Source: Asterias amurensis (lineage: Eukaryota > Echinodermata > Asteroidea > Forcipulatida > Asteriidae). From it: 64,000 nt of DNA. Under the pieces are notes generated by a model. It was not told the DNA's origin. It saw only the letters and a program-made list of their open reading frames with translations, and searched no databases. A program made the translations under genes and the position numbers. Positions 1 through 64,000 of the stretch are shown here, piece after piece (within the stretch, counting starts at the first letter, position 1; each line of letters begins with the position of its first letter). The stretch spans positions 16,264,012 to 16,328,011 of the forward strand of contig NC_092665.1 of assembly GCF_032118995.1 (NCBI RefSeq), written 5' to 3'.

Positions 1-590
1 TGATCGAGTTGACGGCTGCAGCTGTAATGAACGAATTGCTTATAACATTATTGGCCATTATAAAACCAGCTATATTTGTACACGCCATCGGGAGGTCGTT
101 TCCTGCTTACTGATTATCACTTTCGATATGACGGGGCTTCACCATATTATTTCTGTTCTACCTTTACCGCTCCCTTTTCACATCTTTTTGTTTCTCTTCT
201 TTTCTTCCCCTTCTTTCATTTTCTTGAATTTTTCTTTTTTTATAATAGTGTTTGTGCTTTGCTTTCAGTCATCAGAGCATCACACACTGAATTTTGTTAT
301 GAACCCTTTCAATTTGATTTTCATTTTCTGTTTTTTTGTTTGTTTCCCTCTTACCATTTCTTCTTCATCTTCTTTTTTTCTTTCTACTCCCCATCAAGTA
401 GAAATTTGTTGTTATGCATCTACTTATTTACTTGATTTACTTATTTATAGAAAGCTGAAAAATAAAGATAGTTTTAACAGATTTGATATTCGAGCCACAG
501 CTGGAAATTCGATTAAAGCAAATTATTGTGTGAGTCCGAACAGAGACAATCCCTCAGATTGTTTCGTCACTCATTGTTTGTTATGAATAT
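1..590. other. Non-coding flank, pyrimidine-rich
   Basis: No gene is recognised. From about 150 to 400 the plus strand is strongly T/C-rich, which opens long but low-complexity frames that do not look like protein. The stretch follows the stop codon of the minus-strand Ig gene at 591, so part of it is probably that gene's 3' UTR. Confidence 0.5.
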
Positions 591-2192
591 TCATGAGCTA
601 TGTAGCCCCATGTACTCATGCGCAGTCGTCTCTCTATCACCAAGTTCCATGTATTCTCTATCCCCGGGAAGTTCATATTCCCCATCGTCTGGCTCCCTGA
701 CGTCTGACACAGCTTTTCTGTCACTTTGTCGAGCTGAAACCTTCTTGACGAGTCGACCTGATCGACGAGCCATACTCAGTTTCCGTGGTATCGCGGTTTC
801 TCGTTGTATCTCACGAGATTGAGATTCGTGATATTTGGGGACCTGGTACCCATCGTCGTCCATCATCATCCCGTCTGAACCTCCTGCCTCCTCTGACGTC
901 ATTGGGGTGTCACGTGGTTCTTCTGAAGCGGAGACGACGCCCATTGGTGAGTTGGGCACCATTCTATTATCAATAGAAGTTGCATAAAAACTCGTCTGGC
1001 ATCCTTCTCCTTGTAAGCCTTGCCTTTGGTGTGTTGGCTTAATGGGGGGTTTAGGAGCGTTCAGAATCTTCCGTCTTTTAGTGATGCAGACGACCATTGC
1101 TATAACAGTTACAGCCACTGATAAAATTGCGATTACTACCCACATGTACAAGGGTATTGGCTGACTGCATTTCTCTGTGCATCCAGACACGCAACAGTCG
1201 TCGAGACTTTGCAATACAGTAACTGGCTCACTCGTTTCGCTAACACTGACGTCATTATGAGCTGTGCATCTAACCTGCAGACCAGTGCCATTTTCGTAAA
1301 CAGATTTCTTGACCATCACTAAAAATCTTTCTGCCTCGATAAACTCATATGTGTTGGATGCATTAATGTTCTTCCATTCCATCGACGAATCTTTAACCAA
1401 CCAATCATACCTCGTCACCGCTGGTACCGCGAACGCAACACATTCTAAAAGAAACGTCGACTCGGAACCGTCTTCATCTGGGAGGATACCAATATGAATC
1501 TTGACCCTGGTCGTCATAGGAACCCTCAGTGGTGAAGCCACCGTGCAGTTCGGACCTCTGTCTGTATCGTAACCAGCAATGCACATGAACTGTCCGTTAT
1601 TATCTGTTTCTGTGAGAACATGCAGGGTAATTAACTCCATTGCGCTTTGTATCGTTCTGATTTGGCGCGTTGGCTCCACTGACCAGGTAAGTTGTGATGT
1701 ACCGACTGTCATGTTTCCCGGCACTTTACATGTCAGCAAAATAGTTTCCCCTACCGCGGCATTTTCGTGTGGGTAAACCGTGCATACAGGAGTAGGGGTT
1801 TGGACAACCTGCAAATGTCCACAATTTGAAACTTTGTTTATGTCTGTAAGCCAACACGCGTACATCCCAGCATCACTGAACCGTACATTGCTAATCTGGA
1901 ACTGACTGGAGTTGCCGTTGAACGAGAAGGAGAACCGAGTGGTATCTACACCAGGAATCAAAGATGGTGAACGGCATACGCCAATACTGATGAAATAAGG
2001 ACTTGTGTCGCAACCTGACTTCGAAGATACCCAGGCAACACTTCCACACTCGTAGTCTTGGTTGAAGACGCACTTAAATGTTGCAACGCCCCCAACGGTA
2101 ACCGTAACATTTTCTGGATGTGCCAAGAGAATGCTAGCTCCTGTAAACGACACCTTTAAGCAGCAGAGGATAAAGACAGCCACTGTTTCCAT
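591..2192 (-). CDS. Intronless three-Ig-domain type I membrane receptor with tyrosine-rich tail
   Basis: A 533-aa open frame with no intron. Residues 1-19 look like a signal peptide. Three Ig-like domains follow, with Cys pairs near C41/C112 (preceded by DAGMYAC), C155/C204 (core Trp W170) and C251/C309, and several NxS/T sites. A Cys-rich stalk (about 333-342) precedes a transmembrane helix at about 348-372, then a stop-transfer TKRRK. The cytoplasmic tail of about 160 residues carries YQVP, YELP, YMEL and YMGL; the YxxP sites resemble SH2-docking motifs of adaptor-coupled receptors. It stands head to head with the Ig gene starting at 4410, and its third Ig domain resembles that protein's single domain. 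The exact family is not recognised; a recognition or adhesion receptor is inferred. The start is the only Met giving a full signal peptide. The lack of introns suggests an origin by retroposition, or the loss of introns. Confidence 0.8.
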   Translation of the reverse strand: METVAVFILCCLKVSFTGASILLAHPENVTVTVGGVATFKCVFNQDYECGSVAWVSSKSGCDTSPYFISIGVCRSPSLIPGVDTTRFSFSFNGNSSQFQISNVRFSDAGMYACWLTDINKVSNCGHLQVVQTPTPVCTVYPHENAAVGETILLTCKVPGNMTVGTSQLTWSVEPTRQIRTIQSAMELITLHVLTETDNNGQFMCIAGYDTDRGPNCTVASPLRVPMTTRVKIHIGILPDEDGSESTFLLECVAFAVPAVTRYDWLVKDSSMEWKNINASNTYEFIEAERFLVMVKKSVYENGTGLQVRCTAHNDVSVSETSEPVTVLQSLDDCCVSGCTEKCSQPIPLYMWVVIAILSVAVTVIAMVVCITKRRKILNAPKPPIKPTHQRQGLQGEGCQTSFYATSIDNRMVPNSPMGVVSASEEPRDTPMTSEEAGGSDGMMMDDDGYQVPKYHESQSREIQRETAIPRKLSMARRSGRLVKKVSARQSDRKAVSDVREPDDGEYELPGDREYMELGDRETTAHEYMGLHSS

Positions 2193-2836
2193 TTTAAAAG
2201 TTATCTAATTGACAACAACATCTATAATGACGGCTCAGTGCCAATTCCCACACCAATTATTAAATTGAGCCGTTCACAGATAATTGTTTCCTTCCCTGGC
2301 TTTCATTTTCGTTTATTTAAATATTTATTTCCTTTTGGAAATTTACATTTTTGTGTTTGTTGCCATAGAGGGCGCAATATTAACTGGCTCTGTGGAATCT
2401 TTATAAAACCTTCTAGGCGTATTACTTTTTGCTCAGGAACCCGTCTAACTTGCACAATGTCACCGAAGCAAGCAGCGATACTATAGTGTTTGCGTCTTAG
2501 ACTTTTTTCAGAACTGCAAAATGTAAACATCAAGACGTGTGCCTACAGGAAAAGGTTTTATAGGACCGGTGTGAGAGTTGCTTCATCCCCCCCCCCTTCC
2601 CCTCCCACCACACCCACCAATTTACGGAAAATTAAATGCAGAAGTTTCGTCTTCATAGAGCCCTCATTTGACTGAACTTCTTTCGGCCCATGTTAGCACC
2701 ATTAAAGTACACACATCGAGAAAACTAAATCCCTTCTGATGACACCTGCGTTAGAATCTGTAAGAAGTGAATACATTAAGCGTTCTCTTGTAAGGATGAG
2801 GACTGACGTCAGCACAATGCTGACATCCAATTGTCT

Positions 2837-3221
2837 TTAAAGGCGAGGACACTTTTTGTAATTGTCAAAGACTAGCCTTCACAGTTGGTGTATCTCACTA
2901 TATGCATAAAATAACCAACCTGTGAAAATTTGAGCTCAATCGGTCATCGAACTTGCGAGATAATAATGAAAGAAGAAAAAAAAAACTGTCACACGAAGTT
3001 GTGTAAGTTTAGATGGTTGATTTCGAGACCTCGTTCTAAATCTGAGGTCTCGAAATCAAGTTCGTGGAAAATTACTTCTTTCTCGAAAACTATGGCACTT
3101 CAGAGGGAGCCGTTTCTCACAATGTTTTAGACCATCAATCTCTCCCCATTACTCGTCACCAAGAAAGGTTCTATGTTAATAACTATTTTGAGTAATTACC
3201 AATAGTGTCCACTGCCTTTAA
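2837..3221 (-). mobile_element. MITE family A copy 1 (TTAA target duplication)
   Basis: A palindromic-ended element of about 377 bp flanked by TTAA on both sides. Its right end reads ACCAATAGTGTCCACTGCCT, the reverse complement of the family's left end. The interior includes an inverted repeat around GAGGTCTCGAAATCAA. It has no transposase and is non-autonomous. The TTAA duplication is typical of piggyBac-type transposition, which is an inference from target site only. Confidence 0.85.
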
Positions 3222-3337
3222 TCTTACTACACCGTACACACTGGATATGCCATGATAACCCAGGCTTGACCGTTCCACGCTTCCTAAAGGGGTGTCAATC
3301 AATATGAACCGGAGGGGCAGCAGACAACTCTGCCACA

Positions 3338-3511
3338 GCCGTCGATTTTACACAGAGTTAGGACTCACCGTCTTATCTCGAGTTAGGACGAGTAACTCGT
3401 CCTTACTTAGGATTAATCTTAATGTCTCCATGATACAGTGCACAGGGTTGGGACTCGTCCTAAGTCCTAAGATTAATCTTAAGTTAGGAAGAGTTTTGTG
3501 AAATCGACGGC
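3338..3511. mobile_element. Foldback/MITE family C (TTTCACAAAGAGTTA type)
   Basis: Inverted terminal arms GCCGTCGATTTTACACAGAG and GAGTTTTGTGAAATCGACGGC-like enclose shorter inverted motifs (TTAGGACGAG, GACTCGTCC). Related sequence occurs near 24160-24360, 37620 and 60435, so this is an interspersed family. Short and non-coding. Confidence 0.6.
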
Positions 3512-4409
3512 TGCATCCTTTGTGTACAAACTTTTTTTCTAGTTTGCCCGACTGCCATTGCTGGATCAAACCAATATCAAACTTTTAAAATTTAAAATTG
3601 ATTATAAGAAAACAAATAAGCTTAAATAAACCCAGGCACTTCATGGACATGTAAGATTGGTTTAAAATAACGCCGAATAATACGGAGAACACCGTGAAAA
3701 CAAAAATGTGGATGATCGGCCATCCTACGTATCATTATGCTGAGAGTAAATTTAAAGTATCACGTAGTTTTATTGGGGTTTGTGGTAGATTTTGTATTAA
3801 AACTGTTTTTCTTTGTCCTTTTTTTGCTACTAAAAGAAGACAAGGAAAAAACCTTTATTCCTACCCTTGATCGAATCTGATATCGGTGTATCACTCGAAA
3901 AAAAAATGGAAGTGAAAGCTATGAAGTGAAACAGATCAAATTGAATTTTCATTTTACTATTTTTTTTTTTTTTTTCATTGAACAGAAATTGTTTAATTAA
4001 ATATGACCATAATGTAAGTAGCTAACGAAACCTCCCAATGTTTTTCAAGTCAGTTTAAAGTTCCCCTTTGTGCATTCTATTATTGACAAAAAAAGGGTGT
4101 GGAACAAAAAAAATGACCTCGTGAAAAGTGAAAGAAAAACCTCGTTAGAAAGGCTCATGTGGTTTTTACTCCCGGTTATGACGTGCAGAAGTATTATTGA
4201 TATTATTTTCACTACGCCCTTACACTGTATAGACCGAAGATGGTCACTGCTGTTGAGCTTTGAAGAATCCCAACCTGGGACAGAATAAGGCTGATCTTAT
4301 TGACTCTAATTAAATGAAGACTAAAGTCAAGTTATTTACATTAACTTGGCTAATTTGAGTTACAATCGGGTTTGGTGTTAAAGTAGTAGCAAAGTCTGTT
4401 GTTGTCAAG

Positions 4410-5717
4410 ATGGCGTCAGTTCTACACATTCTCGCCATTCTGCTGGTTGCTACATTGGTGTGCTTTGTAAAAAGCAACGCCAATGTGACCACTACGTCAC
4501 TCATAAACAGCGAACTCAACCCAACATCTTCCGGAGGCTCAGTTTGGTTCCCTAAGGATCAACTCAGAGTGACTGTCTGTTTGCTGACTCGTGAGGAGGG
4601 GGCAGACGTCTTAAACATCACCCTTGAATGTAGAACAGTGCCTTCTTATCAAAACGTCTCATGGAGTATCAAGAAAGCAACGGGTACCTCATGGGTGAAC
4701 ATTGAGGCTATCTCTGATGAGAGGTTTGAGGTTTCTTTGAGGCAACTTCGAATATCAAGAGTAACCCTCCAACAAGATAATGGTCTTATGGTGAGATGCC
4801 TCAATTTGTGTACTCGTATCAACGACGCGTTCACAGTCACATACCATGGACAAAATATGAGTAACGAAAACACATGTCCATTTCACGCAATCACAGATGC
4901 AAACCGAACAGATTTGAATCAGAATTTCAACACCACGTGCTTCACCGACACACCCAGGCAACTGCACCCTATAGTCTTCATGTGGGTCGCCATAGTTGTC
5001 ATTGCTTTAGGCGTTTGCCTGGTTGGTGTACTTTGTTATATTTCTTCAAGAAAGCGACCACGAGGTGAGCGTGGTGATAAAGTTGAGGAAGGTGAGCGAG
5101 GTCAGGGAGGTGAGAGAGATGACATGGGTGGTGAGTCAGGTGTAGGACCGTCTAGTGGTGAAGCTCAAGTTCGAGGCAAGGGTAGCCTGGACACAGTGTA
5201 CTCATCACCTAGGGATATCTGTAGTTCTAATACCCTATCAAGGATTCAGGCATTTCTGTCACCGAAGAGACCGGCATCTACGTCCATTGGAAACACTCCC
5301 TCAGCCGAAGGCGTAGACGCACCACAAGCCGCTTTGGACCAACCTGAAAAGTCATCCACGGTGCGCTCGAAACGTGTAAAGCGTTTTAGTGCAAAGAAAA
5401 CGGTTGCTGAACCGGCTGCAGGGACGTCTTATGATGATGTTCAAGCTCAACCTGGAGATAAGCTTGGCATGATTTATTCAATACCTCGAGAGATCCGTAA
5501 GTCAAGCACTCTGTCCAGAATCCAAACCTTGCTGTCCACTAAGAAAGCACCATCTACATCAAAGGCTGATGAAGGACTAGACGCAACATCAGCCGCCGTG
5601 GACCAACCCGAGCCAGAGAAGCCCAAATTGCGCTCAAAGGTCCGAAATGTAAAGACACGTGTAAAGACTATCTCAGGTGAGGGCTGGCTGGATGACAGAC
5701 CATATGTAAATGTATAG
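4410..5717 (+). CDS. Intronless single-Ig type I membrane protein with duplicated cytoplasmic block
   Basis: A 435-aa frame with a signal peptide at about 1-24. One Ig-like domain follows (about 50-145, Cys C74 and C130, core Trp W85), with N-glycosylation sites, a transmembrane helix at about 186-212 and a basic stop-transfer (SSRKRPR). The cytoplasmic tail begins with a Gly/Glu-rich stretch and then contains two diverged copies of a block of about 90 residues. Each copy has YSxPR-I, SSTLSRIQ or SNTLSRIQ, a Lys/Pro/Ser patch, EG-DA, DQPE and a basic end. Tyrosine motifs include YSSP, YSIP, YDDV and a C-terminal YVNV, which fits the YxN preference of Grb2-type SH2 domains. The Ig domain resembles Ig3 of the divergent neighbour, so the two are likely paralogues. 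Function is not known; a signalling receptor is inferred. Confidence 0.78.
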   Translation: MASVLHILAILLVATLVCFVKSNANVTTTSLINSELNPTSSGGSVWFPKDQLRVTVCLLTREEGADVLNITLECRTVPSYQNVSWSIKKATGTSWVNIEAISDERFEVSLRQLRISRVTLQQDNGLMVRCLNLCTRINDAFTVTYHGQNMSNENTCPFHAITDANRTDLNQNFNTTCFTDTPRQLHPIVFMWVAIVVIALGVCLVGVLCYISSRKRPRGERGDKVEEGERGQGGERDDMGGESGVGPSSGEAQVRGKGSLDTVYSSPRDICSSNTLSRIQAFLSPKRPASTSIGNTPSAEGVDAPQAALDQPEKSSTVRSKRVKRFSAKKTVAEPAAGTSYDDVQAQPGDKLGMIYSIPREIRKSSTLSRIQTLLSTKKAPSTSKADEGLDATSAAVDQPEPEKPKLRSKVRNVKTRVKTISGEGWLDDRPYVNV

Positions 5718-6135
5718 ATCAACTCTTTCTAAAAACTAAGCGAAAGACAATAGGTAGGTAAAGTCTCGACGTTTCGATATAGACACTATAAATCTTCATC
5801 AGATCAAGAAACTACACAAAAGTTTATGTAACATAACAATACCAAAGTTTAAGTTCAGATTGTACTGTATATTGGATGGATATTGATAAATATTAAGTAA
5901 AAATACGTGTGAAAGAGTAAAGTAAAAACATTGAATCAAACACAGTCAATGTACGCACATACTACCAATTAAGGATTTTCAATTTATTGCAGCATTGAAT
6001 TAATAATTACATCTCTAAAATACAAAAATGTGGACGGATCGCGTATGAAAAGATAATTTTTAAAATATTTAAAAAATATAATAATTTGTTATACGAGTGT
6101 GATCCAGAAAAATAAGAGAATTTAGTTCAAATTAT

Positions 6136-6547
6136 TTAAAGGAACACGTTGCCTTGGATCGGTCGAGTTGGTCTTTGAAAAGCGTTTGTAACCGTTTGTT
6201 ATAAAATGCATATGGGTAGAAAGATGTAGAATAAAATGTAAAAGTAGAATAAAATGATCCACACAAACATGCCTCGAAATTGCACGGTTTTCCTTTTACC
6301 TCGTCGACTAACACGGTCGGCCACATGGGAGTCAAATGTTTGACTCCCATAATTGACTCCCATAAATGGCCGACCGTGTTAGTTCGCACAGTAAAAGGTA
6401 AACCACGCAATTTCGAGGCAAACTTGTGTGGATCATTGTATTCTACTTTTAAAACATCTTTCCAACCATATGCATTTTATAAAAAAGGGTTACAAACGCT
6501 TTTCCTATAGACCAACTCGTCCGATCCAAGGCAACGTGATCCTTTAA
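6136..6547 (+). mobile_element. MITE family B copy 1 (TTAA target duplication)
   Basis: Flanked by TTAA at both ends. The left end begins AGGAACACGTTGCCTTGGAT and the right end is its near-perfect reverse complement. The element is palindromic almost throughout: the two halves around 6330-6370 mirror each other, including ACGGTCGGCCA and its complement. Length is about 404 bp with no coding capacity. Confidence 0.9.
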
Positions 6548-7439
6548 TGTCATTGACAAATGAAGTATCTGTCATTTGCTGTCAATAACGCTTCTCACAC
6601 TGTCAGCAGGACTGTTATTCCTGCGTGACATATTATTCGCTCTGGATTTACGGCGATATCTCAAATACTAAACCACCTTTTGAACTGAAATGTTCACATG
6701 TTAGTTGTATTGTATACACATGTATATCTACATATGATTAAAACAATCTAACGATTGCAGCAACCAAATGTATACTGTGCCTTTAAGTTTGACATTTCGA
6801 ACTACAAGTTCACACGGTTTGAGGAACAAAATAAATACGTTCAAACAAAAGTGTTAAAGTCAACAAAACTTCAACTTCTAAAGGAAATGAATGGCCATTA
6901 ATCAACTTGAAACAACCCGCTTTTCGAAACTACTATGTACATGTGTATTTCCTTTGCACAACAAAATACTTTGAATGGATGTATTGATCACCCAGTAACA
7001 TGCTACTGTTTTCGTTGTGAAAGCTCACTGGTCATAAAAGTCATACCAGTACCAATCCCTCCTAAGGGTGAAGGGTGGTGAGAAGTTCATAATGTTAGAA
7101 GTCATAATTATTAAGTAGCATTCGTCATAACCATGACCTACATCGTACTAAAGACTATCTCTTAGAATTGGTCATAACTATGATCTGTAACAATAAAGTC
7201 ATATTTATGACATGTCATATACGGGTATTGTACAAGTCATAGTTAAGAGATAATAAAACTAAAACAAGTATGACCAATCATATGACCAATCATAATTATG
7301 AGATGTTAGTTAAAATAGGACTTGCTCTATGCATTCTTTATCTATCAATAGTGTGGTCAACGATTTTCAGGAAACAGGACAATATTTTGTTTTTTTGTTT
7401 TTCAAGCTTAAGATTTCCTTTTTATGTAAGCTATCTGGT

Positions 7440-7817
7440 TTAAAGGCAGTGGACACAATTGGTAATTACTCAAAATAATTATTAGCACAAAACCTTACTT
7501 GGTGACGAGTAATGGGGAGAGGTTGATAGTATAACACATTGTGAGAAACGGCTCCCTCTAAACTGAAGTGACGTAGTTTTCGAGAAAGAAGTAATTTTCA
7601 TCGAATTTGATTTCGAGACCTTTAGAATTTGAGATGTCGAAATCAAGCATCTACTAAAAGTGCACAACTCCGTGAGACAAGATGTTTTTTCTTTCATTAT
7701 CTCCCAACTTTGATGATCGATTGAGTCCAAATTTTCACAGGTTTGTTATTTTATGCATAATGTTGAGATACACGAAGTAAGAAGACAATAATTACCAATA
7801 GTGTCAAGTGTCTTTAA
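7440..7817 (+). mobile_element. MITE family A copy 2
   Basis: Starts TTAA-AGGCAGTGGACA and ends GTGTCAAGTGTCT-TTAA. The interior matches the other family A copies, including the paired GATTTCGAGACC and its complement. Both TTAA copies are intact. Confidence 0.85.
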
Positions 7818-8643
7818 ATGGCTCGACCTACGAGTCTATCGTATGCTACGATAACTATGGTATGTAATCAAATGTACAGTCAGAAAATCTGCAAATATAA
7901 AGTGAAGTTACCATTTAGTGTGTTCACAAGTTACAGGACAATAAACTATAACAAAAAAAATGAAACAAGTTTGAATCTCAAAGTATCTTAGAGTATCAAA
8001 GTCTTGGACATTGAAAACAGCAAACAACATTGACTTCACTTACATGTGCTTCGATTGTAGCAATTAAAATAAGCTAAATGGTGCAAACAAGTAAACAAGT
8101 TTTTCTTTGTATTCTATTGAGAGTGATATAGGCTAGGTGCTGTGTTTATCCAAAAACTATGAGACAGGAATGAATTAAAAGTTGTACAGTTGACTCTGTT
8201 TGTATAACAAGATCAATGGGACTGGCCAAATCACCTCTTTATATCAACACGAATGTTATAGTAGGACAGCAAAACAAAGACGCACAAAGAAGAAATTAAA
8301 TTTGTGACTTTAGAATGTACTCTTTATAAGCAAGACCTGATTTAGCCTGCTCTTAATAATGAGGGTTCACTACTGAACTTTTCTTTAACAATAAATCGAC
8401 ATTGTGCACATATATATTTCAGATATATGAACTATAAAAATAACTGTTCTTAAATACATGTTGTAGGTAATTACTGCATTTGATACATGAATATAATCAT
8501 CTTTCTTGATCATTTTTCCCCGCGAGAATTTGAACATTTCTTTGGCATTTTTATGGATATTAAATAAATAGGATACATGTATTTGATCATTGAGTCCGAT
8601 TTCACTTCCTGAACTTGCGTCAGAGTTATGGCTTTTGGTTTTA

Positions 8644-11600
8644 TCAAAGCCAACTTTGCTTGACTCTGACAACCGACTGATTTTCAACGGCTCTCAATTC
8701 TCCTTGTTTCATTTCTGTTTTCCCATCACTGGGCAAATAAATATTCCCCGCCTGCACTTTGTGTTGATTGGAATGGGACTCATTCACCATTGGGGATCCA
8801 GAGGGGGACTCGGGAATAAAAAATGGATCTGATACCTCCTGCTGGGAATTCAACAGCTGTTTTTTCCGGGCAGATTGTATGACATGTGGTATAGCAGGAT
8901 GGGGATCTTTGCTAGTCCGCTGGAACATTTTCAGTTTGAACTCTGGCGTTGCCATTTCGGTTTTGAATGTTGGGTCAAGACGAAGTGGACTCATCTCAAA
9001 CTCCATCGGGTCGTGGTTTCGGTGAGGTCGCGGTTGCGTTTCACGTGTCGGGGACTTTATCCGTCTGTCTGGGGTGGTTTGCCTCGGTCGTCGATCATGG
9101 TTTTCAGTCTCTGATAAGAAATGAACCATGGCCTCGGAGCCTGGGCTAGAAGAGCGCGATGAGGTGTTGAGATCTCGAGGAGATCCAAAGCGGTCAGGGG
9201 TCAGTGACCTCGGTGAGGTTGGTCTCTCCGGGGACAAGGATGTCGGTGAGGTGGGTCTATTAAGATCAGTGTGCATCAAGCCATGGGTAAGAGGTTGAGG
9301 GAAGCCTTGGTCTGGTACCCTACCCCTTGTGTTTGATGCTACGCTTCTAGATGAAGCATCAACTCTTTCCAGTGACGGCTTATCTCTTGGGGAAGATTTT
9401 TTCGGTGTTGAATGTTTCCCGGGTTTCCAGTTTCCAAACTGTGTCTCAGAAACAGTCTGCACTTCCGGTAGATTATTTGGAGATAAAGTCAACTGAGACA
9501 TTGGAAGCGCAGCACTAGAGTGTTTATCTCTTCTCTTTGAGGTTTTTGAGGTCTTACCATCAATAGCCTCGGACTTCTGACCGAGTACTTTGTTGAATTT
9601 TGAGGCAGAGAGTTTAGTTGTCGCTGTTGACAGCTCACTTATCTCACTGTACTTTGCATTACTTGAGTGGTCTTCATCATCTTGGAATACAGGCGAGAAG
9701 ATGCCTTCCTTTTCACTAAATGTTCTAAGAAGTTTTTGGTGTCCTTTATGCTCTTTCTTCTTATCCTTGATTTTTGACACTATTGCTTCCTTCCTGCCGA
9801 GAGCCTCCTTTTCGCTGATGTGGAAAACTCCAGCAGGATTACTGTGACTTACCATTTCCTTGGCAACATCATAACTATCGCTGCTACCGAGAGATTTGTG
9901 GACAGCAGAGATGGGAATAGCTCGACCTGGTTTCGGAGGTTCAGTAGTCCTGTCATGACTCTTTGTGCTTCTTCTAAGATTAACTGCGTCCGATGGTTCT
10001 TGCTTTGGTCGAGAGGATGAACTTTGCTTCCGTGGTCTGTGGTAGGATGCAGGAGGAACAGCTAGTCTATTCGGTGGAGACGTCGGTCGGGTCAGTTTCT
10101 TCACGGGAGTTTCACCTTCCAAATCTTCAATTTGTAAGACGGGAATATTTGGAGTGCTCCTGCTGAACCTGGAGAGTGACAGGGACTCAACTTTGACCTC
10201 TGAGAGACCAGAGTCAATGGTCCCTGGAAGAAGAGTGTTCATTTCTTGAATTTCTACAACATGGATGTCTGGGTTGCTGTGACTGAGATGCGTAGATCTC
10301 GGAGAGTCATTCATAACGGTGATGGCTTGCAATGCATCATGGTCCATCTGTTCATCGTCAGGTATGCTTAAAGAAACTGACGGGATGCTCTCAGTTGAGT
10401 GACAGCGTACAGTCTGTAAGTTGATGTCACTAGTGGCCCGCTGCTCTCCCGCAACTTTCAAACTCTGTTCAGAAGACGAGCGAAGGTTTGGATTACTCAC
10501 TGTCTTATTAGTGTACATCCCCTCCGAGACGATAACAAGATCACTCGGGTCGTAAGAATGAACATTATCCGGCATCGAGTAATTAATGCATGGATGAAGT
10601 CTGTACTTTCTCTTTCGAAGCTTGCGGACAGCTTCCTTCAGAGGGAGTTGCAAGTTGGCCACGGTGAAACTTTTATTTGTATACTTGTGCTTAACGTTAA
10701 CATCAATATGAACGGTTTTACTCTCAACGATCTCCTTAGTGATGTTTTTGTACTCCAGTGGTTTAGTAAATAGGAACGTACAGGGGAGGTAGATGGCTTT
10801 GAAACTTTCCTTTGCTGATTTACGTTTGACGCTTACTAAGCTGGTTTTCATCTTAGCTGGATCTTCTAAGCGTGCGTCCTCTGTCTTTCGTTTGGAATCG
10901 CCCTTCTTGTCTGGAAGAAGACGACTTTTGATGCTGAGGCGTGTAACATTTGCCACTTCAGCTGCAAACAAAATAAAAAATAATTTTTTCACAGAACTCG
11001 GGAATGTACTGAGTATACCGTGCTTGACAAACATCGATGTAAGAGTAAAAACAAATGATATTCTTTATCCCCGATTCAAAACTAACATCTATTACAATTT
11101 TCTAGTCTTAAGACTTTCATTAAAAAGATTCACTTTGTTTCAGTTCAATATCTTAAAACAAAACTTCACAACCGAAAAACTTCACAACCGAATAAAAAAG
11201 AAGACAAACTTTCTTTCCATTCAACAAAAAAGGGCAGCGACTACCCTAGTTTAATATTTTTATCTGCAATTAATTGCGGTGGGAAAATGTTATAAACTTT
11301 TCCAACCAACACTGTGGATTAAAAATCAACAACCCCTCTGTAAAAGCAACAGCATTTGTATGTGTTGATATTTACCTGGTGGTAAGAGAAGATCCTCAAG
11401 CTGCCACACCCGAATCTTCATGATTGACGTCCGTGAGTTATACTCAAAGGACAGTTGAAGATGTCCAGTGCCTGAAAGGAAATGAAAGGACAAAACAAGT
11501 GAGAAAATGTTATCGAAAAGTTTTCAAATGAATATTTACATGATTAAAAATCAAGCTGGGTGACTGCTTATCACAGAATTCAGTGCTCACAGAGCCCCGT

Positions 11601-13654
11601 CTCTTAAAAGTGGCAAACCAAGTGGCGCCATACAATTTGACCCTATCAGGGGGATCCCTCTGCTACTGCTTCCAAGGTCGTTTCATAATCTTGGGTGTGA
11701 TCCCTGGCTATATAGCAGTTAATATAGAGGTCGTATGTGCAAATCCTGAACAGTCACTTTTTAGGGACTGTAAACACAATACACATTCAGAGCTCCAGTA
11801 TTAGGTGGGAGTCGAACCAGAGTCCACGGAGGTGAAAGGCAGGAAGAGAAACCACTCAGCCAACCTGATCTTTGATAATAACTCTCTTAGCTTTGTATAT
11901 TACCTGCATCTTTGATCGGTTCGGCATTCGTCTCTTGAACCTGTATTGCATCCCAAGCTGTGGGCGTGTCACTCTTAAAGGAGGGGGTAGGAGATGTAGC
12001 TCCTTCTCTTTCACTCAAGATATTATCTTTCCCTGCCTTCTCAGGGTTGTCATCTCGAAAGACTTTAACCTCGTTATCGTAGTGTCTCGGTTTCCTTTTG
12101 ACTGATGTTGTGATAAGTTCTTCCGCTCCTGAAATCATAAAGTTTTCTTTATTTTTAAAGTGGTGAAGTTGATGAAATTTTATGCAACAGGCTCAAAATA
12201 AAAGTAACAATACTAATACTATTCTTCTTAAATAAAAAATTGGCCAAGTGCAATCGGCATGAATGAAAAAAGGGAAAGTATTTGCTAAAAGGAAAGTCAA
12301 ACCAAACATGAAAATAAAACTTATGCAGGGGGAAACAAAAACATGGATGTCACATACAAATCAAAAATAATCGCTGTACATATTGAGAAACTCAAGTTTC
12401 ATATCATGCTTAGAACAATTATCTTGGAGAAATATAGAAAGTTTCACTCCAAAAGAAAATAACCCAGGACTCTCTGTTTTGTGACTTAAAGAAAGAAAAA
12501 CCAAAACACCTGAAATTAGCCAGAAATAACTTTTAATACCCTGGATTTTATTAAAACTTTTGCTTGGCCAAAAAAGTTTACCAGCAGGATACCAATCATA
12601 CTCTGACTGGTACCTCGGTCATTACTTGCTTAGTCAAGAAATTTGCTTAGCAGAATTTTCCGCTTAACAGCTTTATGAAGTTGGGCCCAGGTTAGCATAT
12701 TTTTTGCTTACGTTTCTTGTCCAGTATCTCCTTGCATTTACCGACAGCAACATCAAGTCCAGTTTCTCCATCGTTGTTAGCCACATTGTGACGACCTCCG
12801 TTCTCAAGAAGCGCCTCTAAACAATCTACATGCCCCTCTCTTCCAGCATAGTGGACTGCTGTACAACCATGCAGGTCATCTTTAGCATTAGGGTCACCTG
12901 TTATGGAAGAATCGACTTCAATTATAAAATGACTGGGGATCAAAGCCTGCTAGCACAAACACTTGCTAACACAAATAGATTACCAGCCAAAACTACACTA
13001 AGTTTACATTGTTGTGACTGGTGCTACACTCAATTTTTGCTTAGCAAAGAAATTTGTCAAGCAGTGTTACTGAACCATAACTAACAATCAAAATGATTTG
13101 TCAAGAAAAAAAAGAGCAATCATGCAATTGGGGTCTGTGAAGAAACTGAGCTATCCATCACATTTCATCTGTACAACTTCATGAGGCTCAATCAAAATCC
13201 AACAATGGCAAAAGGAATTATAAAGCTCATTACAATATTTGTTTGCTTCTTCTTTGATAAGCAATGATGCAAGTCATTGTTCAGAGAAAAGCAGTCGGAA
13301 GAACACCTTCAATTTTTTCTTTGCATGTAAGATGAAAAAGGCTACAGAATGGGAGGTGGGGGGAAAGGAGTGGGGGTTTATTTAGTTCCGATAATCATAG
13401 CCCTCCTCCCAACAGAGGGTTAGGATTATCGGAACTACCTAAACCTGAACCCAGTTTCTTTTATCCTTACCTTTGAACTGAAGTAAAAGTCTGACAATCT
13501 CTAAATCGCCATTGCTGCATGCTTCATGCAGCGCACTCCATTGGTACAGACCAATTGCGTTGGGATCCAAGCCATCCTTGAGGGCGCTCTCAACGAGGTT
13601 TGTGTCACCATAGCGAACTGCCTCGTGAAGTTTAGTGTCAAGAAAACCCTCCAT
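8644..13654 (-). CDS. Ankyrin-repeat and C2-like domain protein (five coding exons)
   Basis: Exons on the minus strand are 13654-13471, 12897-12712, 12128-11904, 11471-11376 and 10961-8644. All junctions are GT-AG with phase 1 throughout, and the product is about 1002 aa. Exons 1-2 encode about two to three ankyrin repeats (ALHEACSNGDLEIVRLLL, TAVHYAGREGHVDCLEALL). Exons 4-5 read as a synaptotagmin-type C2 fold: GHLQLSFEYN, IRVWQLEDLL, then a Lys-rich KTSL stretch and a late VANLQLPL strand. The calcium-binding Asp residues are not obvious. The remaining 600 or so residues are Ser/Pro/Arg-rich and probably disordered, with repeated SHSNPDIH and RPTSPxSL motifs. An acceptor (TTTCAG) near 13688 suggests a separate 5' UTR exon. 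No named orthologue is recognised; a cytoplasmic scaffold is inferred. Confidence 0.82.
11803..11870 (-). repeat. tRNA-derived SINE head in intron
   Basis: On the minus strand this reads TTGGCTGAGTGGT (A-box-like) followed about 40 nt later by GGTTCGACTCCC (B box). It lies in an intron of the ankyrin/C2 gene and lacks a tRNA's full cloverleaf, so a SINE head is more likely than a tRNA gene. Confidence 0.5.
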
Positions 13655-15383
13655 GTCATGGGGTTAGATCTTTAAGCCCGCTTGTTGCCTGAAACAGATC
13701 TACATGTTTTCTGTGATGAGAAAGATGGGACAATAAATACAATTAAAACTTTAACTTATTTCACAGATTCAGATCATTCAGAGGTCAGGTGCTTTGCCTG
13801 AAATGTTATCTATATGTTTTAAGACTAAGTCTAGAGTAAGACTAAAAAGAAGAAGGCAAGACAATTATAAAATCTGAAGGTCTATGGATTTGTCTTGGCA
13901 CATAAGACCATCCACAGGCAACAATGAATTAAATGATTTCGTTCATCATAAGTTTAGCATGTTTAGCAAATTACTAACTGGACTTGTTGTTAAGTGTTTA
14001 CATTGTTTTGTCGGTGTGTTTATCATACAATTTCAAATTGTATTACAATTGAATTACACCATTGAGGAAGAAATAGCTATTAGTCTTCCTCCATGATTGA
14101 CACAATCAATTACATCACCTGTAATTATGACAACAACACATGAGTTGTTTATTGAAAAGAAATCGTTTACTTCTGATGACTGACAATGACATTCGCAGTC
14201 GCACCGTTATATTACAAGTTGAAACAATTTGCATTATTAGAGTTATTTCATCATTTTCTACTCATCATTATCAGGTATTTACCTTCCCTTGATCACCTTT
14301 ACTTCCTTTCGTCTGCGTCCATTTGTCGTGAAAATGTTGTCATCATTTCTCACGAGACGAGCACAAGTTCCGGGTCCCTGGTGTCAACGTACGTGCTGCT
14401 ATGACGCTAACCTGTCGATCTCACTAATCAATTCATTACGATAACGGTATAACATCCGGTATTGCTAAATCCACTGGTTAACAAGCTCCCTTAACAAGCA
14501 CTTTGTGTGTTGACTACGGATACCAGCGAAAAAACAAATTTAAATGGAGCACGTCCTGATTATTGACCTTTCTTTTGTTGCAAAGGATAAATGTAGTGGG
14601 CGGGGGAACTAGGAGGAGGGGATGTGGATTATTTCTTCAGAGTTCACGCTTTTAGAAAAGTAAGTTAGGATGGAAAATGGCAATGATTATTTTGTTATTA
14701 TTTTGTTATTTTTAATTATAAGGAGATTATTATTTGATTATATTTGATTCAAAGTTTCTCATAGTTGGAAAGCTGTCCCATGACAAAATTAAAACAAGTA
14801 CAGTTTTGTTTATTGACTCCATCTCTTCATGTATTGAATTTATTATGGAGGAATACTTTGCCCGATCTTCAGCAAACAGATGGATGGGCGTGGTGTAGGA
14901 CGGGGAGCACAAGTGTGAACATGTCTTTGTTTTTCATCCCTATTAGGAATTTCTGTGAACTTTGTTCACTTGCTTATTTTTGTTTCCTATTATCTCCACT
15001 CAGTTTTTGTTCATGTAATTGTAGGAATGAAAAATTAATGCTAACAAAACTGGATTTTATATCTGCACATTTTTTTGTAATAAAGAGGAAGTTTCCTTTA
15101 AAAAAAAACAGCTTGCAATTAAGACAGGTTTCCGCCTCGTTCCAATTGCACTCAATTGGATCAGAGTCCAATGCCCTTTGTACGCGTACAGAAATAACGA
15201 AACCAGACTCACACTGTAAAATTGAACCATGGGATACAAATGGCGACTTGGACCCTGGGTTTGACTTTTGACCGGTGAATGTTATGCCAACTTAGCCTGT
15301 TTTTCGCATGATTATCTTTGGAAAAGTAGGCTGTTTCGGGCAGTTTGGTTATTCTGAGAGGCTGCAGACTTCACACAGCACGA
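13655..15383. promoter_or_regulatory. Bidirectional promoter region of ankyrin/C2 gene and CTDNEP1
   Basis: Two divergent genes start on either side, at 13654 on the minus strand and 15384 on the plus strand. No coding exon is supported between them. A probable minus-strand 5' UTR splice acceptor lies near 13688. Open frames at 14765-15271 have no recognisable protein character. Exact transcription starts cannot be read from the sequence. Confidence 0.4.
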
Positions 15384-18300
15384 ATGTCAATGCGAACGAT
15401 TGTCCTGATGGGAGTGCGGATGGTGTTTTTAGTAGCATCAAAATTGTGGGAGGCCGTGTGTTATTTGATACGGAAAAATACGAGAAAGGTAAATTGATTT
15501 AATTTGAAAACAGAATACAGAATGTTTCTTGCGAATGTTTTTTTGTTAATGTTTGATTTCAATCAGGAGGGAACCGTTAATGTCATTTTAAAGGTACAAT
15601 AACTTACTATCCATCATTACTAGCTTGAACGGGGAAAAATTACTTGCGTTTAAATTAAAAAATAAATAAAAAAGCTGTGGTTTGTTAACTTCTTAAAACC
15701 ACAAAACATTTCAACAACGGTCATTGTTTTCATTATAAATCTATATAAATTATAAAAATAATAAATAACACAAGTGATTTTTTTTTTAGCTTGTACGCTG
15801 GACTCCCCGTATCCTGCAACCAATTTTCAACTCATTGTATAAAAATTATTATTGATAACTTTCCGTATGGCGCCACCACTTTTTCACTAATTTTACAAAA
15901 AGGGATATCTCATTCATTGAGGTAAATTAGATACTATATTGTTTCATATCAAATGAAAAAGTGGTAGCGCCATTCGGAAGTTTTTCCATTATCATACCAA
16001 CAAAAGGTTATTTTGATTTTCCAATTAAGATTAATGATTGAAATGAAACAGTCGGAACAGTGGTTGCTGGCAGCCTGGTCACTGTGGCAGGATATACTGA
16101 CATTTTCCCCCATCGAAGTTCCACACCTGTGGCATACTGTGTGGCCCCATAAATAGTGCCAATGTGTGGAGAGTATACACGGTTTCAAAATATTCTTTCA
16201 TAACACGAGAAAAAAAGTGAATTTAAATCATTTTTTTAATTTCCCTGGTCGAAAGATTTGTCATGTTTTAAAATACTTTGAAATTATATAGATCTGTCTG
16301 TAGGTAGGCTGAGGCCAACTTTTCAGTTTCCTTTTTGCTTCCCCCCCCCCCCCCAAAAAAAAAAAAAAAAAGAGAAAAAGAGTTGCATATCTGACTGTCA
16401 CTACATTATTGGCCTAATTTTGAATACTGTGTTTTTCATTTTTTTGTTCAGGTTATTCAGTACCAAACTATTCGATATGGCAGCGCACCACTATCGCCCC
16501 TGTCAAGACATAAACTTTGTAAGTAGTACATGTACTGCGTCTCAACAAGTGAAGACATTGTGATACTTCATCAAAACCGTGTTTTTCCGATAATTTGATT
16601 AACAAAAAATCAAGACGATGTGGAATTGGTAAAAAATGGTGTCGCAATTTTGGATAATATGTGATATCGCTCAAGCTTAGCCACGACTCATACATTTTTA
16701 CATGCCAGGTATGCATCGTTTTTGAAAAGGCAAGGGTACAACAGCATTTTCTCCTTGGTAAAGGACATCATAAGGAAATTGTAAATTTCTATCAGAGAAT
16801 TTCAAGGGCACCAAGGCAACGACCAAGGGATATGGAGGCAATCGCCTTCAATGATACAGTGTTCGTATCAGGTTTTTCTGTGTATTTGTGGTGTCTCCGC
16901 AGACTTTGTAGACTGTTTTCCTGCCTTGCAGCCTAGACGCACAGTTTCAAATATTCCTTATAATGATTTTTGTGATTACTAGTAAACATGTCAACATATT
17001 ATAGCCATTGTCTGTTTTTTAAATGTTTTTTGTGTGTCAATGTTTTTACTGTATGCAAGCATTTTATGTACTTTTTTTGTGATCTTATAAAGATCAATTG
17101 AATTGAATTGAATTGAATTGAATTGATTTTTTTCTTTGCAGCTCTTGTTAAACGCAAGATAATGGTTTTAGATCTAGACGAGACGCTAGTCCACTCACAG
17201 CATGCCAGCCTGATGAGGCCAAACAGACCAAGTATACCTCCTGACTTTGTTCTTAAGGTAAGAAGCGTAACCTTGTACCATACAGGGAACACAGGGAAGA
17301 AAAATCTACAAGATCACAGGTCGCAGGATTGTCACTTAAAATGTTTACAAGAGCAGGCCTGGGCTTGATTTTCACAAAACAATAAAATCCACAGCAAGAT
17401 AAATTCTCAGTATCGCCATAGAGATTACTATTGTGACATCACACATTACTAAGCAACTACGATTGATTTGCAGTTAAGATCACTTCAGCTCTTTGTGAAA
17501 TCGGCCCCTGGTACATCATTTGTAAGTGGGACCGCCATATTCATCTTTTAAAGGGCACATCCATGAGAAAGTCTTAAACACTAAAGGAAATTTCTGAAGG
17601 GCACCAAGGCCAGAGGATGACCCTTTGCCTTCTATTAATTTCAGGCCTGCTGGACCAGAAACATTTTACAATACAAGAATCAAAGAAAAACAAAACAAGA
17701 AGAAGGATCTCTCGGTTCGGTCACCAACCCCCTTGTAGGTCTGGAGACCCACGAACGCCTCTGATATAACTGCATTTATTTGGACTATAAATAGAGATAC
17801 ATGTAGTTAAGTTTATATGGAGAGATATTTATCATATGATTTGTCTGTTTTTCTGTCCATAGGTTACGATAGATGCTCTTCCAGAGAGATTTTATGTCTA
17901 CAAAAGACCTCATGTAGATTTCTTCTTGAATGTTGTAAGTTTCTAAAATCCAATCAGCCCTGAAGGCTTCATTTTTTGAAAGGGCAAGGGCACCGAGGCA
18001 TTTTCTCCTTGGTTAAGGGCACCCTATGAGGAAATTGTAAATTGTAATTGGAAATGTCGAGGGCACCAAAGCAAAACCAGGGGGCATGGAGGCAATCATT
18101 GTATCAGGCCTGTCAAACTCTCAGGTTCATAATGTACTGATTGACCCGTATATCGTCGAGAAATGTCGGCATTTTGCAATTTTTTGAGGCCATGGGTACT
18201 TCAATCTAGAAACATCCAGGAAGCTGGACCAACAGGAAGTGCTTATTGTTATCGGTGTTTTACACTGAACATTATATATCATGTCCGCTACGTGATTTGT

Positions 18301-20826
18301 ACACTTTTTGTTTCAGTCTACTGTGACCTAACCACTGCCAGTTGTTTCTAGGGCATCCTGCTTTAAAACTCTTTCATGCACCATTTATTTTGCACAAAAA
18401 AAAGATCACAGTGGTACCATCAATAGTCCTCTTCCTTGTTCAAAAAATTGTGTGGTCAGGTGATCTTTATTTTTCATTTTACAACCACTTTTTGGAAGGA
18501 ATTTAAACCAGTCGCTAGCGTTCGTGAGAGTTCATAAAAACACAGTTGAAATGAAGTTTAAATTTGTATATTTATTTATTTTTTCCTTTAAAGGTGAGTC
18601 GATGGTATGATCTGGTTATATTTACGGCTAGTATGGAAATCTATGGCTCTCCGGTCGCAGAAAAACTTGACAATGGCAGGGGAATACTAAAAAGGAGATA
18701 TTATAGACAGGTAACATGTTTTTTTTATATAGTTATGGCCAAGAAGGCTTCATAAAAACCAACTGTTTCCTGTGTATTGGTTGATGATCTTTCCTGTGGA
18801 AGGCTGTTAACAAAATAAAAACTTGTTTCTTCAATATTATTATTATTAATAGAAAAAAAACTTGAATTACCTGTTCTTGCAAAGTGTCAGTCACAAGTGT
18901 AACATTGGTTCTATCAAATAGGGTTGTTTTTTTTCTTTAATGTGTGATTTTGTGTAAACTATACTTTATCAAAGAGTGCTTTTTACTTGACAAATTTGTC
19001 ATTGTCCAATTCTGGTTATATTGCAATATTTTATTTATCTATTTGTTTTTGTATGACAGTCACAGACTTGGAAATGACCTTTTGTACCACAATTTATAAT
19101 GCTGTTAGAATTTAAGTTGTTTTGGTCATTGCTGTGTCTGTTTTACAATTTGCCTCAAGCAGTCATTGTCAAGCTTCAAGATAACCCATGCATACTTGTG
19201 CATTTGTATTGTTGAAACTTTGTCTTTGTTGCCATGAACTTGTTCATTTCTTTGATTTATATGTTCACATTTTATTTTCTCATTTAACCTCCTAGTGAGT
19301 TGTATTACCAACCATTTAAACTATTCACCAGTTAGGTTTATGTAAGGAAGCATACATGTATGTGTGCACTCCTCGTGTACCGTAGCACATCAGAACATGA
19401 TAATATTTTATTGTAGGCTTATTTACTTTAACAATAATTTATAACCATAGTTGGTGATATTGAATAGTAAGACATTGGGAGGGTTGAACATGTATTGTGT
19501 ATATGCACTTAACATTATGATATCATATTGCAGGCTGGTATAGTCATTCAAAACCACAGTGGATGATGTTGAGTGGTCAGACAGTAAGAGGGTTGACTGT
19601 GTGTACTGTCATGACTGTGTGTGTGTAGATGCTTTCATTATTATGATAATATAATGCAAGCTGGCACAGCGTCTATCATTCAAAACCACAGTGGATGTTA
19701 TTAATTGGTCAGACAGTAGGAGGGTTGACTGTACTGTTTTATATCTGCCTAATCATGAGTGTAGGCCTAGCACATACTCCAATCTAACAAATCCAAATTC
19801 TTGATGTACATCATCAAAACCGGAATACTCCACTGACATTGTAAAGAGACTAACCAGTTGTGGCTTGTCTTTTCTCCTCATCAGCATTGTACATTAGATG
19901 CAGGCAGTTACACAAAAGACTTATCTGCTGTCAGCTCGGACTTATCAAGTATTTTTATTGTGGATAACTCACCAGGTGCATACAAGTTATATCCCGGTAA
20001 GTATAGGCTAAAAATAAAAACCCTTTGGTAATACTTGCATAGACTGGTACAAAGATATCAATTAATAGGGAGACTACCATCAATAAGCTTGGGCGATATC
20101 GATTTATTTTATTCATGATATATCGCAGACAATATATTGCGATATTCGATATAATCGCGATTAATTAAATTTGACATCATCAGTCTTCAAACTCCAAGTG
20201 AAAGTTGTAGAAGAGACAGTCATAGCATAAGAGAGGTGTTCTAATGACATATTGTTCTGGTTTTACTCCAAACCTATGGGGTGCAAGATGTCTCAGCTAG
20301 GAAATACATCGTGATATTGGGATATTTAATCGGTATCGCGATATTTAATCGATATCGCAATATATCGCAATATATCGCTATTTATCGATATTTCGATTAA
20401 AACCAAATCGATCCGATATCGAAATCGTTTCCAAATTATTATCGCGATATTCGATAATATCGTGATATTGCCCAAGCTTAACCATCAAAGGGCTCAGTTG
20501 GTAGAGCGCTGGTACGTTAATCCGGAGGTCTTTGGTAAGTCCCTTTCCTGTGCGTAGCAAGTGTTTGTGCTTGCAGGCTTAACGTCAACACAATCCACTT
20601 CTTCAATCCAACCAATACTGTTATAATTTATTCTTTTGTTATTTCTTTCCTGATTTCTTTCCCGCACCATACAGACAACGGGATCCCAGTCAAGTCGTGG
20701 CTCTCCGACCCAACAGACATCGGTCTGCTGAGTCTGCTTCCAATCCTAGACGCCATGAGGTTTACCAGTGACGTACGCTCGGTACTCCGACGAAATGTCC
20801 ACACGACGGCTCATCGGACACTCTAG
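15384..20826 (+). CDS. CTDNEP1: CTD nuclear envelope phosphatase 1 (Dullard)
   Basis: Seven coding exons: 15384-15488, 16452-16518, 17142-17257, 17863-17934, 18594-18710, 19885-19996 and 20675-20826. All junctions are GT-AG in phase, and the product is 246 aa against 244 in human. This Ser/Thr phosphatase of the HAD/FCP family sits in the nuclear envelope and ER, where with CNEP1R1 it dephosphorylates lipin. Exon 1 encodes the N-terminal membrane segment ([20 protein letters not shown]), clearly alignable with vertebrate [20 protein letters not shown]. Exon 2 gives [10 protein letters not shown]. The catalytic DLDETLVH (DxDxT, D68/D70) is in exon 3, followed by [22 protein letters not shown] and [15 protein letters not shown]. 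The C-terminus is [13 protein letters not shown] plus a short tail. An in-frame stop precedes the start, which could be either of two Mets (15384 or 15390). Confidence 0.96.
15854..15993. repeat. Foldback (inverted repeat) element
   Basis: The left arm GTATGGCGCCACCACTTTTT pairs with the right arm AAAAAGTGGTAGCGCCATTC over roughly 40 nt, with a loop of about 60 nt. It lies in intron 1 of CTDNEP1 and is probably a small non-autonomous transposon remnant. Confidence 0.55.
16722..16862 (+). repeat. Interspersed GGGCACC-type repeat, copy 1
   Basis: Contains AGGCAAGGGTACAACAGCAT, TTTTCTCCTTGGTAAAGGAC and GGGATATGGAGGCAATC. The same block recurs at 17977-18110, 44806-44925 and, inverted, near 47373 and 51415. 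It opens a short frame in CTDNEP1 intron 2 that is not coding. Confidence 0.5.
17095..17126. repeat. (AATTG)n microsatellite
   Basis: Five to six tandem AATTG units directly before the polypyrimidine tract of CTDNEP1 exon 3. Confidence 0.8.
17977..18110 (+). repeat. Interspersed GGGCACC-type repeat, copy 2
   Basis: Matches copy 1: GGGCACCGAGGCATTTTCTC, then ATGAGGAAATTGTAAATTGT, then GGGGGCATGGAGGCAATC. It lies in CTDNEP1 intron 4. Confidence 0.55.
19440..19745. repeat. Imperfect tandem repeat in CTDNEP1 intron
   Basis: About three diverged copies of a unit of roughly 110-140 bp containing CATTCAAAACCACAGTGGAT, TGGTCAGACAGTAGGAGG and GTTGACTGT. It is intronic with no coding potential. Confidence 0.6.
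20076..20488. mobile_element. hAT-like MITE with perfect 8-bp target duplication
   Basis: The element at 20084-20480 has inverted ends TAAGCTTGGGCGATAT and ATATTGCCCAAGCTTA. It is flanked by identical 8-bp duplications ACCATCAA at 20076-20083 and 20481-20488. The interior right half is rich in ATCGCGATAT/ATATCGCAAT repeats. There is no transposase. An 8-bp duplication is the hallmark of hAT-superfamily insertion. It lies in the last intron of CTDNEP1. Confidence 0.85.
20489..20585 (+). repeat. tRNA-like SINE fragment
   Basis: Begins GGGCTCAGTTGGTAGAGCGC, a strong A-box region, followed by AATCCGGAGGTCTTTGGTAA, which is a poor B box. It directly abuts the right target duplication of the hAT-like MITE. 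Confidence 0.4.
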
Positions 20827-21082
20827 CTTCAGATGTGATGCTTCCAATCCAATGGGCTGCGTAATGTACATGTTATTATTATTATTATTGTCATAGTAAA
20901 TTTGTAAAAAAAAAAAAAAAAAAACACAAGAGAAAACTGAACCCTGTTTGATGGGTTTTGTTTTTGGTTTAATGGTATTTTGTTTATGATATACAGTAAT
21001 GAGTAAAATGGTGACCCCCCCTCAAACCAAAGGTCAAATTTGGCCATAATTAGGTCAAGTGACAACCCCTGTTTTGTGTGTG

Positions 21083-21088
21083 AATAAA
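21083..21088 (+). terminator. Candidate poly(A) signal of CTDNEP1
   Basis: AATAAA lies about 257 bases after the CTDNEP1 stop codon, within A/T-rich sequence. It is the first canonical hexamer seen downstream. Confidence 0.5.
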
Positions 21089-22589
21089 CAAATCATCTTT
21101 AGTTGATGTTGTGAGTTAAAATTGCCACTCTGTTCTCTCCCCCAGACGAGCTGATGTGATAATTGTTAATTTGTGACGCACACTTACAACCTTGAGTACC
21201 TTCTCGGTAGAAACATGCGCTGTATAAGACTTCAATTTTTATGTCTGGATTCTTTGCTTTGAATGTGGCTCAGGAGATGAAGGTGCAAAAATCTGTATAA
21301 GTTCTAAGAAACTAGACTAAGAAACAAAACCATTTCTTGGCCAAAGATTGATTTTTCGTCACATGGTTGCTTGGCGCCATTTCCAGGCCAAATATATCAC
21401 GCTATATCGACCCTCTTGTTACTAACCTCTGGTAGGGATGAACTGAAAAACGTCGCTGCTTGACCCCCAAAAGTTAGTACTTTGTATGTAGTTGTGCACT
21501 CTTGTTAAAATGCTTTTACGCACAAGTGTTTTGACACAACTCCAGTTCAAATGAATCTTTTTTTTACACTGTCGTCCTGAATTGCATACAGTTAGACATA
21601 TCACAAGATCGCAGACTGAGAGAGGACCAGTGGCTCCTGGACAGATACTGCTGTTGCGGGTTACCATACTTGAGCCAGCATGTAGAAAGGATGGGCTACA
21701 GGCGTAATCAAAACATGCCTGAGTCTGGCACATTTTACTTAATCAATAACTTTCCGAATCAATGGCCAGTGATCAACCAATGGCAATTACTGGTTACGAA
21801 TGCGAAAACGCACCCTAGGGGTTATGAGCGTGCAAGGCATGATGGGAAAAAATGGCTTGGCCAGATCGATCTGCCCTGGGAGCGAGGTTGCTACCACAAC
21901 CCATTGTGTTGTCTAGTCTGGCACCCTGGGTGTGCACATGCATTTTGTTTCACCAAAAATGGCTTCTAATCGTAAGTTGTTGCAACTCTCTCGGTGCGCA
22001 GCTCTGGTGGTTGGTTAATTGGTGCGCCCTCTTGTGAAGCAAATTGATAATGCAGATCAAAAAAGACATCATCGCTCCAAATTGATGTAACAAAATAGCA
22101 ATACAAGTATTTCAGCTCAAAGTTAATTTCTTTCTACAGAACTTATGGATCAGTCAGTATTATATTATGTACAATTTTGTGATAAGAGTTTGAAGGGGGG
22201 GGGAGTGGATGAATTTTCAGGTGAATTTTTACAAGTGTCTACGAAGCTCTTGTAATTATGCCTCAACTTAATGTTTGTACAGTATCTGAACATGGTTCTT
22301 TTAAAATTTGTTTGTGCTTTTTTTCTGTCTTTAAAAGGAGAACCCCAAATTATTTTAAAACTATTGTTTGAGAAATTAAGTGTATTATAAATGGAAGTAT
22401 TTTTTAAGCATCATCAGTGCATGCAACACTCCTGAAATACTTTACTGTCAATGCTGCAGTATTGTCAACTTGTTTTTCTTTCTTTTGTCAAGGACTTGTT
22501 TCAGGAATTGAAAAACTAACTTTTGCTTCATAGAATTCATTAGTTGCTGAAATAAAAGCCAAAAGCCACAGTTTAAAATACATTGACCT

Positions 22590-22800
22590 TATGGATGTGG
22601 TTACAATAGCGCTAGTGGATAACTTCCATGGTAACGACAGCCGATAACCCACCATTGTGGTAACACTAGTAACGACAGTCGTTAACTTACCATTATGTTA
22701 ACACTGGTAACACAAGTCGATAACTTCCTTCTGTGGTAACACATGTGTGCCACCCCTTACCTTAGTGGTCACACTAGTAATGCAACCCAGTAACTTACCG
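22590..22800. repeat. Imperfect short tandem repeat (GGTAACACTAGTAAC type)
   Basis: Four to five diverged units of roughly 45 bp, each with GTGGTAACACTAGTAA-like and CGATAACTTACC-like segments. Function unknown. Confidence 0.55.
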
Positions 22801-24159
22801 TAAGAGTACCTCCTAACTGCGTTTTTTTGTATGAGGCTGGTGGTGGCGTGACGCATACGCGTCTGCGACTTTCTAGTGCACAACTCTATGGCGTTTGCCA
22901 ACCAATACTATCTGTATGCTGCATGCGTGAATGTTATTTACATATGTCTTTGGAAAGGTGTATAAGCCTGAAGTCCAATAAGGCCCAAGACACCACAAAA
23001 AGAGCTAAAGCAAGATATATAACCGAAGTTCAACCGATAATATGAAAACAGAATAGTAATACAAATTTTAAAAATTTACAAATTTAGAATGTTTCGAGAA
23101 AGTATTTTATACATCGGATCCTTCTTCCGGTCTATTTAGTCTGATGAATTCGAACCAAGAAATATACAAAGGTAATTTTTTGAAAGGTTACTTAAAAGAT
23201 AAATCTCTTCTTTTTTTTTGCAAAAAGTTTTTGAATTTTTTATATATAGTTTCAACTAACGCTCATGCGAAACTGCCATGCAGATGGTTGTAACGTTATG
23301 AATGAAACGTTTGCAGTGACGTCATCACTTAGGATCTTAGTGGTAAACCATAATGGTACCGTTTGAAAACGCACAATTATAACAGGCACACAGGATGGAC
23401 CAATGAGCAACGTACTTTTGACCTTAAGCCGAGGGTGCCCTGCTAAGATAATGTCATATGAAAAAGTCTATGACGGGCAATGATGCTATTCGCCCAACTT
23501 TAATCTGATTCGATTTTGTGTACCCTCAGAGAACCAGCGAATAGTTTAAAGGCCTATACAATGTTAAGGTAAAAAAAAAGAATTTCACAGACCGAATATC
23601 ATGCATGAAGAAGTGGTTACAAAATCATTCTGCGAATTCCACAATTGCCTCAAAAAGTCATTAAAAATAATTGCCAGGCACCCTTTTTATTAGAAATAGT
23701 AACAATAATAATATTTGATCATGCATTCGTTTTTCCCTCTTGTTTTATTTGTAGATCGTTAAAACCGGAGTTGTGGAAATAGCGTCTCTACTTTCGATAT
23801 GTTAAAAACATTTCATGTAAAATAAATATTATACACAATTTGTGTGTAACAAATTAAACAAACGAAGACAATACCAGTATTTTTAGTGTTTGAATACAAT
23901 GACAACATGAAGTATCAAGAGTATTAATTAATAAACCAGTGATTCCATTGCGTGAATATTGTATTCATATTCGCCGATATTGAAAATACTTCTCGTGTAT
24001 AACCGTGTGATTCTTTTTTGTTAGATTCGAGTCCAAGTCTTAGATCGTGTTTTTCTTCTAGTTTCGAGATGATGGTTTAAGGGCACTACACTTAAAAACG
24101 AACAGGAGTTAATAAAAGTTCCAGGAGTTATACAAACTAGTCCTCTAGTCAGGAAGAGT

Positions 24160-24360
24160 AAGCCGTTCTGTTACACAACTCAAGATAAGACTAGTCTTTA
24201 ACAACTCTTTGTGAAATCCATCCCTGGGGTCGATTGAAGATTTCACAAAGATAGTCCAAACTTGGACTATTTCTACATTAATTAAAACTTTAAGGCTACC
24301 CCTAAGTTAGGACGAGTGTCCTTACTCGAGATAAGACTAGTCTTTCTCTTTGTGAAATCC
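24160..24360. mobile_element. Foldback family C copies
   Basis: Contains AAGATAAGACTAGTCTTTAA and CTCTTTGTGAAATCC, then GATTTCACAAAGATAGTCC, and ends again with GATAAGACTAGTC and CTCTTTGTGAAATCC. This looks like two adjacent family C insertions related to 3338-3511. Confidence 0.55.
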
Positions 24361-24585
24361 ACCCCAGTTCATGCGCCGATACAAACCTCACCAACAAGTA
24401 AACCCGTTCTGTTCATCAAAGATTTAAGATCATGGCTTTCGAGGATTTTGGAAAATGCTTCAAATAGACAGTGTGCCCTTTGGGTTGGATACATTAGCTA
24501 TCTAAAAACGGTCAGATTATGGAGGGTTTGTGGCAGCCGAAGGATAAAAAAAACTAATCAAAGATTGAGAGTTAATGGAATGTCT

Positions 24586-27500
24586 CTAGGGAGGTGGTGG
24601 GGGAGGTGGTGGTGGTCCCCCGCCCCCGCCTCCTGGTGGAGGGGGCGGAGGGCCACTTGGACCAGCAGGAGGTGCCATTGGAGGGCCAGGAGGACCAGCA
24701 GGAGGTGCCATTGGAGGGCCAGGAGGACCTGGAGGGGGTGCCATTGGGGGACCAGGAGGTGGGGGACCGATAGAAGGAGGTGCCTGTTGCATCATTAAGG
24801 CCATGGGACCGGGTACCATTTCTTGTTGGGGTGCTGCAGGGGCCGGTGGACCTGGGGCCATCATTGCTGGACCGGGAGGTGGAGGAGGACCGGGGGCTGC
24901 TGGACCGGGTGGTGGAGGAGGGCCGGGTGCTGCTGGCCCTGGTGGGGGTGGTGGTGCCGAGGCTCCGGGTGGTGGAGGCGGAGCTGGTGCGCTCGGTGCT
25001 GCCGGTGCAGGGGGCGCACTTCCCCCGGAAGATGGTGGTGGCGGGGCTGCCGATGCTGCAGCAGCTGACTTGTCTGCCTTCTTCTGTAGCTTGGCCTCTG
25101 CTTTCAGACCCTTGGCTTCTTCTTTCAGACGCTTGGCTTCCAGCTTTGCCTCTTTCTTCTTTTGCTGGTTTTCCAGTTTTCTTTGTTTGATTTCTTCTAC
25201 AACCTCGGGTGGCATGCCCTTTGTCTTGTATCTGTCGGCCGTGGAATACACCAAAGTAATAACAAGAAATCTAAACACAAAGTCAATATTTTGCCATGCT
25301 TGTTGTCGAGTGTCACCAATCAACAGAAGTCGTCAAAACTATGGTCTTTATTCGTTTTCAACACGCACAAAACAAATCATTGCAACTGCAACAACAACTT
25401 TTTTGTTTTGCATAAGGAGCAAACAAACTAACAAATAATAGTAAATAGTAAAGAAACAACCTTGTGCAATCACAAGGTTGTGGGTTCGAATCCCCCAGCT
25501 AACCGCTGAATTCACAATGACTAAGAATAAATATTGTCGTCTAGTTAATGAATAACATTTTCTTGATTTTGGAATTCATAATCATAGACGTTAAACCGAT
25601 GTTTGTGAGAGAGATTGGCTGTTGCCAGCTTGGTGATTATATCCCCTTGTGGGAGTTTGCCGAGTTCCATTGATGGGAAGAACATTCAAACAAACAACAA
25701 ACAGACCCGTCATGGTGAAAACTAGAAACCCACCTTTTGATTTCGACTTTCATGGAGCATGCTGCAGTAAGGATGAGAAGGATCGGGAAGCATATCGGCC
25801 AAATCAACTTGGCAAATTGAAGTTGTGCTGGAATGAGAGGAGATTCAATAGAAATGAAATAGCGAAAAGCAAATTATGCACAGCGCCAAATTTCATAAAG
25901 ATGTTAAGCACAAAATACTGCTACAAAAAGCGAAATTCCTTTGCTGTGCAAAAAGTAAATGGGACACCAGTTGCAACAGTGTGAACTTCAAGGAAAACCT
26001 GGCTAACTAAAACTATGCTAAAACTTCGTTTTGAAAATGATGAATGAACCGTTGGATCAGCATTCAACATTGATAAAGAGTATCGGTTTCCGTTATAAGC
26101 TAATAAGGTAATTTAAGAATAGAAAACAAGAACTTACCTGCCTTCAAAATACCACTCGTTTGATTCACTGTGAACAGAAATAAATGTAATCGGTTAGACG
26201 AACCATTAATCTGATTGAAGACGATCAGAGCATACTGATCAAAACATTGAGTTATCAATCACCGGTTCTTTTCAGAACCAACACAACTCAAATAAGATAT
26301 TTACTGCATATTTTTTTTTACAAGACACACCCACCATTTAATTTATGCAAAGTTTCAAATCCAACAAATTGGATAATTGAATTAACTCTTTCATCTGTCA
26401 AATTAAGTATAGGGTGACGTACTGGCTGACGTCATAAAGCACCCTTGCGTGACGTCACAACTCACCCTTCAATAGAATGACTGTACTGTACGTGGGAATG
26501 TCTTCTTGAGGTACAAATATTGCGCATGCGTATATTCCCTCATCGGACAAGTGCACACTTGTCATCTTTAGGTCTACCGTATCGACGATGTATTTATCGG
26601 CTGCGTGGAGAACAGAAGGAAAAAAAAAACATGATCAAACTTATTTGCCTAATCAAGAAAAAATCAATCCTAAAAATCAATATTTTTCATGTAAACGTTT
26701 ACCATCTTTTTTTGACATTAATCAGCAAAACGCTTCTGCGGTTATAAAAATTTCTATTTTTTTTTATATGCAGTAAGAAGTAAAGCAATTTAACATTAAT
26801 AAGACGTTAGACGCTCTTAAAGGCAGTGGACACTATTGGTAATTACTCAAAATAATTATTAGCATAAAACCTTTGTTGGTGACAAGTAATGGGGAGAGGT
26901 TGAGAGTACAAAACATTGTGAGAAACAGCTCCCTCTGAAGTGACGTAGTTTTCGAGATAGAAGTAATTTCCACGAATTTGATTTCGAGACCTCAAGTTTA
27001 GAATTTGAGGTCTCGAAATCAACCATCTAAACGTACACAACTTCGTGTGACAAGGGTGTTTTTTTCTTTCATTATTATCTCGCAACTTCGATGACCGATT
27101 GAGCTGAAATGTTCACAGGTTTGTTATTTTATGCATATGTTGAGATACACCAACTGTGCAGGCTAGTCTTTGACAATTACTAATAGTGTCCACTGCCTTT
27201 AAAGCAATAAAACATTCGTAAGCAGTTAAACGTTTACATTATAATATTAAACGTTTATGAAGCAGTTAACGATTACAAGTGATACATTTTGTAGCAGTGA
27301 GACGTTTCTTTGAGTTTAACGTCAATGATAGTTAGACGTAAGCAGTTGATCACGTGTTAGTCAAGTAGTAGAAGTCGCCGAAGAAATTAATGTTCAGTCA
27401 GTTAAACGTTTATAAGAGAAGTTGCATGCTGATACGCAATTAAACATTTAAAAGCATTTTGAACCATGATAACCCTTCTCAACTGCAGCCGCCTTATTTT

Positions 27501-30500
27501 TGTTTCTTGAAGTTCTTAAAATAATCGTTACCTGACAGTAGTTGCCCGAGTTGCCTGATTCTTGATCCTTCATTGAGGCTACCTTTAATGAAGAGAAAAA
27601 CAAAGCAAAATTTTATTTTACTATTTCGAGACAAGCATTCGTATCATTATCATGATGGTTTTCTTGTCTCTTTGTGTTGTTGTTAATGTATTTAATTTTT
27701 GTTTGCTTATATTTTGTATACAACTAGTATGGGATATGGTTTTATCATTTAGACGAGAAACCGAACCTTCGTCAGCAGAGGCATAAACACGGACAATCAC
27801 AAACATATCCATTCATTAATTTGTATAACTATATAGATGTGTTATATTGCCTAAAACAAATTTCTAGTGTACGATGGCAAATTTTGAGACATGTCCCCTG
27901 TTTTTCTCTGATTAAAGTATGGTCAGGTTTCCATTGCTTTTATGTTGCGCTCACCCCGTAACTGCACTGGTTCATCGTTGCGGTACCAGACTACTTCAGC
28001 AGCCGGGTGCTCCCTCATGTACCTTTTGCCATAGCAGTTCAATACAACGGTATGCATTGGAAGGACGTGCAGCTCTTGAATAAATGTACCGTCTGCAAAA
28101 CAGATATCAATCGCTCAAAATAATCAGAAAAAGTTGATTTGTTTCCTTTGTTGAAATCTAAGAGGATGGGGGATGAATTCCATTTTTAAAGAAGGATTTT
28201 CTTACTGCGTGATAAAAGATTTCAATAGTCTTATAAGACATTTCTTTTTTACACGGAAAACGAGGAGTTAAATTAAATTGAAAAATTAAGAGGGCTTGTT
28301 TTCACAAGAACTTAGATTGAATCCAGCCATTGGCCGCCAGTGATGAAACGTGCACGCGTGAAGAGCTATCATTGGCTGAATATAGTGCGCAGCGAGTCAC
28401 GTTATCAAAGATGGCGGCCTTTTTTTAGACAAAGTGATGTCATGTCAAATACAAATTACTGTTGCAAACTGGAAGATCACATTGAGATTAAATCGTTGGT
28501 GCTATGTGAAAAGGGGCTTGTCTGAGCTCATTTAGGTTTTTGATTTTTGCATACGAATCAAACAATTTTTTATTTTTTTCATTTATTTATGTATTTATTT
28601 ATTTATTTATTTATTTATTTTTGGGGGGAGGGGGAGAGGGGTACTTTCCATCCATCAGCTCCCACCTTTACATATCGGCGTTTCCAGACATTTCCCACTC
28701 TCCACGTCCTGCCCCATGCATTGTGCCCCGCTGCCCGGAGCACCACACCGTCGCTCGCGTAGTTGGACCCCTTCACCGCAGGTTACTGAACACATCTGCC
28801 AACTTGACCACTCACTCCAGTCGCTTAGGACTTTAAACAAAATATATATATATATATATATTAATTATTATTCAGAACCCTCAGTAAAACTTTATTTATC
28901 AAGATCTTACTGTTCTTTCTAAATGATAGATTTTACTGCTGAGTACTTTTTCAATACTATTTGCAACATGATCAATATGAAATTAGGTATCTGCCGTATA
29001 TCTGCTAAACATTCTCTTACCGCATTGGGTTTTTCTTTTTCTTTTTTTCGTGTGCCGACATTAACAAAAAAAACGTTAATGGAAAAAGGAAATGAATTGC
29101 CACATAGTTATTCAGATAAAAGTTCACATAAATATTGTTCCCCAAATTATACTTCACGGTGACCCCTGACCTTGTTCGACGCGATCATTTATGACGTCAT
29201 ACGGAGCGGCCACAGGAACCGGAACACCGCCGGCTGCTTTGAAGAAATAAAATAAACACCAACTTGAAATTGTGTCGTGAAACAAAAATGATGTCAATTG
29301 TACTCTGCATCTCTCTCTCTATCTCTCTTTCCCTCTATCTGTCACTCCCTTCTTTTATTTGACTGCTTAAAGGCAGTGGACACTATTGGTAATTACTCAA
29401 AATAGTTATCAGCATAAAACCTCACTTGGTGTAACAAGTAGAGGGGAGGTTGATGGTATAACACATTGTGTGAAATGGCTCCATCTGAAGTGACGTTGTT
29501 TTCGATGTGATAAGTAATTTTCAACGAATTTTATTTCGAGACCTCAGATTTAGAATTTGAGGTCCCGAAATCAAGCATCTAAACGCACACAACTTCGCGT
29601 GACACGGGTGTTTTTCCTCATAGTCTCGCAACTCCGACGACCGATCGAGCTCAAATTTTCACAGTTTTTTTTATTTTATGCATATGTTGAGATTGAGATA
29701 CACCAACTGGTCTTTGACAATTACCAATAGTGTCCAGTGTTTTTAATTAGCCTTTGAGAATTAAAAATACTCTGTTGTTATACAGGGTCGAAACGATGAT
29801 GATGCATTTAACAATTTTGTTGATGTCATACTGTTAAATGAAAAGTTGATTAATTGACACCGTTTTAACACTAAAAGTTTCCATAATCGGACGACCTCTG
29901 ACCCTGCTGTCAAATGCCTTGATTGCTGACGTCATATGGGGCGGCAGGAATTGGTCTTCCACCGCCTGACACAGATTATTCAAATTAACACCAAGATGAA
30001 ATTTTTATAACAGAAAAAAAATCTCATCAAATCATATTTTGTCTATTAAGTCATGTTTTTAAATAATCTTCCCAAAAAGGAAAAAGTTTGCAATGTGTCG
30101 TACAAATTAAATTAAACTAAATATATTGCAATCTGTTCAAAATTCAAACTGTTCCCGTTATTACCTGGCGACCCTTGACCTCGTCCAATGCCTTGATTGC
30201 TGACGTCATACGGGGCGGCGGGAGCAGGTCTACCCCCGCCTGACAAATAATCTTTATGAACACAACAATAAAATGTTAAGAAGAAGAAAAAAAACAATCT
30301 CATCAAATCATACTTTTTATTCTTAAATATTTACTTCCCTTATTATATGACTATGAAACTGGTAAACAAAAAGAAATGTGTCGTACAAATTAAATGAAAT
30401 TAAATATATTGCCATCTGTTCAAAATTCAAATTGTTCCCATAACTTACCTGGCGACCCTTGACCTCGTCCAATGCCTTGATTGCTGACGTCATACGGGGC

Positions 30501-32165
30501 GGCGGGAGCAGGTCTACCACCGCCTGACAAATAATTTTTATGAACACAACAATGAAATGTTAAGAAGAAAAAAAACAATCTCAGCAAATCATACTTTTTA
30601 TTCTTAAGTATTTACTTCCCTTTTTATATGACTATGAAACTGGTAAACAAAAAGAAATGTGTCGTACAAATTAAATGAAATTAAATATATTGCCATCTGT
30701 TCAAAATTCAAACTGTTCCCGTTTTTACCTGGCGACCCTTGACCTCGTCCAATGCCTTGATTGCTGACGTCATACGGGGCGGCGGGAGCAGGTCTACCAC
30801 CGCCTGATAATTTTTATGAACACAACAATGAAATGTTAAGAAAGAAAAAAAACAATCTCATCACATCATATTTTTTTATTCTTAAATTTTTACTTCCCTG
30901 ATTTATTAGACTACTGAAACTGGTAAACAAAAAGAAATGTGTCGTACAAATTGAATGAAATTAAATATATTGCCATCTGTTCAAAATTTAAATTGTTCCC
31001 ATAATTTACCTGGCGACCCTTGACCTCGTCCAATGCCTTGATTGCTGACGTCATATGGAGCAGCGGGAATAGGTCTACCACCGCCTGTTACGGAAAATTC
31101 ACTCAAATTAAAACAACACCAACATCAAATGTTGAAAATTTAGAGAAAACAAGTAATTAACCTAGGAAAACTGAATGGGTCAATTTTAATTTTAATTTGG
31201 TTTGAGGAAAGACAAATAGACTGGAGTGTGACTGGAACCAATGCCCCCCCCCCCCGGATTAATGGACACCAATTGGTTCAAATCCAGCTCCAGCCATTTT
31301 GTCTTTGTTCAAACCTAAACATAATCAAAAGAAAAAAGTATAACTGCTAAAATAAACTTCCAAAAATATAAATCGAAAGTTATTATTATTATTATTATTA
31401 TTTTTCGTTTGTTTATTTTTCGGGGGTAGGGATGGTGGTTCTTGACAAAGATCAAAAGTCGTTAGCCTACCGTTCAAGGCAGCTCCGGCCGAGTCATAGG
31501 GATCGTATCCACCTGGTGAGAAAACATTCCAACAAGAGGAAAATAAACATTTATCAAACTCCAACTAAAGTTAATTGTAATGTTGGCATTCGGGACTTGT
31601 CACCGGGTATTTCAACCTGGATTGCTTCCATCGATTTGATCTTATAGACTATACAACTTGTTTAATGTGGGTTACGTTGTACCTTAATAAAATTTATGAT
31701 AATATTAAACATATAACAAATGAAATGGTTCAGTCTTGCTAAAAATACAATCACCGGGATCGTCATAACCCAACACACATCGACGTCTGGTGTTGCAGAT
31801 GGTGGACACAATTATAGGCCCACTAACTACCTGTTTGGTCAAGTGTCTGTAAACATCCAAATCAAACAGTGAACTTATTGTAATAAGGACCGATCGAGTT
31901 CCAGTCGAGACTACAAATACTACTGTCGCGGTGACTAAAAATACATGCGCTGGTTAGCCTCGCCAAGGCATGCTATATATACTCATCAGATTCAGATTAT
32001 TTATAGATTCAAATCGAAGTAAATTAATTTAACTTATTCATCATTATGCTTATGCTTTGCTAACATAAACTATGCAATGGTTTTACCTTGAGAGTTAGAC
32101 GCCGTCACAAAGAATAATATCAGTACACAACTGACTCTCGTCCCAAGAAATCCTCTCGATGACAT
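24586..32165 (-). CDS. Secreted/membrane TSP1-Ig protein with amplified exon array and Pro-rich C-terminus
   Basis: Exons on the minus strand: 32165-32087 (signal peptide, [14 protein letters not shown]), 31512-31471, four 75-nt repeat exons (31084-31010, 30803-30729, 30523-30449, 30239-30165), a diverged one (29233-29171), TSP1 28830-28666, Ig 28092-27955, 27582-27532 and 26600-26466, a 30-nt exon near 26171-26142, and a last exon ending at 24586. All junctions are phase 1-1, as in exon-shuffled extracellular proteins. The TSP1 repeat has WSEWSSW (C-mannosylation) and CSVTCG (O-fucosylation). The Ig domain has VVLNC, VVWY and DEGIYAC. The C-terminus is a Lys/Glu helix ([20 protein letters not shown]) followed by about 150 residues of Pro/Gly/Ala. 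The acceptor of the last exon is uncertain: phase fits 25298, which would add a hydrophobic segment [13 protein letters not shown] as a membrane span. Family not recognised. Confidence 0.72.
25449..25680 (+). repeat. tRNA-derived SINE in intron
   Basis: A B-box-like GGGTTCGAATCCCCC lies near the start, preceded by tRNA-like sequence. A tail contains GTTAAACCGATGTTTGTGAG and GATTATATCCCCTTGTGGG. It lies between the last two exons of the TSP1/Ig gene and opens non-genic frames on the plus strand. Confidence 0.5.
26817..27202 (+). mobile_element. MITE family A copy 3
   Basis: TTAA-AGGCAGTGGACACTATTGG at the left and CACTGCCT-TTAA at the right; about 378 bp. It lies in an intron within the Ig-domain part of the TSP1/Ig gene. 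Confidence 0.9.
29171..31084 (-). repeat. Tandem exon-duplication array (about 280-bp units with 75-nt exons)
   Basis: Exon starts at 31084, 30803, 30523, 30239 and 29965 are spaced 281, 280, 284 and 274 bp. Four exons encode near-identical 25-residue peptides of the form [20 protein letters not shown] plus GQGSP, each bounded by phase 1 GT-AG sites. The introns are also nearly identical, so the amplification is recent. The copy at 29965 has an in-frame TGA after SNQGI and no donor at the usual place, so it looks dead. A more diverged sixth copy (29233) reads [14 protein letters not shown] and can splice with a donor at 29170. Confidence 0.88.
29367..29746 (+). mobile_element. MITE family A copy 4
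   Basis: TTAA-AGGCAGTGGACACTATTGG at the left and ACCAATAGTGTCCAGTGTTT-TTAA at the right. It is inserted within the exon array, between the dead copy and the diverged sixth copy. Confidence 0.85.
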
Positions 32166-32935
32166 TATTTTTTTAAGTAACCATCTCGAAGAAAAACAAA
32201 TTGACGAAAGAGCACCATTAATTTTGATTTCTTCCAAAAAACGTGCGCGATAAGTTAGCTTTGAAATTATGAACGCAACGGCGACGCACCGCGTCATTGA
32301 CGCGCGCGCTTAGGTAACTCATAAACGCGTTTCGAAATAACACGGAGTCCAATCTCCAACCTCGTTCCCAGGAATGACCGCGCCTTTTTTCCAAGCATGC
32401 TCGCAAAGTAGATATTTATTATTACAATTTTGTTCTTGAGTTTAGAGACTTGCAATTAATTTGTTCCGCTCCAAGGACTGAAAATGAGTGCATCACAAAA
32501 CGTGTAGTACCTCTCTTTCATATGTTGATTGATGCGAACTATTGCACTCGAAGGGTTACAACAGTAAAACCACAAAGATGGACAAATGAAGCTTGTTCAG
32601 TTACAAAATCAGCGATGGCAAATTTATTTATCAATAAATTAATTAAACAAAACATTATATTCCCCGTGTCGTTACATAAACGAACTCGGCGAATCTTTTG
32701 CCAGAGTTGCACTGGAGCGAACTAATTGTTTTGAAACTGATTGACAATTATTATTCGGTTCGCAATTACATTTTAATTAAGTAAATCAGGACTAACTTAC
32801 TGTGTTTTTTTATGAATAATTACTAAACGTGTAGACACCCACAATGAGCTTAAATATGAAATCATAACAATTTCCAAAGACCGGGGTATTGAAGTTTGTT
32901 ATTCTCTTAATCACAACTTCCCATAACACACACGA

Positions 32936-32958
32936 GGGGGGGGGGGGGGGGGGGGGGG
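32936..32958 (+). repeat. Poly(G) tract
   Basis: Twenty-three consecutive G residues, a potential G-quadruplex on the plus strand and a likely site of length variation and sequencing error. Confidence 0.85.
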
Positions 32959-33195
32959 TGAATCATATTGATCATTTATACTAATCGGATAGCGGGTTGC
33001 CAGTGGTGGTCTTCAACGCCATTTTGAAATTCGGATACATTTTCAACACATGTTGTGCATGTTTTCGATGCAAATGCAAAAGAATTGTACATGAATAATT
33101 CTGGTACCAAACTTCAAAAAGAAAAAAACTTATTGGGAAATGAATAGGCCTACATTATTTATACATGTTTACATGGGTTTTTTTTTCTTTTCAAA

Positions 33196-33363
33196 ATGGC
33201 CGCCGCTGGGGATGACGACTTCACCGTCGTGTACTCAGGCATCATAGAAGGGGCGCAACCGATTCCCCGTGATGATGAAAAGAAGGGGAAGAAAAACAAG
33301 ATTGGCCAATGTTTAGTAGGGGATAATCTGCTAACATCTTACGTGTCACCAATATTGGTTTAG
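33196..33363 (+). CDS. Possible small ORF, 55 codons
   Basis: A frame starting in a strong Kozak context (AAAATGG) begins MAAAGDDDFTVVYSGIIEGA and continues with a Lys-rich stretch (DDEKKGKKNK). It stops with TAG at 33361-33363, immediately beside the stop of the convergent minus-strand gene. The first 35 residues look protein-like. It could be a small protein, the first exon of an unrecognised gene or a retrocopy fragment; no partner exon was found. Confidence 0.3.
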   Translation: MAAAGDDDFTVVYSGIIEGAQPIPRDDEKKGKKNKIGQCLVGDNLLTSYVSPILV

Positions 33364-35554
33364 CTAAAAGTTAAAGTTTTGTAAGCATATACAAGTCAAA
33401 ATGCAGATAATGGGGATGATGTGTGTCTTCATGCTAGCAGCACCACTCCCCGCGTCACCTAAAGGAAACGCATTGTCCACATTCTTGAACCCGTTGCCGT
33501 CGATAACCTCGTCCTTAATTAACATCCGGTTGTGCGCCCCACCACCACCTCTGGATGCCTGGGTGTCGATCAAGGCATCGTCTTGCACTGGGTTGTAGCC
33601 GCCGCCTCCACCACCAGCAGGAGCTGCCGGGGCAGCACGATAGCCACCAGCTGCAGGTGCCGGGGCAGCCCCACCTCCCCCACCAGCACTGTATCCGCCA
33701 CCTGCAGGTGCTGCCGGGGCAGCCCCACCCCGTCCCACACCAGCACTGTACCCTCCTCCACCTCCACCGCCAGCACTGTAGCCACCGCCACCGCCACCTG
33801 CAGGTGCTGGCGGGGCAGCATTGTACCCTCCTCCTCCACCGCCAGCACTGTAGCCACCACCACCACCACCTGCAGGTGCTGCCGGGGCAGCCCCACCCCG
33901 TCCCCCACTAGCACTGTACCCTCCTCCACCTCCACCGCCAGCACTGTAGCCACCAGGATTGTACCCTCCCCCTCCTCCACCGCCAGCACTGTAGCCACCG
34001 CCACCGCCACCTGCAGGTGCTGCTGGGGCAGGATTGTACCCTCCCCCTCCTCCACCGCCAGCACTGTAGCCACCGCCACCGCCACCTGCAGGTGCTGCTG
34101 GGGCAGCATTGTACCCTCCTCCTCCTCCACCGCCAGCACTGTAGCCACCACCACCACCACCTGTAGCGTGAAAAAAAACGAAATAATAATTATCAATCCA
34201 TAAATTTAGCGGAAGATTATCCTCACTTCATCAGATGTTTACTATAGCGCAATACAGACGTTTTATAATGACCACACAACTTATAAGTGTTGGAGAAATT
34301 TAACTGGAGAAAGTTCACTACCCAAAAAGCTTATTTTATATTTTAACATCAAAGAAGAATCTTGAGTATCTTGGGCATAGTAAACAAGGGGAGACGGGAG
34401 GAATCTTAAAGAAGGGCGTGTTGCTGGGCTGGACATCGTAGAAGGTGTAACATAGAATGGGGGAGGAGGGAATGAAGCTATGCACAAATTAAAGCTTTGT
34501 AACTCACCACCACCCCCACTGCATGACCCTGTACCACAATCTCCGAAGTCAAGCTCCATGCCATCACAACCGTCTCCCCTTGTACCTGATGGCGTTCTGC
34601 AGCTCCGCGTTCGCATTGTCGAACCCCCTCCGCATGTCACGTGACATTTATCCCATGATCCCCACGTGGACCAAGTGTTACCCCCGGCCGATACGACAAG
34701 ACGAGAAGGATCTGCACAAAATGTAAAGGAAAAAAAATACATATATATCCCAACATTCAATTTCAATTCGAAATTCAAACTCACATTAAAAACTTTGCCA
34801 TATATTTCATGAACATTTCAAAACAGTTTCATGCACAAACATTTTTAGGCGGGAACAGTAGGGTGTGGATGCAAATCTACCAGCCGAGGTTTGTGGTGAG
34901 ATGCCCTAGTTGACAGACAAGCATACGATAAGACTAAAGAGAATCAAGAACGTACGGACATATGAGAACAAAGACAGAAATGATAAAGTTTAACAGTGAC
35001 AAATTGAATGTCGTTTGTTGAATTGAATTGAATTTCTACCAACTTCCTAAACTCTATAACAAATATTCTAGATATTTTTCAACAAAATGATTTTTGCATT
35101 TTGGGGTCAAATTGGCAAAATTCAACGTCAGAGAAAGAGTCCTTTATGTAGGGCTATGCCCACCACACTGTATAGACCGATTTGAATATGACATCACGCG
35201 GCTGAAATATCTGACCTACAAACAAGACGGCGTCTTTATGGGGCTAGGTTTGAAGATGACAACAAAACTTCGAGAAGGGGAATAACGTTTATAAAAAGAA
35301 ACAATTGTTGCACGTTGTTACTGGGGTCCATGGGTTTTGTACACCCTCGAGGGGAAATGGCACCCTCGGCTCTTTTCGGGTGCCATTTTCCCCCTCGAGT
35401 GTACAAAACGCCATGGACCCCGTCACAGCGTGCAACATTTGTATACTGCTTACCATGATGGAATGTCATTACCTTGAGAAATTAGCAGGATCGGGATCCA
35501 AACATGCGCCACCCACGTCCACAACGTTAGCGTCTGTTTACGATTATCAAGCAT
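33364..35554 (-). CDS. TSP1 protein with Gly-rich repeats and GPI-type C-terminus
   Basis: Three exons on the minus strand: 35554-35473, 34711-34508 and 34160-33364, all phase 1, giving 360 aa. Exon 1 is a signal peptide ending VWIPILLISQG. Exon 2 is one TSP1 repeat with WSTWGSW (C-mannosylation), CHVTCGGG (O-fucosylation site) and a paired C-terminal Cys. Exon 3 encodes about 190 residues of Gly-rich repeats built from GGGGGGYSAG, GGGGGGYNPAPAAPAG and similar units. A charged segment (VQDDALIDTQ, MLIKDEVIDGNGF) follows, and a hydrophobic C-terminus (IIPIICILTCICL) after GSGAAS that fits a GPI-attachment signal. It lies head to tail with the TSP1/Ig gene and shares its exon phases, so they are probably paralogues. 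An extracellular matrix or surface role is inferred; the family is not recognised. Confidence 0.8.
33600..34160 (-). repeat. Coding Gly/Ala/Pro/Tyr minisatellite
   Basis: Imperfect tandem repeats of about 80-100 bp within the last exon, each giving a poly-Gly run closed by YSAG or YN, then PAAPAGG. The repeat opens long spurious frames on the plus strand. Such arrays usually vary in length between alleles. Confidence 0.85.
35301..35442. repeat. Large perfect-type palindrome (foldback element)
   Basis: The left arm has GTTGCACGTTGTTACTGGGG, CCATGG, TGTACACCCTCGAGGGG and GGCACCC. The right arm is the reverse complement with few mismatches, and the loop is only about 10 nt. It lies in intron 1 of the Gly-rich TSP1 gene and is probably a small non-autonomous transposon. 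Confidence 0.75.
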
Positions 35555-37092
35555 TTTGGTAATAATTCCCTACACAACGGTCATTGGTGCTTATCTAACC
35601 GAGAAAAGGCGTAACTTTCTGAAGTTTTCTAAACTAAACACTAAAGCAACACTGTTTATAAAACAATAAACGTTGTAATCTTGTTCTTGTGAAAATATCC
35701 TATCCTCAAACGCGTGAAACGCATCCCCACGCGCGCTGATCATCAGCGCCCACTTTTAGAATAAATACGATGGCACGCGTTCGCGTCTTGATTCCATGCA
35801 TGCAGAACGCATTAAATCTTCACACAATGCGCGTCTACCATTTCTCGCGCGTAATTCGAACCTTTTTTTTACCACTATTGTCCCACGTCCGTGCATTGCA
35901 TGAAGGGAAAACTCGCTCAAAGAGTTCGAATACGCGCGAGACTTCAGAGTGTGAGCCTCGCCGTGATCCGCTATCAGTTTGCTCTCGTTTGGTTAGCCTT
36001 GTCAAGGCCTCCGTGGCTTGGATAGCATCGATTCCATGCGACTGGAATGGGAGACCACGCACGCACGTGAGTGGCGAAGTAGTCTCCCGTTCTAGTCGCT
36101 TGGGATCGCGGCTCTCGAAACCACGAAGGCCATGAGAAAAGGCTACAGTTTGCTTGGACCAGATACAGAGAAGTCATTTAACTTTTAGAAAATAATTCAA
36201 TTAACACTGATTTATTTATCTTGGAAACTACTCATCGATGTAACTTTTGTCACAATATGGTCAGCTTTGGAATGGATCATTCTCTGTGGTATGCAAGGAG
36301 ACCATAATAACCCCTAGAGAGGTCAAGTTGAAAATTGCTTCTCGCTACATTTGAAAAGTGAACTCCCAAATCCATCCAAACCCTTATTATAAACCACCCA
36401 ATTATTTTAAACCAGATAAAATTGCACAAAATAAAAAGAGAAAATGAGCTCACTCAGGAGAAAAATTACTTCATGACTTTGACATTTTCATAATTTATTT
36501 ACATTATTACAAGTACTGTGATACAATTACTGCGGGACAATACACTGGTGCTCGCCTTTTCAATGTATTATTAATTATACAGAATTGGTAAGGATCATAA
36601 AAAACACCATTGTTAAGTTTTTATCTGAAAGCTATAAAAAGTTAATAGACCCACTTTTCTATGAAATATTACACTCTTTCAAGAAAGTTGTATCTGAAAA
36701 CCTTTTTAAAAAAAGCTGGTTTTTGGTTGTTAAAGCCAAAATAAAGGGCAATGTGTTTAGTTAGGTGTTGGTTATTGTCCATGGTTGTCTCCCAACTCAC
36801 ACAACGGATTAAGCCCATATTTTACAGGTTGGTTATTTCATGGTCGATCAAACAAACATAAATACAGTTATCAACAGTTCTCAATTGAAGAGCAGAAGTA
36901 TCCCATCAGAGCTCACATTGGCAACAGAATCCTCTACTGTATAATGATGCATCTAAAAAAGTTGTTTATTTCTATTATGCGTTGCATTTTGCCTGGAAAA
37001 CATCTGATGGTGATTCGGTGTCCTTTAATGTCTGGCAAACTCATGAGACAAACGAAAGCAAGGTGAAACATCCAACCATGACCTTTGACATG
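35555..37092. other. Intergenic region upstream of the TSP1 gene and downstream of YEATS4
   Basis: No coding sequence is recognised. CG-rich short motifs from 35700 to 36170 may belong to the promoter of the minus-strand TSP1 gene. TTTATT at 36965-36970 (AATAAA on the minus strand), about 125 bases past the YEATS4 stop, is a candidate poly(A) signal. Confidence 0.45.
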
Positions 37093-40000
37093 TCATGTGA
37101 CCTTTTCCTTGACCTTCTCCTGGCGTTCTTTCTTCCTCTCTTGCTCCTCTAGTTTCCTAATCTCCTCCTTGAAGTGGGTGATGGTGTCTTTGCTCTGCTT
37201 AAGACGCTCGTTGAGTTCCGTGATCTCAAAGCGAATCTTCTTCCTTGCGGACTGGAGAGCTACATTGGTTTTTTCTTCAAGCTCGTTGACTGCAAATTTA
37301 CAAATTTAATAGAAATTGATTAATATCTTTATGTCAATGAAGTTTTCCGGTTGGCTGGGTAGTTTCTTTCCCAGACTTCTACCTCTTTAATAAGGCCAAA
37401 GTTCGAATCCCACTTCAGACAAAGTCCTTAATTAATATCAGGGCTGGTATTATTCTCTTCAGATTAGTTGTGTGTCATACATCTAGCTAAACAGTCAAGC
37501 ATAATGGACTCAAGCTAAGGTGTTTCTGATCAGTGTTTGGGTTTGAGTCCCAGTAGTGAAAATGAATTCTCATAACGCCAAATGAAACAAAACTATTTTC
37601 TCTGCCGATGTCCTCGTTTGATTTCACAAAGAGCTAAGACTGATCTTGAGAGTAACTCAATCTTAGCGAGGAATTCAAAACTTAAATGGGTGGGAACTCC
37701 ATGTTAGTATCAAGTTGTTGTTGTTTAGGTTATCCAGGACTCAACCTCAAGTTATAACTTGTTTGAATACTACACTTTGCCCTTAAAGGCAGTGGACACT
37801 ATTGGTAATTGACAAAGACCAGTCTTCTCACTTGGTGTATCTTATCATATGCATAAAATAACAAACCTGTGAAAAGTTGAGCTCAATCGGTCATCGAAGT
37901 TGCGAGATAATAATGAAAGAAGAAAACACCCTTGTCACACGAAGTTGTATGCGTTTAGATGGTTGATTTTGAGACCTCAAGTTCTAAATCTGAGGTCTCG
38001 AAATCAAATTCGTGGAAAATTACTTCTTTCTCGAAAACTATGGCACTTCAGAGGAAGCCGTTTCTCACAATGTTTTATACCATCAACCTCTCCCCATTAC
38101 TCGTCCCCAAGAAAGGTTTTATGCTAATAAATATTTTGAGTAATTACCAATAGTGTCCACTGCCTTTAAGATGAATCTTAGTGCTTTGCAAAACTGGGCC
38201 CTGATTAATTGATTTCATCTTAGCTTTGAGTACTTACAGTCTGTTTCATGTTTGTGAGCTCCAAGCGTTAAGACTCTTGAGCTGCAAAGTAGCTGCTGCA
38301 TCATCGCAGTAGGATCCTGGAAAATCTAACAAGGAAAAGTACAAGATTTGCATTCTTTAATCATTTTGTATTTGTCGTATCATGGCTGAGGGGTGATGAC
38401 CACCGGACTCAAGCTTTTCTAGAGCTTTTCAGAGTGTTGGTTTGAGTCCCAATTGTTGCACTTTTGTCCTTGAGCAAGATACTTCACCATAATTTATTTT
38501 TGTCTAAGCTGTAGGTCCCATGTACAAGAAGAAGGATTGGTAATTCACAAATAAGAACCCTAAACACTTATCACGGATGAGTAGGGGTGAACCCTGGTGT
38601 TTCTGGTTCACACAGCCAGCTTGACGCAAGTTAAAGTTTGCGCCTAACATAGAAGAAGCGTAAAAGTGCGCTTGAAATGAGAGGAAACATAGATACCATA
38701 TATTTGAATGAAACTAATTACTTACCATTTCATCGTAATGTTCAGAAACAAGAGTCTTCTTGCCTAGGAAAACGTTTGTGTCTGTTTGGAAGAGCTTCAA
38801 GAAATGATACAAGGTGACCTGAAAGGAAATAGTAATAATCAAATCAGGATAACTATTTACCGATAGTTTGGAATTATTTTAAACTTCAGTTGATCTTAAT
38901 TATTTAACTTCACTTGATCAAAACACAAAATTTCGCAGAAATTTTCTTTCAGAGAAAAGTGTGTTCTGGTATTTGAAACTCATTTTTTTATGAGAACATC
39001 ATGGTCTGATTCACGTGCCACGACACTCCAAAGAGTCTGAGAATACTGGTGAATACTAGATTGATGCTGACTGACGACAATTGTCAATTTTGTTTTTCTT
39101 TTAGTTTTAAAGACTTGATTGAATTATTCCAATTGCACAATACTTACTGGTCTTTCATTTGGATCCACAAAAAAGATCTTTATGATAATTTCAAACTCGC
39201 CCCAACCCGTCTCCTGGATCTCATACGGGGGTTTGCTGACAACTAAATTAAAAACAAAAATTAATAAACCGTCAGATTTGAAGAAGAAATAGTTATAACA
39301 GATTATTTTCATGATTTTTTTGTATGATACTAAAAATTGTAAACTTGAGAATAAGTCGAGAGTTGCAGGAGACATAGTACAAAAACAATAAACAAAGATA
39401 TAACAAAAACCCTAGCACTGACCTCTGATTGCATTGGCATAACTCTCGTGTAGTTTGAACTGGATCTTCTTCACGTATGTTGACATGTCCTGGAAGAAAT
39501 ATTTAACATAAAAGCTTTGAAATTTGTTGTTGTTGTTGTTACTGTTGTGTGATAGGCATTATTGGCAGTCGAGTCCTGCAGCACGAAATAATCCCCAGCT
39601 TGGTTGATTGGGATTCGAACCCACCAAAAAGATGTTTGACCAAGGTGCAAAGGAAGGGGAGATACATACCTCATTCCGATAGGGTTTAATGTAGATTGTC
39701 CATTGGTGAGTGTGTCCATCTTCTTCTCGTTTCTTACCAAAGTATCTTGAGATGTTTCCGTAGACAATTGGCTTGACAAGATTGATACCCTGTGTTAATT
39801 GAATTGAAGCAAAACAATAAACAACTTGAAGAAAACATAAACAACTTGAACTTTACCATAAAAAAAAGAAAAAAATCTATCCATGACTTTACAAACATTG
39901 ATTTGAGGAATTGAAAGAAATAAACTTATTTTAGGTAATTCTTGAAAATGTATTTTTTTTTCAGAAATGGGCCTATCCCTACGGCTACGTACAACACAGA

Positions 40001-40416
40001 AAGTTTAGGCATGGATGGATGGTATAGTCAATTTACTTCTTCTTTCTTTTAGTTACACGACTAATTATTTTATTTCATACGCGTTTCAACAAAATGGGTA
40101 TCCTTCTATTCTATTGGAGTCTTATGGACACTCAATCAATCAACAAAACAAAAGCCGAGAGGTCAGACTCAGCAGAGTCACGTCACGAGAGTGGGTTGAC
40201 AGCTTTATTTTTTAACACACTTTTAATGAGCCAGAATTCTTCGTTTAAACTTTGCTAAGCAGACTAGAGCCGCACCTCCTTTTCTCTATTATAGAGTCTA
40301 TACTTTGTACATAATAGTGGAGTAAGTATTTATCTATTGTAATCGTGAAATACTGTCTAAAACTTCTCTCTCTTTACCTTTACTCTTCCACCAGAATCGT
40401 GTCCGTAGTCCGCCAT
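37093..40416 (-). CDS. YEATS4: YEATS domain-containing protein 4 (GAS41)
   Basis: Seven exons on the minus strand: 40416-40378, 39789-39670, 39489-39423, 39242-39148, 38818-38726, 38325-38238 and 37289-37093. All junctions are GT-AG in phase, giving 232 aa (human 227). It reads acylated histone lysines as a shared subunit of the TIP60/p400 and SRCAP complexes that deposit H2A.Z. It starts [13 protein letters not shown], like vertebrate MAEFGPDSGGRVK. The YEATS domain (about 14-150) contains [32 protein letters not shown] and TGWGEFEI. The aromatic pair equivalent to human Y74 and W93 is Y70 and W89. The C-terminal coiled coil ([17 protein letters not shown] to [10 protein letters not shown]) is intact. 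It is a compact, ordinary ortholog with no oddity except a longer basic tail. Confidence 0.97.
37783..38169 (-). mobile_element. MITE family A copy 5
   Basis: TTAA-AGGCAGTGGACACTATTGG at the left and AATAGTGTCCACTGCCT-TTAA at the right, with an interior as in the other copies but inverted. It lies in the last intron of YEATS4. Confidence 0.9.
38374..38560 (+). repeat. tRNA-derived SINE in YEATS4 intron
   Basis: GGCTGAGGGGTGATGACCAC (A-box-like) is followed by GGTTTGAGTCCC (B box) and then TTGTCCTTGAGCAAGATACT. The latter motif also occurs, inverted and diverged, in the 43060-43370 copy. Confidence 0.55.
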
Positions 40417-42337
40417 TATTGTTTTTCGTCTGCAAATCACCACAGCGCCACCAAGCGTTGAGAATAAGCCAGCCCTAATTAATGATAATCACGTGACCAT
40501 GCGTCACCAGCACCGCGCTATCAGGAGACCGAAAATGAACCATTCTGGTTGGACAAGAACAGGAGACGCCCAGACAAAACCCACAGGAACGCCAAGTTCA
40601 AGGCGTGACGTGATTGGCTAGTGGGCAGACAGCGCCCCGGTTAATCCCACAATTATGTTGATTATAAATTGTGGCGTGATCTTTGTCTGTAAATGCACAT
40701 GAATATTTAATTAAGGAGAATACAAAATCAGGGTTTCAGGAATAGTAATGAAGGACAGTATAACTGGTTATTTTTTCAATGGTATTTTCACAAGCTCAAT
40801 TAATTTTTGAGATCTATGTAAGATGTTATTATGCAGTCTAAATCTAATTTTAAAGGATTTGATTCGAAAATTGTTGTATAGTTCCTGTTAAGTTGTTAAT
40901 GATGTATTTGGGAAATCGCATTTATCGGGTTATAATTATATTTGTTCAATTTCTTGAACCATTTTGTGCATATCATTTAAATAAACATCACACGTAAGCA
41001 TACAGGCCTATTTTTGTGTATTGTTAATTTATTTAATTGTTTTCCCCGTTGTGCTTAAAAAATGGATCCGAATAAAATGATGATATACATAATTGGTACC
41101 CGTGTTAAATCAAGTCAATGGCAATCGTTATGTAAAACATTAAAAAAATAATTTCCTAATACTGATTTTTTCAAAAACAAAAACTAAGGTCTATGCTAAT
41201 TTGTAACGACTCTAACGAGTATAATGACACACTATCAAAATCTATCTCATTGACAACATTACAACTGCCAGTGATTAAACTCGAAACGATCTACTAACCA
41301 GGACATACAAAAAAAAAGGCAAACAATTTAGAGTCTTTAGCATTGCAATTGAATATGAACCATCTATAGTAAAGTAGTGTACTGCGGCAGCGGTGCATGT
41401 GTGGTCGATCATTGCCTCAGTGAAAATATTCTTGGAATAATAAAAAATAATTTGTTATTATGTCAACTGCGCTTTTTGTATAGTCTTATCCTGTAGAGTA
41501 AGATTTGAGTAACATAGACGCCAGTGCCAACATTGCTGGGAGGTTAACATTTATTGGCAATTGAAGAGATCAATGGAGGCAGAAACTCGTGATGAGTCGC
41601 GTGACTTGTGATGATGAATAAAAAAAAACAAGAATGATTGCCAAAAACTACGACAGACAACGACAGTAATGATCTTGTATTGTGTAGAACATGGCCTCAT
41701 CGCATCCCATGATGTTTATCAACAATGTAGTAATATCACGCGATCGTTCTCATACCGAGACTAAATTAACATGAAATGAATCATTCATCAAGATCTCATG
41801 GACAATTGATTATCATTTTTTTATCATACACAGCTCGGTGTAAATAAAATACTCCAATAAAATACTAAAATAAACAATGTTATACAAGTATGTCATGTAA
41901 ACATTAATAAATATTTTTTTTAAAGTACATCACATGCCTGCATAGATAAATAAGTAATTTATCAAACAAAAACAAAACAAATAATATAATATATCACGTA
42001 TTCCCATGATGCTTTTTCAACTAGCAAATGTCTTGCCGCTAAGGCGCTATATTTATGACCCGAGAATTCTTTGAAATTATGGTGAGGTCCCGCGGCTAGC
42101 TATGGAGGAAAGAAAACTAGCACACATCAGGGAGGTAGAAAAGAGCATCTCTTGCCCCTTTCTCACTTTTCCATAAAAACAAAACAAAATGGATTTTTAA
42201 CCAAGTGGGCATAATTTTCAAAATAATTTAATATATAACTCGTACTATTGTTTACCCATGTGACCGAGACGAAATCCAGTCATTTTGTATTTTAGGCCCC
42301 TACTATAATTTTTTACAATCGCGTGATCTATTTACGT

Positions 42338-42559
42338 CACGTCATGAATATTCAATTTCATTCATAGCTAGTCTTGTGTTGTGTGACACGGCGGCATGCA
42401 TAGTACGTGTGTGTACACAAAATCCGCCCTCGTGCATAAACTGATAGACAACAGCTTTCACTAAACGTGTGACGAAGATATGACCCAATTCTACTGGATC
42501 TTCTAGCATTTTTCTCCAAGATTTTCGCTGCGTTTTTAAACAAGGCTGTTGTGCATATG
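42338..42559 (+). promoter_or_regulatory. Candidate promoter and 5' UTR exon of the M28B-family gene
   Basis: CG-containing sequence (TTTACGTCACGTCATGAATA, GACACGGCGGCATGCATAGT) ends at a good donor, ATATG|GTATGT at 42559/42560. It would splice to the acceptor just before 51654. This rests only on base composition and the donor. Confidence 0.2.
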
Positions 42560-43059
42560 GTATGTATCTTTCTCATCTGTATATTTTGCCTCCAGTTTGA
42601 AATTTTCATTTAAATTGAGGTTTTATGTGATGTTAGAATCATTTGAACAGTCATAAATAAAACCACAGTACAGTGTTAGGGCATGGCATGCAGGGGCCGG
42701 TGGCGTGTTGTGATCATCCCACTACATTTGTGTACACTATGTTTTTAATGGTGTTTGCACGGAGGGTATTTACACATTCTGACCGTACATAATTCGTTCT
42801 TTCTTGCGATTCATTACTTAAGCAGCTATTTGATATTTCCCTGAAATGAGCATGGGGTAGGGGTAGGGGTAGGGCTTGGGCTGTCTTCTACTTTAGATTT
42901 TAAATTAAAGCTTTGAAAGTTGATGATGATAAATCATTAAAATTACTACATTTTTTAGGCGGGTGTGTGTTGGTTGGCAGTTTGTATTTTTTAGCCATTT
43001 CTTCAAATCACGATTGAAGATAAACGCACTGCTACCAGACACACTTTGGCCATGGAGGA

Positions 43060-43370
43060 ATAAATTGCCATGCTTTGGCAAATCCCTTCTCTAGAGTCTT
43101 GTCAATAATTGTGTAATAATACTGTTTGCTACGCCCCGCGTCCAAGGGTCGAAGCAATAATATTTTGAAAGTGTCTAATTTACAATAATTTAAGCGCTCC
43201 GGCGAGGGTCGAGTGTTAAACTTGTATCTATCAAGTATCTTGCTTAGGTACAATGTAGAGGACACAAGTGTCAAGACTGAACCACCACTTTGCTGATCAG
43301 AAACACCAGAACTTGACTTCTGGAGCTTTAGGCTTACTGCTCGGCCACGACATGTTTCTGCCTCATCCAT
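43060..43370 (-). repeat. tRNA-derived SINE, minus strand
   Basis: On the minus strand it starts GTGGCCGAGCAGTAAGC (A box), then GTGGTTCAGTCTTGAC (B box), then ACCTAAGCAAGATACTTGAT and a longer body. It opens a 112-codon frame that is not a gene. Confidence 0.6.
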
Positions 43371-44805
43371 ATCATATACAGTAACAACATTATTATTAAC
43401 AGCTCAAGGAGCTTGAGGGCCAAGGGAGACATAGTCTACTAAATTACAATTGACTTTGGAGCTTTGACTCGCTCGGAGCGCCGAGTCACTAGAACTTAGA
43501 AGTGGAAATGAAATCACATTTAAAAAGAAAAGGGAATTGGTCACTCTGGTGACCCAAAATGTTTGTTAATTTGAAAAATAGACCTAAACATGTAATGGAA
43601 GGCCCTACAACTGTACTTTTCTATTTCTAGGCTACACTGATGTACATGTAGTATCTTCCTTCAAGTTTTTTTTAGACAATTCGTCCGAATAAATTGAGTT
43701 CCCCAAATTTCAATCCCTGGACAAATCATGTCTGCATGAAGTCCAGGCTCTTTTGTGTCCATGGTATGTGAAATCTCTTTTGTTTTCATGGTCTAGTAAA
43801 TCACAAACCCATCCTGTATTGACTGGTTTTTGTCTGAGATGCTGAGACGCTACTTCAAGGACAAACTGAACAATAACTCAAACATTTAAAGCTTAAATAC
43901 ATGTAGTTGTGATATGACAGGTCCCAAATTAACCCATAACACCAATAGCAAATGCTGGATGATTTATGTGTTAATTCTGTTTTTTCTAAGCTTTTCTGTG
44001 TGGGGAAAACAATGTTTCAGAAGAAAATTTGAGAAGAGCAGGATTTGGTTTCAATTACCAATTAATTAGTTTCTCTATTTAAACTTAAAACTTGACATTT
44101 AAAAGAAATTGTCGTCGGATAAATAGGGCATGTAAGGTGTACAAATGTACGATGCTGCCAGAATAGCTTAATTGGGGCAGCATCTGCCTGTCAATCCGAA
44201 GGTCATAGGTTCAAATTTTTGTTCACACTCCTCAACTGATCAAGTATCTTTTCATTATGTTCAGTTTCCGTTTGGGTTTATCAAAGCAAACCAAATGAAA
44301 ACAGTACATGAATGAGGCGGATGTGGGTTTAATTTTTAATAAAATTTACCAAGAAATTTATCACATTCTATTCAACTGAAATTCATTCATGAATTGGTTG
44401 AGCCAGCCAACACAGGATTAAAACATTTTTGACTGATGATAATGGTGTGTTATGCTGTTTGCTCAGTCCCTACATAAGTGGTGTACAATGTAGGTTTAAA
44501 ACCCTAACATTTATCAGAGTTTACACAATGATAAGATATTAGATGACATCTTGCCTAACCTATAAAAAAATGGTTTTATGTTGACTCGTCTTATCTGCAT
44601 TTGTACACAAACTCAACAATTTAAATGGGAAGTGGGTTTTTTTATCAGCGTTTGTCTGGTATTTTGAAAAGCAATACCATTACTATTGGGCTAAACTGCA
44701 CTCAGCGCTAACGTTAAGATGTTGTGAAAAGATTGAATTTTTTTTGGGGGGTGGGAACGTTTTCACATTTTCAGGACGTAGGCCTATGCTTCGTTTTTGG
44801 AACGA

Positions 44806-44925
44806 AAGGGCACCAAGGCATTTTCTCCTTGGTAAACAGCACCCAGATGAGGATTGTAAACTTCTAACTGGGTTCAAGGGCACCAAGGCAATGACCAGGG
44901 GGCATAGAGGCAATCCTCTTTATTG
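44806..44925 (+). repeat. Interspersed GGGCACC-type repeat, copy 3
   Basis: AAAGGGCACCAAGGCATTTT, CTCCTTGGTAAACAGCACCC, then AAGGGCACCAAGGCAATGAC and GGGGGCATAGAGGCAATCC; same family as 16722 and 17977. Confidence 0.55.
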
Positions 44926-47372
44926 TAGTGAAATATCTGGCCTGCATTTTGTTGAGGGGGCGGGGGTGGGACTGGAGTTGCTTAGTTGAAATTTATCATT
45001 TGAGTACAGTTTCGTATACTTTGTACTGCATGTTCATGACTTGAGTTCTACGTATATTCTTGGACATAGCAAGTAGGGCAAGACCTCATGTTAAACCCAG
45101 GTGTACATTGTAATGAAGGTTCAACTAGAGTTGATGAGACATAGACCAATCTACACGTAGTAGTGAGCCTTGTAATGAAACACACTAATCAGGTCAAAGG
45201 TGACGTCAAGACTGAAAGATAGACCTGATGTTGTGACACTTTCTGCGACCCCTACACGGAGGTAGACCTGTAATTAATTCCGAGGCCTAGAGGGGCGTTT
45301 GAAAATCTAGTGAAGGCTTAAAATGTCAGACCTAGACCAAGACGGAACTTACAAGTCAATACCTAAGGAGGTGATCAGGCCTTACGCCAACTTTTTTTCT
45401 TGACTTACCCGCCGGACTTGTCAGGTGTCTCGCTCAAATTTAAACTAGCCTGTTAGAGTCTAGTTTATTACAGGTAAGTTGCTAATTTAAACGGTTTGAG
45501 GCAAAGTTGTGGTTAAAAAAATCCCTAGATAAAAAAATACATTATTGCCCCTTATTGCCGTGCAAAGTTTTGTGAATCATGATTTAAACCCTAGATTTCC
45601 CAGATTTCTGCTCTCTCACTCTGGGTCGAATTCCTGGAAGTACCAGGGTTTTTCTTCCTTGCTGCTAAGATGTTTCTTGAGAATTTAATTTGCGGAGAAT
45701 ATTCATCAGGAGGTAAACCACTAGTTCCAAGAAAAGGGGGATCTAGATGTAAACGCCACCCCCCCCCCCCCACCAGTCTCCCATTGACCTTGCCTTCTTG
45801 TAGGGGAAGTGTCGTCATCGTTGGTCATAGTGAAGACATTTTCAGGAAATGCGATGGCAATATTGGGGTCATATCCTGTGACCAAGACGCACGGAGATAT
45901 GATGAGTGAGATGTAGTGGCAGGAAGGGGCACATTAGGCCAACTGCAAATAAAAACTTGTTAAGTGTCCCCGCCTGTTTCCTTTTTAGAGGCCGCCTACC
46001 CCTTTTTTTACGCAAAAAGGGATATATTTTAACCATCTCAGACAAATTGTAAAACAAAATGTAAATAGCCCAGCCGATTGTCATAAAAAAAAATGTGTTG
46101 AGCGCTTATTTTGAAACAAAAGAAGAAGAAAAACGATCCTCCTTCCATTTTCAAAAAGATAACACGCTAAACATGTTTTTGTGGGGTTTTTTTTAGGGGG
46201 GGGGGCCTTAGAAGGCGCAATGCGAGGCAGTGATTGAACCTCTAGATTGCCAGTCAAGGGTAGTTGAGGTTATGCCGCCTACTGCGATTTTTTTCATTTT
46301 AATGGGTAGACTGGAGAGTTTGATTTTAAAACTGAATTCACAATGTCTTATTTTTTAAAGATGCTAGGTCCGTTTTTCCCCCGATTTAGCATCAACAAAG
46401 TCAACTCAATGATGTATCGATTCAAAGTTTAAACTTAGTTGCATAAATTGTCAAATTCTCAACATTATCATGTATATTTTCTTTTAATTGTAGTTTCCTA
46501 ATTGCAAAATGAAAATAGCCTTGCCCTCTCAAAGATGAAATCCCTGGGCCTGCCACTGGCTAGTCACTGAAAGGCAAAGCTTGCGCTTTTATCTACAGTT
46601 CCATGTATTGTGGTTTGGTGTTTAAACTTGTACTTTTCTCTACTTGTTGTACCTCTAATGATTTTGCAAGGTGGCTATAAAAATTAACTGCTTTATGTTC
46701 TGATAATCAACACGGTTCCGACAACATCTCACGATCTAGAGTATGCCAGGGTGAGGGTTAGGGTTAAGGTTAGGAAAATACATTATGGTATGTAGGGGAA
46801 TTGGAACATGGGTTTAAGCTATTGAGTAACAAATACTTTGAGCTAACATACATGTACCCATCCCTCATCGCATTACCTACTCTTGGCTGCGTTTCTAAGT
46901 TGTGTGACGTTACATTAACTGTAAAAGTAGGAAAGTGGAACATTCATTTTAAAACCGAATTGGGTCACCATTCATCACCAGTCAGGCGTGAATGCTTTCA
47001 AGTTGTTTTTCTTTCCCATTGAAAACCCTACCCCACATTGCCCCACGCAACCCACACTCTGATAGTAGTTTACAAGTTTGGGTTTCACGGCTTGTGTAAC
47101 TCGCTAACCAAATTTGTCTAGAGTAAGCCGGCAGTACGATACCCCCTACGTTTAATCAAGCCGGCATCTCGACCCAAAACTGCACCGGTGCTATGTATGG
47201 TGACCTGCATTGCAACAACTAGATCTTATTTTAAATTGTTTAAAGGGTCCGCACAACACTGGTAAGATCATAGGTGTTCACAGATTAGCACATGGCTTAA
47301 AGATGGCATCGTAGAAAACTTCCCATGAAATACCCTGTCTGAAATGCTGGCCTAAAAAAACAAAAACATGGC

Positions 47373-47490
47373 ACACCACAGCAATTGCTGTGGTACCCTG
47401 CTGAGCTGGTGCCCTTTGCAAAGTTCCGATACCAATTTATGGTTTCCTCATAGAAATGCCCCTCACCAGAGGGAAATTGCTGTGTCCCTT
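47373..47490 (-). repeat. Interspersed GGGCACC-type repeat, copy 4 (inverted)
   Basis: GGTGCCCTTTGCAAAG, TTTCCTCATAGAAATGCCCC and ACCAGAGGG match the inverted form of the family. Confidence 0.4.
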
Positions 47491-48635
47491 CAAGATCAAA
47501 GTTCAAGGCCTGGAAAGAAACAGTAAAACGATTAGTTTTGATTTGGCCAGTCCGAGAAACTCTGTTTGAAAACATACAGTGATGGGCTTAAACACTGTAC
47601 AAATGTACACTTGAATGACCGATTAACCTTCATGGGTTTGGTGCATGTCTGAGAAAAGTTGGGATATAAAATACTGGTCTTTGAAATATGGCCATAAGCT
47701 TTAAAAAATCAACAAACATTACACACCTAGACGACAGTTCCATTTCTCATGGAATTGTCATTTGACCTAAAAACAGCTTGAACCAGCTGATGACTGGGCA
47801 ACCCTCCCTTAAAACCAAAATACATGTAGCTGGTCTGTCATCGCTTAGATTCTACAAATCCATATCAAAACATCCGATACCCAAACACTCTGAATCCACT
47901 TGCATCCAGTTAGTAGTCCATCATGTTCGTTTGTAAACATAGTCTCTACCCAGGGTGCTTCTGCATTGTAGCCCTTACTTTTTTAGGAGACCTCCCCCCC
48001 CCTAACTACCTGGCCTGATGTGAAAAGGTCACAAATTCTTGGCATGCTTAGACTGTTTGTGAACCCTTACACCAATTTGTGTTTTAAAGATGCACAAAAA
48101 AGTATCAACTCTTTTCATATAAAGGCAAAGTATTATAAAGTGTTTTTGGAACTGACTGTTGTTTTTATCCTATATAAAACTAACCTGTGTACATCTCATC
48201 AATTTTGAGAATTTGGAGGGTATAATGTTCTGCAGAAACTATGATTTATAAATCTCTTTCTCTAAAACCTCATTCCTAAGAAGGGGACCGTTTCTTAAAA
48301 TGTTACAAACAGCTGGACAGTGTTTCTTAGTTTTGGAGAAACAAAAAGTATGAACCCTCCCTGTAAAATGAATATTCATGAACAAATCTGTCAAGTGTCA
48401 TGCATGATCTTTGTGTATATTTACTGGTACCTGTTGAAATAAGATATTTCCGAACAGGGATTTAAAAAAAAATATCTCTTCCTGTTCTGGAACTATGGAA
48501 TTTTTTTATCATTAAAAATCCAAGCTACGTGTACTTTATCAGAATCTCTGAACATTTTCAACAGCTTGCTTGAAACACATTGTGTGGCATTGCTTTAATG
48601 ACTGACTCATTTGTTGTTAGTGAGCAACTCTCTCT

Positions 48636-49000
48636 TTAAAGGAACACGTTGCCTTGGATCGGTCGAGTTGGTCTTTGAAAAGCGTTTTTAACCGTTTGTT
48701 ATAAAATGCATATGATTAGAAAGATATTTTAAAAGTAGAATATGATCCACACAAGTATCACTCGAAATTGCATGGTTTTCCTTTTTCCTTGTCGACTAAC
48801 ACGGTCGGCCATTTATGGTACGAGTCAAATTTGTTAGTTCATAAAGTAAACGGAAAACCATGCATTTTCGAGGCAAATTTGTGTGGATCATTGTATTCTA
48901 CTTTTAAATCCTCTTTCTAACCATATGCAATTTATAACAAACGGTTACAAACGCTTTTCAAAGACCAACTCGACCGATCCAAGGCACCGTGTTCCTTTAA
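48636..49000 (+). mobile_element. MITE family B copy 2
   Basis: TTAA-AGGAACACGTTGCCTTGG at the left and CCAAGGCACCGTGTTCCT-TTAA at the right; a palindromic interior of about 357 bp. Confidence 0.9.
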
Positions 49001-51303
49001 TGGGCTTTTTATTGTCATAATGTACTTTGATAACCTGCACCCACAGACATGCAAATATCGTGTAATATGCCGTTTCTAAGTTTGTTTATTGTTTTGAGAG
49101 CTCCAAATATGGTCGTACATGTAGCTGGATTGCACTTTACAAAGGTTGTACTATTGAAGGGAAAGTACCTCAAGTTTGGTCAGAATGAAAGAGTGTTTCA
49201 TTTTCTAGGCTCAGTTTTTTTCATATTCCTTACAAATTTCATAGAATGAAAACAGAACTAAAGAAAATGGCAGTCTGCAAAGTTTAAACGCAATGGTACA
49301 CGTTGCAGACAATGCCAAGCTGGTTGCCATCACCACCCAACTGAAACCAACCATGACTTCTCTGTAGGGGTACAACTAGTCTATTTAATTATCATGACCC
49401 ACAAAGATCAAGTTGGGGGTCACCCTACTACGCCTGGGCCTACCGGTAACCTCATTATCGCTTGACCCTCAGTATCGTTTGACCCTGACCATGTCCCATA
49501 GCAGGATATGTTCATGAGGTTCTGTCTTGATTTATGTTCTGCAACCTAGTGAAGGTTAAAATACTATCATTAATGTAAAAACCTGAAACCAAGAAAAAGT
49601 TTTTTCAACACCTAAATGGAAATGCAGGCTTAAATACACTGCTAGCTGAAAATCATTTAAACATGTTTTTGAAAACATACTACAGGTAGGTATATTAAGA
49701 ATACAAAATTAAAACAAATTGCGTACACATGTAGTCTAACCATTTTTCTTTTTTCACAGCTCAATTTTGAGCGGGCCTGTAATTGAGTGTCATAAGAGTT
49801 AGGAGTGAAACTCAATTATTTTGAGGATTAGATCTCTCACAATTGATATCTAGGCCTACTCAATGATAAATGTTGTGTTTTAAAACAAACTTACTAATCA
49901 GCTTCTACAGAATACTCATGGTGCAAACGAAAGTTCCGACAAAGAAACTTGGCCCCTGTTTAAAACCTTCGCGACATCTTTAAACGTGGATGCTAGCATC
50001 ATGTAAATATGTAGCCTACATAACATTTGAAGCCATAATGATATTAAACATGTAAAATGGCAACCATTGCAAAAGCTGCTAAAAACATGTAACATGAAGA
50101 TGCCCTATTTTAGTACACTCCCTGCCAGTTGGAATTTGGCCAGAAGCCCATTTGTTTTCCTCTGAAATATATATTTTTTTTTAGGCTTTATGTTTCAAAA
50201 TTCTTTGTTAAATTCAGATTCTACAATAGGCATACAAATGTTTAATGCATACATGCAGATAAACGGTTGAGAAACATTACTTTACTTTTCCAGGATTCAA
50301 ACTTGTAAATGTAGTGGATCAGTGCATTGAATAATTGAATGAACTCAACTTTTACAACCGTTTTTGTTGACATGTTGATAGGCTTGTTGTTCAACCAACC
50401 TTTTATAGTTGCCAAGGACTCCCATGGTCTACTTATGTGAACCTGGTGAAAGGAAAGTCTGGCCATAGAACCTGAAAACAACGTTACTCATCAAGCCTTC
50501 CAATTCATTTTGTTTTTATTTAAGATTTATTTTTCTGTCACAAGTGTCATCATAAAAATCATTATCAGTTACAGAAAGATTTATGGAGAGATGAAAAACC
50601 ATATTTTATTCATTTAACCTTAATAATGATTGCTCTATGTGTCGATAAGGCGGTGCTTTCCTAGTTAGATTTGAACCATTCTTGTTTGAGGCTAACAATG
50701 TTAGTGTTTAAAAAAGTGAAACCAAACTTTTTAGTCTTTCATATTTTTGGAACGTGAAACTTGGTCGTAAACAGGTTTTAGCATTTCATTGGTTTGGGAT
50801 GAATGGTGTTTTCAAAATGTCCAACTGTTCCATATCTCTCTGTTTATTTTTTTTTTAGGTCAGCAATGATGCGTTACGTTGTAAACACAGGTTTATTTTT
50901 CCTTTATATTACACAATCGTAGTCAAAATAAGCAGGAAAGTAACAATGGCGTTTAGCATCCGGGCCATTATCCTGGCCTTACAATATTCCTTGCATCTGT
51001 TCAGTTGATTTCCTTTTTTTCTTGGAATTTTTTTAAAATTGACAGAAATCCTTTTTCATCCTCTTTGCCTGAATTGAAGGATTCAGAAGGGTTGAGGCTG
51101 TAAGCTCAAATAACAATCACTCATGACCATGATGATCATTGGGTCTGGCATTTTAGTCTTTAATCAAAGTCAAAACAATTTGGTGTGGAGTGAGATATAA
51201 GAGAGGAGGATATCGGAAGATATAAGAAGTCTTGGGTTAACTTAGGCCTAAAGAGCAAGGTTATAATACTAGAATTAAGACACAAGAGGTTTCAAAATAA
51301 CCC

Positions 51304-51520
51304 ATTGCACTCACAGCAAGTGCTGTGATGCCCTGTGTTTTGGGTTTTTTTTTTGCTGTGATGCCCTGTTTTGGGGTTTTTTTTTTTGCTGTGGTGCCCT
51401 GTGCTTTTTTGCTGTGGTGCCCTTTGCAAGGTTTCAACACAAACTGGCATTTTCCTCATTGAATAGAGGTGCCCTTACCAGAGGAAAAGTAGAGTGCCCT
51501 TTCCAGAGCGAAGTTCAATA
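51304..51520 (-). repeat. Interspersed GGGCACC-type repeat, copy 5 (inverted, expanded)
   Basis: TTTGCTGTGRTGCCCTGT-type units occur three times in tandem, followed by TGCCCTTTGCAAGG, TTTTCCTCATTGAATAGAGG and TGCCCTTACCAGAGG. Confidence 0.4.
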
Positions 51521-51665
51521 CCTGTGACAATCTTGTTCTTTTGAAAATCCTGATCGAAATCATAGCTAATTTATGAAAAAAATGTTTGTTGATTGTTGTA
51601 TGGCATGTATGGTTTGCAGTAACACCATGTGTTTATTGTTGTTGTTATTTACAGATTAAATCATC

Positions 51666-54600
51666 ATGGGCACGGACAGTAACAACAGAGCTGGGAGTGG
51701 GGCGGCATACACACGCTTTGCTGAGGAAATGGACATTGACGCTGTAGATCTTAACGTGAAAGGAGCGCCGTCCAAAGTGACTGGTCTTAAACTCTTCTGT
51801 TTAGAACACTGGAAAGTCTTGATTGTTCTTGTGATTTCATTTTGCTGCTTCGGCATCGGCATTATTCTAGGACATTTTTTCGCTGCGAGCGCTACGGTCA
51901 CCAGCCAGAACGGTTATCATAATACCACGGCGTCGACTCCAACGGCGAAACCGACGTCAACTAAGTCTAGTGGAGATTCGGGGATCACAGTGGGACCGCC
52001 GAGTGCTAAACCGTCAACAAACTACATGGCTTTAGTTCATGGACATATTCAAAAGTCGAACTTTCCTACTAATTTAAAGTAAGTGGCTCACTAAAGACCA
52101 TGTGACTCATATTTGCTAATGAGATGTGTGGACGGGACTTCCTAAACTTTATTTTCATCCCAGCTGGAACTTGTCCTGTCACATGCCCTGTGGCTTAACC
52201 AATATAAATGCGTTATAAATAAGTCAAGAACAAAGTAAAAAGTAAAAACAAGTAATTATCAAAAGAAGAAAGAAACAAATCCTTGAATTAAATCGACTGA
52301 TTATGATCAGTCAATCACTAGCTTTGTTCCAAACTTCCCTCCAGACTCACCTACTGTGTAAATCAGAACTGAATAAACATTTCTCTTGTGTCTCGCTAGG
52401 CACGAGCCGGCACATTATAAACGCCAAAGTGAATATTAAAGTGGTTTTGGCAAATTCATATTATTTTGACTTGAACGTTATGTATCACTGGCTAATTCCA
52501 GTTTATTTTTGATGCCACAGAAATTTCACGACCCTGCCCCATCACGCTGGATCGTCAGAAAATACGCGTCAAGTCGACAGAATCTACAGGGATTGGAGGA
52601 GCTATGGATTTGATGTCGCAAAGAAAAGTTATTTAGTGTCGTTATCAAGGCCGAATCCGTGAGTAACTGTAATATTTATTCTTTGTTCAACGCAAAATGA
52701 ACCATGGAGTATCACCCTTTTTTAGGCATCAGAAATATTTGTTTGCTGTGACCTAAAAGTATCATGTTCCTTTCTTGGTTCTAACAAATCTGTAGGTGAG
52801 CTTTGCGGTAGCACCATGTGAAAATCTCTTTTGTGTAGTGTTGGGTCTGAAAAGAACCAGTGGTTGACAAATCAGAACTCCAGTATTTGTTTGAACAAAT
52901 ACCCACTGATGTGCAGGATTTTTTGGTTGTTGGGTTATTATAGTTTTGAACCATAAGTAAATTTTAAAACATAGCACTTCAGTTTAAGCTCAAGGGTTTC
53001 AAGCTATGATTTTGAAAACAGTGCCTACTCTTTTGGTGCTTGGCTGTAAATCAAGGTGTTTGGGGCCAAAGCTGAGGCAAAGCTAAATCTGTGGTGTCAA
53101 TAACAGCTGCACAGTATAGCATGGGCATGGCGTTTAAAGCCCGAATGTTGTGTGGACGTGGGCTTCACTCTCAAAGAAAGTTCAAAATAACTATCGGACG
53201 TTGAAATTGGAATTGTTTTTGTGCTTGTCTTCTCTTTGCCTTGGGTTGAGATTAATGGAGAATCTTTTATGTTGAAGTAACAAAGACAAGATTGAGCTGA
53301 GAACCGAGAATCCCCAGGACTCATGATGTCTGTCTGCTTCTTCTTCACATAAATCAATAAATCAATCAATAGTTTTTATTTAGCATCTTGAGATGAAGTT
53401 CCAAGGCCAACGTTGCCAATAACAAAGTATTCATTAACTGTGTTTCATTACAGTGTTGTGTTGTCTGTTTAATGTTGGTGAACATATTGTTTTTGTCTTT
53501 TTGGTGTCATTTTAATAAAGTAGGGCCTAATTGATTTCATCTTGAACTGGACACCTTTTGTTTCAGTGGTCCCAAAAGAATCTGTCAAAAGTTTGGTGGG
53601 GTCAAGTTGATGACTTGTGTTGACGAGAGTTGCTTTATGCTCCCCCCCCTCCCTGAAAAATGGACCAAACCAAAACTGAAGCCCATCCAGTTGTTAAGGC
53701 CTTGTTGCCCTGAATAAGTTCAAGTTAGGTTTTAAACCTTGTACTTTTTTAATTAAATTTTGACTTTTAAAAAAGTCTGCACAAGCACTTTTGATATATT
53801 TTATTAATGTGGTTTTAAACTTTGATGTCTATTTTTTTTTTATTGCTTTCCAGAGCCAAGCCAAACAAAATCACCATTTTTGACAGTGTTACAGGGGCTG
53901 ATAAAGATGTGTTTACTCCTAATGACACTACTACATCTCAGATGCTTCAGCCCTTTGTAGTTTATGGCACTAACGCATCAATAACAGTAAGTCTCCTGAA
54001 ACGCATCGGAATTTTGAACATGGAGGGTTCTCTAAAACAATATTGGATGTACACAGGCCTGTGAAAGCTCCACTGTTTTTTTTATTGATCAGGCACATTT
54101 TTTAATTCAACTTTGTTTCCATAATTTATTTCTTTTCTCTCCTTAGCATGCCTTATATATCTCTGGGCAACAATAATATATGACTACAATAATGTGAGAT
54201 AGGCCTAGTTACTGGATTAATGACATAATTGCGTGACGCGTGCTCACTTGACGGTACACGATCATTCTTACATCATGTAGTATTTCAGCTCTTTTTTAAA
54301 GGGTCTACTCCCACTCAATTTGGGAAGGTAGTCTTTTGTGCTCTACCAGCCAGGCTCCTATAGTGGACGCTACCCATGCCTACAAGTACATCCTTACAGA
54401 CTGTGCAGGGGGTAACCCTGTGGCATTGTACCCACAGTTGATTGGAGTACTGAGCCCTAATCAGTAAACTGTAGCCCTTGCCTTGAAAAGGCTGTGCGGC
54501 CTGGTGATGTAAGGCAAAATTGTTATAAAAAAATATAAAAAAATTCAATGAAATAAAACAAATAATTAAATGAAACATATAACCATAGCTCGGCCATTAA

Positions 54601-57600
54601 TTTGTTTTATATATCAGCGCCTTGTATCCCATGACAATTTGGGGCTTTATAATTACAGTAAATTTATTTTTTACTATTAATTATTGCAGAATAAACCACT
54701 GTATGTCAACTACGCCACTAGACAGGATTTCAAGATCTTAAGAACACTGACACCGCTGGATTTCAGGGGATCGATTTGTATAGCTAGGCTCGGGAGAATC
54801 TCTCTAGCTCTCATGGTAAGACTTATGAACCTGGACAATTTGGGACACTAGGTGGCAGCATATTCATAATGCACAGTCCTGAAAATAATGGTTTGACATG
54901 GAAAGTTCCTCGAATCATCTGAGTGTCATTCAGTTTCATAAAAACTGCCAGGCCATGAGTCGGTTAAGCACAGATAATCCTAGCTTAGCAGAATTTTGAA
55001 GTGGGTTACAAGGCAAATTTGTTATCGTTTTAAAGGCACTAGACTCAAGTGGTTATTACTCAAAATAATTGTCAGCATAAAAACTTACTTGGTAACGAGG
55101 AATGGAGAGCTGTTGATAGCAAAGTTGTGATACTGGCTGAGAACCAAGTTGATGTTTTTTTTTTTTTTTTTTTTTTTTTCGTTTTTTAAAACACAGGCAT
55201 CAAACAGCAAAGAACAAGGAGGCTGCATCGGGCTTATAGCCTTTCCTGATCCTGAGCAATATAACATGCCTGGAGTTCAATACACACCGGCTAACACCTT
55301 CCCATATACCTGGTGGATGCCGTTACATGGTGTGGTACGAGAATCGGCTCGGTTTGGTCTCGGTGATCCATCATCTCCATTTTTCCCATCTCATGGTAAG
55401 AAGTTGTAATAATAATTATAATAAACCACAATATTTATTAGGCGCTAAAGGGACACGCTGCCTTGGATCGCCAAGTTGGTCTATGAAAGTTAAAAAATGG
55501 TTAAAAAATGTATATGGTTAGAAAGATGTTTTAAAAGTTGAATACATGTAAAATGATCCACACAAATATGTCTCGTAATTGCATGGTTTTCCTTGTACTT
55601 GGTCAAGTTTTTGACTCCATAAGATGGCCGACCGTGTGAGTACGCAAAGTAAAAGGAAAACCTCGCAATTTCTATTTTCTAGGCATACATGTTGTTGTGT
55701 GGATCGTTATAATCTACTTTTAAATCATCTTTCTAACCATATGCGTTTTATAACAAACGGTTTCAGACGCTTTTCATAGACCAACTCGCCCGATCCAAGG
55801 CAATGTGTTCCTTTAATACGGTTATTTCTAAGCGCACATTCAGTATCAGACGGTATCGGTTGTCAAATGCCATAGAGTTGTGCAGTTGTACAAACCTGTT
55901 CATCACACCTCACTCAACCCCATACAACAAGAAGGTGCAAATTTCTCTCCTATTGTCAACCAATAAGTTGTGTCTATTCCAGTCCTAATTGAACTTTGAA
56001 CTCATTCTCTTATCCCCTCCTTTTCACTTCTTTAGACTGGACACCAAGGCAGCCTATCTCTAACCAAATTGAGGAGTTTCCAGTCCAGACCATAAGCTAC
56101 AATGACGCTACCGCTATTATCAGGTACGTGTAGGACAATTTATTCCAGCTGGATTTGCAGGGGTTCTTTTCTCTTAATTCTCTTACATTGCTTGAGACAG
56201 GCGCGCCAGAGTTGCGCCGAACAACTGCAACAGCTATACCTTCCCTTTAAGTAGTTTATTGAACTAATACCCTGCTGTGTACTGTGATCTAATTGTTGAA
56301 TCCATTGTCTCTGTCTGTAGGGCTATGGCTAATCCTCCGGCCTCAAATCCAGACTGGATCGGTAAGCTACAATTAGAAAAATACTATATGGGACCAGGGT
56401 TCCATGATCAGAATCGTAAACTCACTATGGAAGTGAACAATGAGATTAAACTGGTAAACATCACCAATGTCATCGCCACCATCAAGGGAACTGTTGAACC
56501 AGGTAAGTGTGTAGTTTTAAATTTTTTGATTTTGTTCATGCAAGTCACCAGACACGAGGCCTGAAGGCCACTTACTTTAAGGTGTTGGCTGCATTTTTTC
56601 TTTTTTCTGGGGCCGTTGCCACCTACTCCTTAACGAAGCTGTCATGCTTAAGAACACAAGTGTCCTTAAAAAAGTATGACCAGGACTGGAACCCACACTC
56701 TGCTGACCAAACACCAGAGCTTAAATCTTGTACTCTGAACCGGTTAAACTGTAGGGTTTTGTATGGTGAAGCAGCTGCGCTCAATTAACAATAATTATCA
56801 GTGATTTAATATGTTTTTATTGATTTTCCAGATCGCTATGTCATCATTGGTAATCATCGAGATTCATTGGCTCATGGAGTGGTGGATCCAGGATCAGGAA
56901 CCGTCTGTCTCCTGGAGGTCGCTAGAGTTCTGTCAGAGTTGATGGGAGAAGGTAAGTTTAGTAACCCTTAACACTAACCATGACACGTTACTTCAGAGGA
57001 AGCTGTTTCCCACTAACGTTTTATACTATCAACAGCTCTCCTTTGCTTGTAACCAAGGAAGTTTTTATGCTAGTAAATATTTTGAGTAATTACCAAATGT
57101 GTCAAGTGCCTTTAAAGTAGTACACTCTGACCTGAAAACTTTGGAAATGTTGGGCGGTCTTTTAAATGTTATTATTGGTAGCATGGTTGGCGTGTGCGTA
57201 AAGCGCTCGCCTCTCACCAAGGTGACCCGGGTTCGATTCCCAGACGGTGAGTTGAGTTGTGTGTTGGTTCTCTGCTGTGCCACAAGGGTTTTTCCAGAAC
57301 ATCCGGTTTTCCTCCCTCGGGAAAAATCAAACACTTGCGATATTGGCTGTGCTCCGTGGTCATAATGGGTTGATGTGGCTGGCAGCCAAAGGCGCCCTTG
57401 CATGCCTGCTTCTCGATCACGCTGTAGCCGCGTCCTTCGCAATTCAGCTCTTAGCTGCGAGTAAGGATAATTAGCCCCCCAAACTATTATTAAATTTTGC
57501 TCTTTGGTTGTTTTTTCTTGGTAGGATGGAAACCAAGACGAAGCATCATCTTAGCCAGCTGGGATGCAGGAGAAGACGGTTCCATCGGCTCCACAGAATG

Positions 57601-60600
57601 GATCGAGGTATGTTTTTTTTTGCTGCTGTTTGCTTGTTTGTTTGTCTTTCGGTTTGGGAAGGAGGGTGTAATCGCAGAACCAAGAAGGGTTTCCTCATCA
57701 TTCAAGATGCCAACTTTCTTAAAGAGTTTTCCTTAATTTCCTCAATCTCTTCAGGAGATCGAGGTACGTTTGATTTTGCTGCTGTTTGCTTGTTTGTTTG
57801 TCTGTTTGTCTTTCGGTTTGTGAAGGTGGGAGATAATCACAGAACTCAAAAGGGTTTACTCATTATTCAAGATGTTAAAGAGTTTTCCTTATTTTCCTCA
57901 CTCTCTTTAGGAGAATATGGAGAGACTTCACTCTAGAGCAGTTGCTTACATCAATTTAGATGAAGCTGTCAGCGGGAACTACAGCTTTGCTACTGCAGGG
58001 AGCCCTCTATTGGCTGAAGTTCTTTACCAGACCACTAAGGATGTAAGTTGTCTGAAATATCTGTTGGTTCTATTTTTTTTGAGAGAGAGAGAGAAGAGGT
58101 TGGTCAAAGGCAAATTATATCTTTGGTCTTGTAAATATTTTTGGAACTCTGTATAAATGTAGATGTACACAACTAACATGTGAACATTTCATTTCTTTAG
58201 GTGGTCGCATATTTTAGATATCGCTGAAAATCAGGAGCGAGAATGTCTATGAAGGAATAATTATTCTGCAGTTGGGATACAGTGAAGCTTCTCAGATTCA
58301 AATTTCAAAAACTTTTTTTTTCTTCCACAACCACATTCAAAGTTAAAGGATTCTTAATGCTATCGAGAGCTGCTATACTAACCCAGTAAGTTTTTATTGC
58401 CATTTCATTTAAGATTGATTTCCAAATGTATACCCATCCCTGCAACGTTATTTTAAACAACTTTTGTTTTATCTACCGACAGGTGGATTGTCCAGATCCT
58501 CTACACAGTAACATGAAGATTTATAACAACTGGGCCGCAAGGAGACCAGTAAGCATCACAAATCAACCTCAGTAAGTTGACCCCTTGGCATAATATTCAA
58601 GAATAGTTTAATACTCATCTTCTAATTATGTGACGTTACTTTCATTTTGTGTACAGCAGCGCCACTTGCGACGGATACCAGCGCTTTAAAAGTTTCCATT
58701 ATTATGATTATTGACAGTTCTTTTTCTCTAAACACAAAATTGAACAATGTGTAAGTGTAATTTCTTTGTGTTATTTTGTTTGTTCCTGTAAAGGATGGAT
58801 CCCCTCGGTAGGACCAGCGACTCTGCTGCATTCTTGATGTTGGCTGGAGTGCCTTCGGTAGACTTCAAATACACTTACGACGAGGTAAAGTCACAAATGT
58901 GTAGCCATTCATTCATGTATGTTAAAGGAACACGTTGCCTTGGATCGGTCGAGTTGGTCTTTGAAAAGCGTTTTGTGACCGTTTGTTATAGAATGCATAT
59001 GGTTAGAAAGATGATGTAAAAGTAGAATACAATGATCTACACAAATATGCCTCGAAATTGTGTGGTTTTCTTTTTACCTCGTCCAATAACACGGTCGGCC
59101 ATTTATGGGGGTCAAAATTTTGACTCCCATAAATGGCCGACGGTGATAGTTCGCGACGTAAAAAGAAAACCATGCAATTTTGAGTGATACTTGTGTGGAT
59201 CATTATATTCTACTTTTAAAACATCTTTCTAACCATATACATTTCATAACAAATGGTTTCAAACGCTTTTTATAGACCAACTCGTCCGATCCAAGGCAAC
59301 GTGTTCCTTTAAGTGTTAGTCAGAGGACTGTCTATAACACTCATAGTAGCAGTTGGGGTAATTTGTTTGTCCAATTTAATAGATCAGCGAAGTCTAAAAA
59401 CAGTGTTGTTGTTCATCGAGGCATCTCATACTGGACTAGTTTAAATGACTCTTAAATCTCTTAGATCTTAAATCTTCCCCCTCTCTATCTGTGTTTGTTA
59501 AAAACTTAAGACCTCAGTTCCTTGACTCTTATTCAAAGTCTAATGAGGTGTAACTTGTTAGTTGTGTTGGCCTTGTCTCATATTGTCTTGTCCGCTTCCT
59601 TTGTGCTTTGTCCTGTCATGGTTCCGTGGTCTGATATTTGTTTGTCCATAGGTTATGGTACAAAAGCGTTCTGCTTCACCTTACACCTAAATGTTGTTGA
59701 TAACTATTGAATCAATGTTTCAACATATTGTGTGCATTATTGTAATGAATAACAGCGTTGAACTAAATGTTACTGATAATGAGTGTCTAAAGACACCATG
59801 TTTTAAATTTAGACACCCTATTTTATCTGTCATTTACTTATAAACGAATTGTAAGTGAACAATTTGGACACCCAGTTGTTAAATTTCTAGCAAATTTTGA
59901 AACCCTTTTACCAAATCCTGGCCAAAACCTCGAGCACCTGTGATTTTAAATATCTTCAAATATCTTTTTGTTTAAGGGAGGCTCCTCATATTTTCTTTGA
60001 TTTTGGGTGGAACTAATTATTTTTTGTTCATCCCCAAATCAGTTAAAACATACCCAGTCAGTTTCGCTTGTGGTTTATTATTTGATATTTTTTGTTTTGA
60101 TCAGGGCTTTTACAACGTGCCGAATTTCCCATTATACCACACGGCTTGTGACAATGGTGTCCTGATGAGTTCTTTTGTGGACACTGACTACAACATCCAC
60201 GCCGCCGTGACGGAGGTTGCAATCAAGACGATCTTGAAGCTGTCTGACTCCCCTAAGCTTCCCATGGATCTTACTCATTATGGAGAGGCGTTAACGAGAT
60301 ACATCAACCAATTAAAAGCACAATATGGGGAGGTTCTAACACGGAATACGGTATCAACAGGTAAGACCTAAATACACTTTGCTTTTCTGACATTGTAGGC
60401 AAGTACCAAAAAAATGAATTCCCACCTTTAATATCCTTGAGCTGATTTCACAAATAGCTCAGATTGATCTTAACTGTGGATCCGTCTTAATTGCTTAGCA
60501 AATTAGTAAACTTACTGGTTACCATCATGTCTTTTGGGAGAGGTGTTGAATTTTAGTCTTGACAATTCCAACATTATACTCTGCTCATCTTCAAGACATG

Positions 60601-62882
60601 TGATCAAACAATTCACACGTCACTTTTAAGAAAAGTCTTCTCTGAGATGGGATGACAAAGTAGGAAAAATCTTCCCTTGCGCTACCATAGTGTGCCTTTT
60701 ACATGCATTTCAGTTGGCTGCCTCGTGAGACAAGACCTTGCTGGAACAATAATGACGTTCTTGCTCTGAGAACACGGCCCAATGTCATAGAGGTGCTGAA
60801 AGCTCAAAAAGTAGCCAAGCATAACAAAATTGTGCTTACCAGAATAAGGTAACCAGCTAAACTACCATGTCACAGGTGCCCTGCTCATTTCTGCTTAGCA
60901 GAAAGTTGTTAGGCAATATTTTCTGCTTTAGCAGCTTTATCAAATTTCACTCGGGACTCAGTGTAGTCTAACATTTGTTGTAAACTTTTCTTTTCTTCAG
61001 AACTTCTTGAGGCTTCTATTGTTGATTTCAGTGGAGCAGCTCAAATGTTCCAAGAGAAGTATAACGCCATCTTAGAATCAGAGTAAGTAACCACACAAAA
61101 AAATGTTTCAGCAAAGTTTGCCTTTTACTTAACACATTTTTGGGGTGGTTTGGTCCGCGCAGTGGTATCTTTCTTCACCTTCCACCTCTAGGACCCTGGT
61201 TCGAATTTGAATCACGCCAGTGGATTAGGTTTTCAGGCCCTAGCTGAACTCTGTGGTTTTCCCTGGAATAATTCTCTGGGGTTTCCTCTCACATCTTAAA
61301 CTGAAACTTCCTTCCTTGTCTTCTCTCCATTGGGTTTTATAACGATTAAGTGACTTGACAACTATAATAAATGTTTGGAACTGTATTCATTTATGTAAAT
61401 GTAATCATGCTTTATATTTCTACATTCATATATTCATGTATTCATAATGTATTATAACAGTCTCTTTCATAACAATACTACTTGTATTTTTGATGCAATG
61501 AACAAATTGTAACTTTTGCAAAATGTTTTCAATTTTGCCAAAACTGCTTTCTTTGTTGATTGTATTTGTAAAAGATTTCTAGTTGACTATGATTGCAAAA
61601 TCATAAATGTTATTATTTTTTGTCTATTTGGTGATTTAAATTGTACTCGTTGAGATTTGAATATGTATTTGTTTTGGTTGTTGTCGTGGTATTGCCTCCC
61701 TATAGCCATAATATTCTGTGCTGTTTATTTTTAAAAAGTGTACCTAATAATAACATGCATAATATTTTGCCTTCTTTCAACTTATTTCACATTTTGTTTA
61801 CCCTTTTCTGTTGGATTTAATCTTATTTTAGATTTGTTTGTCCTCAGAAAAGTCTGCTATATTTGTTAACAAATAAACTAACAACTCTAGTGAGGCTTAT
61901 ACCGTAGCTATGTACTTAAAAAGCAATTTCCTACTTTTTCCTAAATGCCAAATTTTAAAATGTTTAAAGTTAATTTAAAAAACAAACATTTTTTGCCAAC
62001 TTTTGAGGTTAAGACTTTTTGTTATTAGGCTTAAATTATCAAAAAGTGAAATTTCAAATTTATAACTTTTGAAATTGATCAAGACCGTAATAATGATATG
62101 TGTTTGGTTTGTTTCCCTTCATGGAATACAGTGAGCTGATGTTAAAAGAAATGAATGACCATATGATAGCAGTTGAGCGAGCATTCTTAGTCAATGATGG
62201 ATCAGCGGTGAGTCCTGACTCAAGGTAAGTGAAAGACGTCTTGGAAGATATCATCATGTTCTTCATCTACAATTTCGGTCATATCGCGCTGGGCCCCTGC
62301 AACAAAAAGCCCCCTTCTTTTTCTTTTTGTTTACGCCCTTCTATCTCTGCAAGCAATGAATGTTCTTTCTTCTGTATGCACATTTTTTAATATTTTAAAA
62401 GCCTTCTCTTTAAAACTAATCTATTGACCAAGAGAAATAATTAGTAACTTTGCGGGTATAACCATATGTAACTCTAAAGTAAATGTTTGAAACGTCGAGA
62501 CCGCACCGACTCTTTTCAGACCAAACAATCCCACAAAAGATATTTACACACGGTTGTACCCGAAAGTTTCTTCCTATTTATCCACACCATGCAAAGCTTC
62601 AAACAATACTTAAACCAATGTCTGTTCCCCAAAATTACAAGAATCGTTTTAAAGTCTCCAGATACCTCATCATATTTTCTTCTTGGTTTTTTCACTAGAC
62701 ACTTGATCTATGGACTGAACACAACGTCCGCTTACAAAGGAGCAGCTTTTAGTCCCATCGTCATGGCAATCGACGTGGCAACGGATACCAATGATTGGAC
62801 AAGCGTCAGACAAGCTGTAGGCTACACAACACTTGGTATCCAAGCAGCTACTGGTATCGTTAACGATGCCCAGGCGCACTGA
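51666..62882 (+). CDS. Transferrin receptor-like / glutamate carboxypeptidase II-family (M28B) membrane protein
   Basis: Sixteen coding exons: 51666-52078, 52521-52658, 53854-53986, 54690-54815, 55197-55395, 56036-56123, 56321-56502, 56832-56951, 57525-57607, 57911-58042, 58483-58571, 58794-58884, 60105-60360, 61001-61082, 62132-62224 and 62699-62882. All are GT-AG in phase, giving 802 aa (TfR1 760, GCPII 750). It is a type II membrane protein: cytoplasmic tail with YTRF at 15-18, membrane span at about 49-72, Ser/Thr-rich stalk, PA-like domain, M28 domain, helical dimerisation domain. Zinc ligands equivalent to GCPII H377, D387, E425, D453 and H553 are H435, D445, E483, D511 and H610, with spacings 10, 38, 28 and 99. 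The general base E424 is G482 (SWDAGEDG). [19 protein letters not shown] and VSPDSRHLIYG read as TfR-like. No RGD is seen where TfR1 binds transferrin. It is probably enzymatically dead or altered; TFRC versus FOLH1/NAALAD2 orthology needs a tree. Confidence 0.92.
55030..55140 (+). mobile_element. MITE family A copy 6 (half element)
   Basis: TTAA-AGGCACTAGACTCAAGTGG and CAAAATAATTGTCAGCATAA match the left half of family A. The right half is missing and a run of 27 T follows. It ends about 60 bases before exon 5 of the M28B-family gene. Confidence 0.65.
55444..55816 (+). mobile_element. MITE family B copy 3
   Basis: A diverged left end (CTAA-AGGGACACGCTGCCTTGG) and a clear right end (CCAAGGCAATGTGTTCCT-TTAA). 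It lies in intron 5 of the M28B-family gene and is older than copies 2 and 4 judging by mismatches between arms. Confidence 0.85.
56981..57115 (-). mobile_element. MITE family A copy 7 (half element)
   Basis: CACGTTACTTCAGAGGAAGC, then TTTGAGTAATTACC and AAGTGCCT-TTAA match the terminal third of family A. It lies just after exon 8 of the M28B-family gene. Confidence 0.6.
57174..57480 (+). repeat. tRNA-derived SINE in intron 8
   Basis: A strong A box (TGGTTGGCGTGTGCGTAA) and B box (GGGTTCGATTCCC) about 45 nt apart are followed by a tail of about 240 nt (GGTTTTTCC, CTGGCAGCC, CGCGTCCTTCGCAATTCAGC). It is the clearest SINE of the window and lies immediately upstream of exon 9. Confidence 0.75.
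57598..57910 (+). repeat. Intronic tandem duplication carrying a copy of an exon end
   Basis: Intron 9 of the M28B-family gene is two near-copies of about 155 bp (TTTGCTGCTGTTTGCTTG, TTTCGGTTTG, AGAGTTTTCCTTA). The second copy starts with GATCGAG, duplicating the 3' end of exon 9, and keeps both an acceptor (CTCTTCAG) and a donor (GTACGT). That outlines a possible 9-nt in-frame microexon, GAGATCGAG. Confidence 0.75.
58922..59312 (+). mobile_element. MITE family B copy 4
   Basis: TTAA-AGGAACACGTTGCCTTGG at the left and CCAAGGCAACGTGTTCCT-TTAA at the right. It is palindromic with a tight centre around 59116. It sits about 40 bases after exon 12 of the M28B-family gene. Confidence 0.9.
61143..61380 (+). 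repeat. tRNA-derived SINE in intron 14
   Basis: GTTTGGTCCGCGCAGTGGTA (A-box-like) and GGTTCGAATTTGAATC (B box) are followed by GTGGTTTTCCCTGGAATAAT and TTGGGTTTTATAACGATTAA. Confidence 0.6.
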
Positions 62883-64000
62883 CATCACCATGGTAACCTG
62901 TAAATTGTGTTATTTAAAGCCATTCGTTTTTTGTTTGTCTTTTGTTCAAAACATTTTACGCGTTTGGATGGGCAGTTGTTTTGGTTGGAGTGTTTTAAAA
63001 AATAAAAAAAAAAATTCATAGTACAGGTTTGAATCCTAATAAGACGCAATAAGTTAATGTTTTGTTTCATTTACGGTTGGGGCGGTTCTTTTTTTTCTTT
63101 TTCTTTTTTTTTGGGGGGGGGGCATTCCGTTCAGGAATTTACAAGCAACCTTTTTTGTTAATGTTTCTCTTGGCATATCATGTAAATATGTGTGAAGTAT
63201 TTAATAATGTGAGATGTGCCTAGGAATTCTTCACAAATTTCTGATGTATTTAAATATCAAGAGTGAATTTTATAAGGATATAAACTGATGGTTTGTTTCC
63301 TGTGAACAGGGATTGTAACTAATTAACAAATATTACTAAGTACCAACTTTATATAATACTAATGATAATTTGTTGTTTTTTATTATTATTCTTTTTTAAG
63401 GAACCTATTGAAATGAGACTATTTGCGCCTTCCATTTTAAAACTGAGTTACTTCGTACCAAAACTCAAAACTGTTTTTAATTTGCACATCAAATAGATGA
63501 GAAAAAGAGCTTTCTAATAATGCCTAATTAGAGCATGGCCTCTGTCTCCCAGTACAGATTACGTCTTCATCACCATAAATTGTCTTGGTTTCGCCATTTT
63601 GGGAGTCAATGCCCCTGTTTCCTGGAATTACACTGAGAATGATAATCGTAAGTGCAGAATTTGGCGGTTAGCAGAGCCATGAAATTAAGCCCAATCTCGT
63701 TCATATCAAGCCTGATGTGAGGTCCATCTTTGAATGCCATTTCAATTTTTAAGGAGTGCCTGAGTTGGGTCTTGGGCGTCATGTCACATTTCATAGAGGT
63801 TCCAAAATTTCACAAGATTGTAATCATTTATTATTAACTCTTTAAAGACTTATCATGCATGTTTGCATGATATTAAATATTATCTTCAAGTACGCGCTAA
63901 TCCTCCAATCAGATTCGCAGAATGGAGTGGTGATAAAAACCTATATTGCACGGTTAATATCACTACCATGCGTCTTATGTGTTCTATGTCACGCGCCAAG
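62883..64000 (+). other. 3' UTR and downstream flank of the M28B-family gene
   Basis: No further coding sequence is recognised. AATAAA at 63001-63006, about 120 bases after the stop, is a possible poly(A) signal within an A-run; a G-run and poly(T) follow near 63090-63121. Read by eye, no CAGTG, the core of an iron-responsive element loop, was found on the plus strand. Confidence 0.5.

Follow-up and report, generated by a model that had tools for sequence, protein, structure and literature searches.

The starfish Asterias amurensis carries a gene whose protein product keeps all five metal-ligand side chains of the M28B peptidases, has glycine in place of the catalytic glutamate, and bears a YTRF signal of the transferrin receptor (TfR) type in its cytoplasmic tail. 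We favour, with moderate confidence, the interpretation that this gene encodes an endocytosed, probably metal-binding pseudo-peptidase of the M28B family that lies near the TfR line and might serve as an uptake receptor or scavenger. To our knowledge, the path leading from a zinc peptidase to the main vertebrate iron-uptake receptor is unsettled. Taken alone, the TfRs represent the end state, while relatives of the gene in starfish and sea urchins display several intermediate residue states, and a horseshoe crab and a scorpion carry a similar tail on proteins with an intact site. With such proteins expressed, the order of events from enzyme to receptor becomes testable, and the gene may help to show how one turned into the other.

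Gene structure and domain content

The window analysed is a stretch of 64,000 nucleotides (C18:16264012-16328011) of the 491.5 Mb A. amurensis genome. Exons were rebuilt independently from splice sites and reading frames, which yielded a plus-strand model at window positions 51666-62882 comprising 16 exons and 802 codons in an unbroken frame, with GT-AG boundaries at 15 of 15 introns. The 802-residue protein assembled in the first-pass annotation is the same product, and the spliced protein is also identical (100% over 100% of its length) to the public A. amurensis entry P0001, which carries the name 'dipeptidase'. The features of the gene are as follows.

51666..52078, +, exon 1: start codon, cytoplasmic tail, transmembrane helix at about residues 49-75, stalk
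51708-51719, +, YTRF tail motif within exon 1, residues 15-18
52521..52658, +, exon 2: protease-like domain begins; GT-AG, in frame
53854..53986, +, exon 3, from the splice model
54690..54815, +, exon 4: Leu267 at the GCPII R210 position
55197..55395, +, exon 5: Ser320 at the GCPII N257 position
56036..56123, +, exon 6, from the splice model
56321..56502, +, exon 7, from the splice model
56832..56951, +, exon 8: zinc ligands H435 (56855-56857) and D445 (56885-56887)
57525..57607, +, exon 9: G482 at the base position (57569-57571), ligand E483 (57572-57574), D484 (57575-57577)
57911..58042, +, exon 10: ligand D511 (57959-57961)
58483..58571, +, exon 11, from the splice model
58794..58884, +, exon 12, from the splice model
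60105..60360, +, exon 13: Y609 (GCPII Y552) and ligand H610 (60138-60140)
61001..61082, +, exon 14: helical domain, RGD absent
62132..62224, +, exon 15: part of the TFR_dimer domain
62699..62882, +, exon 16: part of the TFR_dimer domain, stop codon; Ala753 at the GCPII K699 position

The full protein matches the Pfam models Peptidase_M28 (2.6e-21) and TFR_dimer (5.9e-13), both above the curated cut-offs, which places it in the M28B fold family; the open frame of exon 8 alone already matches Peptidase_M28 (2.4e-5). A predicted structure model has a single N-terminal helix at residues 49-75. In phmmer searches, the strongest matches are to GCPIII (2e-112), GCPII (from 1.5e-107) and NAALADL1 (4e-99), with TfR1 at 5e-57. 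By sequence identity, too, TfR is more distant from the protein than NAALADL1 and GCPII are, a result that counts against our main interpretation. A separate feature of this locus is a 156-base tandem duplication at window positions 57627-57947, which runs from intron 9 into the start of exon 10.

A metal site without its catalytic base

In human GCPII, the zinc ligands are H377, D387, E425, D453 and H553, and Glu424 acts as the proton shuttle (PMC10794815). Alignment with this protein pairs the five ligands with H435 (CAT), D445 (GAT), E483 (GAA), D511 (GAT) and H610 (CAC), in that order, at spacings of 10, 38, 28 and 99 residues. The residues and spacings assigned in the first-pass annotation are thus all correct, as is its proposal that the base has been replaced, since the position of E424 is occupied by Gly482 with codon GGA. 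Among 28 rows of active type, 29 alignment columns are invariant (at least 97%), and the starfish protein departs from them at only two, namely the base position and a Trp located two residues past the HRD sequence.

Substrate-binding residues have changed as well. GCPII uses R210, N257, Y552, K699 and Y700 for this purpose (PMC10794815), and the corresponding residues in the starfish protein are L267, S320, Y609, A753 and Y754, such that two of the five are kept. N257 or K699 is also absent in several rows with an intact site, and these residues are a trait of GCPII more than of the family. In the alignment, the positions of GCPII T269 and Y272 are changed as well.

Experiments on GCPII indicate what loss of the base can entail. 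The Glu424Ala change is reported to abolish activity completely and E424Q to lower Vmax 8-fold (PMC8538779), and Glu-to-Met changes have served as inactive controls (PMC9768917). A possible substitute base is Asp484, which lies beside ligand E483. It is present in 7 of 7 rows of echinoderm type (the window protein and P0002-P0007) and in 0 of 42 other rows; in these remaining 42 of 49 rows, the position after the ligand Glu holds aromatic or other residues.

An isolated assembly error or a pseudogene was considered as the source of Gly482 and rejected. The reading frame runs unbroken through all 16 exons, and the glycine is common to six further proteins, which are those of four other echinoderms plus P0005 and P0007, each of the latter encoded on a contig holding the whole open reading frame. 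In addition, the searches recovered five more M28B loci in Asterias, of which four keep Glu. The published assembly, which we take from its size to be the one analysed here, was built from PacBio HiFi reads and has a QV of 48.51 (PMC10625585). This quality, together with the sharing of Gly by six further proteins, makes an assembly error unlikely.

Residue states among relatives

Homologue searches provided the best 120 of 168, 170 and 1486 proteins, the first of these being the search with the window protein. Among those best 120 of 168 matches, the base Glu is present in 102 and replaced in 18, eight of which form the group of the window protein. None of these eight members among the matches listed has Glu at the base position. 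Seven carry Gly (Asterias, Patiria, Acanthaster, S. purpuratus, Lytechinus, P0005 and P0007), and the eighth, from the hemichordate Ptychodera, carries Lys and lacks H553. P0005 and P0007 derive from contigs of 2,946 and 5,391 bases, respectively, and are probably transcripts, because these contigs are short compared with the 11 kb that the gene occupies in Asterias, introns included.

The ligands have fared differently from member to member. Asterias keeps the full set of five, D387 and H553 are both missing in Patiria and Acanthaster, and the urchins and P0007 show D387 changed to E and E425 changed to D. Full retention within the group is thus confined to one species. Among 120 TfR rows, Gly occupies the base position in all, H377 is replaced by Q and D387 by K, and D453 persists. 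E425 is retained in 82 of these rows and replaced by D in the other 38, and H553 is retained in 17. For the sequences examined, these counts bear out the statements on TfR made in the first-pass annotation. Of the five ligands, D453 alone is invariant across the 48 rows used for tree building.

The combination of Gly with all five ligands appears in five of the matches listed: the window protein, P0045 from the crab Eriocheir, the fungal proteins P0112 and P0120, and P0110, which shows fungal motifs. Two Mucor-type fungal rows (P0108 and P0116) keep five ligands with Asn at the base position. Because of these crab and fungal-type proteins, which are separate natural cases of base loss, the state seen in Asterias is not unique within the family.

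The first-pass annotation proposed that loss of the base preceded loss of the metal site and that the gene may be an evolutionary intermediate. The first proposal stands as the most economical order within the gene's own group, and it is favoured because members have lost ligands in different ways. As for the second, membership in a clade with the vertebrate TfRs and the YTRF tail speak for it, but the term is overstated, two of the five ligands being absent from the proteins of Patiria and Acanthaster, its closest relatives. The Asterias gene is a living cousin that keeps an older state and not an ancestor. Given the losses in these sister starfish, ligand retention in Asterias may also be a matter of chance.

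A TfR-type signal in the cytoplasmic tail

Exon 1 encodes [17 protein letters not shown], then one hydrophobic helix. The YTRF motif precedes this helix, as does the tail signal of TfR. In TfR1, YTRF controls endocytosis, and Y20H is a disease variant that impairs it (PMC10811203), while the corresponding motif of TfR2 is YQRV (PMC12045970). Of the 120 TfR rows, 98 carry YTRF and 17 carry YQRV, YKRV or YRRV; the remaining five, all from catfish, have neither and instead show YRDL-type tails or a longer start.

All eight members of the window group have Y[ST]R[FW] in their tails. Among 114 other M28B rows, a looser pattern occurs within the first 60 residues in three, and YTRF occurs in none. 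YTKW is found in the tails of an intact-site scorpion protein and an intact-site horseshoe crab protein of the wider clade described below, and the nemertean members of that clade have TRW or SRW with the Tyr absent, which counts against our main interpretation. The tail is a line of evidence independent of the tree. The two arthropod rows suggest that the uptake signal may be older than the loss of catalysis.

Phylogenetic placement

A phylogeny of M28B proteins, recommended in the first-pass annotation as a check, was built from 48 rows and 673 columns, with the tail and the six positions of the site set aside. One row, fungus_Bipolaris, was excluded from the careful trees and the accompanying counts because of its long branch, which reduced 49 rows to 48, and rows for Asterias paralogs consist of pieces joined from tblastn matches. 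The window protein groups with the two other starfish (support 100/100), and all seven proteins of this kind form one group (100/99). A clade of 19 rows (98/89) unites the window group, Ptychodera, the vertebrate TfRs, two nemerteans, the scorpion and the horseshoe crab. The direct node joining the window group with the TfRs is weaker, at 80/39, or 76/36 with Ptychodera. When the TfRs are removed, a 12-row clade persists (97/90) and the window group joins Ptychodera (96/90); the wider clade therefore stands with or without the TfRs.

Addition of pieces of a further Asterias gene on C12, described below, gives a clade of 20 rows (87/89), in which C12 joins the TfRs (96/98). The pairing of the window group with the TfRs is then not recovered, and the group lies beside them in no set order. 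The program issued a warning for the C12 row, which has a long branch (1.81), is 38% filled and is odd in composition. The phylogeny thus supports the wider clade with the TfRs, but the direct pairing is weak and is lost with C12. In AU tests, placement of the TfRs with GCPII is rejected (p 0.0019), placement of the echinoderm group with NAALADL1 is marginally rejected (p 0.045), and neither placement of the TfRs with NAALADL1 (p 0.050) nor separation of the window group plus Ptychodera from the TfRs (p 0.228) is rejected. Two changes at the base position were counted on the tree, a number that rests on weak nodes and was computed before the C12 gene was known.

Further transferrin-receptor traits

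RGD elements of TfR2 have been tied to transferrin binding (PMC12045970). RGD[FYS] is present in 115 of 120 TfR rows, the exceptions being the five catfish rows, and in 0 of 8 window-group members. The window protein contains no RGD anywhere and has IVD in the aligned block. Because it lacks this feature of most TfR rows, transferrin binding is not to be assumed. The protein also does not match the TfR-style degenerate metal site, all five ligands being present. Rfam found no iron-responsive element (IRE) in the window. A strict stem-loop pattern, applied without a positive control, found none in 10,107 bases 3' of the stop codon, where the end of the UTR is not fixed, none in 1,665 bases 5' and no match anywhere in the window.

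Two transferrin-family loci occur in Asterias, at C20:13006041-13019260 and C15:3588493-3597067. By eye, the former looks bilobal and the latter diverged. The C20 locus has residues resembling iron ligands, at positions that we take to be those of the ligands, and they appear intact. A candidate transferrin partner thus possibly exists in this genome. The sea urchin major yolk protein is a relative of transferrin, and a search for a link to it found nothing usable.

NAALAD2 proteins of a sponge and a clam have been termed ancient or putative transferrin receptors (PMC7034838, PMC12896564). Among the open-access titles and beginnings of abstracts searched, none described a TfR-like protein of an echinoderm in which the zinc ligands are intact, and an earlier description is possible.

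Other M28B genes of Asterias

A search with the TFR_dimer domain found four loci in the genome and missed both the window's own gene and C12. A protein search recovered the window gene, the same four loci and a sixth locus on C12. Further diverged M28B copies may exist, given that the domain search missed two. The loci outside the window are as follows.

C10:0.424-0.440M, intact M28B locus, H D E E D H at the site (joined tblastn pieces)
C1:17.14-17.15M, intact M28B locus, H D E E D H (joined tblastn pieces)
C1:30.17-30.18M, intact M28B locus, H D E E D H (joined tblastn pieces)
C1:33.69-33.70M, intact M28B locus, H D E E D H (joined tblastn pieces)
C12:10366018-10375181, diverged Met-rich M28B gene, read in pieces

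The C12 gene has H at the H377 position, a residue other than D at D387, Gly at the base, E425 changed to D, and D453 kept. Its summed tblastn score is best to a TfR2 (223 bits, with 84 bits to the window protein). In the part read, neither a convincing YxRF tail exon nor an RGD is present.

The genes on C10 and at C1:30.17M are close paralogs. At C1:33698040-33699019, an intact paralog contains a duplicated exon end and splice donor, with copies partly 112 bases apart; four copies are found by pattern and six pieces by tblastn, and the C10 paralog shows three similar matches. Tandem duplication is a likelier explanation than alternative exons, because the exon end is followed by a splice donor in each pattern-found copy and the distance between several copies is 112 bases.

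Comparison with known systems and proposed function

The closest known systems each share part of this combination. TfR1 and TfR2 share with the window protein an M28-type fold, a TFR_dimer domain and a type II anchor, as well as the YxRF/V tail, Gly in the base position and D453. The window protein differs from them in keeping five zinc ligands and having neither RGD nor a detected IRE, and it has residues at the GCPII K699 and Y700 positions where seven aligned TfR rows have gaps. Compared with GCPII and GCPIII (FOLH1 and NAALAD2), it lacks the base, is changed at R210, N257, K699, T269 and Y272, and has the YTRF tail. Four proteins of the same 19-row clade, P0022 of Tachypleus, P0011 of Centruroides, and P0009 and P0015 of nemerteans, have Glu at the base with five ligands, unlike the window protein; the tails of the first two carry YTKW and those of the nemerteans TRW or SRW. 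The E424A and E424M mutants of GCPII (3bxm, 6s1x and others) also have the base removed and the ligands kept. However, those proteins were engineered, whereas the window protein is natural and its specificity pocket has changed too.

From these features, the protein would be a type II, dimerising, single-pass M28B membrane protein. Peptide hydrolysis has most likely been lost, because the base is Gly and the residues corresponding to GCPII R210, N257 and K699 are changed. All five ligands of the two-metal site are still in place, and the protein probably binds metal. The YTRF signal most likely directs cycling through clathrin-coated pits. The protein would then act in uptake, as a receptor or a scavenger, and its metal site would have a structural role or help to hold a ligand. 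The gene may lie near the root of the line to vertebrate TfR1 and TfR2. The likely order of events on that line is that the tail arose while the enzymes were still intact, that the base was lost next and that metal ligands disappeared last, along separate branches. Our doubts concern the order among the window group, the TfRs and C12, the shared Asp484, and the retention of ligands in one species.

The alternative that most deserves weight, which we regard as possible but less than probable, is that the base was lost independently in the window group and in the TfRs. The true TfR counterpart would then be another gene, such as C12, and the window gene a separate pseudo-peptidase. The weak 80/39 node agrees with this account, as do the tblastn preference of C12 for TfR2 and its union with the TfRs, and the crab and fungi evidently reached Gly separately while the hemichordate has Lys. 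However, the place of C12 is unsure for the reasons given above, and that gene, as far as it was read, shows neither a convincing tail exon nor an RGD, whereas the window group has the tail. The persistence of the wider clade with or without the TfRs also argues against independent losses. Rather doubtful, in our view, is a former enzyme that carries no metal in vivo and makes protein-protein contacts only, as vertebrate TfR does, its ligand set being a chance remnant. It is favoured by the absence of two of the five ligands from both of the closest starfish, by the two substituted in urchins and by the invariance of D453 alone. Against this stand the five ligands of Asterias, their near-GCPII spacing and the conservation of 22 of 23 other invariant columns.

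A still active metallopeptidase of changed specificity, for which the name dipeptidase would be correct, seems quite improbable. Asp484 or a bound water network would have to supply the new base. Such an enzyme would be consistent with the five ligands, the kept equivalents of Y552 and Y700, the restriction of Asp484 to echinoderm-type rows and the merely 8-fold effect of E424Q on Vmax in GCPII (PMC8538779). Glycine, however, has no acidic side chain, and the E424A mutant is inactive (PMC8538779). R210, N257 and K699 are changed, and relatives that share this Gly and Asp differ in their ligand sets, which is unexpected under conserved chemistry. An endocytosed, probably metal-binding pseudo-peptidase near the TfR line is the simplest account and remains our preferred interpretation. 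A bolder form of it, to which we assign a low probability, holds that the endocytic ectodomain carries a loaded two-metal site and binds without cutting. The former enzyme pocket would serve as a ligand-capture site, metal or ligand would be released in acidified endosomes, and the tail, the loss of the base and the loss of metal would have followed in that order.

Other features of the window

Two further features lie elsewhere in the window. On the minus strand at positions 591-2204, there is a long open frame encoding immunoglobulin domains (Ig_3, 2.4e-13) and, by eye, a transmembrane stretch. A tandem array with a 281-base unit is located at positions 30092-31087, where it comprises 3.5 copies with 93% matches.
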